Part shown: positions 1-46,023 of the stretch, in pieces
Layout: each line of letters starts with the position of its first letter
Numbering within the stretch: the first letter of the stretch is position 1
NCBI GenBank assembly: GCA_029945665.1
Contig: JAQSCZ010000020.1
Span: 1 to 46,023, forward strand
Direction: 5' to 3'
Length of the DNA: 46,023 bases
Source: a bacterium
GTDB taxonomy: Bacteria > Bacteroidota > Bacteroidia > NS11-12g > UBA955
Position numbers and translations under genes: made by a program
The notes under the pieces: model-generated
Database searches by the model: none
The model's input: the letters and a program-made list of their open reading frames with translations, nothing else
What the model was told of the DNA's origin: nothing

Positions 1-60
1 AGTAAGCCGTGGTACCAGCCATATGTGCAACCTTCGTAACAGTCATATAAAATAAAATAC

Positions 61-294
61 ATGGATGGTAAAGTATTTATTAATGAAACGCAGTATTTTG
101 ATAGGGTGCCAGAGGTTGCATGGTCCTTTTATATTGGTGGCTACCAACCAGCGCAAAAGTGGTTAAAAGACCGCAAGGAGCGCCAATTGGATTTTGAAGA
201 CATTTTGCACTATCAAAAAATTATAGTTGCTTTGTCTGAAACTGATAGGATAATGAAGGAAATTGATAAAACAGGAATTTTTAAATTTATATGA
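61..294 (+). pseudogene. C-terminal fragment of a type ISP restriction-modification enzyme
   Basis: The 77 codons match the extreme C-terminus of type ISP (single-chain, LlaBIII-like) restriction-modification proteins: a GGYQPAQKWLKDRK block, then HYQKIIVALSETDRIMKEID. Intact enzymes are usually well over 1000 residues with nuclease, helicase, methyltransferase and target-recognition parts; none of that is present. The same frame has a TAA at 37-39, and neither other frame in bases 1-60 continues the family, so this is a stranded remnant and not the end of a gene running in from the left. It may still be translated from the ATG at 61, but no function is expected. It lies on the 3' side of the tmRNA gene, which suits decayed island DNA. 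Confidence 0.72.
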
Positions 295-420
295 TTTTGT
301 TAAATGTTTATATAATATCAATATTTCGGCATACTTTTTGCGATTCTTAGCAGTACAACTAATTGATATTAGGCCATTAATCGTAAATTAACAAAACAAA
401 TTTGGTTTTTATAGAATAAT

Positions 421-452
421 TTTGGGAAATATCAAAATATATTGTTGCTTTG
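421..452 (+). promoter_or_regulatory. Candidate Bacteroidota promoter for the gene at 490
   Basis: TTTG at 421-424 is followed after 20 bases by TTGCTTTG at 445-452, one mismatch from TAnnTTTG (the usual spacer is 19). The -7 box sits in the loop of a perfect 9-bp hairpin (arms ATATTGTTG 439-447 and CAACAATAT 455-463), which could be an operator or a 5' UTR structure. Assignment is by pattern only. The rest of 295-489 shows nothing else. Confidence 0.35.
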
Positions 453-489
453 CACAACAATATTCAACCATTGTACGTTAAATAAATAC

Positions 490-753
490 ATGAAAACTTC
501 AGATAAGACTTCAATGTTCTTTGGGATTTTAGCATTTTTGGGATTAATTGCTCTTGTTAAAAAGAGGTCAAGTAAGGATAATACTAATTATTCTACCAAT
601 AACAAAAACCATAAAAACCCCGGCACGATTAATAAAAAACCTAATCTTACGCCTTCTAAGGATTCTATGCCTATGAAGAATTTTGACTTTAAGGTTAAAA
701 CTCCTAGTGAATTGGAAAAAGGGAGAAGTAATGCTTATCCCTATCTAGCTTAA
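490..753 (+). CDS. Small single-pass membrane protein, unknown function
   Basis: An 87-residue product with a short N-terminal lead, one hydrophobic segment at about residues 9-22 (FFGILAFLGLIALV) followed by KKR, then a polar Asn/Lys/Ser/Pro-rich tail. That predicts a membrane anchor with a cytoplasmic tail. The ATG at 490 was preferred over a TTG at 442 because the longer N-terminus is uncharacteristic and a candidate promoter box overlaps it. It ends 9 bases before the next gene, so the two are probably co-transcribed. No family was recognised. It sits between the restriction enzyme remnant and the tmRNA, in what looks like accessory DNA. Confidence 0.55.
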   Translation: MKTSDKTSMFFGILAFLGLIALVKKRSSKDNTNYSTNNKNHKNPGTINKKPNLTPSKDSMPMKNFDFKVKTPSELEKGRSNAYPYLA

Positions 754-762
754 TAATATAAG

Positions 763-1338
763 ATGGATGTAATAAAGGGACATGAGTTTTGTTTTAGGAC
801 AAAAAAACCCCCTTATCACCCAAGCGATATCTTAAAATTTACGCATATTTATATCTTTCACAATAAGAATAATTGGAAGTATGTTGTAAACGTAGAAGAG
901 TATAAACACGATGTGTTTATCATGAAATTTTTTAAGCAAAACCATGCTGATTCTAAATTCAGGTATTCAATCTTAACGAATGAATATGATGCTAGGAAAA
1001 TAATCCAAACTTGTGTTAATATTGGTCTTCATGTACTTCAACAATTCCCTAAGGCATCATTTGGCTTCCTTGGCATGCCGACCATGAAGGAACTAAAGAG
1101 GGAGGATAAAATTTTTAATACAAAGCGATATAGAGTTTATGAAAAATATGCAACTTTCTTTTTTAAAGAAGAAAACTTTGAGCATAATTTTGACATTAAT
1201 ACAAGTGCTTATTTTATGTTAAATAAGAAACAGTTAGAAGATAATAAGCATATCAAAAAAACAATTTTACAGATGTTTACAAATCACTTTATAATTTCAG
1301 ATTTCTTTAGGGAACTTCTGGATATTGAGGTAAACTAA
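763..1338 (+). CDS. Hypothetical cytoplasmic protein, unknown function
   Basis: A 191-residue soluble protein, rich in Phe, Tyr, Lys and Asn, with no signal peptide or membrane segment. The first half reads as alternating beta strands (YVVNVEEYKHDVFIMKFF), the second as more helical. It starts 9 bases after the preceding small membrane protein gene and probably shares its transcript. I do not recognise the family. Orphan proteins of this look are common in Bacteroidota genomic islands, and the location at the tmRNA 3' flank fits that, but this is inference. Confidence 0.65.
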   Translation: MDVIKGHEFCFRTKKPPYHPSDILKFTHIYIFHNKNNWKYVVNVEEYKHDVFIMKFFKQNHADSKFRYSILTNEYDARKIIQTCVNIGLHVLQQFPKASFGFLGMPTMKELKREDKIFNTKRYRVYEKYATFFFKEENFEHNFDINTSAYFMLNKKQLEDNKHIKKTILQMFTNHFIISDFFRELLDIEVN

Positions 1339-1388
1339 AAACATATTATTTCCAAAATGGGCTATTTGTGAACTAAAACACAAAAACA

Positions 1389-1427
1389 AAACCCATAAAA
1401 AGCTAATAATAAACTATTTATGGGTTT
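1389..1427 (-). terminator. Terminator hairpin downstream of tmRNA
   Basis: Perfect 11-bp arms, AAACCCATAAA at 1389-1399 and TTTATGGGTTT at 1417-1427, enclose a 17-base loop. On the minus strand the hairpin begins 6 bases after the tmRNA 3' end and is followed by a T-rich run (1388 down to 1381), so it is oriented to end the tmRNA transcript. It could also stop the plus-strand gene ending at 1338, though the T run is weak on that side. Confidence 0.75.
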
Positions 1428-1433
1428 CAAATG

Positions 1434-1799
1434 TGGAGCTGCAGGGAGTCGAACCCTGGTCCGGAGCAGGAAATGATAACGCTTTCTACATGTTTAGTAG
1501 TAATTATTTTCGGGCGTTGAACGGTTTACCACCTACCATTTCAAAACCTTATGTTGCTGTGTAATCTATTAAGCCGCAACCGCTCCTAGTAGATATTCAG
1601 GTCTGTCGACCATCTTAACACGGCACCGACCCAAACAAAGGCACCGAAGATGGATAGCATTACTTAATTCTAAATTAAGCAGCCATTGCGAAGTTATTGT
1701 CGCCTCTTAAAATTTTGAATGTTGAGATTAGAGCGCCAGCAAACAAAGCGCTACATGCTTACATCTCAGTTGCTCTGCCCGTCAATTCCAGTCAGCCCC
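1434..1799 (-). ncRNA. ssrA: Transfer-messenger RNA (tmRNA)
   Basis: The 5' end (minus strand) begins GGGGCTGACTGG, and the 3' end has a T-arm with GGTTCGACTCCC followed by CAGCTCC plus an A discriminator. The 5' GGGGCTG and 3' CAGCTCC pair as the acceptor stem of the alanyl tRNA-like domain. CCA is not encoded (the next bases read CAT). The tag frame runs 1704 to 1675: GGC resume codon, then Gly-Asp-Asn-Asn-Phe-Ala-Met-Ala-Ala and TAA, a proteolysis tag of the usual type with Met in place of the common Leu in the -ALAA end. With SmpB it rescues stalled ribosomes. At 366 nt it is a normal one-piece tmRNA. Confidence 0.96.
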
Positions 1800-1831
1800 A
1801 ATGATAATGTTACCTAAAAAAATTAGGACTG

Positions 1832-1861
1832 CGAAGATAATACAATTTGATGGTGTGACAA
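1832..1861 (-). promoter_or_regulatory. Candidate tmRNA promoter
   Basis: On the minus strand TATCTTCG (1839-1832) matches TAnnTTTG with one mismatch, and TTGT (1861-1858) lies 18 bases upstream as a -33 box. Transcription would start near 1825, leaving a short 5' leader to be removed by RNase P before the mature 5' end at 1799. Confidence 0.5.
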
Positions 1862-1938
1862 TTTGATAACTTAATAATACTTCAAAAATTCATATTTCAA
1901 ATTTTTACTAAAAAAAAGTGATTTAATATAAAAATAGC

Positions 1939-1946
1939 TATATTTG
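1939..1946 (+). promoter_or_regulatory. -7 element of the lipoprotein cluster
   Basis: TATATTTG fits TAnnTTTG exactly and ends 4 bases before the ATG at 1951, so the transcript would start at or next to the start codon. No convincing -33 TTTG is seen at the expected distance. Confidence 0.45.
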
Positions 1947-1950
1947 AGAA

Positions 1951-3453
1951 ATGAAGTTAATAAAATTCAAAACATTAATTTTAACAGCCATAATAATTTT
2001 AGGTTGTTTAACTTTTCTGAATTCTTGCAGGAAAAACGAATCAAAAGAAAAAAAAGAAATTTTAAATAATAATGAACCAGTTTCTGCACCACCCTACTCA
2101 GTTAACTCATTAAATAATTTAGATGAAACTAGAGATCAAATGAACCGACTATGTATAGGATTAGCAACCATAGCAGGGAGGAGTTCTTGTGCAAACAAAT
2201 TGAATTTTCAACTTACTTTAGAGCTTTTAGTTTTAAATGCTTCAAACAAAAAAAAGGATATTAGAATGTGGCAATGGTACCAAAAATTATTAACTAGTGG
2301 TTTTCCATTTTCAGAACCAACTAATACAAATGATTTGTATGATGTTGTTAGTTATCAAATCGCAAATAATTCACCACCTACATCAATTACAAATTGGTCA
2401 TCTGATTTTTTTCATTCATTTACAATTTCAGGCTATAGTTCGCTTAATTATTACGTTACAGTAGGTATTCCTGAGATTATCTTTCAAAATTCAATTGGGA
2501 ATGCAACAAAGCCTTTGTTAATTTTACCAGACCCCTATGCATTTGACTTTCCCGCCACTGCATATTATTATGATGTAACCACTAGTAGTGTAAAAGAAGT
2601 AATTATGGCTGATGAAGATGATTTAATGGATGCAATGGAAGGAGGTAATTTTTATGTATGGAAAATGAGTTATGAATATGATGAAGATGATGAATCTGTT
2701 AATCACAATTGCCCTCCTGAAGGATATTCCACAGGTGATTACTTTTGTGATGGAAATTGTGGTGAAAATGCAATAAATAGCCCATTTGATTGTGCCATAC
2801 AAAATACAAAAACTTTATACTTAAAGAAAATTAGAATTTGTGAGGATTTTAGGTCAAAATCAGGTGGCAAATGTGAGAAGAAGCATTGGGAGAGTTCTCT
2901 ATCAAACAATTATGAACCTGCATTCAGTTGTTGGGCGATACAAGCTAATGGTAGAGTTTCTAGTGTTGAGCGAAGAAGGTTGGAAGACTTGTCAAATGAC
3001 AATGTAAAAAGAAGTCGTAAGAAAGGTAGTGGCAGAGTCTCAAGAGGAACCTCTATTTGGGTCGATGCAAAGGACAGAAAAACTGGTGACGAGCCAATTG
3101 TAGCCGAAAATTATAACCCTTATCGCACTATACTTTATTATTTTATGTATGAACACGACCCACTGAAAAAATATTTGGATCGTATTCCCTTTACTTTTAA
3201 TGGCAATAATATTGGTGAAGCAAAATGGCATGGCAATAATATGACAGCTGGAAAATATAATTCATGTGCATTCGGACTAGATGCCAATGTTACTGAAGTT
3301 GATTTTAGAGATAGGATTGATGCATTACCTAGTAATTGGGTAGCTGATATTTCTCCTTCTGGAGATCCTATTATGACATATACTTTTCAAATTCAAGGCG
3401 ATAATTTAGTAAATTACCAATTATATTATTTTGTTAATAAGAGTAAGAAATAG
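1951..3453 (+). CDS. Large lipoprotein of unknown function with a Cys-rich motif
   Basis: A 500-residue exported protein. The N-terminus has basic residues, a hydrophobic stretch and the lipobox LNSC (Cys at about 26), so it should be a lipoprotein. After an acidic stretch at about 217-250 (runs of Asp/Glu) comes a Cys-rich element of the form CxxxxYxxGDYFCDGNCGE-x9-C, reminiscent of small GDGxCxxGE...C disulfide motifs in secreted proteins. A basic patch follows at about 340-365 (RRR, KRSRKK). The C-terminal 130 residues look globular. No family was recognised. Its last 23 bases overlap the next gene, which encodes a secreted protein, so the three genes 1951-4891 look like one operon acting at the cell surface. 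Confidence 0.8.
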   Translation: MKLIKFKTLILTAIIILGCLTFLNSCRKNESKEKKEILNNNEPVSAPPYSVNSLNNLDETRDQMNRLCIGLATIAGRSSCANKLNFQLTLELLVLNASNKKKDIRMWQWYQKLLTSGFPFSEPTNTNDLYDVVSYQIANNSPPTSITNWSSDFFHSFTISGYSSLNYYVTVGIPEIIFQNSIGNATKPLLILPDPYAFDFPATAYYYDVTTSSVKEVIMADEDDLMDAMEGGNFYVWKMSYEYDEDDESVNHNCPPEGYSTGDYFCDGNCGENAINSPFDCAIQNTKTLYLKKIRICEDFRSKSGGKCEKKHWESSLSNNYEPAFSCWAIQANGRVSSVERRRLEDLSNDNVKRSRKKGSGRVSRGTSIWVDAKDRKTGDEPIVAENYNPYRTILYYFMYEHDPLKKYLDRIPFTFNGNNIGEAKWHGNNMTAGKYNSCAFGLDANVTEVDFRDRIDALPSNWVADISPSGDPIMTYTFQIQGDNLVNYQLYYFVNKSKK

Positions 3454-4161
3454 TGTACTAATTATTTGTATGACTATTAGCCAATTTCATTTAAGCTATG
3501 GTCAAAAACTTATAATTTCTTTCGAGAGAAGTTATATCTCCTTTGCAAAGCAAAATTCAAGAGCTAAATTTGACGGGAATTACTTTACAAATGGTTCACA
3601 TATTCAAGTTAAATCAGATAATAAATTTAATTATAGAATAGGTGCAGGATATGAGTTGACTAGAAAAAAAATTTGTTATACGATCTTTAGCTCATTTGAA
3701 AGAAACCAGTTCTCACTTACATATCCGCAATTGATGAAAACAAGTTATCTATCTAGAGAACTAAATATTAATTTTGGACGGATAGACATATATACCAATT
3801 TCATTCTTCCAAAATCATCAAAAGTTCAAATTAGGCCAAAGGTTCTATTATACTTTTAAATTCAAAATCAAGTTATAGGGAAGGTTATTTAGTTGGGTAC
3901 TCAGATGTTAAGGATACCTTAATAATTAATAAATCAAGTTCTATTTTGCCACTAGGAATTGGAATTGGTTTTGATATTTTATTCCCAAAAATTGGAAACA
4001 AAAATGAAATTTCTCTTAGCTTTTTATATGATCAGACAATTGGCTCTGCATTTGGCTATATTTGGTATTGGCCTAATACGAACAATCCTATAAACAGCAA
4101 CGTAAGTGTTAGAAAAAACTGGTCAATTGGCTTAAAATATAATTTTAATTTTAATGATTAA
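3431..4161 (+). pseudogene. Frameshifted secreted or outer-membrane beta protein, paralogue of the next gene
   Basis: Two reading frames together make one protein. The first runs from TTG 3431 and stops at 3859; the second is open from 3841 (GSIILLNSKSSYREGYLVG...) to the TAA at 4161. Joined at about 3838-3843 they give about 243 residues, the length of the neighbour at 4154 (245), and they align with it along the whole length: signal peptide ending YGQ, FERNQFS/YEENTVLF, LMKTSYLSREL/FMKTGEIARYF, LPLGIGIGFDILFP/FPLGITCKLQFLFP, and a WYW motif near the end. A single -1 shift (or a lost or gained base next to AAA at 3838-3840) explains it. No classic slippery heptamer is present, so mutation or sequencing error is likelier than programmed frameshifting. 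It may be an intact gene if the read is wrong. Confidence 0.8.
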
Positions 4162-4891
4162 TATTATCCATAAAATAATTCTGGCAATTGTTTTATTTAC
4201 CTCTATTAATATTCTAGGACAAGGAATTAACATTAGCTTTGAGAATTCTCTGAGTCTTTATAGTAAAAAGAACTTCAACATAAATCCAAATTATGCCAAA
4301 AACTTTGAAGTATCCAAATACAGAGTAACAAATTTTCGTTTTCTAATTGACTACCAAAGGTACTTTAAACGAATCAATGTCTCCGCATTTTTAGGTTATG
4401 AAGAAAATACTGTTTTATTTAAAGTGCCATATTTCATGAAAACTGGTGAAATTGCTAGATACTTTAGATTTTATCAAGTTCAATATGGTATAAGTTTGTC
4501 AAATTCAATCTCTTCAAAAAAAGGATTTATTTTAGAGCCTTGTCTTAGCCTATATACTGCAAAACCATCACTATTCTCCAAAACAATTGAAGAATCTAAA
4601 GGTTATTATTATCCAACAGTCAATAATTCAATATATGACAATAAAGAAGATTGGAAGTTTAGTTCAATAAACAAATCTTTTCCTTTGGGTATAACATGCA
4701 AACTACAATTTCTATTCCCTTTAAAAAACAAGAATTATATAAATTTATCTTTAACATTTGATTCTTACACTAATAAAATGTACCAATTTAGTTGGTATTG
4801 GGATGGTGAAAAATTCGCAAATGGAAACATCGGTCGGAGTGCAATTGCTTTGGGCGTTGGATTTAGATTCAATTATTCAAAATCACAGTAA
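4154..4891 (+). CDS. Secreted or outer-membrane beta-rich protein of unknown function
   Basis: A 245-residue protein with a signal peptide (hydrophobic residues 5-20, cleavage after LGQ) and alternating aromatic/polar strands ending in VGFRFNYSKSQ, a typical pattern for an outer-membrane beta-barrel. Its ATG overlaps the stop of the preceding frameshifted paralogue (ATGATTAA), so the two arose by tandem duplication and are translated from one message. The shared FPLG...FLFP and FSWYW blocks define a small family I cannot name. Function unknown; linked to the lipoprotein at 1951 by operon structure. Confidence 0.78.
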   Translation: MINIIHKIILAIVLFTSINILGQGINISFENSLSLYSKKNFNINPNYAKNFEVSKYRVTNFRFLIDYQRYFKRINVSAFLGYEENTVLFKVPYFMKTGEIARYFRFYQVQYGISLSNSISSKKGFILEPCLSLYTAKPSLFSKTIEESKGYYYPTVNNSIYDNKEDWKFSSINKSFPLGITCKLQFLFPLKNKNYINLSLTFDSYTNKMYQFSWYWDGEKFANGNIGRSAIALGVGFRFNYSKSQ

Positions 4892-5008
4892 AATTAAATC
4901 AACGCACACATTATAATTTTTAATATTTATAAACTAAAAATCATCACCATGCATTATCATTAATACTTTTGAAAATTGATTAAAGTATTAATAAATCACC
5001 CAATTGAA

Positions 5009-5016
5009 TATCTTTG
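5009..5016 (+). promoter_or_regulatory. -7 element for the dehydrogenase gene; decides its start
   Basis: TATCTTTG is a perfect TAnnTTTG and ends 10 bases before the ATG at 5027. A start at 4976, the first in-frame start, would lie upstream of the promoter, so 5027 is the real start and the leader is only a few bases. Confidence 0.6.
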
Positions 5017-5026
5017 CGTATCCCTT

Positions 5027-6226
5027 ATGAATTTAAAAATAGGCATTCTTCGTGAAGTTAAATTACCCGCTGACAAACGCGTACCATTTACACCAGCTCA
5101 ATGTGTGGCTATTAAAAATCACTTTCCTTCAATTGAAATTTACATACAACCATCGCCCGAACGCTGCTTTGCCGATGAATTGTATGCTAAAGTTGGTATT
5201 GCTCTAAAAGAGGATATTAGCGATTGCGACTATCTATTAGGCATTAAGGAAGTGCCAGCTGATGCCCTTATTGCTAACAAAAAATACCTCTTCTTTTCGC
5301 ATACCATCAAAAAACAAGCGCATAACCAAAAACTGATGCATGCCCTTATCCAAAAGCATATCACCATGATTGATTATGAAACACTGCGTTGGAAAAATGG
5401 CGATCGTGTGCTTGGATTTGGTCGTTTTGCAGGCATCGTTGGCGCCTATAATGGACTGCTGACGTGGGGCAAAAAATTCAAGAGTTTTGACTTAAAACCA
5501 GCTTACCTCTGTCATGATTATGCCGAAGTAAAAAACGAACTTAAAAAAATGGAATTGCCCAATATCAAAATAATTTTAACTGGCAATGGTCGCGTTTCCC
5601 TCGGAGCACTTGAACTTTTAAAGGAGGCCGGTATTAAACAAGTAACCGCTGCCGATATTTTAACCAAAATATTTTCTGAGCCTGTATTTGCTGAATTATT
5701 TACCGAAAATTTATATGAAAGAATTGATGGCAAACCATACGACAGAAGCGATTTTCACCACGACCCAACACGTTACCGCTGCGTATTTAGGTATTATTTA
5801 CCTTTCTGCGATTTATTGATGAATGGTATATACTGGGACGAAAAAATGGACCGCTTATTTGCCGCTAACGAAACACGATTACCAACTTTCAAAACAAAAG
5901 TAATAGCCGACATCAGTTGCGATATCAATGGCAGTGTACCCATTACCATTAAAGATACTAAAATTACCGATCCTGTTTTTGGCTTCAGTCCAACCACCAT
6001 GGCTGTTTGCGAACCCTACCAAGCAGACAGCATTGATATAATGGCTGTAAGTAATTTACCCACCGAATTACCTAAAGATGCAAGCGAAGGCTTTGGGCAA
6101 ATGCTAATCGACTATGTAATTCCCGAATTAATGAAGCCCAATAGCGCTATTATTCACGCTGCAACTATATGCAGTGAAGGGCGATTGACCCATGATTACG
6201 AATATTTGGCTGACTACGCCTATTGA
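5027..6226 (+). CDS. NAD(P)-dependent dehydrogenase, alanine/saccharopine dehydrogenase superfamily
   Basis: A 399-residue enzyme. The N-terminus (IGILREVKLPADKRVPFTP) is the alanine dehydrogenase/PNT N-terminal signature. GFGRFAGIVGAYNGLLTWG at about 128-146 and ISCDINGSVP in the second half resemble the lysine-ketoglutarate reductase / lysine-forming saccharopine dehydrogenase branch more than true alanine dehydrogenase. The nucleotide-binding turn is TGNGRVSLGA at about 185-194, in place of the usual GxGxxG. It should interconvert an amino acid or saccharopine with the 2-oxo acid using NAD(P). Substrate is not decided by sequence. It is transcribed alone; the next gene starts 62 bases on. 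Confidence 0.85.
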   Translation: MNLKIGILREVKLPADKRVPFTPAQCVAIKNHFPSIEIYIQPSPERCFADELYAKVGIALKEDISDCDYLLGIKEVPADALIANKKYLFFSHTIKKQAHNQKLMHALIQKHITMIDYETLRWKNGDRVLGFGRFAGIVGAYNGLLTWGKKFKSFDLKPAYLCHDYAEVKNELKKMELPNIKIILTGNGRVSLGALELLKEAGIKQVTAADILTKIFSEPVFAELFTENLYERIDGKPYDRSDFHHDPTRYRCVFRYYLPFCDLLMNGIYWDEKMDRLFAANETRLPTFKTKVIADISCDINGSVPITIKDTKITDPVFGFSPTTMAVCEPYQADSIDIMAVSNLPTELPKDASEGFGQMLIDYVIPELMKPNSAIIHAATICSEGRLTHDYEYLADYAY

Positions 6227-6288
6227 TTTAATTCGTTCATCAAAATTTAATCCCATTTGATTTAAAAAAGTAGTTAATTTGCCTCCCT

Positions 6289-8118
6289 ATGAAAGCAATG
6301 AAGCGCATACTTATTTTAATTTTGCCCTATAAAGGCTTGGCTGCGCTCAACATGCTGTTTAATTTAATTCAAATTTTAGCAGGTTTATTTTCGCTTGGCC
6401 TCATGATGCCATTGCTCGATTTTATGTTTAACAACAATAAAGAAGCATTAAAACCTAAAGCCATTGAAGCTGGTTCAAGTACTGATTTTACATCCATGTA
6501 CAACGCCTTTATTCAATGGATGACAGAGTATGTTCAGAATGATAAAAAACAAGCCTTGTTATTAATTTGTATTGCCTTAATCATTGCCACCATTATCAAA
6601 AATATTGCGCGTTACTTGGCATTGTATTACCTCGTCATTTTAAGAAACAGAAGCATTGAAAATATTCGCAAAAATATCTTTCAAAAAATATTAGCGCTAC
6701 CGCTTTCCTATTTTAGCAATGAAAAAAAAGGCGATTTAATTTCACGTATGAGCAACGATGTTAAAGAAGTTGAATGGAGCATGATGTCGTCGTTAGAGGC
6801 TATATTCAAAGAACCTGTAACCATTATATTTTACGTAGGAACGCTGGTATACATGAGTCCGGGTTTGACCTTATTTGTCATTGGATTATTACCAGTAGCG
6901 GCTGGTTCTATCGCCTTGTTAGGTAAGTCACTTCGCAGAAAATCGAAACGCAACCAAGAGCAACAAAGTAATGTGCTGTCCTTTTTAGAAGAGTCTCTTG
7001 GTGGCATGCGAATAATCAAAGCATTTGTTGGCGAAAAAGCATTTAGACATAAATTCAATTCCCTCAATTCAAGCTCAACCTTAGCCAATATAAAAGTGAA
7101 TCACCGCGGCGACTTGGCCTCTCCTATTTCCGAAACATTAGGGATTATGGTGGCTGGGGTTATCCTTTGGTTTGGAGGAAACATGGTATTCGAAGGTGAA
7201 TTGGTGGGCTCAGCTTTCTTGGCCTACTTCGCTATTTTTAGTCAAGTAATTCCTCCATTCAAACAGTTATCGCAAGCCTTTCCAATGGTACAACGCGGTG
7301 CCGCTAGTTTAGATCGGTATGAAGAAATTCTCAATGCAGACGAGAAAATTTATGAGCAATCTAACCCGATTGAAATTAAAGGCGTAAACCATGCTATTGA
7401 ATATAAAAATGTAAACTTTGCGTATGGATTAGACACCGTTTTACATGGCATTAGTTTTACAGTTCCTAAAAACAAAAAAGTAGCTTTAGTAGGTGCAAGT
7501 GGAAGCGGAAAAAGTACCATCGCTGATTTATTACCCCGTTTTTACGATATATCAAATGGCGAAATACTAATTGATGGTGTAGATATTAAATCACTTTCAA
7601 TTCATAGCCTAAGATCGATGATGGGCATTGTTTCGCAAGAGGCTATTTTATTTAACGATACCATTGCCTATAATATTATTTTCGGTTTAGAAAATGTCAG
7701 TAAAGATGATTTAGAAAAGGCAGCAAAATTAGCCAATGCTTATGATTTTATAATGCAATCTGAAAGGGGTTTTGATACAATTATAGGAGAAAGAGGAAGT
7801 AAATTGAGTGGTGGACAAAGACAGCGTATCGCCATAGCTCGCGCTTTATTGCGCAACCCTGCAGTTCTGATTTTAGATGAGGCTACGAGTGCCTTGGACA
7901 ATGAGAGTGAAAAATTGGTGCAACAGGCCCTCGATAATTTAAGACAAGATAGAACAACCCTGGTTATTGCGCATCGTTTAACTACTATTCAAGATGCAGA
8001 TGAAATTATTGTTTTAGATAAAGGTTTTATTATAGAGCGAGGAAATCACACTGAGTTAATGGAAAAACGTGGACCCTATTTTAAACTCTACAACACTTAC
8101 AACGATGATAAAGGCTAA
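6289..8118 (+). CDS. MsbA-like ABC exporter, fused membrane and ATPase domains
   Basis: A 609-residue half-transporter. The N-terminal ABC type-1 membrane domain (about 1-330) has six predicted helices. The nucleotide-binding domain follows: Walker A GASGSGKST at about 400-408, Q-loop in SQEAILF, signature LSGGQRQR at about 506-513, Walker B VLILDEATSALD at about 526-537, and the H-loop in VIAHRLTT. It should work as a homodimer exporting a lipid or other hydrophobic substrate; the MsbA/lipid A flippase group is the nearest match. The ABC type is certain, the substrate is not. It overlaps the RimB-like gene by 14 bases, so it heads a three-gene operon with the RimB and RimK genes. Confidence 0.93.
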   Translation: MKAMKRILILILPYKGLAALNMLFNLIQILAGLFSLGLMMPLLDFMFNNNKEALKPKAIEAGSSTDFTSMYNAFIQWMTEYVQNDKKQALLLICIALIIATIIKNIARYLALYYLVILRNRSIENIRKNIFQKILALPLSYFSNEKKGDLISRMSNDVKEVEWSMMSSLEAIFKEPVTIIFYVGTLVYMSPGLTLFVIGLLPVAAGSIALLGKSLRRKSKRNQEQQSNVLSFLEESLGGMRIIKAFVGEKAFRHKFNSLNSSSTLANIKVNHRGDLASPISETLGIMVAGVILWFGGNMVFEGELVGSAFLAYFAIFSQVIPPFKQLSQAFPMVQRGAASLDRYEEILNADEKIYEQSNPIEIKGVNHAIEYKNVNFAYGLDTVLHGISFTVPKNKKVALVGASGSGKSTIADLLPRFYDISNGEILIDGVDIKSLSIHSLRSMMGIVSQEAILFNDTIAYNIIFGLENVSKDDLEKAAKLANAYDFIMQSERGFDTIIGERGSKLSGGQRQRIAIARALLRNPAVLILDEATSALDNESEKLVQQALDNLRQDRTTLVIAHRLTTIQDADEIIVLDKGFIIERGNHTELMEKRGPYFKLYNTYNDDKG

Positions 8119-8563
8119 AAGCAAGAAAATATTAGGCAGTTCGGATAAAATTGATTTTCCTGAATTGGGTTTTGAAAACATCAGTTGTAAAATTGATACG
8201 GGTGCCGATACATCATCCATTCATTGCCACCATGTGAGGATAAGAGAAATTGATGGTGAAGAAGTTTTGGTTTTTCGATTACTGGATCCAAAACACAAAG
8301 CCTATGTAAAAAAAGATTGCACCACCAAACAATTCAAAGAGAAACGGATTAAAAATAGTTTTGGTGATAAGGAATATCGCTATTTTGTAATTTTAAAAAT
8401 AAAATTATTTAACCAAGAGATAGAAGCGGAGTTTTCATTGGCCAATAGGTCGGATATGACTTACCCGGTGCTATTGGGTAAAAAATTACTTTATCAACAA
8501 TACTTAGTAGATATTTCTCAAAAAAATCTTTCTTATTCAGCAAAGAAAAATCACAGGCCATGA
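8105..8563 (+). CDS. RimB-like retropepsin-type protease (zinc protease family PF05618)
   Basis: A 152-residue protein with [12 protein letters not shown] at about 29-40, the DTGA(D/N)TS active-site motif of small retropepsin-like proteins once labelled ATP-dependent zinc proteases, and a conserved [12 protein letters not shown] block near the end. In Pseudomonas the family member RimB acts with RimK, which adds glutamates to ribosomal protein S6. Here it is followed directly by rimK with an ATGA overlap, supporting the same partnership. The ATG at 8105 was chosen because it gives the family's usual length and overlaps the ABC gene modestly; an earlier in-frame start at 8069 would add 12 unlikely residues. 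Confidence 0.85.
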
Positions 8564-9444
8564 ACATCGTCGTATTATCACGAAACGCTCGCCTTTACTC
8601 AACCAAACGTTTGATTGAAGCAGCAGAGGCAAGAGGACACAATGCCCAAATCATCAGTCATACCCATTGTTATGTGGTGATTGAAAAGGGTGCTCCTACT
8701 ATCTTTCACAACAACCAATCGCTTACCGATATAGATGCAGTAATTCCTCGAATCGGGGCCTCTGTTACCTATTACGGCTCGGCCATTATCCGACAATTCG
8801 AAGCACAAAAAATATATACATCACTAACCGCTGCGGCACTTGTTCGTAGCCGCGACAAATTAAGAACCTTGCAGTTATTGAGCATGGAAAATATTGCACT
8901 TCCTAAAACCGTGTTTGCCCGCCATCCCGACGATATTGATCATGTCATAAAACAAGTTGGAGGAGCGCCGTTGATTATTAAATTAATTGAAGGGACCCAA
9001 GGTTTAGGTGTTGTGTTAGCTGAAACTAAAAAGGCCGCTAAAAGTGTGATAGAAGCTTTCTATGGCATGAATGCTAACTTTTTGGTACAAGAGTTTGTTA
9101 AAGAAGCAAAAGGCAGTGATATAAGAGCTTTTGTGGTTGGCGATAAAGTGGTAGGTGCCATGGTTCGTCAAGGCAAAGAAGATGAATTCAGAAGCAACTT
9201 GCACAGAGGTGGCACAAGTAAGGTGGTAAAACTTTCGGCGGATGAAGAAGAAGTTGCCATAAGAGCATCTAGAGCGCTAGGACTAAACATTGCTGGTGTC
9301 GATATGTTGCCTAGTGAAAGGGGTATGTTGGTGATTGAAGTAAATTCCTCTCCAGGTTTGGAAGGCATAGAAGCAGCAACAGGAAAAGACATTGCCGGAG
9401 AAATCATTCACTTTATTGAAAAAGATAAGAAAAGCCGTTCCTAA
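8560..9444 (+). CDS. rimK: RimK-type ATP-grasp glutamate ligase
   Basis: A 294-residue ATP-grasp ligase. The N-terminal pre-ATP-grasp domain is followed by [31 protein letters not shown] (ATP-binding loop) and the metal-binding segment [14 protein letters not shown] near the C-terminus. The length and these motifs match RimK, which adds glutamate residues to the C-terminus of ribosomal protein S6 and can make poly-alpha-glutamate. It is the last gene of the ABC-RimB-RimK operon, its ATG overlapping the previous stop by 4 bases. The 118 bases after it show no clear terminator. Confidence 0.93.
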
Positions 9445-9562
9445 TTCATACGCCTATTGAAAGGCCATTAATCTTCATTTTATTAAAAAGGAAGACTTGC
9501 TATTTTATAAAAATAAAAATATTTTAAAGTAAAAATCCATTTCATTCGTCTTCCCTTTCGAA

Positions 9563-10135
9563 ATGGTTACCAATTCATATAATGCAATGGCGGTGAACAA
9601 TGAAACTATCATACAGACGGTAAATCGCTATAGCAAGCAATTACTTGGCTTCATTAAGGGCAAAGTAAAATCTGATGAAGATGCACAAGATGTTTTACAA
9701 GATGTTTGGTATCAATTGAGCAATTTAACCGAGATAGAAACCATAGAAAGTATGAGTGGTTGGTTATACCGTGTCGCCCGAAATAAAATCACCGATTTAT
9801 TCCGTAAAAATCGAACCGATTCACTTTCTGACTTTACACTTCATAGCGAAGATGGTGAAATCGATTTTAAAGATCTTTTATTGTCAGAAAATAAAACACC
9901 AGAAGATGAATTTATGAAAAAACTTTTTTGGGAAGAGTTAATGCTAGCTTTAGATGAATTGCCCGAAAAACAGAGAGAGGCCTTTGTGTTAAATGAAATT
10001 GAAGACATGAGTTTGCAAGCCATAGCCGATTTAAAAAACGAAAACATAAAAACCATTATTTCTCGCAAAGGGTATGCAACCAAATTTTTGAGAGAACGTT
10101 TAAATAATTTATACCAAGATTTTCAAAACTATTAA
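9563..10135 (+). CDS. RNA polymerase sigma factor, ECF type
   Basis: A 190-residue sigma-70 family factor. Region 2 is visible as DEDAQDVLQDVWYQL and GWLYRVARNKITDLFRKNR; region 4 as LDELPEKQREAFVLNEIEDMSLQAIADL. The helix-turn-helix is less canonical (NENIKTIISRKGYATKFLRERL). Start at ATG 9563; an ATG at 9587 would also keep all domains. It lies 10 bases upstream of a small membrane protein gene, so the factor probably controls its own envelope operon (9563-11045). No classical anti-sigma factor is seen, so one of the small membrane proteins may play that part; this is inference. An imperfect inverted repeat (AAAGGAAGAC near 9487, GTCTTCCCTTT near 9550) lies upstream and could be an operator. 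Confidence 0.9.
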   Translation: MVTNSYNAMAVNNETIIQTVNRYSKQLLGFIKGKVKSDEDAQDVLQDVWYQLSNLTEIETIESMSGWLYRVARNKITDLFRKNRTDSLSDFTLHSEDGEIDFKDLLLSENKTPEDEFMKKLFWEELMLALDELPEKQREAFVLNEIEDMSLQAIADLKNENIKTIISRKGYATKFLRERLNNLYQDFQNY

Positions 10136-10145
10136 TATTACAACC

Positions 10146-10469
10146 ATGAAATTTTCAAAAACAAGTAAATTCATATTTCTTCCAATTATAGGCGCTGGCC
10201 TTATTGCTTTGCTGAGCTATGTGGTCATGTATTTGTGGAACGCCATTTTACCTGAGGCCTTGACGATTGCAAAACCCATTACTTTTTGGCAAGCAACCGG
10301 CTTATTAGTGCTTTGTAAAATACTTTTTGGAGGATTTAAAGGCGGGCCGAACAAGTTCAAAAATGGCTACAATAAACGCATGGAATGGAAAGAAAAAATG
10401 AACAATATGAGTGACGAAGAGCGAGCGCAATTCCGTGCGCAATGGCGACAGCGTTGTGGAAGAAATTAA
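10146..10469 (+). CDS. Small two-helix membrane protein with C-terminal MS-RCG motif
   Basis: A 107-residue protein with two hydrophobic segments (about 10-30 and 47-62) and a charged tail. Residues 81-105 (WKEKMNNMSDEERAQF... to RCG) align without gaps to residues 55-79 of the product of 10595: both have KxxN-M-S-acidic x3-R-x2-F-x6-RCG. The tail resembles the helical MSxEER segments of periplasmic Spy/CpxP-like or metal-sensor proteins, but I cannot assign a family. It follows the sigma factor by 10 bases, so it may be an anti-sigma or stress-response component; a hairpin terminator follows. Confidence 0.75.
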   Translation: MKFSKTSKFIFLPIIGAGLIALLSYVVMYLWNAILPEALTIAKPITFWQATGLLVLCKILFGGFKGGPNKFKNGYNKRMEWKEKMNNMSDEERAQFRAQWRQRCGRN

Positions 10470-10486
10470 TACATAAAATGACGATT

Positions 10487-10518
10487 AAAAAGGAAATCAC
10501 TCAAGGTTTCCTTTTTTT
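10487..10518 (+). terminator. Rho-independent terminator after the sigma factor pair
   Basis: Arms AAAAAGGAAA (10487-10496) and TTTCCTTTTT (10507-10516) with a 10-base loop, followed by more T. It splits the cluster into two transcripts or attenuates read-through into 10595. Confidence 0.75.
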
Positions 10519-10594
10519 ATTTTCAATAATTTAAAGTAATTTTTTAAGTTGTGCGTCTACTCTTATAATATCAATAATTAAAATAAATTCAATC

Positions 10595-10876
10595 ATGAAA
10601 CAATTTTTTAAAACCGTATTGGCCGGATTTCTAGCAGGCGTTGCCTTGTTTATTTTGCCATTTTTCCTAGTTCGTGTATTTGTATTCTTCTTGCTAGTAG
10701 GCGCCATTTTTAAGCTCATGGGAGGCCGCAGACGAGGTATGCACTACCGTTATGCATTTGCACAAAAATTCCGCAATATGAGTGAGGATGACCGCAACGC
10801 ATTTATGCAAAAACATGGCAACAGATGCGGTTATTACAATGAACAAGTAAACAACAACAACGAAAACAATCAATAA
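10595..10876 (+). CDS. Small membrane protein with the same C-terminal MS-RCG motif
   Basis: A 93-residue protein: a very hydrophobic hairpin or pair of helices at 5-42, a GGRRRG turn, the 25-residue motif at 55-79 (FAQKFRNMSEDDRNAF... to RCG) shared with the product of 10146, and an Asn-rich tail. The hydrophobic parts of the two proteins are not clearly alike, so the motif is the conserved unit. It lies 7 bases before a third small gene. Function unknown; a role in a sigma-controlled envelope or metal response is a guess from context. Confidence 0.75.
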   Translation: MKQFFKTVLAGFLAGVALFILPFFLVRVFVFFLLVGAIFKLMGGRRRGMHYRYAFAQKFRNMSEDDRNAFMQKHGNRCGYYNEQVNNNNENNQ

Positions 10877-10883
10877 TTAAACA

Positions 10884-11045
10884 ATGAAAAAAGGAATTAA
10901 AATAGCCGTATTTGCAACCGTTATGTTATTAACCGTTGCAGGATTCAAAGCCATTAAAATGCACCGGATGGGTTATCAGAATGGGGGTGCTTGCCATTCT
11001 CAAAACATGCAACAACATGGCGCAGGTTGCCATAAATTTCAATAG
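10884..11045 (+). CDS. 53-residue exported Cys/His-rich peptide
   Basis: An ATG 7 bases after the previous stop opens a 53-codon frame. The N-terminus has Lys residues and a hydrophobic segment (IAVFATVMLLTVAGF), a signal peptide or anchor; the remainder carries ACHSQ and GAGCHKF, two Cys-His pairs 11 residues apart with further His and Met (HRMG, NMQQHG). Such a composition suggests binding of a metal such as copper or zinc, but this is inference. Position and spacing argue it is a real gene co-transcribed with 10595. A short hairpin (TAGCAA/TTGCTA) directly follows the frame. Confidence 0.65.
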   Translation: MKKGIKIAVFATVMLLTVAGFKAIKMHRMGYQNGGACHSQNMQQHGAGCHKFQ

Positions 11046-11077
11046 CAAGCTTTGCTATAAAAAACCTTGACGGAATT

Positions 11078-11141
11078 AAAGTCCTTACTTAGAAGAAGTA
11101 TTAAGATGGTCGCACAATCTTAAAACCGAAGTAAGGACTTT
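11078..11141. repeat. Perfect 13-bp inverted repeat spanning the 3' end of the oxidoreductase gene
   Basis: AAAGTCCTTACTT at 11078-11090 and its exact complement AAGTAAGGACTTT at 11129-11141 are separated by 38 bases. The right arm is coding (residues near the C-terminus of the minus-strand gene ending at 11101); the left arm lies beyond its stop. In the mRNA this would close a stem-loop around the stop codon. No T run follows, so it is not a standard terminator. Confidence 0.7.
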
Positions 11142-11760
11142 TAAATGCACCATATAGGCGCAACCAAACTGGCAGCATCATTTCTGTGCCGCGGGCCGAG
11201 CTGATATCGCCTAAATCTATAATATCAGTCCAGCCAAACTGATTCAGAATGGTCATCGTTTGTGCTTTGGCTTCCGCATTATTACCACTTACAAACATGG
11301 TAATATCACCGCCACTTTTACCGGCATTCACCATTACATCGGCGGTCACTATGTTTAAAGATTTTACCACATGTGCTTCTGGCAATAATTGTTGTATCGT
11401 TTCACCCAATGAATTGGTATTGCAATAATCTGGATTCAATGTTGGTGGCATGCCTTTTGAAAAATCCAACGCATTGCTAATATCAATGATGGTTTTATCC
11501 TTAAAGTTTTCAATGCCTGCAAGCTTAAATACCTCCAAAGTTATTTCACCCTTGGTACAATTAAATACCAGCTCACCGAAAGCAGCAGCATCTGCAAAGG
11601 TGCCTGTGCGAGCACTGCTGCCATTTTCTGTTACCCAAGTCAAAGCTTTTTCATTGTTGTTGGTTCTGCTGCCCATCATTACTTGATAGCCGAGTTGAAT
11701 TAATTTGGTGGCGATGGCTTTTCCAACCATGCCGGTTCCCAATACACTTATTTTTTTCAT
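11101..11760 (-). CDS. NADPH-dependent F420 reductase-like NAD(P)-binding oxidoreductase
   Basis: A 219-residue Rossmann-fold protein beginning MKKISVLGTGMVGKAIATKL (GxGxxG with spacing typical of the F420-dependent NADP oxidoreductase family, PF03807) and SRTNNN, where Arg and Ser suggest NADP preference. Bacterial members without F420 are common and of unknown substrate; many are regulated by redox or xenobiotic stress. It is divergent from the HxlR regulator at 11847, with overlapping control region, so that regulator probably controls it. Confidence 0.87.
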   Translation of the reverse strand: MKKISVLGTGMVGKAIATKLIQLGYQVMMGSRTNNNEKALTWVTENGSSARTGTFADAAAFGELVFNCTKGEITLEVFKLAGIENFKDKTIIDISNALDFSKGMPPTLNPDYCNTNSLGETIQQLLPEAHVVKSLNIVTADVMVNAGKSGGDITMFVSGNNAEAKAQTMTILNQFGWTDIIDLGDISSARGTEMMLPVWLRLYGAFKSPYFGFKIVRPS

Positions 11761-11779
11761 ACTGTAATTATTATAGTAG

Positions 11780-11787
11780 CAAAACTA
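11780..11787 (-). promoter_or_regulatory. -7 element of the oxidoreductase gene
   Basis: TAGTTTTG on the minus strand fits TAnnTTTG exactly, with a TTG 20 bases upstream inside the divergent HxlR promoter. Transcription would start near 11773, about 13 bases before the ATG. Confidence 0.55.
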
Positions 11788-11799
11788 AGTATAGTTATT

Positions 11800-11829
11800 T
11801 ATCTTTGCAATACCTGTCAAAATTGACAG
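11800..11829 (+). promoter_or_regulatory. HxlR gene -7 element with dyad operator at the start site
   Basis: TATCTTTG at 11800-11807 fits the -7 consensus. Just downstream, at the expected transcription start, is the dyad CTGTCAA-AA-TTGACAG (11814-11829). A direct repeat TAAGTATA also occurs on both sides (11786-11793 and about 11829-11837). The dyad is the likely binding site of the HxlR dimer, which would repress its own gene and affect the divergent oxidoreductase gene. Confidence 0.6.
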
Positions 11830-11846
11830 TAAGTATACTATAGATT

Positions 11847-12236
11847 ATGATTATAAAAGGAGAAGAATTTGTCTATCATATTAAAGGTGAAACCTTTCAC
11901 TGTGCGATGGATGTTACCATGCATTTTCTTGGGGGCAAATGGAAAACAATAGTGCTTTGGTACCTGCGCAATAAAACTTTGCGGTTTGGTGAACTCAAAA
12001 AACAAATTCCAGACATGACTGAAAAAATGTTGAGTATACAACTCAAGAAAATGGAAGCCGATGGCTTAATAAAACGCGAAGTATTTGTTGAAGTACCCCT
12101 CAGAGTTGAGTATTCCTTAACTGATTTTGGAAAAAGTTTAACGCCTATATTGGAAGCCATTTCAAAATGGGGTAGACATTATGGCGAAACGGAAGGTCAG
12201 CTGAAGGCTGTAGTAAAAAAGAAAAAGGTACTGTAA
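11847..12236 (+). CDS. HxlR-family winged-helix transcriptional regulator
   Basis: A 129-residue MarR-like regulator with the HxlR core: HFLGGKWKTIVLWYL, LRFGELKKQIPDMTEKMLS and the wing EVPLRVEYSLTDFGKSL. Cys19, just ahead of the core, is where redox- and quinone-sensing members often carry their sensor cysteine. It is divergent from an NAD(P) oxidoreductase with an inverted repeat between them, the usual arrangement for local control in response to electrophiles or oxidants. Confidence 0.93.
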   Translation: MIIKGEEFVYHIKGETFHCAMDVTMHFLGGKWKTIVLWYLRNKTLRFGELKKQIPDMTEKMLSIQLKKMEADGLIKREVFVEVPLRVEYSLTDFGKSLTPILEAISKWGRHYGETEGQLKAVVKKKKVL

Positions 12237-12264
12237 GGATAAATCTTTGCAATTTTAAATGAAC

Positions 12265-13248
12265 CTATCTAGCATCTGCAAAACGCACCACCACATTGTC
12301 TACAGGCTTAAGTGTTTTTAGATACTCATAGATGGCTTCTAAATCCTCTGTTTTCATGCCTGCATACATGGTCCAAGGCATTACCGTTTGAAATTCGCCT
12401 TTATCCATATTGACTGATGGTATCACATACCCCGAATCTGTATATGTTTTAAATCTTTTTACAAATGACACTTTGGTCCAATTGCCTATACCACTGGCAT
12501 GCGGTGTTATGTTTGGGGATACCACCTTTTTACCATTACCAAAATTAAATTCAAAGCCGCCAGCAAACTCCTCCCCTACAACTTTACCTTTTTCTTGTTT
12601 GGTATGGCACTCGCGACAGCCAGAAGCAGTGGTCATGTATTTACCATAAGCAATGGTATTGCTAGGTTCAGGTCGCTTTTGAAAATTTGCCTTTTCTGGA
12701 ATGGTGTTGATGATAAAGTTTAAAGGAAAATCAGACACCGATTCAGGATTGGTTTGCTCAACAGGCGAAAGGGTTCTTAGATAAGCAATCACAGCCTTTA
12801 TATCCTCCTCATCCAATTGGGCGTAATATTTATAAGGCATCACAGGAAATAATGCCTTATTGTCTTTGTTTACGCCAGTAGTAATGGTTCTAAAAATTTC
12901 TCCATCCGTCCATTTGCTCAAATTATAAGGTGTTATATTCTTGGAAACATAGCGACCTGGGAATCCAAATTTTTGATCAAACACTTCTCCACCCCTTCCA
13001 ATTTTTTCATGTATTATTGGACCTGAAAATTTACTCCAGTCGCGTTTGCTATGGCAATCCATACAAACCATCACATGATTAGCCAAATACTGGCCCCGGG
13101 CAATCAATTCTGGATTTTCTGCGACTTTTAAATCAGGTGGTGGACCCACATTTGGCATGGCTGTTTTAACATAGGTGAGTAAAGCAGTAACACCTATAAG
13201 CAAAATTAACAGGCCAATTTTAATTGTTTTAAAAATTTTCGATTTCAT
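12265..13248 (-). CDS. Membrane-anchored or periplasmic diheme cytochrome c
   Basis: A 327-residue protein with an N-terminal hydrophobic segment (about 10-27), then two cytochrome c domains. The heme sites are CMDCH at 62-66 and CRECH at 211-215, each followed by a VMPY/VMPW segment whose Met could be the axial ligand. Length and spacing resemble the electron-transfer cytochrome subunits of dehydrogenases; no partner enzyme is adjacent, so it may serve a distant one. Function is electron transfer outside the cytoplasmic membrane. It is convergent with the HxlR gene. Confidence 0.9.
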   Translation of the reverse strand: MKSKIFKTIKIGLLILLIGVTALLTYVKTAMPNVGPPPDLKVAENPELIARGQYLANHVMVCMDCHSKRDWSKFSGPIIHEKIGRGGEVFDQKFGFPGRYVSKNITPYNLSKWTDGEIFRTITTGVNKDNKALFPVMPYKYYAQLDEEDIKAVIAYLRTLSPVEQTNPESVSDFPLNFIINTIPEKANFQKRPEPSNTIAYGKYMTTASGCRECHTKQEKGKVVGEEFAGGFEFNFGNGKKVVSPNITPHASGIGNWTKVSFVKRFKTYTDSGYVIPSVNMDKGEFQTVMPWTMYAGMKTEDLEAIYEYLKTLKPVDNVVVRFADAR

Positions 13249-13475
13249 ATAGTTTGATTAATTAAGTTTATAATAAATGTCCAAAGGACCTCACTTCTAA
13301 CACAAAACAATTTGAAAACTATTACAGAAAATTGTTTAACACCACAATTGCATACCAACTAAACAAATGCTAAACATTTGACAAACATAACATTAATTTC
13401 GAAAAAACAAAACAAATTTCCATTTGGCACTTGCTTCGATTTTCCACAAAATAAGTATTTATCAAAAAAAAATAG

Positions 13476-13483
13476 TAGGTTCG
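13476..13483 (+). promoter_or_regulatory. Candidate -7 element for the DUF2130 gene
   Basis: TAGGTTCG is one base from TAnnTTTG and lies 17 bases before the ATG at 13500. The rest of the 251-base gap between 13249 and 13499 is A-rich with no other feature, apart from a small palindrome GTCCAAAGGAC near 13278. Confidence 0.35.
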
Positions 13484-13499
13484 TAAGCCTTCAAAAAAT

Positions 13500-14753
13500 A
13501 TGAGTCAGAACAACCAAGTTACTTGTCCCAATTGCAAACATCAATTCAGTATAGAGAGTGCTTTAACGGCGGATATTGAAAAAGAAATTGCAGATAAATT
13601 AAAAAAGGAATTTAATGAAAAATGGGTCAGTGAAAAACGCAAAGCAGATGAACAGATTAAGTTGCAAAAAGAACAAATAGAAACAGAGCGCAAAAAGCAA
13701 GTTGAAGAGCAGGCCATGGAACTTGCCAATCGCAAAAAAGAGGTAGAAGAACAAGTTAAATTAAAACTTAACAAGGAAAATGAATTGCAAATTGAGTTTT
13801 ATAAAAAACAAAATGAAGAGAACGAAGAAAAACTGAAAACCCTTCGCAAACTAGAAGTAGAAAAAATGGAGATTCAACAGCGCATGAAAGATTTGGAAAA
13901 TCAACATGAGCTAGATACCAAAAAACTATTGCTTGAAAAAGAAAACGAGTTAAAAGAGCGCATTGGCAAAGAGGCCGACCAAAAAAACGAAATGCGATTA
14001 AAAGAGTTTCAGAAAAAAATAGACGATCAGAATAAATTGATTGAAGAGATGAAACGCAAATCGGAACAAGGCAGCATGCAGATGCAAGGCGAGGTTCAGG
14101 AATTAGCACTCGAAGAAATGTTGAAACAAATTTTTCCATTCGATGATATCAGTGAAGTAGGCAAAGGTGTTAAAGGAGCCGATCTCATTCAAACTGTAAA
14201 AAATGGATTGGGGCAACCTTGTGGCACCATTATTTGGGAGAGCAAGCGCACCAAGGATTTTCAACCTTTGTGGATTGAAAAATTTAAAGCTGATTTCAGA
14301 CAAAGTGGAGGCGATGTGGGTGTAATTGTTACGCAAGCAATGCCCAAAGACATGGAAGGATTTGGGATTAAAGAAGGTGTATATATCTGTCAGTTTCATG
14401 AGGCTCGAAGTTTAGCTTTGATATTGCGACAAACGCTGATTAAAATTAGTGAGGCCAATGCATCGCAAGAAAACAAAGGCGAAAAAATGACGATGCTATA
14501 CCATTATTTAACAGGCAATGAATTTAAGCATCAGATTGAAGCCATTTCAGAAGGATTTATGAGTTTGAAAACAGAAATTACCCGCGAAAAAATAGCCATG
14601 GAGCGCCTTTGGAAAGAAAGGGAAAAACAAATAGAAAAAGTACTCATTAATACTGTTGGCATGTATGGCAGTATTAAAGGCATTGCTGGCAATGCCATTG
14701 CCGAAATAAAAGGGCTCGAAATAGGTGGCAACATGGATCCTCTTAGCGAATAA
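13500..14753 (+). CDS. DUF2130 family coiled-coil protein
   Basis: A 417-residue protein. A CPNCKHQF knuckle at about 9-16 is half of a zinc ribbon; a long charged coiled coil follows (about 25-205). The C-terminal DUF2130 domain starts near LEEMLKQIFPFDDISEVGKG and contains IIWESKRTKDFQPLWIEKFK and DVGVIVTQAMPKDMEGFG. The E-x-K and Asp positions recall PD-(D/E)XK nuclease-like folds of RmuC type, which is my inference. Cellular role unknown. The mnmH gene begins 5 bases after the stop, so the two are probably co-transcribed. Confidence 0.9.
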   Translation: MSQNNQVTCPNCKHQFSIESALTADIEKEIADKLKKEFNEKWVSEKRKADEQIKLQKEQIETERKKQVEEQAMELANRKKEVEEQVKLKLNKENELQIEFYKKQNEENEEKLKTLRKLEVEKMEIQQRMKDLENQHELDTKKLLLEKENELKERIGKEADQKNEMRLKEFQKKIDDQNKLIEEMKRKSEQGSMQMQGEVQELALEEMLKQIFPFDDISEVGKGVKGADLIQTVKNGLGQPCGTIIWESKRTKDFQPLWIEKFKADFRQSGGDVGVIVTQAMPKDMEGFGIKEGVYICQFHEARSLALILRQTLIKISEANASQENKGEKMTMLYHYLTGNEFKHQIEAISEGFMSLKTEITREKIAMERLWKEREKQIEKVLINTVGMYGSIKGIAGNAIAEIKGLEIGGNMDPLSE

Positions 14754-14758
14754 AAGGT

Positions 14759-15778
14759 GTGATAACTTCTGTTAATTGCACCGAATTTTTAAATACACCA
14801 GTGCCTTGCATCGATGTAAGAGCGCCAATAGAATTTGAAGGCAGTTCGATAATAGCTGCACACAATGTGCCATTGCTAAACAATGAAAACAGAAAGGCCA
14901 TCGGTATTTGCTATAAACAAAAGGGCAAGGAGGCAGCCATTGCGATGGGATATGAATTAATTAATCCAATTAGTCATACTTTTATCGATTCTATGCATGC
15001 AATTACTGAATCAAAAACAGTTAAAATATACTGTGCACGCGGCGGTTTGCGGAGTCATAAAATGGCTGAATACTTGGCTAATAATGGATATGATGTTTTA
15101 TTATTGAGAGGTGGATACAAGGCCTACAGAAATTATGTTTTAAAACGCATTGAATGTTTCAAAAATATTTTGATATTAAGTGGCAATACGGGTTGTAATA
15201 AAACTGGACTATTAGAGGCATTACTGCAAAAGGGCGAACAAGTATTGAACCTCGAAGGACTGGCTAACCACAAAGGCAGTGCCTTTGGTGGTTTGGGCGA
15301 AAAAGTACAACCTTCTAATGCACAATTTAGCAATTTAATTTTCGAAGCATTGCGGACTTTTAATCCTGATCAAAGGCTATGGGTTGAAAGCGAAAGTATA
15401 ACCATTGGTCGGATAGCTATACCACTTGAACTATGGACCAATATGCAAATGGCAAATGGCATCGAAATTGTATTACCTCTCGAGGAACGCATTAACTTCA
15501 TTGTGAACACTTACGGTCAATTCGACTTAAACGCCTTGGCAGAAGCCATACAAAAACTTCGCAAACGCCTTGGGGCAGAGGCTACAACAACACTGTGCGA
15601 GATGACTTTAAATAATCAATTACACGGCGTAGTAAGACAACTGTTGCAGTATTATGACAAGGGTTATGAGGCCAGTCGATTGAAAAAAAATTGTCAGAAT
15701 TATGTTAAATTTAACATGAATACCACCAATGCCGACACCAATTGTCAAATATTATTACAACATTTGCAAATTAGGTAA
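14759..15778 (+). CDS. mnmH: tRNA 2-selenouridine synthase
   Basis: A 339-residue SelU/MnmH protein. The rhodanese domain (1-125) carries the catalytic Cys92 in YCARGGLRS; the C-terminal half is the P-loop domain. It converts 2-thiouridine to 2-selenouridine at tRNA wobble position 34 using selenophosphate. The start is a GTG at 14759; no ATG fits. The Walker A reads GNTGCNKT at 142-149, with Asn147 where the Gly before Lys is expected, which is odd and may weaken nucleotide binding or reflect divergence. SelD, its selenophosphate source, is encoded 1 kb downstream on the same strand. Confidence 0.92.
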   Translation: MITSVNCTEFLNTPVPCIDVRAPIEFEGSSIIAAHNVPLLNNENRKAIGICYKQKGKEAAIAMGYELINPISHTFIDSMHAITESKTVKIYCARGGLRSHKMAEYLANNGYDVLLLRGGYKAYRNYVLKRIECFKNILILSGNTGCNKTGLLEALLQKGEQVLNLEGLANHKGSAFGGLGEKVQPSNAQFSNLIFEALRTFNPDQRLWVESESITIGRIAIPLELWTNMQMANGIEIVLPLEERINFIVNTYGQFDLNALAEAIQKLRKRLGAEATTTLCEMTLNNQLHGVVRQLLQYYDKGYEASRLKKNCQNYVKFNMNTTNADTNCQILLQHLQIR

Positions 15779-15833
15779 GATATTTGTTAAATAGTTACTT
15801 CAGAATTACAATATTAATAAAAGAAATAAAGAT

Positions 15834-16835
15834 ATGATGCGAAAATTAATGATAGCTTTTATAGCCTTAGCGGGTTGGTTAAGCGAAATAAAAGCTCAAG
15901 AAATAGAGATTAAAAGATGGTATGTGGCCGACTCAAAAACAGCTTGTTTATTAGGCGATGCCATGACATCCTGTTTGCGAATTAGAGAAAGTGAAGACAG
16001 TAACTTCGTTAATTTCCCTTATACCATCGAAGGTTTTAACCATGAAAAAGGGTTTGAATATTATATTGAAGTTAATCAAGAAAAACTGAAATATCCAGAA
16101 GGCGATGGCCCAAAATACAAATGGACCTTAAACACCATAATTTATCAAAAGAATACAGTGCATTTGGACAAACGCATTTTAGCAAATAATACTTTTCAGC
16201 TCATCAACATTGAACAATTCGGCAAAAAAACATTGGCCATGAGAGCGAAACCAACTCTCATTTTCAACACAGATTCTAATTTAATTTATGGATTCAGCGG
16301 TTGCAATAATTTTAGTGCGTCATGCAGCTACGCCAATGCCTTGATGCAATTTGGCACACTTAACAGCACCTTAAAAACATGTAATTTTTCGGACATCGAG
16401 TCTAAAATCAATGAGGCACTCAAAGGCAAAGCCACTTTTTATGCCCGCCATAACATGCTTTATATTGTTTGCGAAAACTTTATGACTTTGCATCTGCGTC
16501 CAGAAAAAAAATTAGACTCAATTATCAATATCATAGAATTGGAAAAGGAACCAAAGAATGATGTTAATTTTATGAAAAACGAGGACGGCAGCTACCGTGT
16601 AAATGCACCCGCCATGCATGCAGCTACCAATTTATTTTTCATCTACCGTTCTTCCAAATTAACGGATTCAGAGCGAAAAAAAATCAAATACAAATTCATC
16701 CCAATTGGCATGAATCCTGAAATATCCATGGTTGAAATTTTAACAAAAGCCAACGAAAAACCGGATATGTATTACGCCATTATAACCTATAAAAATGGCA
16801 CCAAAAAAGAAATGGAAATAAGAGATGCCAACTAG
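15834..16835 (+). CDS. Secreted DUF4377 and META (HslJ-like) domain protein
   Basis: A 333-residue exported protein. A signal peptide (about 1-20, ending IKAQ) precedes a DUF4377-like domain (IKRWYVADSKTACLLG...CLRIRE, IEGFNHEKGFEYYIEV), then a META domain (YGFSGCNNFSASCSY, FGTLNSTLKTC) as in the heat-shock lipoprotein HslJ. Such proteins are thought to act in the envelope, but no activity is known. It starts 56 bases after mnmH and its end overlaps selD by 11 bases, so it is transcribed with the selenium genes, though no link to selenium is evident in its sequence. Confidence 0.85.
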   Translation: MMRKLMIAFIALAGWLSEIKAQEIEIKRWYVADSKTACLLGDAMTSCLRIRESEDSNFVNFPYTIEGFNHEKGFEYYIEVNQEKLKYPEGDGPKYKWTLNTIIYQKNTVHLDKRILANNTFQLINIEQFGKKTLAMRAKPTLIFNTDSNLIYGFSGCNNFSASCSYANALMQFGTLNSTLKTCNFSDIESKINEALKGKATFYARHNMLYIVCENFMTLHLRPEKKLDSIINIIELEKEPKNDVNFMKNEDGSYRVNAPAMHAATNLFFIYRSSKLTDSERKKIKYKFIPIGMNPEISMVEILTKANEKPDMYYAIITYKNGTKKEMEIRDAN

Positions 16836-17811
16836 GCTCACCTCATTTAGCAAAGGGGGCGGTTGCGGTTGTAAAATTGCACCCGATGTTTTAAGCGCCA
16901 TTCTTTCACAATCACCTATCACCAATTTTCCCGCACTTTTGGTAGGCAATAACAGCAATGATGATGCAGCGGTTTACGAAATAAATGAGGAACAATGTAT
17001 CATTAGCACCACAGATTTCTTTTTGCCAATCGTTGACAGTCCCTTTGATTTCGGTCAAATTGCTGCGGCCAATGCCATTAGCGACGTGTATGCCATGGGC
17101 GGCAACCCTATTATGGCGATTGCAATTTTAGGTTGGCCTATCGACCATTTACCCATAGCCGAAGCACAAGAAGTAATGCGCGGTGCACAAGCTATTTGTG
17201 CCAAAGCAGGCATTCCAATTGCAGGTGGACACAGCATACAAACCAGCGAACCCTTATTTGGTTTAAGTGTGAATGGTATTGTAAAAAAAGAACATCTCAA
17301 ACGAAATAATACTTGCCAAGCGGGTGATACTATCTATTTAAGTAAACCTTTAGGACTTGGTTTAATGGCCAATGCAATTAAACACGATAAACTTTCGGAA
17401 GCCGGTTATGCGCGATTGATAGCATTGTGTATCACGCTTAACACCCTTGGCCATGAATTAGGTGCGATGGAATGTGTCACTGCTTTAACAGATGTTACAG
17501 GCTTCGGTTTATTAGGCCATTTAAATGAAATGCTAGGTCCAGCTATGGGCGCTGAATTAAGCCTTGAAAAAATTCCAGTTGAGGCCGAAGCAAAGGCCAT
17601 TGCTGAACAATTTATTTATCCCAATATCACAACAAATAATTACAATTATATCAAAGACCGATGTACAGGTTTGAATGGGTTAGAATTCCTTTGGTTGTGT
17701 GACCCCCAAACCAGTGGCGGACTATTGTTCACAAGCAATGAAAAAATAATAGTGGAAGGATGTTATGAGATTGGTAACGTTACTGCAAATGGTATCATTG
17801 CTATAAATTAA
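16825..17811 (+). CDS. selD: Selenophosphate synthetase (selenide, water dikinase)
   Basis: A 328-residue PurM-like ATP-using enzyme with the active-site GGGCGCK near the N-terminus (Cys14, not selenocysteine), Lys17, and the Asp-rich motif NDDAAVY. It makes selenophosphate from selenide and ATP. With MnmH nearby it supplies tRNA selenouridine synthesis; no SelA, SelB or tRNA-Sec is in the window, so use of selenium for selenocysteine is not indicated here. The start ATG overlaps the preceding gene by 11 bases. Confidence 0.95.
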   Translation: MPTRLTSFSKGGGCGCKIAPDVLSAILSQSPITNFPALLVGNNSNDDAAVYEINEEQCIISTTDFFLPIVDSPFDFGQIAAANAISDVYAMGGNPIMAIAILGWPIDHLPIAEAQEVMRGAQAICAKAGIPIAGGHSIQTSEPLFGLSVNGIVKKEHLKRNNTCQAGDTIYLSKPLGLGLMANAIKHDKLSEAGYARLIALCITLNTLGHELGAMECVTALTDVTGFGLLGHLNEMLGPAMGAELSLEKIPVEAEAKAIAEQFIYPNITTNNYNYIKDRCTGLNGLEFLWLCDPQTSGGLLFTSNEKIIVEGCYEIGNVTANGIIAIN

Positions 17812-17891
17812 AAATGAGCGGTTCTTTGAATATTTATTTGGTTTAATTTTATCGTATTCAAAACATGCTTAACGAAGCTTTCTGCTAGCGA

Positions 17892-20408
17892 TTACTCAAT
17901 CACTATTTGACGACAAGTTTCATTCACCTTCAACAGGTAAATACCTTTAGAAAATTCTTGTACATTCAACATAAAATAATTTCCATTTAATCGCAACGAA
18001 TAACTCAGAAGCTGTTTTCCCATTAAATCATAGAGGGCCACTTCTTGTATATTTTCTTCAGAAACTATATTTAAAACCGCACTTGCAGGATTTGGATAAA
18101 CCATGATTTGTGGCTTAGCTAAAACTTTACCCAAACCGCTGCCTAAATTTCTTTTTACGTGCCCAACTTTTAATCCATTGCCAAAGCTTGTTATCCATAA
18201 CTCTCCCGGCTTATAAGGATTAAAGTATATGCGCTCCGGTTGACGGAAAATATAGGAATTTACCAATTGAAATGAAGGTGTCGCATTCTTTAGATTGTAC
18301 ATTACATAAAGACCTTGTGTTTCGGTACTTACAAAAGCTTGGCTATAGTCAATGGGATTAAAGGAGATTGAAGTTACGCGATCGAAAAGAGAGCCAGATA
18401 GCTTCGTCCAACTCGTTCCTTTGTCAGTCGTTCTATACAATCCGCCCTTATTGTTGGCACTGCCACCCCATCCACTAAAAACGCCTACATACCAAGTATT
18501 CTCTGAAGTATCGGAAGGATCAATTACTAAATCCTTGGTCCAATACTGCATGTTGGCATCGCTTTTATCAGTCCAAGTATTTGAGGTCGGATCGTAAATA
18601 AAAACGCCACTACTGGCTGTGAAATTGGCACCATAACGCGCACTAAAAGTACAGACCACTTGACCATTCTTTAAAACATTGATACTGGCTGGGTGTCCTT
18701 CTGTTCGTGGCGGGTTAGGCAATTTGGTAAAGGTTGCGCTTGCTCCTAAATTGATATTATTAGAAACATAAATTCCCCCTAACATACCGGCTCCTCCACC
18801 ACCATAATGAATGACAGAAGCATACAATGTATTGGGACGATTGGGATCGGTTGCCAACCAATAAACAGGGTGACCAAAACTATGCATCACACTCCAATTA
18901 TCGCCCTTATCGATGCTGAAATATATTTTACCTTGGGCATCAGCGGCATCTAGTTGAGCATCTTTTAATCGGGTACTTTGATACATGTCGTGAATACCTG
19001 ATGTGGCCGCGAATAAAGTGGTACCTGATTGTGCATAGCGATAAACCGAATTAACACTTAGGCCATTAAATTGATAACCCCAACTCTTACCACCATCTTT
19101 GCTACTTATGCCTCCGATATCACTAAAGGCCGCAAATACATTGTTACTATCTAGCCAATGCATTTGCCATGCAGTTGTATTTTCAATGCCAATAGAATGG
19201 TAAGCTTTGTTCTTAGGTGTAACACTTTTAGCTAAGTGCTCATCCGCAGTATCTGTGTATGCTTGTCTCCAAGTGGCACCGCCATCGCTACTCACATGGA
19301 CAAAACTAAAATCCGGAAAAATAACCTTGTTGGAATTATTAGGCGCTACAGTGATACCAAAACAAGTTTCACCCCAACTCCAGTTTTTATCGCCTCCACT
19401 CCCACTCCATCCTGTTATTATATTCTGATTATTAGTCGTCTGAAAAACCTTGTTATAGGTGCTTCCACCATCATTTGTTTTATATACCAATGGACCACTT
19501 AAAGCATTGTCATGTCCACCTAAATAAAAGGTATTAATATCATTATCAGCCATTCCAACATACATTACAAAATCATTGGAGAAATTAAGTCCTGTTGTTT
19601 TTAAAGTCCACTTGCCGTTCGCATTATCCATGGTGTAAATACCCTTGGCATGGTTGTTATAATCCCAAGGCATAATGCCGTTATAAGTAGATGCTCCGAC
19701 CGAACTGATGCAAACGAATCTTGAAGTACCTCCATTTTTAGCTCCTTTGAAATTCCAAATAACTTCACCAGCAGGCATGCCAGTAGTGCTCAATGGCGCA
19801 AAAGCAACACCACTATTGGTCGATTTAAATAAACCTTCGTTGGTTGCAATGGTAATACTTGTACCGTCAAAAAAAGCACCTGCTAGAATAATACCTACGC
19901 CATTATTAGTTGCATGCTTTACCAAATTTAAAGTTGTACCACCATTATTGGTTATATAAATATCACCATAATAACCAATCACCACTTGATTGGGATTGTT
20001 ATAATTGGCAATTAAACGGTATACCTGCCCATAACTCGCATTGTGCCCTGTTAATACTTTCCATGTTTTACCTCCATCGGTGGTCTTTACTGGGTAGCCG
20101 CTGTTGCCATCGTTGTGATTGCTGTATGCAATCTGATCATTGTATGTATATTCATAGGTTGAAGTATTAAAAACCTGCAAGGTCTTGTGGTGAATTTGCG
20201 TATACGTTTTACCGTAATTAGTCGTGTGAAACATTTGGCTCATATCGCAACTTACATAAAACTCATCCTCGTTAATGGGATTGATGGTAGGGAAAAACAA
20301 GGCACCGCCACCGCCCATACCGCGCGGTAAAAAGGTATCGGGTAATATTTGCGAAAACAGGAAAGAACTTTTTAAAAGCAAAGCCAGTAGCAGTATTTTT
20401 TTAGTCAT
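17892..20408 (-). CDS. T9SS-exported BNR/Asp-box repeat protein
   Basis: An 838-residue protein starting at ATG 20408 (a TTG at 20438 would add 10 residues that do not fit a signal peptide). The signal peptide (KKILLLALLLKSSFLFSQ) is followed by many Asp-box motifs such as TDGGKTW, SDGGATW, KDGGKSW and TDKGTSW, indicating a large beta-propeller like those of sialidases, sortilin-like proteins and xyloglucanases. The C-terminal 75 residues (YPNPASAVLNI...LYDLMGKQLLSY...GIYLLKV) are a type A T9SS sorting domain, so it is surface-bound or released. No catalytic residues for a specific hydrolase were recognised. Confidence 0.9.
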   Translation of the reverse strand: MTKKILLLALLLKSSFLFSQILPDTFLPRGMGGGGALFFPTINPINEDEFYVSCDMSQMFHTTNYGKTYTQIHHKTLQVFNTSTYEYTYNDQIAYSNHNDGNSGYPVKTTDGGKTWKVLTGHNASYGQVYRLIANYNNPNQVVIGYYGDIYITNNGGTTLNLVKHATNNGVGIILAGAFFDGTSITIATNEGLFKSTNSGVAFAPLSTTGMPAGEVIWNFKGAKNGGTSRFVCISSVGASTYNGIMPWDYNNHAKGIYTMDNANGKWTLKTTGLNFSNDFVMYVGMADNDINTFYLGGHDNALSGPLVYKTNDGGSTYNKVFQTTNNQNIITGWSGSGGDKNWSWGETCFGITVAPNNSNKVIFPDFSFVHVSSDGGATWRQAYTDTADEHLAKSVTPKNKAYHSIGIENTTAWQMHWLDSNNVFAAFSDIGGISSKDGGKSWGYQFNGLSVNSVYRYAQSGTTLFAATSGIHDMYQSTRLKDAQLDAADAQGKIYFSIDKGDNWSVMHSFGHPVYWLATDPNRPNTLYASVIHYGGGGAGMLGGIYVSNNINLGASATFTKLPNPPRTEGHPASINVLKNGQVVCTFSARYGANFTASSGVFIYDPTSNTWTDKSDANMQYWTKDLVIDPSDTSENTWYVGVFSGWGGSANNKGGLYRTTDKGTSWTKLSGSLFDRVTSISFNPIDYSQAFVSTETQGLYVMYNLKNATPSFQLVNSYIFRQPERIYFNPYKPGELWITSFGNGLKVGHVKRNLGSGLGKVLAKPQIMVYPNPASAVLNIVSEENIQEVALYDLMGKQLLSYSLRLNGNYFMLNVQEFSKGIYLLKVNETCRQIVIE

Positions 20409-20551
20409 GGTTAATACGTTTAGGTTAAAAATATTCAATTAAACAAAAGTGACACAAAACCTCACTTCATTTGTTGAACAAATATAATTAAAAATCAATA
20501 AATGGTATCCCATGATGGAAATCCAAATGCTTTTGAACCCCTTTACGATTA

Positions 20552-21228
20552 TTTTTTAACGCAAAGAACACAGAGTTGGAAGCAACGCAAAGTGCGCGAA
20601 GTTTAAACTATTTCTCTTTGCTTGCTTTGCTTGATTTCTCTTTGCAACCTTTGCGTTTATTTTTTTTAACGCAAAGTACACAGAGTTGGAAGCAACGCTA
20701 AGTGCGCGAAGTTTAAATTTGTTTCTCTTTGGCGAGCTTTGGGTGGTTTCTCTTTTGCAAGCTTTGCGTTTATTTTTTTTAACGCAAAGTACACAGAGTT
20801 GGAAGCATCGCAAAGCGCGCCAAGTTTAAATAAATTTCTCTTTGCTTGCTTTGCGCGGTTTCTCTTTTACAAGCTTTGCGTTTATTTTTTTTAACGCAAA
20901 GAACACAGAGTTGGAAGCATCGCAAAGTGCGCGAAGTTTAAAACTATTTATCTTTGCGTGCTTTGCTTGATTTCTCTTTGCAACCTTTGCATTTATTTTT
21001 TTAACGCAAAGAGCACAGAGTTGGAAGCAACGCAAAGTGAGCGAAGTTTAAATTTGTTTCTCTTTGCGTGCTTTGCGCGTATTAAACTTTGTGTCCTTTG
21101 CGTTTAGGCTTTTTAACGCAAAGAACTCAGAGTTGGAAGCAACACAAAGTGTCCGAAGTTTAAATTTGTTTCTCTTTGCGTGCTTTGCACGTATTAAACT
21201 TTGTGTCCTTTGCGTTTAGGCTTTTTAA
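20552..21228. repeat. Tandem array of six ~111 bp hairpin-forming units
   Basis: Units begin with AACGCAAAG at 20558, 20668, 20781, 20893, 21003 and 21115 (periods 110, 113, 112, 110, 112) and the last ends near 21228. Each starts TTTTAACGCAAAGNACACAGAGTT and ends with CTTTGCGTTTA or similar, so each is an imperfect inverted repeat able to fold into a long hairpin. CGCAAAG and its complement CTTTGCG recur inside every unit. Units 1 and 4, 2 and 3, and 5 and 6 share their right halves. There are no unique spacers. It fills the convergent-free gap between two minus-strand genes; the gap part 20409-20551 shows nothing else. Confidence 0.93.
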
Positions 21229-21244
21229 AAATCATACTGACAAT

Positions 21245-24200
21245 TTACAGCAAAGAATTTTCGCGTTTTTTATAAATCACACGCATTAAACTTGGAAATA
21301 CAATCAACAGTATTGGCAATCCGACAATAAAACCTCCAATTACTGCAACCGCCAAAGGTTGTTGCATTTGGGCCCCTAATCCTATTCCTAAGCCAAGCGG
21401 CATAAGCGCAAGTATGGCTCCAAAAGCTGTCATTAACTTAGGTCTTATTCTCAAAGCAATGGCATGGTTAATTGATTCGTCGACATTACCACCTAGTTTT
21501 AAATTTGCTTTATACTGACTGACTGTAAAAATCGCATTTTCTGCAATAATACCAACAATCATAATAATGCCCGTATAACTGCTTACGTTCAGTGGAATTC
21601 CCACAAAATATAAGGCTAAAATACAACCACTAATACCCATCAGAGAAATAAACAATATCAAAACACTAATCATCCATTCCTTAAACAAAAACATAAGGAC
21701 CGCGAATACAAAAAGGGCTGCCATGGCTAAAATCAATAGCAATTCAGAAAATGATTTTTGCTGTTCAGCATATGCCCCTCCATATACAATGCTATAACCT
21801 TGTGGCAATGGCAGTTCAGCATTTAGTTTGGTTTTAATTTCTTGTATCGCACTTCCTAAATCTCTATTGTCAAGCCGAGCGGTTACTGATATCACAGATT
21901 TCAAATCCTCTCTGCGCTGCTCAACTTCGCCTGGGGTAATGGCAGTTGTACAGAAAAATGAGACAGGTCGTGTGGTTCCATCTGGTAAAAAAATAAGTTG
22001 TCTTTTCAATTTATCAAGATCATTGTTATAATAGTTTGTAAATCGCATTAGAATCCTGCGCATTTGCTCTCCATCTTGCAACTGTCCAATCTGAACACCA
22101 CCCGTCATAGCGGCTTGGGCAGGAGAAGGGGTTGGCATGTTTGAATTTATTCCCAAAGGCACGCCACCAGTATAGGCCGTAAGTTGTGTTTGAAAATCAA
22201 TTAACGAAAATTTATATTGGTTAAGTTTCTCCTGATCTGGAATAAAAGTAAGCACAGGACCAGCAGTAACCAAACCATTATTCACATCGGCGATACCATT
22301 AATTTGCTGAATAATAGGCTCTACTTTTGAAGATAATTTTCGTAAAATATTATAATCGTTGCCAAATATTTTAATTTCAATGGGTTTAGATGTACTCATT
22401 AAATCACCAAGTAAATCTGAGATTCTTTGACCAAAAGAAATATCCATCACTGGCACTTTGGTCCCTATTTGATTGCGCAAATCAGAAATCACCTCAAATG
22501 TATTTCTGTTTCTATCTTTTTTTAATTGTATCAAATAATCTCCTTCTGTGGGTTGAACAGATCGAAAGGACATTGCTGTGCCAGTTCTTCTTGAATAGGT
22601 TTCCACATCAGGATGCTTCATGATTATTTTCTCCATTTCACGGCACAAACGATCGGTTTCTTCTAAGTCAGTGCCTGGTGGTGAAAAATAATCGAGCACA
22701 ATAGACCCTTCATCTAAATCAGGTAAAAAGCCTGTTTCCAATTTTCCTGAGGCAAACCATGCGGAAGAAATAAGCACCACTATCAAGCCAAAAGAAATTG
22801 CCGGTTTATTAAAAAACCATATCAACCATTTGAATTTATTATCCGCCTGATTAGCATCCAAATGTTTGGTTTTAAAAGAGGCTTTATAACCAATTATCAA
22901 ATGAAAAACTGGCAACAGTAGCCATGTAACCAAAAAAGAGGTTATCATGGTTATCTGCATCGTATCTGAAAGTTCCTTAAAAAAAGAACCAGCCATTCCA
23001 CTCATCAATCTAAATGGAAAATGGATCACAATAGTAGCCAAAGAAGAGCCTATCATTGCTGGAAATAAATTTTTAATGGACTCTGAAACAACTATGAATT
23101 TACTTTTTTCGGGATGCTCTTCATGACCCCTATAAATTTGCTCTATAATAACAATTGCATCATCTATAATTAGACCTATTGATGCGGCTATGGCACCTAA
23201 TGACATTATATTTATGGTTATTCCAACAATAGACAGTATAAGTAAAGTGAAGGCTAAAGTTACAGGAATAGTAATCATAACGACCAAACTTGCACGCCAT
23301 GAGCGCAGAAACAATATCATTACGACGATGGCTAAAAAAAGACCTTCATAGATTGTTTTTATGACACTGTGTATACTGTCTCCAACAAAGGCACTTTGAT
23401 TGTAATACGGTTTAAGTACATAGCCTTTGGGCAATAATTTATTAATCTCTTCAACCTTATTTTCGGCACTTTTCGAAAAATCAATTAAATTAACACCAGG
23501 TTGTTTTACAAGGTCAATAAGCACCGCATCGCCTCCATTGGCATTTATCTTAATAAATTCTTGTTGCTCTTGAATTTCAATTTGTGCAATGTCTTTCAAT
23601 TTTACAACGCGGATACCGTCGTTTTTAACAATAAGATTTTCTAATGCGTTGATATCATTAACCCGCGTATCGGTAAGACTTAAATACAACCTTTTGTAAT
23701 CTGACATATAGCCGTTAGACAATACAAAATTATTATTATTAAACGCATTGATAATGGTGTTTGGAGTCATGCCAAACGAAGACATTTTAATGGCATCAGG
23801 TAAAACAACAAACTCCTTTACCTTACCTCCTCTGACTACGACATTCGCAATACCATTGATTTGGGACAATATCGGTCTTAAGATTAGATTTGCTTCATCT
23901 CTCAACGCAACTTTACTGTGAATTTTACTTTCCAAAGTCAATCCATACACTGGAAAAACAGACTGATTCATAGCTTCCGTTGTAATATTTACTCCGGGAG
24001 GCAGAAAATTCCTAATCTCATTTACTCTGCTTTCTAACTGTGTTTTGAGATTATAGATATCGAGACCCCATTCAAAATAAATATCAATAGTGGTTGCCCC
24101 TCTGCTCGTATTCGATTTTACAACAGTCACCCCTTTTACCTTTTTTACAACACTTTCCAAAGGTTTAGTAACTGTAATCATCATCTTGTCTATGGGAAGC

Positions 24201-24361
24201 TGCCCCGCATCCGCAATTAATGTAATTCTCGGGAACAATACCTCTGGAAAGAGGTTCGTTTGCATTTTAGTATAGGAGAAAATTCCCGCAATTAAAAATA
24301 AGAGCCCAATAAATAGAATTGGCTTTTTAAACACCTCGAAATAACTTTTGCCGCTTAGCAT
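21245..24361 (-). CDS. RND-family efflux pump, inner-membrane component
   Basis: A 1038-residue protein of the AcrB/CzcA superfamily: first membrane helix at 14-30, a large periplasmic loop, helices 2-6 at about 335-500, and the duplicated second half (helix 7 at about 525-540, last helices ending near 1030). Helix 4 carries IIDDAIVIIEQ with the paired Asp (about 400-401) of the proton relay, as in HAE-type pumps. It should extrude drugs, lipophilic compounds or metals by proton antiport with the adaptor and TolC-like genes just upstream. Its ATG overlaps the adaptor stop (TAATG). Substrate not decidable from sequence. Confidence 0.94.
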   Translation of the reverse strand: MLSGKSYFEVFKKPILFIGLLFLIAGIFSYTKMQTNLFPEVLFPRITLIADAGQLPIDKMMITVTKPLESVVKKVKGVTVVKSNTSRGATTIDIYFEWGLDIYNLKTQLESRVNEIRNFLPPGVNITTEAMNQSVFPVYGLTLESKIHSKVALRDEANLILRPILSQINGIANVVVRGGKVKEFVVLPDAIKMSSFGMTPNTIINAFNNNNFVLSNGYMSDYKRLYLSLTDTRVNDINALENLIVKNDGIRVVKLKDIAQIEIQEQQEFIKINANGGDAVLIDLVKQPGVNLIDFSKSAENKVEEINKLLPKGYVLKPYYNQSAFVGDSIHSVIKTIYEGLFLAIVVMILFLRSWRASLVVMITIPVTLAFTLLILSIVGITINIMSLGAIAASIGLIIDDAIVIIEQIYRGHEEHPEKSKFIVVSESIKNLFPAMIGSSLATIVIHFPFRLMSGMAGSFFKELSDTMQITMITSFLVTWLLLPVFHLIIGYKASFKTKHLDANQADNKFKWLIWFFNKPAISFGLIVVLISSAWFASGKLETGFLPDLDEGSIVLDYFSPPGTDLEETDRLCREMEKIIMKHPDVETYSRRTGTAMSFRSVQPTEGDYLIQLKKDRNRNTFEVISDLRNQIGTKVPVMDISFGQRISDLLGDLMSTSKPIEIKIFGNDYNILRKLSSKVEPIIQQINGIADVNNGLVTAGPVLTFIPDQEKLNQYKFSLIDFQTQLTAYTGGVPLGINSNMPTPSPAQAAMTGGVQIGQLQDGEQMRRILMRFTNYYNNDLDKLKRQLIFLPDGTTRPVSFFCTTAITPGEVEQRREDLKSVISVTARLDNRDLGSAIQEIKTKLNAELPLPQGYSIVYGGAYAEQQKSFSELLLILAMAALFVFAVLMFLFKEWMISVLILFISLMGISGCILALYFVGIPLNVSSYTGIIMIVGIIAENAIFTVSQYKANLKLGGNVDESINHAIALRIRPKLMTAFGAILALMPLGLGIGLGAQMQQPLAVAVIGGFIVGLPILLIVFPSLMRVIYKKRENSLL

Positions 24362-25296
24362 TATTTATTCTTTAAATTTTGTACAATGACCAAAGCAGTA
24401 TCTGTTAATCCGTAATTACCAATTCTAACAATTGTGGCATTGCTCTCAAAAATTGGTGCAAGAATTTCGGTTTGGGAATCACTATTATTACCAATCGTAA
24501 CAGGTACACGTATAGCAGTTGTATCATTCAATAATTTCATAACCCAAAATTCTTTCATCATCTCATCACTTAATACGCATTCTTTTGGCACTATCTGATT
24601 ATTCCCTCTTAAGCCCTTGTTGACTATAACCTTTACAATCATATTTTCTGGTAGGAATAATACTTCATTAGATTTGGCCAGCACTGTCTGCGTTTGGGCC
24701 ATCGCATTCATGGTTGTAAGTGACTTCGTAAATTGCGCTTTGTGAATTGAATTATCAGGAAGCACAATTGTACACGCTTTTCCCGTTTTTGCAAATTGAA
24801 TGTATTCATAGGGTACATTCACTTGAAATGTTAAATCGCTACTTTCCGAAATAGTACATAACAAAGTGCCTTCTAAAACATAATCACCCGGTTGTTGTTT
24901 GTCTAAAGTACTGATAACTCCCGAAGCTGAAGCCCTTATTTTTATTAGACCAAAACCTGCTAAGGACGAATCGAGTTTAATACCGGTGGTGCCAAGAGAA
25001 CGCCTTTCTTTTGATTCTAACTCATAAAGCAACTGTCCTTTGATAACAGCATCGCCTAACCTAACATTCACCTTGACAATAAAAGCCGGAATAGTTGCCG
25101 TTACTAAATTTCGCTTTTGATAAATTGTACTTGCTGACAATATCAGTTCATCATCTAACGACCCATAATTTATGTTGGTTACTTCAACTGGTGTTTTAGG
25201 ATTTGTAATTTCTGTTTCATCAAGTTCTTTTGGTGCCGTTTTACAGCCTAATACAAGACTCGCACAGTAAAGCATAATTATACTTTTATTTTTCAT
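24361..25296 (-). CDS. RND efflux periplasmic adaptor (membrane fusion protein)
   Basis: A 311-residue lipoprotein (lipobox LVLGC, Cys at about 18; start ATG 25296 chosen over a TTG 12 bases upstream). It has the biotinyl-lipoyl-like half motifs (NVRLGDAVIKGQLLYELE and IRASASGVISTLD...GDYVLEGTLLCTI) and a beta-barrel domain, but the helical hairpin is nearly absent, so it is shorter than usual adaptors. It links the RND pump to the outer-membrane channel. Confidence 0.9.
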   Translation of the reverse strand: MKNKSIIMLYCASLVLGCKTAPKELDETEITNPKTPVEVTNINYGSLDDELILSASTIYQKRNLVTATIPAFIVKVNVRLGDAVIKGQLLYELESKERRSLGTTGIKLDSSLAGFGLIKIRASASGVISTLDKQQPGDYVLEGTLLCTISESSDLTFQVNVPYEYIQFAKTGKACTIVLPDNSIHKAQFTKSLTTMNAMAQTQTVLAKSNEVLFLPENMIVKVIVNKGLRGNNQIVPKECVLSDEMMKEFWVMKLLNDTTAIRVPVTIGNNSDSQTEILAPIFESNATIVRIGNYGLTDTALVIVQNLKNK

Positions 25297-25314
25297 TCTT
25301 TTAGTCAAATTGAA

Positions 25315-26589
25315 TTACCAGTTCCAGTAATTGTAGGTATTAATTAATTGTTGTTTTTGTGATAATAAAATATTGCTATCTCTTTGAACAATGGCCATAT
25401 TTTTCAAAGTTGTTATATAATTTATAATCGACAGTTGCCCTGTTAAAATTTCCTTTTTGTAAAGTGTTAACAAGACTTGATAATCTTGCATTTGGAGTTC
25501 TGTTATATCTAGTCTTTCAACTACAGAAGCAATTTCATTTAATGCTTTAGTTTTTCGAATGGCATTTTGATTTGAAAAATTATCTTTGTAAAAAGAAACT
25601 GATTTCAAAAGTATATCTGCCTTGGATCGATTGATGTTTTTTTGCCCCCCATCAAAAAAATTATAGGCGAATGTCAAGCCGGCACTCATTCCAAAACGGT
25701 TGGGAATAGTAGGTGCATAAACGGCGTTGAGTCCTGTATTAGCAAACGCAACAAGTTGAGGTTTATATTTAAGTTCAAAATTATTTTGGGACACCAGAAT
25801 ATTCAAACTGTCTAATTTGTATTTTTCCGAAAAGAAAGAAGTAGAAGTATTGCCGCTTAAATTGAGATTGATTTCCTGCAAGAACACAAGCGCTGTATCA
25901 CTGATTCCACACAATGTATTTAGATCCATTAAATCTCTTTTATAGGTGGATTTATTTGCAGAAAGTTGTAAGGCGAAATTACGCTTTTCAATATTCAAAA
26001 GGGTCAAGTCTGATTGCTTGTAAATACTACTTTCAACAAGTTTGACTATCATTTGATGTTGTTCAGTTAAAAGCGTAATCATATTTTGAGCATAATCAAG
26101 TTGCCTAATACCTTGTAAACATAAAATATATTGATCCGTAATTACTTTCTCAATATCATGGGCAGAGATTTTTGCATTGTTAAGATTTATTTGCGAAATC
26201 AAATTGTATTGTTCGGCCGCTATTTTCAATTTACCCCCATTCAAAAGTGGCTGTGAAATATTAAGTAAGGCTTGATATTGCCCTCCATTGGCTGCAGCGA
26301 AATCATATCCCCAATATTTATTTGCTCCTTCAGAGTTTGCTTGAAATTTATTATTATCTAAATTCATAATTGGAGAAAATAGATAGGTGGCGCTTATACC
26401 AATTTGAGGTTTTGTATAAAATGCTCTCAATCGCTCTATATCCAATTGTGCCGCCTTACTTTGATTCAGATTATCATAAATCAAAGGACTATTCGCTTTG
26501 GCCTTTTCAATATAATATTCCAAATTTAGTTGCGCATGAATATTTGTTTGTATTAGAATAAAGAAAACTGAAAAAATGTATTTCATCAT
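25315..26589 (-). CDS. TolC-like outer-membrane efflux channel protein
   Basis: A 424-residue protein with a signal peptide (about 1-19, ending IHAQ) and the two-fold repeated, coiled-coil-rich pattern of outer-membrane efflux proteins, including NISQPLLNGGKLKIAAEQ in the first half and FAYNFFDGGQKNINRSKA in the second, the paired strand motifs of the family. It forms the trimeric exit duct for the adaptor and pump encoded immediately downstream (18 bases to the adaptor). Confidence 0.92.
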   Translation of the reverse strand: MMKYIFSVFFILIQTNIHAQLNLEYYIEKAKANSPLIYDNLNQSKAAQLDIERLRAFYTKPQIGISATYLFSPIMNLDNNKFQANSEGANKYWGYDFAAANGGQYQALLNISQPLLNGGKLKIAAEQYNLISQINLNNAKISAHDIEKVITDQYILCLQGIRQLDYAQNMITLLTEQHQMIVKLVESSIYKQSDLTLLNIEKRNFALQLSANKSTYKRDLMDLNTLCGISDTALVFLQEINLNLSGNTSTSFFSEKYKLDSLNILVSQNNFELKYKPQLVAFANTGLNAVYAPTIPNRFGMSAGLTFAYNFFDGGQKNINRSKADILLKSVSFYKDNFSNQNAIRKTKALNEIASVVERLDITELQMQDYQVLLTLYKKEILTGQLSIINYITTLKNMAIVQRDSNILLSQKQQLINTYNYWNW

Positions 26590-26629
26590 AAAAGAATAAA
26601 ATTAAATGAGCAAAAGAATATGAAATAAC

Positions 26630-27058
26630 TCAATCTTTGGATTCTCTAATAAATTGACCGTTGCTGTCAAAAATTAAATCCTTTCCTTTGATCTCTGCTT
26701 CATAAGTAACGATGCCTTTTGCATCTGTAATTTTCGCTGCTTCTTTTATTTTCTGTCCTGCATAATGGACCTTGATATATTCGACAACATTGACGGGTAG
26801 TTGATTGATGGCTATCTCCATTTCTGTTTCTAATAGCTGACCATCCGTATTAATTATAAGCGAATAATCAACTTCGTTTACTTCGAAGCTAACTTCATAT
26901 TGTCCATTCTCCATTTCCCATTTTTCTTCCTTGGCTGTTGGATAATATTTTTTCAAGGTTACCTTTACATTAGTTGGCACTTCACTTTCTTTTATTTTTT
27001 GTGCATTGGCCATAGATGCAAGCATCAATAAGAGGCCCATTAAAATTACTTTTTTCAT
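26630..27058 (-). CDS. Secreted PepSY-like protein
   Basis: A 142-residue exported protein (signal peptide ending ANAQ) made of two PepSY-like units (YYPTAKEEKWEMENGQYEVSFE and YAGQKIKEAAKITDAKGIVTYEAEIKGKDLIFDSNG), the PF11396-type fold common in Bacteroidota. Such proteins are often encoded beside two-component systems and envelope stress genes; a regulatory or protease-inhibiting role is suggested but unproven. It lies 40 bases before the TolC-like gene on the same strand, so it may be the first gene of the efflux operon. Confidence 0.85.
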   Translation of the reverse strand: MKKVILMGLLLMLASMANAQKIKESEVPTNVKVTLKKYYPTAKEEKWEMENGQYEVSFEVNEVDYSLIINTDGQLLETEMEIAINQLPVNVVEYIKVHYAGQKIKEAAKITDAKGIVTYEAEIKGKDLIFDSNGQFIRESKD

Positions 27059-27196
27059 TTTTATTGAAATTTACAATTCAAAATTGAGCATGCATTTAGA
27101 ATAAATATTGAATTTAGGATATGAATATAAAAAAAATGAAAAAATGAAAGCAACAGTTCAATTCAGTTATTCAACCAAAGCATGCTTATCTAATGG

Positions 27197-27643
27197 TTAT
27201 TCAATTTCTTCCTTTAAATTTTCATTTTTCTTTCTATTGCTCAACCATCTATCAAAAGGCTTTAGGACAGAATTAATAGACAAAATGGCGATTGTAGCAA
27301 TCAATGTTTCGGCATAAAAACCAGTGGCCGCTAAACAACCTGCAGCCGAACTGCACCAGACGGTTGCTGCGGTTGTTAGACCATGCACATTCAACCCTTC
27401 TTTGTAAATAATACCAACACCCAAAAATCCAATGCCTGTAACTACCTGACCAATAACACGGGTTACTTCACCCTGCTCTGTTACCAATTGCAACGATATT
27501 AAGGTATATATAGCGGATCCAACCGCAACCAATGTATTGGTTCTCAAACCTGCAGTTTTATGGTGCCACTGTCTTTCAAAACCAATGGCTACGCCTGCTA
27601 TAAAAGCGCAACCCAACCGCAATGCAAATTCGCTGATATCCAT
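27197..27643 (-). CDS. MgtC/SapB-family membrane protein
   Basis: A 148-residue protein with four hydrophobic segments and the MgtC signature (RLGCAFIAGVAIGFERQWHH, GLRTNTLVAVGSAIYTL, GIGFLGVGIIYKEG, GLTTAATVWCSSAAG). Relatives influence the F-type ATPase or low-magnesium growth; the short bacterial form here lacks the C-terminal ACT-like domain and its precise role is not known. A good -7 box lies upstream, so it may be transcribed by itself. Confidence 0.92.
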   Translation of the reverse strand: MDISEFALRLGCAFIAGVAIGFERQWHHKTAGLRTNTLVAVGSAIYTLISLQLVTEQGEVTRVIGQVVTGIGFLGVGIIYKEGLNVHGLTTAATVWCSSAAGCLAATGFYAETLIATIAILSINSVLKPFDRWLSNRKKNENLKEEIE

Positions 27644-27684
27644 TCTGTTTAATTGTTATTTATAAAATCTGACGTTAAGTTGGT

Positions 27685-27692
27685 CAAAAATA
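27685..27692 (-). promoter_or_regulatory. -7 element of the MgtC-like gene
   Basis: TATTTTTG on the minus strand fits TAnnTTTG; a TTG lies 21 bases upstream (usual spacer 19). The start site would be about 35 bases before the ATG at 27643. Confidence 0.5.
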
Positions 27693-27774
27693 CATTAATA
27701 GTGGTAAAGTTTACAATAGATTCTATTTTTATATTTGTTGAATTACTTCGCTACAAATAGTGTTTATCGACTAA

Positions 27775-28332
27775 TTAACTTCGTTTTTCTAAGCGATCAA
27801 TTTTTTCTTCAATCCGCTCTAATATGAGTAATTGATGTGTTTGAGAATTATAGAGTGTCTTAATTTCTTCTTGTAATAACAAGTCCACTTTCTGATGTAA
27901 GCTCCTGATTTCCAGTTCGGCCTTTAAATTAATTAAGTAGTCATTTTCACTTCTCATTCGGTCTTTTTCTTCCTTTCTATTCTGACTCATCATGATAACT
28001 GGTGCTTGCAAGGCCGCAATGCAAGACAATACAAGATTCATTAAAATAAAGGGATAAGGATCAAAATCCTCTCTATTGGGCGCAAGGGTATTAAATAATA
28101 TCCAAACAACCAACATAATTCCAAACGAAATAATAACTCGCCAACTGCCGCCAAAGCGAGCAACCTTATCAGATATTTTCTGTCCCCTACTTAATGTTTC
28201 TATGGGTGGGTGTAGTAAATTATTGATGATTAGCGCTTCTTCTTTAATTGCTTCCTCTACAATTTGTCTCAGTTTATCTATTTGATTAAGCTCTGCCTTC
28301 AAAAGATTATCAACCTCATTTGTATTCATCAT
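27775..28332 (-). CDS. DUF1003 membrane protein
   Basis: A 185-residue protein with two central membrane helices (about 67-85 and 95-115) joined by the conserved FDPYPFILMNLVLS, then QAPVIMMSQNRKEEKDR and a C-terminal coiled coil. These are the marks of DUF1003. Function unknown. M1 and M2 are both ATG, so the start may be 28332 or 28329. It lies between the two-component genes and the MgtC-like gene on the same strand. Confidence 0.92.
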   Translation of the reverse strand: MMNTNEVDNLLKAELNQIDKLRQIVEEAIKEEALIINNLLHPPIETLSRGQKISDKVARFGGSWRVIISFGIMLVVWILFNTLAPNREDFDPYPFILMNLVLSCIAALQAPVIMMSQNRKEEKDRMRSENDYLINLKAELEIRSLHQKVDLLLQEEIKTLYNSQTHQLLILERIEEKIDRLEKRS

Positions 28333-28420
28333 TTTTAAGATGTTTATATTTCACTTAATTACTGCAATACTTATACCGAAATAGCAAAATAATTAAAGAT
28401 ATATTGTTGGATAAATTTAT

Positions 28421-29689
28421 TTAAAAATAAATCTCAAAGGAATGTAACGAATGCTTGAATTTATACTGAATTTTCCAACCATTCAATTCTACAATTTTAC
28501 AAACTATAGAAAGGCCTAGTCCATTGCCATCTGAAGATGGATTTATTTTTGTAAACCTTTTAAAAAGTTGATCTTCATCCAACGCTTGGGCAATACCTGA
28601 ATTAGAAATTGCAAAACTGTGCTGACTTAATTTTACTGATATTATGCCGTTCACCACATTATATTTTAGGGCATTTAAAAATAAATTACTAATGAATACT
28701 TCCGCTAACAATCCATTGCATTTTACTTTTACAGCAGCATCGCTTGCAATATCTATTGAAATACTTTTAGACAGGGCTTGTTCTTTAAAAAACATCAATT
28801 GTCGCTGTACTACTTCATTTAAATCAATTTCAGAGGTTTCAATAAACTGATTACTCTCTAATTTAGAAAGCAATAATAAATTCTTATTCAGTTTATTCAT
28901 TCGCCCAATGGCCTGGTTGAGTTCATTCAATATTTCCGACTGTCCTTCAGTAATATCTGGCCTTTGAATGAGTATGTCAATTTTACCTTGAAAAACGGCC
29001 AAAGGTGTTTGTAATTCATGGGCAGCATTGTCAATAAATTCACGGTGACTATCAAAAATTGCTTTGTTTTTTTTCATCCACTGTTCCATCGCTTGATTCA
29101 ATCGAGCAAATTCCTCGATGTTTGTTGTTTTAAATTCAGGCATCCTTTGCTTGTCTATTTCAATATGCTCTATTTCCTCCAAGGCATGATAAAATGGCTT
29201 CCATAATTTTTGCGATTGCCAGCGCGTAATTAAATAAAAACCGAAAAACAAAAAAAGCAATATGGCTGTGAACAAAAGGGCAACGTTCTCTTGGAAATCT
29301 TCTGATTCCAATAAACTTATTTTTGCCGTTAAAATAAAATCCTTTCCATACAATTTAATAGGTGATTTTAAAATGCGATAATGTTCATTCTCTTTCAAAA
29401 TTGAGTCGTAACTCATTTGAAAGAAAAATGAATCCTTTGACAAAGAAAAACTAGCCGCTTCAATCTTAAAATCTTTATTAAAACGATTCAACAAAAGCAG
29501 TTCTTCCTCACTTTTCCCTTTTTTCAGTTCATTTAAAATTTCTGTATTTTTTAACAACAAGGTTTCATCTATTTCTGCTAAATATAATTTTTGTGTAATT
29601 ATATAAAACGAAGGCGCTGCAATGACCATCAATACCATTGAAAAAAGCAAATTCGCTCCGAGCGTTTTATTTAATAATTTCTTCCTCAT
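28421..29689 (-). CDS. Sensor histidine kinase
   Basis: A 422-residue membrane kinase: helices at about 12-32 and 135-155 frame a periplasmic sensor of about 100 residues. The HisKA box has the phospho-acceptor His224 in NAAHELQTPL; the ATPase part has the N-box NLFLNALKYN and the G-box GNGLGLSIV. The ATG at 29689 overlaps the response regulator stop as ATGA and is preferred to an ATG 9 bases upstream. It should phosphorylate the regulator encoded just before it. The periplasmic sensor has no recognised fold. Confidence 0.93.
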   Translation of the reverse strand: MRKKLLNKTLGANLLFSMVLMVIAAPSFYIITQKLYLAEIDETLLLKNTEILNELKKGKSEEELLLLNRFNKDFKIEAASFSLSKDSFFFQMSYDSILKENEHYRILKSPIKLYGKDFILTAKISLLESEDFQENVALLFTAILLFLFFGFYLITRWQSQKLWKPFYHALEEIEHIEIDKQRMPEFKTTNIEEFARLNQAMEQWMKKNKAIFDSHREFIDNAAHELQTPLAVFQGKIDILIQRPDITEGQSEILNELNQAIGRMNKLNKNLLLLSKLESNQFIETSEIDLNEVVQRQLMFFKEQALSKSISIDIASDAAVKVKCNGLLAEVFISNLFLNALKYNVVNGIISVKLSQHSFAISNSGIAQALDEDQLFKRFTKINPSSDGNGLGLSIVCKIVELNGWKIQYKFKHSLHSFEIYF

Positions 29690-30360
29690 GCTTGCCATTT
29701 ATAGCCTATCCCATACACCGACTTAATATAATCCGCACCGCCACCATCGCTTAATTTTCGTTTTAAATTTTTAATATGCGCATAAATAAAATCATGGTTA
29801 TCCAACATGTCTGCCATATCTCCTGAGAGATGTTCTGCAATGGAACTTTTTGATAAAACTTTGTTTTTATTGCCTATTAAATACAACAACAATTCAATTT
29901 CTTTTTTAGTAATTTCTATGATTTGATTATGCACTTTCACTGTTTTTGCAACAATATCAATTTCAATTTCATTATAAAGAATTGTATTACTTCCATTAAA
30001 ATTCTTGCGTCTTATGAGTGCCTGAATTCTAACAAGTAACTCAGATAAATGGAATGGCTTTACTAAAAAATCATCAACCCCTAAATTAAAACCCTCTATT
30101 CTTGTCTCTAAGGTTTCCTTTGCTGAAATTACAATTACACCGTCATTCCTCCCTTCTTTTCTTAAATGCTTTAAGATTTCAAAACCATCACCATCTGGCA
30201 ACATTAAATCCAACAAAATACAATCATATTCATAAGTTGCAATTTTATCTATTGCGGAGGTAAGATTCGCAGCCCATTCACAATGAACATCATTTGATTT
30301 AAGATACGCTCGAATACTTGAAGCCAAAGCCGCTTCATCTTCAATCATTAAAATCTTCAT
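29686..30360 (-). CDS. OmpR-type response regulator
   Basis: A 224-residue regulator: receiver domain with acidic pair E7/D8, phospho-acceptor Asp51 (LLDLMLPDGDGF), Ser in VISAKE and Lys in LVKPFH; then a winged-helix DNA-binding domain (EIDIVAKTVKVHN...KKEIELLLYL...GIGYKW). The start is ATG 30360, which directly follows a -7 box; a longer reading to 30417 would begin upstream of the promoter. It forms a two-component pair with the kinase overlapping its 3' end, with an efflux operon further down the same strand as a plausible target. Confidence 0.94.
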   Translation of the reverse strand: MKILMIEDEAALASSIRAYLKSNDVHCEWAANLTSAIDKIATYEYDCILLDLMLPDGDGFEILKHLRKEGRNDGVIVISAKETLETRIEGFNLGVDDFLVKPFHLSELLVRIQALIRRKNFNGSNTILYNEIEIDIVAKTVKVHNQIIEITKKEIELLLYLIGNKNKVLSKSSIAEHLSGDMADMLDNHDFIYAHIKNLKRKLSDGGGADYIKSVYGIGYKWQA

Positions 30361-30364
30361 AGCA

Positions 30365-30372
30365 CAAAAATA
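30365..30372 (-). promoter_or_regulatory. -7 element abutting the response regulator start codon
   Basis: TATTTTTG on the minus strand ends 4 bases before the ATG at 30360, predicting a leaderless transcript. No clear -33 TTTG is seen 19 bases upstream. Confidence 0.45.
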
Positions 30373-30442
30373 GTATCGAAATTTGAAGAAATACTGAATT
30401 TTATCTTTCTCTTCCATTATTTAAACAATTCATCTTCTTTTT

Positions 30443-30473
30443 TTTGTTTACTTCATTTATTATTTCATCTTTG
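30443..30473 (+). promoter_or_regulatory. Promoter of the aminopeptidase gene
   Basis: TTTG (30443-30446), a 19-base spacer and CATCTTTG (30466-30473, one mismatch to TAnnTTTG) match the Bacteroidota promoter layout exactly. The ATG at 30479 begins 5 bases after the -7 box, so the message is probably leaderless. Confidence 0.6.
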
Positions 30474-30478
30474 AAGCA

Positions 30479-33058
30479 ATGAAATATTTTTTAACGCTAA
30501 TTGGTATCCTCTCTGTAATATTTATATACAGTTGTAAACCGAAATACCACGTAAAAGTTGGAGAAGCCAAAGTAATAGAGGTGCTTGAATACAAAGCAGC
30601 TGTAACAAAAATCAATGATTTGGTTCACACTAAACTATCATTAGAGCCAGATTTTAAAAATAAAGAATTGAAAGGCACTGCTTCAATTACTTTAAAACCT
30701 CATTTTTATCCCACTGATTCGTTAACCCTTAATGCCAAATACATGCGCATTGAAAAAGTAGGAATGGCCATTGTTTCCGCTAAAAGCACAGACAACGCGC
30801 TTGACAAAACAGCAAGCACAAATGCTTTAAAATACACCTACGATTCTTTGTTCTTAAGAATTAAATTAGATAAAACATATACCAAAGATGAGTCATATAC
30901 CATCATAATTGAATACACGGCTCAGCCTGAAAAATGTAAAAGTGAAGGAGGCACTTCGATTAAAGAAGATAAAGGCATCTATTTTATCAATCCCGATAGC
31001 AGTGACAAGTACAAACCTACTCAAATATGGACCCAAGGTGAAACAGAAGCAGCCAGTTGCTGGTTTCCTACCATTGATGCACCCAATCAAAAAACAACGC
31101 AGGAAATTTTGGTAACTGTTCCAGATCAGTTTAGAACGATTTCCAATGGTTTATTAATCTCATCAGAAAAATTACCCAATGGCAAAAGACTGGATTATTG
31201 GAAAAACGATAAACCCCATGCACCTTATCTTTTTGCTCTGGTTATTGGCGATTTTGTGCAGACTAAAGATAAGTGGCGCGATATAGATGTTAATTATTAT
31301 ATGGATCCTGCTTACGCACCCTATGCTCAAACTGTTTTTGGACATACGCCAGAAATGCTCGAATTCTTTAGTACACGCCTTGGCTACATATATCCTTGGC
31401 AAAAGTTCGACCAAGTCGTTGTTCATGACTTTGTAAGTGGTGCAATGGAAAACACTGGTTGTGTCGTTCACTTCGACAAACTCAACCACAACAACAGAGA
31501 ACACCTAGATAATACTTACGAAGATGTAATCTCTCACGAGCTCTTTCACCACTGGTTTGGCGACTTACTAACTTGTGAAAGTTGGAGCAATATTCCCCTC
31601 AACGAATCCTTTGCTACCTATGGTGAATATTTATGGAATGAACATAAATACGGGCGCAACCAAGCCGATTTGAAATTCGATGAATTTTTGAGTGCTTACT
31701 TGTCTGAAGCAGCAGATAAACAAGTTCCAATGATTCGGTTTTACTATAGCAAAAGAGATGATTTATTTGATAGACATAGCTATCAAAAAGGAGGTGCAAT
31801 TTTGCACATGTTGCGCAAATATGTTGGCGATGAAGCTTTCTTTAAATCCTTAAAATTATATTTAACAAGAAATGCGTACAAAACAGTTGAGATAAATGAC
31901 CTGCGTATGACTTTCGAAGAAGTGACTGGCGAAGACTTAAATTGGTTCTTTAACCAATGGTTCATGAAGGAAGGCCACCCAGAATTAGAGGTAAAACACC
32001 AAGTATACAATGGGTCTGGTGAATTATATGGCATTACTATTATTCAAAAATCAACTGTTTTCAAACTACCTGTAGATATCGATATTTACACTGCGAAAGG
32101 TATAGAAAGACACCGCATCATTATTGAAAAAGATTCTCAAACTTTTGGTCTTAAGTCTAAAAGTAAACCACTCGCCGTTATATTCGATGCAGAACATCAA
32201 TTGCTGGCAGATATTACCGAAACTAAAAGTATTGCGGCTTGGGAAGACCAATTGAAATATGCAGTGTTGGCCACACACAAAGAGGATGCATTAATCAAAC
32301 TTAACACATTGCAACCTGACAAGGGGCAAAGAGTTACCTATAACGGCAAATACCTAAAAGATTCTTTTTGGCATTTAAGAGAAACAGCATTGTCTAATCT
32401 AAATGATTTAGACCTTACGAATTTAGAAGTAAAGCCTGTTTTATTTGAAATTGAAAACATGGCATTGAATGATACAAAATCGGATGTTCGGGCTGCCTGT
32501 ATTCCTTTCCTTGAAAACCAAAAAGATGAAGATCGACTAAACAAAATGTTAAACGATTCCTCTTATTATGTATGCTCAAAAGCACTTCAAGCTATGGGAA
32601 CCATAAACAAAGAAGTTGCTTACGACTTTGCGAATGCACACCGAGAAGAAAAGAATACATTGTTACAGGATTATATTTTTTACACGTTAGGCAAGTATAG
32701 TAAAAACAACGAGATTGATTTTTTCATCAATCATTTAAAAACAGCAAGTGATAAATCCTATTCCTCAGCCATCACTGGCCTCAACTATTTAACACTATAC
32801 AATCAATTAGAATTAATTGATGAAGCACTTGTAGAATTAAACACAATGGCTGCATCTAATATTCAAAAAGAAAGGGCTATCGAATGTTTGAAAGATTTGC
32901 AAACAGCCGCAACCTTAAAACTATTTTATCTTAATTTATATAAAAAAATAGACAAGGAAAACAAGGTTTATTATACCAAACTGGCAAAACTAATGGAGGC
33001 CAATAAGAAGAAAATTGAATTGGTACTTTATAAATACGAGCCTAAATTGGCCGACTAA
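30479..33058 (+). CDS. M1-family zinc aminopeptidase lipoprotein with HEAT-like C-terminus
   Basis: An 859-residue exported aminopeptidase. Lipobox FIYSC near residues 15-19 predicts a lipoprotein. The gluzincin core shows GAMEN at 321-325 and HELFH at 353-357 with the third zinc ligand Glu376 in NESF, so it should be active. It removes N-terminal residues from peptides in the periplasm or at the surface. The C-terminal 270 residues (about 590-859) are helical and HEAT-like (SDVRAACIPFLEN, SYYVCSKALQAMG), as in other M1 enzymes of this type. It is transcribed alone from the promoter just upstream. Confidence 0.95.
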   Translation: MKYFLTLIGILSVIFIYSCKPKYHVKVGEAKVIEVLEYKAAVTKINDLVHTKLSLEPDFKNKELKGTASITLKPHFYPTDSLTLNAKYMRIEKVGMAIVSAKSTDNALDKTASTNALKYTYDSLFLRIKLDKTYTKDESYTIIIEYTAQPEKCKSEGGTSIKEDKGIYFINPDSSDKYKPTQIWTQGETEAASCWFPTIDAPNQKTTQEILVTVPDQFRTISNGLLISSEKLPNGKRLDYWKNDKPHAPYLFALVIGDFVQTKDKWRDIDVNYYMDPAYAPYAQTVFGHTPEMLEFFSTRLGYIYPWQKFDQVVVHDFVSGAMENTGCVVHFDKLNHNNREHLDNTYEDVISHELFHHWFGDLLTCESWSNIPLNESFATYGEYLWNEHKYGRNQADLKFDEFLSAYLSEAADKQVPMIRFYYSKRDDLFDRHSYQKGGAILHMLRKYVGDEAFFKSLKLYLTRNAYKTVEINDLRMTFEEVTGEDLNWFFNQWFMKEGHPELEVKHQVYNGSGELYGITIIQKSTVFKLPVDIDIYTAKGIERHRIIIEKDSQTFGLKSKSKPLAVIFDAEHQLLADITETKSIAAWEDQLKYAVLATHKEDALIKLNTLQPDKGQRVTYNGKYLKDSFWHLRETALSNLNDLDLTNLEVKPVLFEIENMALNDTKSDVRAACIPFLENQKDEDRLNKMLNDSSYYVCSKALQAMGTINKEVAYDFANAHREEKNTLLQDYIFYTLGKYSKNNEIDFFINHLKTASDKSYSSAITGLNYLTLYNQLELIDEALVELNTMAASNIQKERAIECLKDLQTAATLKLFYLNLYKKIDKENKVYYTKLAKLMEANKKKIELVLYKYEPKLAD

Positions 33059-33117
33059 TTATTCACCATTCATCGATTTTTATTTTAAAACCCGGGTAAA
33101 GCATTGAATATTGAATT

Positions 33118-33918
33118 ATGAAACAAGACCACGAAATAGATTTTAGAATTATCGGCGAGGAAATGCAGTGTGTTGAAATTGAACTCGACCCACAAGAAAC
33201 AGCCATTGGTGAGAGCGGTAGCTTTATGATGATGGACCGAGAAATACAAATGGAAACTATTTTTGGCGATGGAAGTAACAATCGGAATAATAGCGGGTTC
33301 ATGAGCAAATTAATGTCGGCAGGCAAACGATTACTCACTGGCGAAAGTTTATTCATGACAGCCTTCACAAATGCGGGTAACGCTAAGAAAAAGGTAACCT
33401 TTGCTGCACCCTTTCCAGGCAAAATTATTGCTTTAGATTTATACCGTTTGAACGGCAAAGTTATCTGTCAAAAAGATGCATTTCTTTGTGCCGCAAAAGG
33501 TGTTTCAATTGGCATTGAATTCCAAAGAAAATTGGGCACTGGTTTATTCGGTGGAGAAGGTTTTATAATGCAGAAACTTGAAGGAGATGGTATGGCATTT
33601 GTGCACGCAGGGGGCCATGTTTTAGAGCGAGAATTACAACCTGGCGAAATGATAAAAATAGATACCGGCTGTATCGTGGCTTTCACGCAAACCGTGCATT
33701 ATGATATTCAATTTATTGGCGGTATTAAAAACTCTATATTCGGCGGAGAAGGCTTGTTTTTCGCAACACTTGAAGGTCCAGGAAAAGTTTGGATTCAAAG
33801 TTTACCAATTAGCCGCCTAGCTTCTAGAATTATGAGCTATGGAAGTATTGGTGGGCGCAAAGAAGAAGGCTCTATACTAGGAGGCTTAGGCAATCTGTTA
33901 GATGGCGACGGCATGTAG
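33118..33918 (+). CDS. AIM24/TIGR00266 family protein
   Basis: A 266-residue beta-rich cytoplasmic protein with the AIM24 signature: EIELDPQETAIGESGSFMMM, the long FPGKIIALDL region, GVSIGIEFQRKLGTGLFGGEG, GGHVLERELQPGEMIKIDTG and IFGGEGLFFATLEGPGKVWIQSLP. Members form trypsin-resistant trimers of unknown function. It follows the aminopeptidase by 59 bases and ends at a terminator shared with the convergent cinA gene. Confidence 0.92.
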   Translation: MKQDHEIDFRIIGEEMQCVEIELDPQETAIGESGSFMMMDREIQMETIFGDGSNNRNNSGFMSKLMSAGKRLLTGESLFMTAFTNAGNAKKKVTFAAPFPGKIIALDLYRLNGKVICQKDAFLCAAKGVSIGIEFQRKLGTGLFGGEGFIMQKLEGDGMAFVHAGGHVLERELQPGEMIKIDTGCIVAFTQTVHYDIQFIGGIKNSIFGGEGLFFATLEGPGKVWIQSLPISRLASRIMSYGSIGGRKEEGSILGGLGNLLDGDGM

Positions 33919-33947
33919 TCAACCAAGTTGACTAATATTGCTTTTTT
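33916..33947. terminator. Terminator between the AIM24 gene and cinA
   Basis: TAGTCAAC (33916-33923) and GTTGACTA (33927-33934) form a perfect 8-bp stem with a CAA loop that includes the AIM24 stop codon, followed by a T-rich run (33942-33947). A second small hairpin, ATTGC/GCAAT, lies just beyond and could serve the minus strand. Confidence 0.55.
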
Positions 33948-33958
33948 ATAAATGCAAT

Positions 33959-35197
33959 CTAAGACAGAATTAATTTTCTAAGCATCTCAAAGGCCATATT
34001 ATTAGAACGGCCTATGATATTAATTCTATCTCCAATAAAATTATACGTTTGAACAAGCGTTGTGTCTTTATTACATACGCCAATTACAACAGTCCCAACT
34101 GGCTTTTCAACACTACCACCACCTGGTCCGGCTACCCCTGAAACGGCTATTGCATAATCGGTAGCCAATCGCTCTCTAACGCCTTCTACCATTTGCAAAA
34201 CCACTTGCTCACTTACTGCGCCAACTGTTTCAAACAAGGTCGATTCAACACCAAGCTGGTGATGTTTTACAGAGTTACTATAACTCACAACAGAGCCTAC
34301 AAATACCTTCGATGCACCTGGAATCATGGTCATTTGATGAGAGATATAACCACCTGTGCAACTCTCCGCTAAGCTCAAAGTTTGGTTTCTATGACTCAAT
34401 AAATTAAAAATAATTTCTGCCATACTTAAATCTTCTGTCGCCACAACTGCCTCACCTAAGATATTCATTATTGCAGTTGTATAAACATCTATCTCCTTAA
34501 TAATATCTGAACCACTCTGCTCTACACCGGTTAATCGCAATCTAACAATATTCCAGTTTGGCAAATAAGCCAACTTAATGTAAGCAGGTAAACTATCTTC
34601 AACCTGTTCAATTCTTTTTGCCAAAATAGATTCGGCAACATTGATGGTAATAATTGTTTTATGAAATAATTTGGGTTGTGAAAAGCGTTCGTTAATTAAT
34701 GGCAAGGCTTTAAATTCAAAAATATTTTTCATTTCATACGGCACACCGGGCATACTAATAATAATTTTTCCATTATACTCAAACCACATACCAGGCGCCG
34801 TCCCCCATTCATTATTGAGCGTGAGACATCCTTCAGGTAATTCTGCCTGCAGCTTATTAGTTTCTAACATTTCGCGTCCTCTGTTCTTAAAAAACATTTC
34901 CAATTGCGCCAACACGACATGGTCTGTTCGCCAACCCATTCCAAAATAATCAGCCAGTGTCTTTTTAGTAATATCATCTTTCGTTGGTCCTAAACCACCT
35001 GTTATAATTATGAGCTCACTCCGATCTAAACATTCCGACAATTGCAATTTAATCTCTTCTGAATTATCGCTTATTGAATTAATTCGGTGGATTTTAATCC
35101 CGTATTTATTTAACATTTGCCCCAACCAAGCACTGTTGGTATCAACGACCTGGCCTATTAACAATTCGTCTCCTATGGTTATTATTTCTGCACGCAT
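33959..35197 (-). CDS. cinA: CinA: nicotinamide-nucleotide amidase / competence-damage protein
   Basis: A 412-residue two-domain CinA. The N-terminal MoCF-like domain has ITIGDELLIGQVVDTNSAWLG and ITGGLGPTKDDITKKTLA; the C-terminal amidase domain has LAESCTGGYISHQMT, GSVVSYSNSVK and AVSGVAGPGGG. The C-terminal domain removes ammonia from nicotinamide mononucleotide for pyridine nucleotide recycling. The start is ATG 35197; a TTG at 35200 adds one residue. It is convergent with the AIM24 gene; the 250 bases before dnaE hold no other feature. Confidence 0.96.
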   Translation of the reverse strand: MRAEIITIGDELLIGQVVDTNSAWLGQMLNKYGIKIHRINSISDNSEEIKLQLSECLDRSELIIITGGLGPTKDDITKKTLADYFGMGWRTDHVVLAQLEMFFKNRGREMLETNKLQAELPEGCLTLNNEWGTAPGMWFEYNGKIIISMPGVPYEMKNIFEFKALPLINERFSQPKLFHKTIITINVAESILAKRIEQVEDSLPAYIKLAYLPNWNIVRLRLTGVEQSGSDIIKEIDVYTTAIMNILGEAVVATEDLSMAEIIFNLLSHRNQTLSLAESCTGGYISHQMTMIPGASKVFVGSVVSYSNSVKHHQLGVESTLFETVGAVSEQVVLQMVEGVRERLATDYAIAVSGVAGPGGGSVEKPVGTVVIGVCNKDTTLVQTYNFIGDRINIIGRSNNMAFEMLRKLILS

Positions 35198-35447
35198 CAA
35201 TTAATGATTATTTTGAACATGCAAATATGGTTTATTTTTAAAGGAAATAAAGGAATAAATGTATTGACTGCAACAATTTTAAAAGTATGTATTAAAAGTA
35301 AATTTAAAAAATTATCCCTTTTAATTTAAAAAATAAAATCAAAAACAGCTAATGGGTAAATTTAACACCCCAAATTTTTAATTATTAACACCCTTTTTCA
35401 AACTCAAAAACAATGTTAATTTTACATTTTCAAATTTACTATTATCA

Positions 35448-38400
35448 ATGCCTGAATTTACACACCTTCACTGCCATACACAATTTTCACTTTTAGATGG
35501 GGCCGCTAGCATTGAAAATCTATTTAAAAAGGCTGTTGCAGATAAACAGAAAGCCATTGCCATCACCGACCATGGCAACATGTTTGGCGTTTTTAATTTT
35601 GTTGCAGAAGCAGCAAAACACAACAAAAAAGAAGATACAATTAAAGCCATTGTCGGATGCGAATTTTATTTGACAGAAGATCGTTATCGAAAAGAATTCA
35701 CCAAGGACGATCGCGATATAAGACACCATCAATTGCTACTTGCAAAAAATGCAAACGGCTATAAGAACCTGTCAAAACTTTGCTCTCTCGGCTATATTGA
35801 TGGCATGTATAGCAAATGGCCTAGAATTGATAAAAGTTTGATTCTAAAGTACCACGAAGATTTAATCGCTACGACTTGTTGCCTTGGGGCCATTGTACCC
35901 AAAATGATTATGAAAAAAGGGGAAGATGCTGCTGAAAAGGAATTCCTTTGGTGGTTAGATATCTTTGGCGAAGACTATTATGTAGAACTTCAACGCCATG
36001 GACTAGCCGACCAAGATAAAGTCAATGAGGTGCTCATCAGATTTGCAAGAAAACACAATGTAAAAATGATTGCTACCAATGATTCTCATTATGTTGAAAA
36101 AGACGATTACAATGCACATGATATTTTACTTTGTGTAAATACCGGGGAAAAACAAAGTACGCCTAAAGCAAGTGATTTGGATGGAGGTGATGAGAATTTC
36201 AACAAGGGAAAACGCTTCGCTTTCCCAAATGACAATTTCTATTTCAAAACGCAAGCGGAAATGAATACCCTTTTTTCCGATATACCCGAAGCCATTGATA
36301 ATACTGGCGATATTGTGAGTAAAATTGAACCGCTTAAATTAAAGCAGGACATAATGCTTCCTAATTTCCCCATTCCTGAAGGGTTTCAGTCGCAAGATGA
36401 CTATTTAGAATCGCTTACTTTTGAAGGAGCAAAAAGACGCTATGGTGAAATTGATCAAGAAATTGAAGATCGCTTGAAATTTGAATTGTTTACAATTCGC
36501 ACCATGGGATTTGCAGGATACTTTCTTATCGTAGCAGATTTTATTAAAGCCGGTCGTGATATTGGCGTTATTATTGGTCCCGGCAGGGGTTCTGCAGCAG
36601 GTAGCGCCGTTGCGTATTGTATTGGTATTACCAATATCGACCCTATTAAATATAAACTACTGTTTGAACGTTTTCTAAACCCAGATCGCAAAAGCATGCC
36701 GGATATTGATACTGACTTTGATGACGAAGGCAGAGAAAAAGTGATTCAATATGTTGTAGAAAAATATGGCAAAAACCAAGTGGCACAAATTGTTACCTAT
36801 GGTAAGATGGCCGCTAAAATGAGTGTTAAAGATGTTGCGCGAGTTATGGATTTGAATATGGAAGAATCCAATAGTATCACAAAGCTCGTTCCTGCAAAAC
36901 CACTGGGACTAACATTAAAGCAAGTAATTAATGCAAAAATAGAAGGCGTAAAAGAAGAAGCGATTGATATCGAAGACGAAGACCATGCAGAAGAAATTGC
37001 CAACAGAGACACAATCCAACTTCGACAAGAAGATATTCCAGGTGTTATGCAACTTAGGGAATGGCATGCTAATAAATCAGAAATAAGAGGTGAAGTATTA
37101 AGGCAAGCTTTGCTGCTCGAGGGCTCTGTTAGAAATACAGGCGTGCATGCAGCAGGTATTATAATAGCTCCAAAAGATTTAACCGATATTGTACCAATAG
37201 CTGTCGCAAAGGATTCTACCCTATTCCTTACCCAATACGACGGCAAAGTAATTGAAGAATCAGGCGTTATTAAGATGGACTTTTTAGGATTAAAAACCCT
37301 TTCAATCATAAGAACAGCATTACAACTTATTAAGAAAAATCACAATGTTGACATTGATATTGACACCGTTCCATTAGATGACGAAAAAACATTTGCCTTG
37401 TATCAAAGAGGCGAAACAACCGGTACTTTTCAGTTTGAGAGCCCAGGCATGCAAAAACATTTAAAGGATTTGAAACCTGATAAATTCGAAGATTTAATTG
37501 CCATGAACGCCTTGTATCGCCCAGGACCAATGGAATATATTCCACAATTTATTAAACGAAAATTAGGCCTGGAAGAAATACAATACGACATACCTGAAAT
37601 GAAAGAATACCTTGAAGAAACTTATGGTATTACTGTCTATCAAGAGCAAGTGATGCTGCTCAGTCAGAGTATTGGTGGCTTTAGCAAAGGAGATGCCGAT
37701 GTACTCAGAAAAGCCATGGGTAAAAAGCAAATTGAGGTACTTAATAAAATGAAAGGGCAATTTTTGGAAGGTTCGGCATCCAAAGGTTTTGATACGAAAA
37801 TTTGCACAAAAATTTGGACGGATTGGGAAGCATTTGCTTCCTATGCATTTAATAAATCACACTCCACATGCTATGCATTTGTAGCCTATCAGACAGGTTA
37901 TTTAAAAGCACATTATCCTGCAGAATACATGGCAGCAATTTTAGCGAACAACACAACTAATATTGAAAAAATTAGTTTAATGATGGAGGAATCCAAGAAA
38001 ATCAATATCCCTGTTTTAGGTCCCGATGTGAATGAAAGTGATATACAATTTGCGGTTAACAACAAGGGTGAGATAAGATTTGGATTATGCGCTGTAAAAG
38101 GAGTTGGCGAGGCTGCGGCACTAGAAGTAATCACCGAACGCGATAAAAACGGACCATATAAAAATATATTCGATTTAACTAAGCGCTGCAATTTAAGAAG
38201 TGTCAGTAAAAAAACCTTGGAAGCATTGGTAAAAGGTGGTGGTTTTGACTTCGACAAAAACTACCACAAAGCGCAATACTTGCGCGAAGGAGAAAATGGT
38301 ACTGGTATAGAAATTGCCGTAAGGCATGGCATTAGAGAGCAAGAAAACGCAAATAGCTCTCAAAATTCCTTGTTTGGCGAGAGTACCCAAGAAACTTTTA

Positions 38401-39098
38401 CTGAACCACAACTTCCAAAAGCGGAAGAGTATACCATATTAGAAAATTGCAACATGGAAAAAGAAATGGTTGGTATTTTTATCAATCAACACCCAATGGA
38501 TACTTTTAAATTAGAATACGGTGTTTTAGCTAACACGAAACTGTTTGAACTGGAGAATTTAAAACTAATGCAAAACAAAAGTTCAAACATCATGGTTGGC
38601 GGCATTGTAACAAAGGTAGATTATCTCATTACAAAAACAGGCAAACAATTCTCAAAATTTACTATACAAGATTTTGATAGCCAGTTTACATTTTACAATT
38701 TTGGAACAAGCTACGATTTATTGAGACCAATTCTCTACGAAAATCAATTTTTACTTCTAAAATGCAAGGTAGAAAAGCCTAAATACAGCAATAAGGAACT
38801 GGATTTGAGTATTACTTCTGCAATGAAAATGGAAGATGTGAAAGACCGTTTCTTTAATGGCTTTGAGGTTAAAGTCTTTCTCAAAGATATTTCTCAGGCA
38901 CTGCTCGAAGAGTTAGATCTTATTTTCAAAAAGCATGTTGGCAAATTCCCTTTAAACGTTAGCTTGATTGATCAACAAAAGAAGTACACGATTGATATGT
39001 ATAGTTCAGATAAACGAATAGAAATCTGTGAAGAACTAATTAATGATCTAAATAAATTAGAAATCAATAACAAAATCATCACTTCAAATTTAAATTAG
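35448..39098 (+). CDS. dnaE: DNA polymerase III alpha subunit (DnaE type)
   Basis: A 1216-residue replicative polymerase. An N-terminal PHP domain starts FTHLHCHTQFSLLDG (His6, His8, His10 region); the C-family palm has PDIDTDFDDEGR with the metal-binding Asp419 and Asp421, and LYRPGPM in the fingers; HhH and OB-fold regions follow (LFELENLKLM... to about 1150). It carries the core polymerization activity on the chromosome and pairs with the sliding clamp encoded 5.5 kb away at 44589. The length is typical for Bacteroidota. Confidence 0.97.
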   Translation: MPEFTHLHCHTQFSLLDGAASIENLFKKAVADKQKAIAITDHGNMFGVFNFVAEAAKHNKKEDTIKAIVGCEFYLTEDRYRKEFTKDDRDIRHHQLLLAKNANGYKNLSKLCSLGYIDGMYSKWPRIDKSLILKYHEDLIATTCCLGAIVPKMIMKKGEDAAEKEFLWWLDIFGEDYYVELQRHGLADQDKVNEVLIRFARKHNVKMIATNDSHYVEKDDYNAHDILLCVNTGEKQSTPKASDLDGGDENFNKGKRFAFPNDNFYFKTQAEMNTLFSDIPEAIDNTGDIVSKIEPLKLKQDIMLPNFPIPEGFQSQDDYLESLTFEGAKRRYGEIDQEIEDRLKFELFTIRTMGFAGYFLIVADFIKAGRDIGVIIGPGRGSAAGSAVAYCIGITNIDPIKYKLLFERFLNPDRKSMPDIDTDFDDEGREKVIQYVVEKYGKNQVAQIVTYGKMAAKMSVKDVARVMDLNMEESNSITKLVPAKPLGLTLKQVINAKIEGVKEEAIDIEDEDHAEEIANRDTIQLRQEDIPGVMQLREWHANKSEIRGEVLRQALLLEGSVRNTGVHAAGIIIAPKDLTDIVPIAVAKDSTLFLTQYDGKVIEESGVIKMDFLGLKTLSIIRTALQLIKKNHNVDIDIDTVPLDDEKTFALYQRGETTGTFQFESPGMQKHLKDLKPDKFEDLIAMNALYRPGPMEYIPQFIKRKLGLEEIQYDIPEMKEYLEETYGITVYQEQVMLLSQSIGGFSKGDADVLRKAMGKKQIEVLNKMKGQFLEGSASKGFDTKICTKIWTDWEAFASYAFNKSHSTCYAFVAYQTGYLKAHYPAEYMAAILANNTTNIEKISLMMEESKKINIPVLGPDVNESDIQFAVNNKGEIRFGLCAVKGVGEAAALEVITERDKNGPYKNIFDLTKRCNLRSVSKKTLEALVKGGGFDFDKNYHKAQYLREGENGTGIEIAVRHGIREQENANSSQNSLFGESTQETFTEPQLPKAEEYTILENCNMEKEMVGIFINQHPMDTFKLEYGVLANTKLFELENLKLMQNKSSNIMVGGIVTKVDYLITKTGKQFSKFTIQDFDSQFTFYNFGTSYDLLRPILYENQFLLLKCKVEKPKYSNKELDLSITSAMKMEDVKDRFFNGFEVKVFLKDISQALLEELDLIFKKHVGKFPLNVSLIDQQKKYTIDMYSSDKRIEICEELINDLNKLEINNKIITSNLN

Positions 39099-39152
39099 TA
39101 GTTGGCTTAGAATGCATGCAAAAAACTTGTATTTGAGTTGAGACTTAAAACA

Positions 39153-39187
39153 AAAAAGGGGTTCAGTATTACACTGAACCCCTTTTT
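39153..39187. terminator. Bidirectional terminator between dnaE and the PKD protein gene
   Basis: Perfect 15-bp arms, AAAAAGGGGTTCAGT (39153-39167) and ACTGAACCCCTTTTT (39173-39187), with loop ATTAC. A/T runs at both ends let it stop transcription from both convergent genes. Confidence 0.93.
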
Positions 39188-39208
39188 AATATTTAATTAT
39201 TAAAACTA

Positions 39209-42200
39209 CTAATTAGCAACTGTAATCTTTGTTGTTGAGGTAACACCATTGATAGTTACTTTTACTAAGTAAATACCTTTGGCAACATCCCCTAAATTGA
39301 TAACAGTTGAATCTTCATTTGTAGATTGGCTAAGTATTTTACTGCCAAGTACATTGTATACTTCAATCTTCATACCATCGTTATTAGCGCTACTTACAGT
39401 AAATGTACCACTATTCGGATTCGGGTAAATGGCAACATTTGGATTGGATTTAAGACCATTAACAGCAAGATTTGCAGGAAGTGTTTTAGTTACTTCGCAA
39501 GTACAACCAGCAGCATTGGTAGCAATCATTTTCACTTTAAAGTTCCCTACATACTGATAACTATATGTTGGACTTGCAGTAGCAATTTTGCTTCCACCTT
39601 CACCAAAGAACCAATCATAGTTTTTGTAAGTACCAATTGCCGGTGTGAACTTATAATTCAAGAATCCTAAGTTTTGAACTGCAAAGTCACATGTTGGGGC
39701 TTCACTTACTGTAATTGAACTTGCAGATGTATCAGAACAACCAGCCGAATATGAAGCTACTAACGAAACAGTGTATGTAGTGGTAATTGCAGGATTATAC
39801 AAACGTTTTGGTGCAGGGTCGGTGCTACTTCCATTACCTAAATCCCAAACGTATTGGATGTTTCCTTTGTCCCCTTTTGTTAAGTTAACAAAATTTGCTA
39901 ATTCACCTGAACAAATATCTTGCACAGAAAAGCCAGCTTTTGGTTGAATCAATACATTAAACGATTTCGTTGCTGAAGCAGAACAACCATTGGTAAAGTC
40001 AGCCTTTAATGTTGCAGTGTAACTGCCTTCATTCGCCCATGTTTTGGTAACATTCTTGGTAGTATATGAAGTATTGTCGCTCAAGGTCCAAGTGTAACCA
40101 GGGTTAACTACAACTTCGTTTGTTGTATTTATTAAATTGGTAGGCTCTCCACTGCATAATTTGTTGTAAACAAATGTAGGTACTGGAGTAGGTTTAATCA
40201 CAACCTGTTTTGAAATTGAATCAGAGCAACCAAATTCAGAAACTGATCTTAATTTAACAGTATAAGTACCAGCGTTGGCATATGTATTATAGCCTTCATC
40301 TAAAGTGCTATATTTACCATCACCATAGCTCCAATATGAACCAGTTTCACCCAAAGCTATCGTACTATTGTTAGGGAATAAAATTTCAGTTTGAGCACAA
40401 ACAGGAGTTAAAGGAATTGTAAAGGCTGGTATAGGTTTGGAAAATTCGTAAGCATTTTTTGTCAAACTACTTACGCAACCATTAGATGAAACTTTCAATG
40501 TCACCTTGTATCCACCTGGTTTTGTGTAAAGGTGTGTTGGATTTGCAACTGAACTTGTTGGTGTGTTATCTCCAAAGTTCCAAACATAAGAAAGTGCACC
40601 ACTACCAATGGTTGTTTGATTAGCAAATTTAACCGCAGTACCCTCGCAGGCATTGGTTACTTTAAACTTAACTGTTGGCACTTCTGCAATACAAACTATA
40701 ATTGTTGTATCTTTTATTACATTCCAAGGAAAACTCTTGGTTACTAATCTTACATTATAACAACCATAAGTTGCAAATTGGTGCACTGGATTAGTCACAT
40801 CGGCACTATCTCCATCACCAAAATACCAAGTGTAAGAGCCTATTCCATCTTTGTTAACACCACAACCAATGGTTGTTATGTTATTGAATAATATGGCATC
40901 TCCATCGCACATAATAGCAGGCGTTGTAAAATTAGTTTTTGGTGTTGGTGCTACTTTAACAGTTCTCACAATAGTGGAATCGCAGAAATAAGGACCTAAA
41001 TCAATGTATGTAATTTTAAAGGTTACTAAACTATCACAAAGGTTAGAACTTGGATTGAATGTTAGTTTAGCATTTGTTGATGCTGTTGGGGTAGCTAAAG
41101 AATACTCTGTTGGAGCAACTACTACACCATATTTGGTTCTAACGTCGGCACCGGTAATACTCCAACTAGTTCCGTGGTTTGCATTGGTATAACCTGTAGG
41201 AGGTGTCATTTCATAGATCAACACTTTGCCCGGCTCGGTAATATCAGGTTGCGCTACTGAACCAACTTTAAATTGACCATTAAATGTGCTGCCTTTAATC
41301 ACATCTGCTCCAATCGGACGAGGATTCACGGTTACTTTCTGTGCAACACGTGTAGGATTTGCACAAGATTTTCTTGTAGTAACTTCTATGTCTATGGTAT
41401 AATTAGCAGCTGTTCCACTAGAACCGAACAAATTTGCTATAATAGTTCCTCCTTGTATGGTTAAATCAGCATTACTTACGCCTACACCGCTAGGCTTCGC
41501 GTAAATATAATTGGTTGAACCACTAGGGTTAGTGGTTATGTAGAAACCATAAACTTGACCTGCAACAAGGGAAAATTGATTGGCTGGTACTTTGCAAAAG
41601 CTTTGTCCACCTTGAACAAAGTTTCTACCTTTACCTGTAAATAACAGGGTCCAAGCACCTGAGTTAGTTGTAAAACCAACATAAGTACCTACTTTATAAT
41701 AAACATCACAAAAGGTATTACCATTAAAGGCTTGAGTTCTGAACATAATACTATCCATGATCATAGAACTAGTAGAAGTAATATTAACCATACCACCAGA
41801 ATAAGGTGTAGAATAATAACTAGTGCCTGTAAATCCATTGTTTAATTTACTAGGTGCGCTAAAACGCATGGCTTGTGCATAGAAAGTTGTTGTAGATCTA
41901 ATAATTGGTCCGTAAATAGCTTTACCCTGACCTAAAAATTTACCACCCACCGCTGCATCATACCATTGAATGGAATCACCACTTGATGCTGCAGTTGCAT
42001 TTAACAATGGACGACCAGTTCCACATTGTTTAAAATCTGTGGCTGATGGAGGTGAAGGATTTCCCAAATAATCTACAACCAAATTAGCTGTATCATTCGC
42101 TGCGACTGAGTCAATTAAAGCACCATTTGGCCTTGAAGTCCACAATTTAAAAGTATATTTCGTGTTGTTGGAAAAAGCAAACGCACTATTCATAGAAATA

Positions 42201-42913
42201 ACTGTATCCTTTTGTGATTTCAATTTGCCTGTAATGTATCTAGGAGTTTGTAAAACACCATTAATGCTCCAAAACAATCTAAAACTATCTAATCTTGTTT
42301 TACCAAAGTTAGTTATCGTTGCATTTAATGCTTGAGGGCTCGTGCAAATATCTGCCTTGGTGAATTTAGATACACCTGCATCATTCAATTTATCTGGCAA
42401 AAAGAATTGAAGTGTCATCGTTTGAGTAGGTGGGGTGCAATTACCTCCATTTACTGTTCCCCAATTTGCATTTGCAATGAGTGGATTGAAACTAACCGTA
42501 GCGGCGCAGCTACAAGTTGCAGAAGTTGAATTAACCGTTAACTCAACTTGATCTGATGATGTTCCACAAGAAGCAGCAGTGCACGCACCACCATTACCAA
42601 CTGTCCAAACATAGCCATCGCAAGATGCATTATAAGTTATTTTGGTGTACAAAGCCTGAGCTAACCTTCTGGTTATATAAGGATCGGTACAAGTGTAACC
42701 TGTGGTATTATAAGTACCTGAAGCGGTTACTTTAACAAATCTCTTGGAAGTAGTATCTAAACTACCGTAAAAAGTTTTCCAATTATCCCATTGTGAACTA
42801 CCCGGACAATATGTCGAGCCTGAGGAAAAACTTTCACTATAGATAACAGTCTGACCATTAAGGTTTGTCAGCCATGTTCCTAGAATGCATAAAACGAGTA
42901 CAATTTTTTTCAT
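39209..42913 (-). CDS. T9SS-exported protein with six PKD repeats
   Basis: A 1234-residue exported protein, ATG 42913, signal peptide ending LNGQ. The first 600 residues contain many Cys and an Ig-like part (FKQCGTGRPLLNATAA). From about residue 690 there are six PKD-type repeats with WxFGDG/WNFGD/WSYGDG/WDLGNG/WFFGEG and YxVxLxxxxxxGC endings. The C-terminal 75 residues (AIYPNPNSGTFTVSS...VYNVLGSKILSQ...GIYLVKV) are a type A T9SS sorting domain. It likely serves as a surface adhesin or structural protein; no enzyme domain was recognised. Its Asn/Thr/Ser-rich sequence is typical of such proteins. Confidence 0.92.
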   Translation of the reverse strand: MKKIVLVLCILGTWLTNLNGQTVIYSESFSSGSTYCPGSSQWDNWKTFYGSLDTTSKRFVKVTASGTYNTTGYTCTDPYITRRLAQALYTKITYNASCDGYVWTVGNGGACTAASCGTSSDQVELTVNSTSATCSCAATVSFNPLIANANWGTVNGGNCTPPTQTMTLQFFLPDKLNDAGVSKFTKADICTSPQALNATITNFGKTRLDSFRLFWSINGVLQTPRYITGKLKSQKDTVISMNSAFAFSNNTKYTFKLWTSRPNGALIDSVAANDTANLVVDYLGNPSPPSATDFKQCGTGRPLLNATAASSGDSIQWYDAAVGGKFLGQGKAIYGPIIRSTTTFYAQAMRFSAPSKLNNGFTGTSYYSTPYSGGMVNITSTSSMIMDSIMFRTQAFNGNTFCDVYYKVGTYVGFTTNSGAWTLLFTGKGRNFVQGGQSFCKVPANQFSLVAGQVYGFYITTNPSGSTNYIYAKPSGVGVSNADLTIQGGTIIANLFGSSGTAANYTIDIEVTTRKSCANPTRVAQKVTVNPRPIGADVIKGSTFNGQFKVGSVAQPDITEPGKVLIYEMTPPTGYTNANHGTSWSITGADVRTKYGVVVAPTEYSLATPTASTNAKLTFNPSSNLCDSLVTFKITYIDLGPYFCDSTIVRTVKVAPTPKTNFTTPAIMCDGDAILFNNITTIGCGVNKDGIGSYTWYFGDGDSADVTNPVHQFATYGCYNVRLVTKSFPWNVIKDTTIIVCIAEVPTVKFKVTNACEGTAVKFANQTTIGSGALSYVWNFGDNTPTSSVANPTHLYTKPGGYKVTLKVSSNGCVSSLTKNAYEFSKPIPAFTIPLTPVCAQTEILFPNNSTIALGETGSYWSYGDGKYSTLDEGYNTYANAGTYTVKLRSVSEFGCSDSISKQVVIKPTPVPTFVYNKLCSGEPTNLINTTNEVVVNPGYTWTLSDNTSYTTKNVTKTWANEGSYTATLKADFTNGCSASATKSFNVLIQPKAGFSVQDICSGELANFVNLTKGDKGNIQYVWDLGNGSSTDPAPKRLYNPAITTTYTVSLVASYSAGCSDTSASSITVSEAPTCDFAVQNLGFLNYKFTPAIGTYKNYDWFFGEGGSKIATASPTYSYQYVGNFKVKMIATNAAGCTCEVTKTLPANLAVNGLKSNPNVAIYPNPNSGTFTVSSANNDGMKIEVYNVLGSKILSQSTNEDSTVINLGDVAKGIYLVKVTINGVTSTTKITVAN

Positions 42914-42934
42914 AAATATGATATTATTTTTGGT

Positions 42935-42942
42935 CAAATCTA
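42935..42942 (-). promoter_or_regulatory. -7 element of the PKD protein gene; decides its start
   Basis: TAGATTTG on the minus strand fits TAnnTTTG, with TTTC at the -33 position exactly 19 bases upstream. Because it overlaps an in-frame TTG at 42937, translation must begin at ATG 42913. Confidence 0.6.
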
Positions 42943-43057
42943 TTTAAATATTTTGAATTTTGAAAAGGAATTGAGTAAAATTACTTACAAAGTTTAAACA
43001 ATTACAAAAAAATGACATAATTATTCCCATTTTAGCACATATTAAATACATTAATTC

Positions 43058-43065
43058 TATTTTTG
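43058..43065 (+). promoter_or_regulatory. -7 element of the FAD oxidase gene
   Basis: TATTTTTG fits TAnnTTTG and ends 5 bases before the ATG at 43071, which again predicts a leaderless or nearly leaderless message. The -33 box is not clear. Confidence 0.5.
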
Positions 43066-43070
43066 AACCA

Positions 43071-44471
43071 ATGGATTACAAAACAACCAAAGACTCTGAT
43101 TTAGCCTACTTTAAATCGTTTTTAACTGAATCTAATATCCTTACAGATAAGACCACTTTAGAAGGCTATGGAAAGGACCATACGGAAGACCTCTTTTTTG
43201 AACCAAGTTTAGTATTAATTCCTCAATTAACGCAGGATGTATCGAAAATTATGGCCTACTGCCATTTACATTGCATTCCAGTTACGCCGCGTGGCGCTGG
43301 CACTGGCTTAAGCGGTGGTTGTCTGCCTGTAAAAAAAGGGATTGTTTTGAGTTTAGAAAAATTTAATAAAATATTAAAAATCGACCCTTCAAATTACCAA
43401 GCCATTGTTGAACCAGGGGTTATTAACGAACATTTTCAAAACGAGGTGCAATTGCAAAACATGTTTTACCCACCAGACCCAGCTAGCAAAGGTAGCTGTA
43501 CACTAGGTGGCAATGTCGCTCATAGCAGTGGGGGCCCGCGATGCGTTAAATACGGAACAACCCGCGATTATATTTTGAATTTAGAAGTGGTTTTACCTAC
43601 AGGTGAAATTATACAAACTGGCGCCAACGTGTTAAAAAATTCTACCGGCTATAACCTCACCCAACTCATGGTTGGCAGCGAAGGAACCCTTGGAATTATT
43701 ACAAAAATAACCATCAAACTTTTGCCTTTCCCTGCTTATAATACACTGCTTTTGGCAGCATTTGATTCGGCCCTCGACGCTTGCAAATGTGTGCCAGCAA
43801 TACTCAATGCAGGCATTATTCCATCTGCTTTGGAATTTATGGATAAAAGAGGTGTCGAACTTTCCACTAAGGCCCATCAGATTACTTTTGACACAGAACA
43901 AGGAAATGCCTACTTATTAATTGAAGTAGATGCATTCACAAATGAAAATTTGATGCCTCAATGTGAAAAAATATATGAAGTCTTGGAAAAACACAATGTT
44001 AAGAATATTTTATTGGCAGAAGATACTGCTACTAAAGAAAAATTTTGGAAAATTCGAAGATCAATCGGCGAAGTAGTTAAAAAATTAAGCATTTATAAAG
44101 AAGAAGATACCGTTGTTACCCGCGCCAACTTACCCGAACTCTACGATTATATTAGTTATTTGAGTAATACCTATGGATTTGATTGTATCTGCTATGGCCA
44201 TGCGGGCGACGGCAATTTGCATGTCAATATTTTAAAATTAAAAATGTCTGATGATCAATGGAATATCGAATTACCAAAAGCCATCCGCCTCTTGTTTGAA
44301 AAATGCAAGGAGCTAGGCGGCACTATTAGTGGTGAACATGGCATTGGCTTAGTTCAAAAACCCTATCTAGATGTCGTATTTCAACCCATTCACTTTCAAT
44401 TAATGCAGGGAATCAAGCGAACATTCGACCCGCACGGAATTCTCAATCCCGATAAAATTTTCAATATGTAA
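43071..44471 (+). CDS. FAD-linked oxidase, GlcD/D-lactate dehydrogenase family
   Basis: A 466-residue flavoprotein. The FAD-binding PCMH domain shows TPRGAGTGLSGGCLPVKKG at 72-90 and GGNVAHSSGGPRCVKYG; the C-terminal FAD-oxidase domain has CYGHAGDGNLHVNIL and GGTISGEHGIGLVQKPYL, with the His residues typical of the GlcD active site. It oxidises a 2-hydroxy acid such as glycolate or D-lactate. GlcE and GlcF partners are not beside it, so D-lactate dehydrogenase activity with another electron acceptor is as likely as glycolate oxidase. Confidence 0.94.
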   Translation: MDYKTTKDSDLAYFKSFLTESNILTDKTTLEGYGKDHTEDLFFEPSLVLIPQLTQDVSKIMAYCHLHCIPVTPRGAGTGLSGGCLPVKKGIVLSLEKFNKILKIDPSNYQAIVEPGVINEHFQNEVQLQNMFYPPDPASKGSCTLGGNVAHSSGGPRCVKYGTTRDYILNLEVVLPTGEIIQTGANVLKNSTGYNLTQLMVGSEGTLGIITKITIKLLPFPAYNTLLLAAFDSALDACKCVPAILNAGIIPSALEFMDKRGVELSTKAHQITFDTEQGNAYLLIEVDAFTNENLMPQCEKIYEVLEKHNVKNILLAEDTATKEKFWKIRRSIGEVVKKLSIYKEEDTVVTRANLPELYDYISYLSNTYGFDCICYGHAGDGNLHVNILKLKMSDDQWNIELPKAIRLLFEKCKELGGTISGEHGIGLVQKPYLDVVFQPIHFQLMQGIKRTFDPHGILNPDKIFNM

Positions 44472-44555
44472 CTCACATGTAATTGCATATTGAAAATTCT
44501 TATACTTTGTTAATAAAAGCTCCAATTATGTGTATAGTGGGATAGTCAGAATATT

Positions 44556-44563
44556 TACTTTCG
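44556..44563 (+). promoter_or_regulatory. Candidate -7 element of dnaN
   Basis: TACTTTCG has one mismatch to TAnnTTTG and lies 25 bases before the ATG at 44589. No -33 element is evident. Confidence 0.4.
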
Positions 44564-44588
44564 CAACTATTAAAAAAACAATCATTTT

Positions 44589-45710
44589 ATGAAATTTATA
44601 GTTGCTGCTCCCGATTTACTAGAACATCTCTTAAAGGTTAATGGTGCTATTGTATCTAAGCCTGTTTTGCCTATTTTAGATAATTTTTTATTTGATATCA
44701 AGTCTGGAACATTAACCATTTCAACAACAGATTTAGAAACATCAATGTCTACAACGCTTAAAGTTGAAGCCAATGAGGACATCCTTGTGGCCATGCCTTC
44801 TAGATTATTGATGGAAACTGTTAAGGGTCTTGGTGAGCAACCCGTTACTTTTACAATTAACGACGATACGCAGGCAATTGAACTTAGTACTGTTAATGGT
44901 CGCTACAAGCTCTCAGGTCAAAGCGGCATGGATTTCCCTAAGGTTCCTCAGGTTGAATCTGAAAAATCGTTTACTATGCCTTCTAATGTTTTATTAAGAT
45001 GCATTACCAAAACTATTTTCTCTACCGGTAACGACGAACTTAGAATTAACCTAACAGGTGTCTACGTAGAATTGAGCGAGGAAAGTTTGAACTTTGTCGC
45101 TACAGACGCCAACAGATTGGTAAGAATAACTAGAACAGATGTGAAGCCGGGAATGGAACATTCATTCATTCTTCCTAAAAAAGCCCTTAATTTATTGAAG
45201 TCTTCTTTAAGTAATGACGTAACGCCAGTTCAAATTGATTTTAACAAATCAAATGTTTTCTTCACAACCAATAATCTTAAATTATCTTGTCGCTTAATTG
45301 ATGAGAGATACCCTGATTACAGAGCTGTTATACCTGCCGAAAACAATAATATCATTTCTATTAATAGAATTGAATTCCTTGAAACCGTTAGACGAGTTTC
45401 TAACTTCTCAAACAAAACAACACACCAAATTCGTGTTAAAATAACTGGCAATGAATTAACAACAAGCGCCGAAGATATTGACTTATCAAACGAAGCGAAT
45501 GAAAAAAGAACATGCGAATACGATGGTGAAGACATGGAAATTGGCTTTAATGCACGTTTCTTAATCGAAATGTTAGCCAATGTAGATCACGATACAGTGA
45601 ATCTAAAACTATCTACTCCTAACAAAGCTGGTTTATTGGTGCCATTAGAAAATGAATCAGATGAAGATGTTCTTATGCTCATCATGCCAATGATGTTAAA
45701 CAATTATTAA
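44589..45710 (+). CDS. dnaN: DNA polymerase III beta subunit (sliding clamp)
   Basis: A 373-residue clamp with three similar domains of about 120 residues. Typical stretches are AAPDLLEHLLKVNGAIVSKPVLPIL near the N-terminus, FVATDANRLVRITR in the second domain and the C-terminal ending EDVLMLIMPMMLNNY, which carries the conserved LIMPM(R/M) end of beta clamps. It encircles DNA and tethers DnaE and other proteins. No dnaA or recF is adjacent, so this is not the classic origin cluster. A strong terminator follows. Confidence 0.97.
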   Translation: MKFIVAAPDLLEHLLKVNGAIVSKPVLPILDNFLFDIKSGTLTISTTDLETSMSTTLKVEANEDILVAMPSRLLMETVKGLGEQPVTFTINDDTQAIELSTVNGRYKLSGQSGMDFPKVPQVESEKSFTMPSNVLLRCITKTIFSTGNDELRINLTGVYVELSEESLNFVATDANRLVRITRTDVKPGMEHSFILPKKALNLLKSSLSNDVTPVQIDFNKSNVFFTTNNLKLSCRLIDERYPDYRAVIPAENNNIISINRIEFLETVRRVSNFSNKTTHQIRVKITGNELTTSAEDIDLSNEANEKRTCEYDGEDMEIGFNARFLIEMLANVDHDTVNLKLSTPNKAGLLVPLENESDEDVLMLIMPMMLNNY

Positions 45711-45732
45711 CCAACCTTTCAATTGCGTTTAT

Positions 45733-45761
45733 AAAAGACCCTCCATGAGGGTCTTTTTTTT
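45733..45761 (+). terminator. Rho-independent terminator of dnaN
   Basis: AAAAGACCCTC (45733-45743), loop CAT, GAGGGTCTTTT (45747-45757), then further T. A textbook terminator 23 bases after the dnaN stop. Confidence 0.95.
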
Positions 45762-46023
45762 GCCCTTAATATTTTACAAACCCTTATCAGATACCTTATA
45801 TTCACATTTTAAAAATTATGGCAGGGTTTAAAGTAATTTTTTCAGTACCTTTTCTAACACCAAAGCACAACAAAACAAAAATATCTAAACCCAATATTAT
45901 CAATAGATACGAACCAACAATCAGGTAGTGATTTCCGCTTTTGTATCATCAGGGATAAATCAAAATTACGGAGTAATGGACAAAAATGGTGTTAATTTTT
46001 AGATGTTTCTTTCAAGTGGACAA
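45762..46023. other. Terminal gap with a possible short minus-strand frame
   Basis: No gene can be called with confidence. On the minus strand the frame 45945-45802 is open for 47 codons and reads as a membrane segment followed by a basic tail (YLLIILGLDIFVLLCFGVRK), but it has no ATG. A TAATTTTG box (45968-45961), a perfect match to the -7 consensus, lies just ahead of it on the same strand. A CTG or TTG start, or a leaderless message, would be needed. Otherwise nothing is seen. Confidence 0.25.

Follow-up and report, generated by a model that had tools for sequence, protein, structure and literature searches.

The window, by which we mean the whole stretch of 46,023 nucleotides that was analyzed, carries four small genes in a row on its forward strand. 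The first (positions 9563 to 10135) encodes a sigma factor of 190 amino acids and is followed by genes for proteins of 107, 93, and 53 amino acids, here called p107 (10146 to 10469), p93 (10595 to 10876), and p53 (10884 to 11045). All four open reading frames were found where a preliminary description, made from the sequence alone, had placed them, and its assignment of the first gene to the ECF-type factors was borne out by matches to Sigma70_r2 (1.3e-10, residues 20 to 84) and Sigma70_r4_2 (3.5e-9, residues 124 to 165) in Pfam and to the superfamily sigma70-ECF (5.6e-21) in NCBIfam; no unrelated Pfam family scored above its cut-off. Consisting of regions sigma2 and sigma4 only, in about 190 residues, the protein is an ECF (group IV) factor, and ECF sigma factors were also the best fold matches (Foldseek) of a model of sigma and p107 joined by read-through. 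A profile of the sigma factor gave 75 matches of at least 171 bits in our sample of the window's class, the next one scoring 117 bits, so that these form a separate orthologue set. As start of translation, the ATG at 9587 is more likely than position 9563, since relatives align to the protein from residue 11 or 12 onward and since the putative -10 element (CGTC, 9547 to 9550) ends just 12 nt before 9563.

The membrane or signal segments that had been attributed to the three small proteins were read by eye, those of p107 being backed in addition by charge pattern and covariation. p93 appears to combine a hydrophobic hairpin with a C-terminal tail that it shares with p107, and p53 an N-terminal membrane or signal segment with a short tail in which the two Cys-His pairs noted earlier are indeed present.

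The genes appear to form two transcription units rather than one, with a terminator-like hairpin (10487 to 10516; a 12-pair stem plus a T-run) and a second copy of an ECF-type promoter motif standing between p107 and p93. The first copy, TTTAAAGTAA-N14-CGTCTTC (9523 to 9553), lies before the sigma gene, and the second, TTTAAAGTAA-N14-CGTCTAC (10530 to 10560), before p93; both are zero-mismatch matches on the forward strand. The hairpin folds at -14 kcal/mol (z -4.9); a terminator scan of 9400 to 11150, which found 1 terminator versus a mean of 1.3 in shuffles, is thus no evidence by itself. No RNA element of Rfam was matched between 8000 and 13000.

On the 5' side of the sigma unit (8069 to 9444) lies a gene for a putative ATP-dependent zinc protease (PF05618), followed, with an overlap of 4 bases, by a RimK-type ATP-grasp gene; a RimK gene is found upstream in one related locus (L003) too. 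On the 3' side (11101 to 12236), an F420/NADP reductase-like gene on the reverse strand and an HxlR regulator gene on the forward strand are mutually divergent, and another locus (L008) has both of these as well.

The p107 family and its pairing with the sigma factor

Neither p107 nor p53 matched any Pfam or NCBIfam family at E values of up to 1, and all matches of p93 stayed below the cut-offs. The earlier view of the locus as a small module lacking a standard anti-sigma factor held up, in that no known anti-sigma family was matched by the proteins of the module or by 75 members of the p107 family, the latter being judged on 25 of the 37 Pfam families and on the 16 NCBIfam families that they matched. 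The p107 of the window has neither a recognizable class I anti-sigma domain nor the Hx3Cx2C signature of that class, and it contains no histidine at all. Compared by sequence with solved structures, it gave five matches at E values of 0.64 to 0.99, none of them an anti-sigma factor.

By its sequence, p107 belongs to an unnamed family marked by an invariant W-N in helix 1 and by M-S/T-x-E-E-R/K-x2-F in the tail. A profile built from three members matched in 75 of the 296 genomes sampled from the window's class, or in 72 when three weak matches (G131, G296, and G290; E values of 0.002 to 0.007), which have no sigma gene beside them, were excluded from the counts. At E values of up to 1e-10, p107 was found in 66 of the 151 genomes of a second bacterial family and in 63 of the 147 of a third, and two smaller families had it in 7 of 7 and 14 of 26 genomes. 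A scan of named genomes returned at least 562 relatives, and the best 80 of these, hereafter the named loci, include Mucilaginibacter, Pedobacter, Chryseobacterium, Niastella, Dyadobacter, Runella, Spirosoma, and Saprospiraceae. One p107 record was labeled Thermoanaerobaculia, perhaps through a binning error.

Among these best 80 of at least 562 loci, a sigma gene lies directly upstream of p107 in 78 and also in L123, while L098 starts at a contig end. Altogether, 303 p107-like open reading frames were fetched, some places having been fetched twice. In 294 cases the gene directly follows a sigma gene, and in four (L069, L074, L259, and L289) it directly precedes one; the other five are two genes at contig ends (L041 and L098), two extra tandem copies (L090), and one orphan (L279), with a helicase gene upstream and no sigma gene in the 2.5 kb fetched. 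The preliminary description had named motif matches scattered without sigma factors as speaking against its proposal; the opposite was seen, the p107-like genes adjoining a sigma gene in 298 of the 303 cases. In L090 (3263 to 4318), a single sigma gene is followed by three consecutive p107-like genes, and the tails of the second and third are degenerate.

The two genes are also found, or missing, together. Within the window's family, the sigma orthologue and p107 occur in the same 4 of 70 genomes and neither occurs in the other 66, the next sigma matches being far weaker (4.6e-13); in one of the four (G016), the two genes are on different contigs. Across the class sample, 70 of the 75 strong sigma matches have p107 beside them, a figure made up of 68 that lie next to a listed p107, one pair split by contig ends (G074), and one with a diverged p107 (L331). 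The remaining five are close sigma homologues without adjacent p107: three (L332 to L334) are directly followed by an Hsp20-like gene and two (L335 and L336) by neither. Four of these five come from genomes with a further p107, which in one is diverged and in one lies beside a weaker sigma gene. As for L332 to L334, an ordinary sigma-p107 pair is present as well in two of the genomes, and the third has the pair with the diverged p107 (L331). Four p107 matches (G297, G313, G239, and G276) adjoin a weaker or partial sigma gene. In three of these (L059, L077, and L084), where the neighboring sigma factor is diverged, the p107 tail is of a different type (roughly KWxxYDxFWEExGxxAYxxY); judged by eye, this would perhaps fit a tail that changes along with its sigma factor, giving matched types.

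The pair is found in Proteobacteria as well, among both the Gamma- and the Betaproteobacteria. Queries with the p107 of the window found homologues on 13 Pantoea plasmids, and a Pantoea p107 used as query added four further records, in Pseudomonas, Caballeronia, and Burkholderia; no phage record matched. Nine of these 17 records were read, and the sigma-p107 pair was present in six of the nine. Four of the six Pantoea records (L322, L323, L328, and L329) have p107 directly before the sigma gene, while two (L324 and L330; SS70 and X85) have p107 without a sigma gene beside it, only 128 nt separating p107 from the next gene in X85. Caballeronia SBC2 and Burkholderia arboris (L326 and L327) show the order sigma then p107, and Pseudomonas silvicola carries broken remnants of both genes. 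Since the Pantoea neighbors (MBL-fold, SDR, and MmgE/PrpD genes) are unlike the surroundings in Bacteroidota, it is the sigma-p107 pair that is constant. Being next to the sigma gene and co-inherited with it, p107 has the genetic context expected of an anti-sigma factor gene.

Topology of p107 and the tail shared with p93

Conservation, charge, and coupling were analyzed on 257 distinct sigma-p107 pairs, repeats having been merged. W31 and N32 of p107 are invariant, and L30, L56, and L60 (98%), G52 (94%), Q49 and F61 (93%), and G62 (92%) are strongly conserved, as are, within the tail, E91 (91%), M88 (86%), E92 (83%), and F96 (80%). On average, p107 has 3.8 K+R ahead of helix 1, only 0.4 within the loop, and 13.9 in the part beyond helix 2, the last together with 8.8 D+E; in all 257 members, the stretch that immediately follows helix 2 contains more K+R than the loop does. 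According to the positive-inside rule, positively charged ends of membrane proteins are cytosolic. This distribution thus places both ends of p107, including the positively charged tail, probably in the cytosol. The strongest coupled pair within the protein is S24-T51, and A21-T51 and L22-K58 are coupled as well, which fits an antiparallel hairpin. An AlphaFold model of p107 has helices at residues 7 to 38, 47 to 62, 72 to 86, and 90 to 104 (mean pLDDT, 73.3; pTM, 0.35). For the read-through chain of sigma and p107 from L170, in which a 53-residue linker joins the two, the model (pTM, 0.40) has tail helices at 315 to 323 and 326 to 340, with block means of 92 to 94 for the second.

The part of p107 that follows the hairpin (residues 78 to 106, encoded by 10377 to 10463) was delimited by conservation, structure prediction, and a match to the profile of the p93 tail. 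The motif K-x2-N-M-S-acidic3-R-x2-F-x6-R-C-G, which had been pointed out in both proteins, is exact in p107 (K84 to G105) and in p93; it is shared without gaps, as had been claimed, although over 22 residues rather than 25. The C-terminal halves of p107 and p93 gave an ungapped local score of 58, compared to a mean of 24.6 and a maximum of 44 in 2,000 shuffles, and when the two family alignments (75 rows for p107 and 20 for p93) were compared profile against profile, only the tails aligned, over 30 columns (probability, 96.8; E value, 3.1e-10). Shuffles and profile comparison together rule out a chance origin of the match. As the tails align while the membrane parts stay unaligned, the tail behaves as a module that would have been set on two different membrane anchors. 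Some relatives of p93 are without the motif, which is therefore not a constant of that family.

Coupling between sigma and p107 was less specific. Over the 257 pairs (effective number, 166), only two residue pairs scored higher than any of 12 shuffled pairings; one involves the tail and the other helix 1 (N144-F11), so that coupling does not single out the tail and did not locate an interface. In a smaller run of 148 pairs, N144-F11 came first and two tail pairs, R84-Q95 and L106-F96, second and third; the latter two were not near the top again in the 257-pair run, and N144-F11 is in the top two of both; we attach no weight to these rankings. Over the 148 pairs, sigma distances correlated equally with those of the p107 tail and of the membrane part (partial correlations of 0.47 and 0.48), which does not distinguish the two.

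Promoter motif and putative outputs

In the whole 3.79-Mb assembly, the pattern TTTAAAGTAA-N14-CGTCTNC has only two exact matches, those before sigma-p107 and before p93-p53. A short form, AAAGTAA-N14-CGTC, has four exact sites versus two for the control, and the two outside the locus are within reading frames; allowing up to two mismatches in the long pattern gave 5 sites versus 14 for its reversed control, which puts the three inexact ones within chance expectation. A wider regulon in this genome was rejected on these grounds. Elsewhere, 77 of the named loci include sufficient DNA upstream; the short form precedes the sigma gene in 29 of them, and TTAAA[GA]T-N12-17-CGTC, the loosest of the three promoter forms tried, in 56, where about 0.5 would be expected for the loosest form from the rest of the loci. 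A like site was found within 200 nt upstream of 24 of 29 p93 homologues, compared to 0 of 293 other same-strand open reading frames of at least 150 amino acids. Mucilaginibacter and Niastella seem, by eye, to have variant -35 elements. An ECF-type CGT -10 motif has been reported in Flavobacterium (PMC9723704), and the present sigma gene, too, appears to have the autoregulated promoter with a CGT-type -10 element that is usual for ECF factors. Because the motif stands before both sigma and p93, the most likely targets of sigma are its own unit and p93-p53, with perhaps no others in this genome, unless weaker sites are used.

Of the neighbors seen around the sigma gene, none is as constant as p107. 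Among the best 80 of the at least 562 loci, the most frequent same-strand clusters after p107 are the p93 family (29 loci), a protein some 71 residues long (23 loci), and Hsp20 (19 loci; PF00011, 1.7e-15 for the one member scanned), followed by p53-like His/Cys-rich proteins (9 loci) and a DnaJ-domain gene (8 loci). p53 follows p93 in the two close relatives, and both the p53 homologues and the N termini of the Hsp20 proteins are rich in His and Cys. The protein of about 71 residues (L140, 6327 to 6611, and 22 other loci) has a conserved stretch near FDLEDCDxILRI; when one member was scanned against Pfam, nothing scored above a cut-off. Lying downstream in only 29 of 80 loci and having its own promoter copy in 24 of 29, p93 looks like a sigma-controlled output. 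Own promoter sites are few in the other clusters (Hsp20, 1 of 19; p53-like, 0 of 9; 71-residue protein, 1 of 23; DnaJ, 0 of 8), and these genes would therefore depend on the preceding unit. Taken together, the putative outputs point to envelope or protein-folding stress.

p107 as a candidate brake on the sigma factor

In ECF systems, a constant neighboring membrane partner is usually the anti-sigma factor, and regulators that share a transcript with an ECF sigma factor are mostly antagonists. As p107 is the constant membrane neighbor here, we read it as a membrane-anchored anti-sigma factor of an unrecognized kind, acting as the brake on sigma, and we consider this reading fairly probable. Against it stand the coupling analysis, which gave no direct trace of binding, the five of 75 close sigma homologues that have no p107 beside them, and the failure of p107 to match a known anti-sigma family. 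It builds on what can be seen in the sequence, namely, the gene pairing, the co-inheritance, the two-helix topology suggested by charge and covariation, the shared tail, and the doubled promoter motif, whereas promoter function, binding, inhibition, release, the signal, and the roles of p93 and p53 are what we infer. At the inner membrane, p107 would keep the ECF sigma factor inactive: its two antiparallel membrane helices would leave both ends of p107 in the cytosol, and its C-terminal pair of short amphipathic helices would grip sigma. A signal from the membrane or envelope, perhaps involving the tail cysteine, would free sigma, which would then transcribe its own gene together with p107, as feedback, and the second unit, p93-p53. 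Carrying the same tail, p93 may bind sigma as an inducible second brake or act as an effector, and p53, like the Hsp20 chaperone in relatives, would be an effector in envelope or protein-folding stress. The preliminary description had proposed that one of the two motif proteins regulates the factor; p107 is the likely regulator, while p93 seemingly has the other role, that of an output. Only tentatively would we go further and see in p107 the founder of a new anti-sigma class, common in Bacteroidota and also found in Proteobacteria, in which a membrane hairpin carries a C-terminal cytosolic two-helix grip; the grip would be a movable module, present on the sigma-induced p93 as well, so that there would be a standing and an induced brake, and the regulon in this genome would amount to the circuit itself plus three tiny envelope proteins.

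Tight pairing and co-inheritance would fit equally well if p107 were a positive partner that recruits or stabilizes sigma at the membrane, or couples a sensor to it, and is needed for its activity, and the reverse gene order in four Bacteroidota loci and four Pantoea plasmids can be cited for such a role. However, p107 was retained without sigma in two of the six Pantoea plasmids and in L279, which would be the order of loss expected of an antagonist and is odd for a mere activator; this and the prevalence of antagonists among regulators cotranscribed with ECF factors make a positive partner quite improbable. p107 might also make no contact with sigma and be the most conserved effector of the regulon, much like p93, sigma being controlled by transcription or by some other protein. 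The tail common to p107 and the output-like p93, the existence of sigma homologues without p107 (three of them beside Hsp20), and the split of the two coupled sigma-p107 pairs between tail and helix 1 would all agree with this. Effectors vary, though, whereas p107 is by far the most constant neighbor and is kept even in Proteobacteria with different surroundings, and we thus find it unlikely that p107 is an effector of this kind.

The third alternative, which is the version put forward in the preliminary description, is a special case of the brake, in which the tail cysteine is the sensor, p107 being opened by thiol oxidation or metal and p53 and p93 being metal-binding outputs. Sensing by this cysteine is possible: some Cys follows F96 in 245 of 257 distinct p107 members. 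In 12 of the 257, however, there is none, and the aligned position is kept in only 200, so that the tail cysteine, though common, lacks the invariance of W31 and N32; moreover, one Cys by itself does not make a zinc anti-sigma site. The p107 tail motif M-S/T-x-E-E-R-x2-F presumably recalls the LTxxQ-type helix of the Metal_resist/Spy-CpxP-CnrX proteins (PF13801), and 17 of 75 p107 members gave weak matches to Metal_resist at E values of up to 0.1 (best, 5.9e-5), although the p107 of the window gave none at E values of up to 1. That superfamily is periplasmic, whereas the p107 tail is predicted by the charge rule to be cytosolic and would therefore be blind to periplasmic metal. A response to metal, suggested by these weak matches and by the His/Cys-rich p53 homologues and Hsp20 N termini, is a further possibility, but a brake that works through the tail cysteine seems doubtful to us.

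Viewed as a brake, p107 has both likenesses to and differences from known anti-sigma factors. Class I anti-sigma domains usually precede the membrane helix. The systems of that class (RseA, RsiW, ChrR, and RskA type) likewise have an ECF sigma gene beside a gene for a small membrane protein and an apparently autoregulated CGTC promoter, but the class I domain was not found in p107, in which some 45 predicted cytosolic residues follow two membrane helices at the C terminus. CnrY, of the class II pair CnrH-CnrY of Cupriavidus metallidurans, has its cytosolic part at the N terminus and is encoded together with CnrX, a separate sensor in the periplasm. The layout of p107 is thus reversed, no sequence match to CnrY was found in Pfam or among solved chains, and no CnrX-like sensor gene was seen at the sigma-p107 locus; two short helices, as in the cytosolic part of CnrY, are nevertheless predicted for the p107 tail. 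Class I anti-sigma domains average 101 residues, and the two helices of CnrY wrap round its sigma factor (PMC7406223). Dma1 of Bacteroides thetaiotaomicron, named in PMC12596196, is an unusual anti-sigma factor from the Bacteroidota; going by the title of its paper, it is dual membrane-spanning, unlike the 107-residue p107. Among the matches listed in the open-licence PMC literature, we recognized no paper describing the sigma-p107 pair.

A class I anti-sigma domain is reported nearby for 6% of Bacteroidetes ECF factors, compared to 32% over all phyla, and other anti-sigma classes in Bacteroidetes have been suggested as one possibility (PMC7406223). How most ECF factors of the Bacteroidota are controlled is thus an open question in print. 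An unnamed and tightly coupled sigma partner that matches strongly in 72 of the 296 genomes sampled from the window's class, p107 brings this question within reach of experiment through two small genes and a proposed promoter. With its doubled promoter and a regulon that is nearly empty, the locus would form a compact natural circuit, and the tail common to the proposed brake and the proposed output raises the idea of induced self-braking. If p107 is indeed the brake, it would help to explain ECF control in a phylum in which the known brakes are mostly missing.
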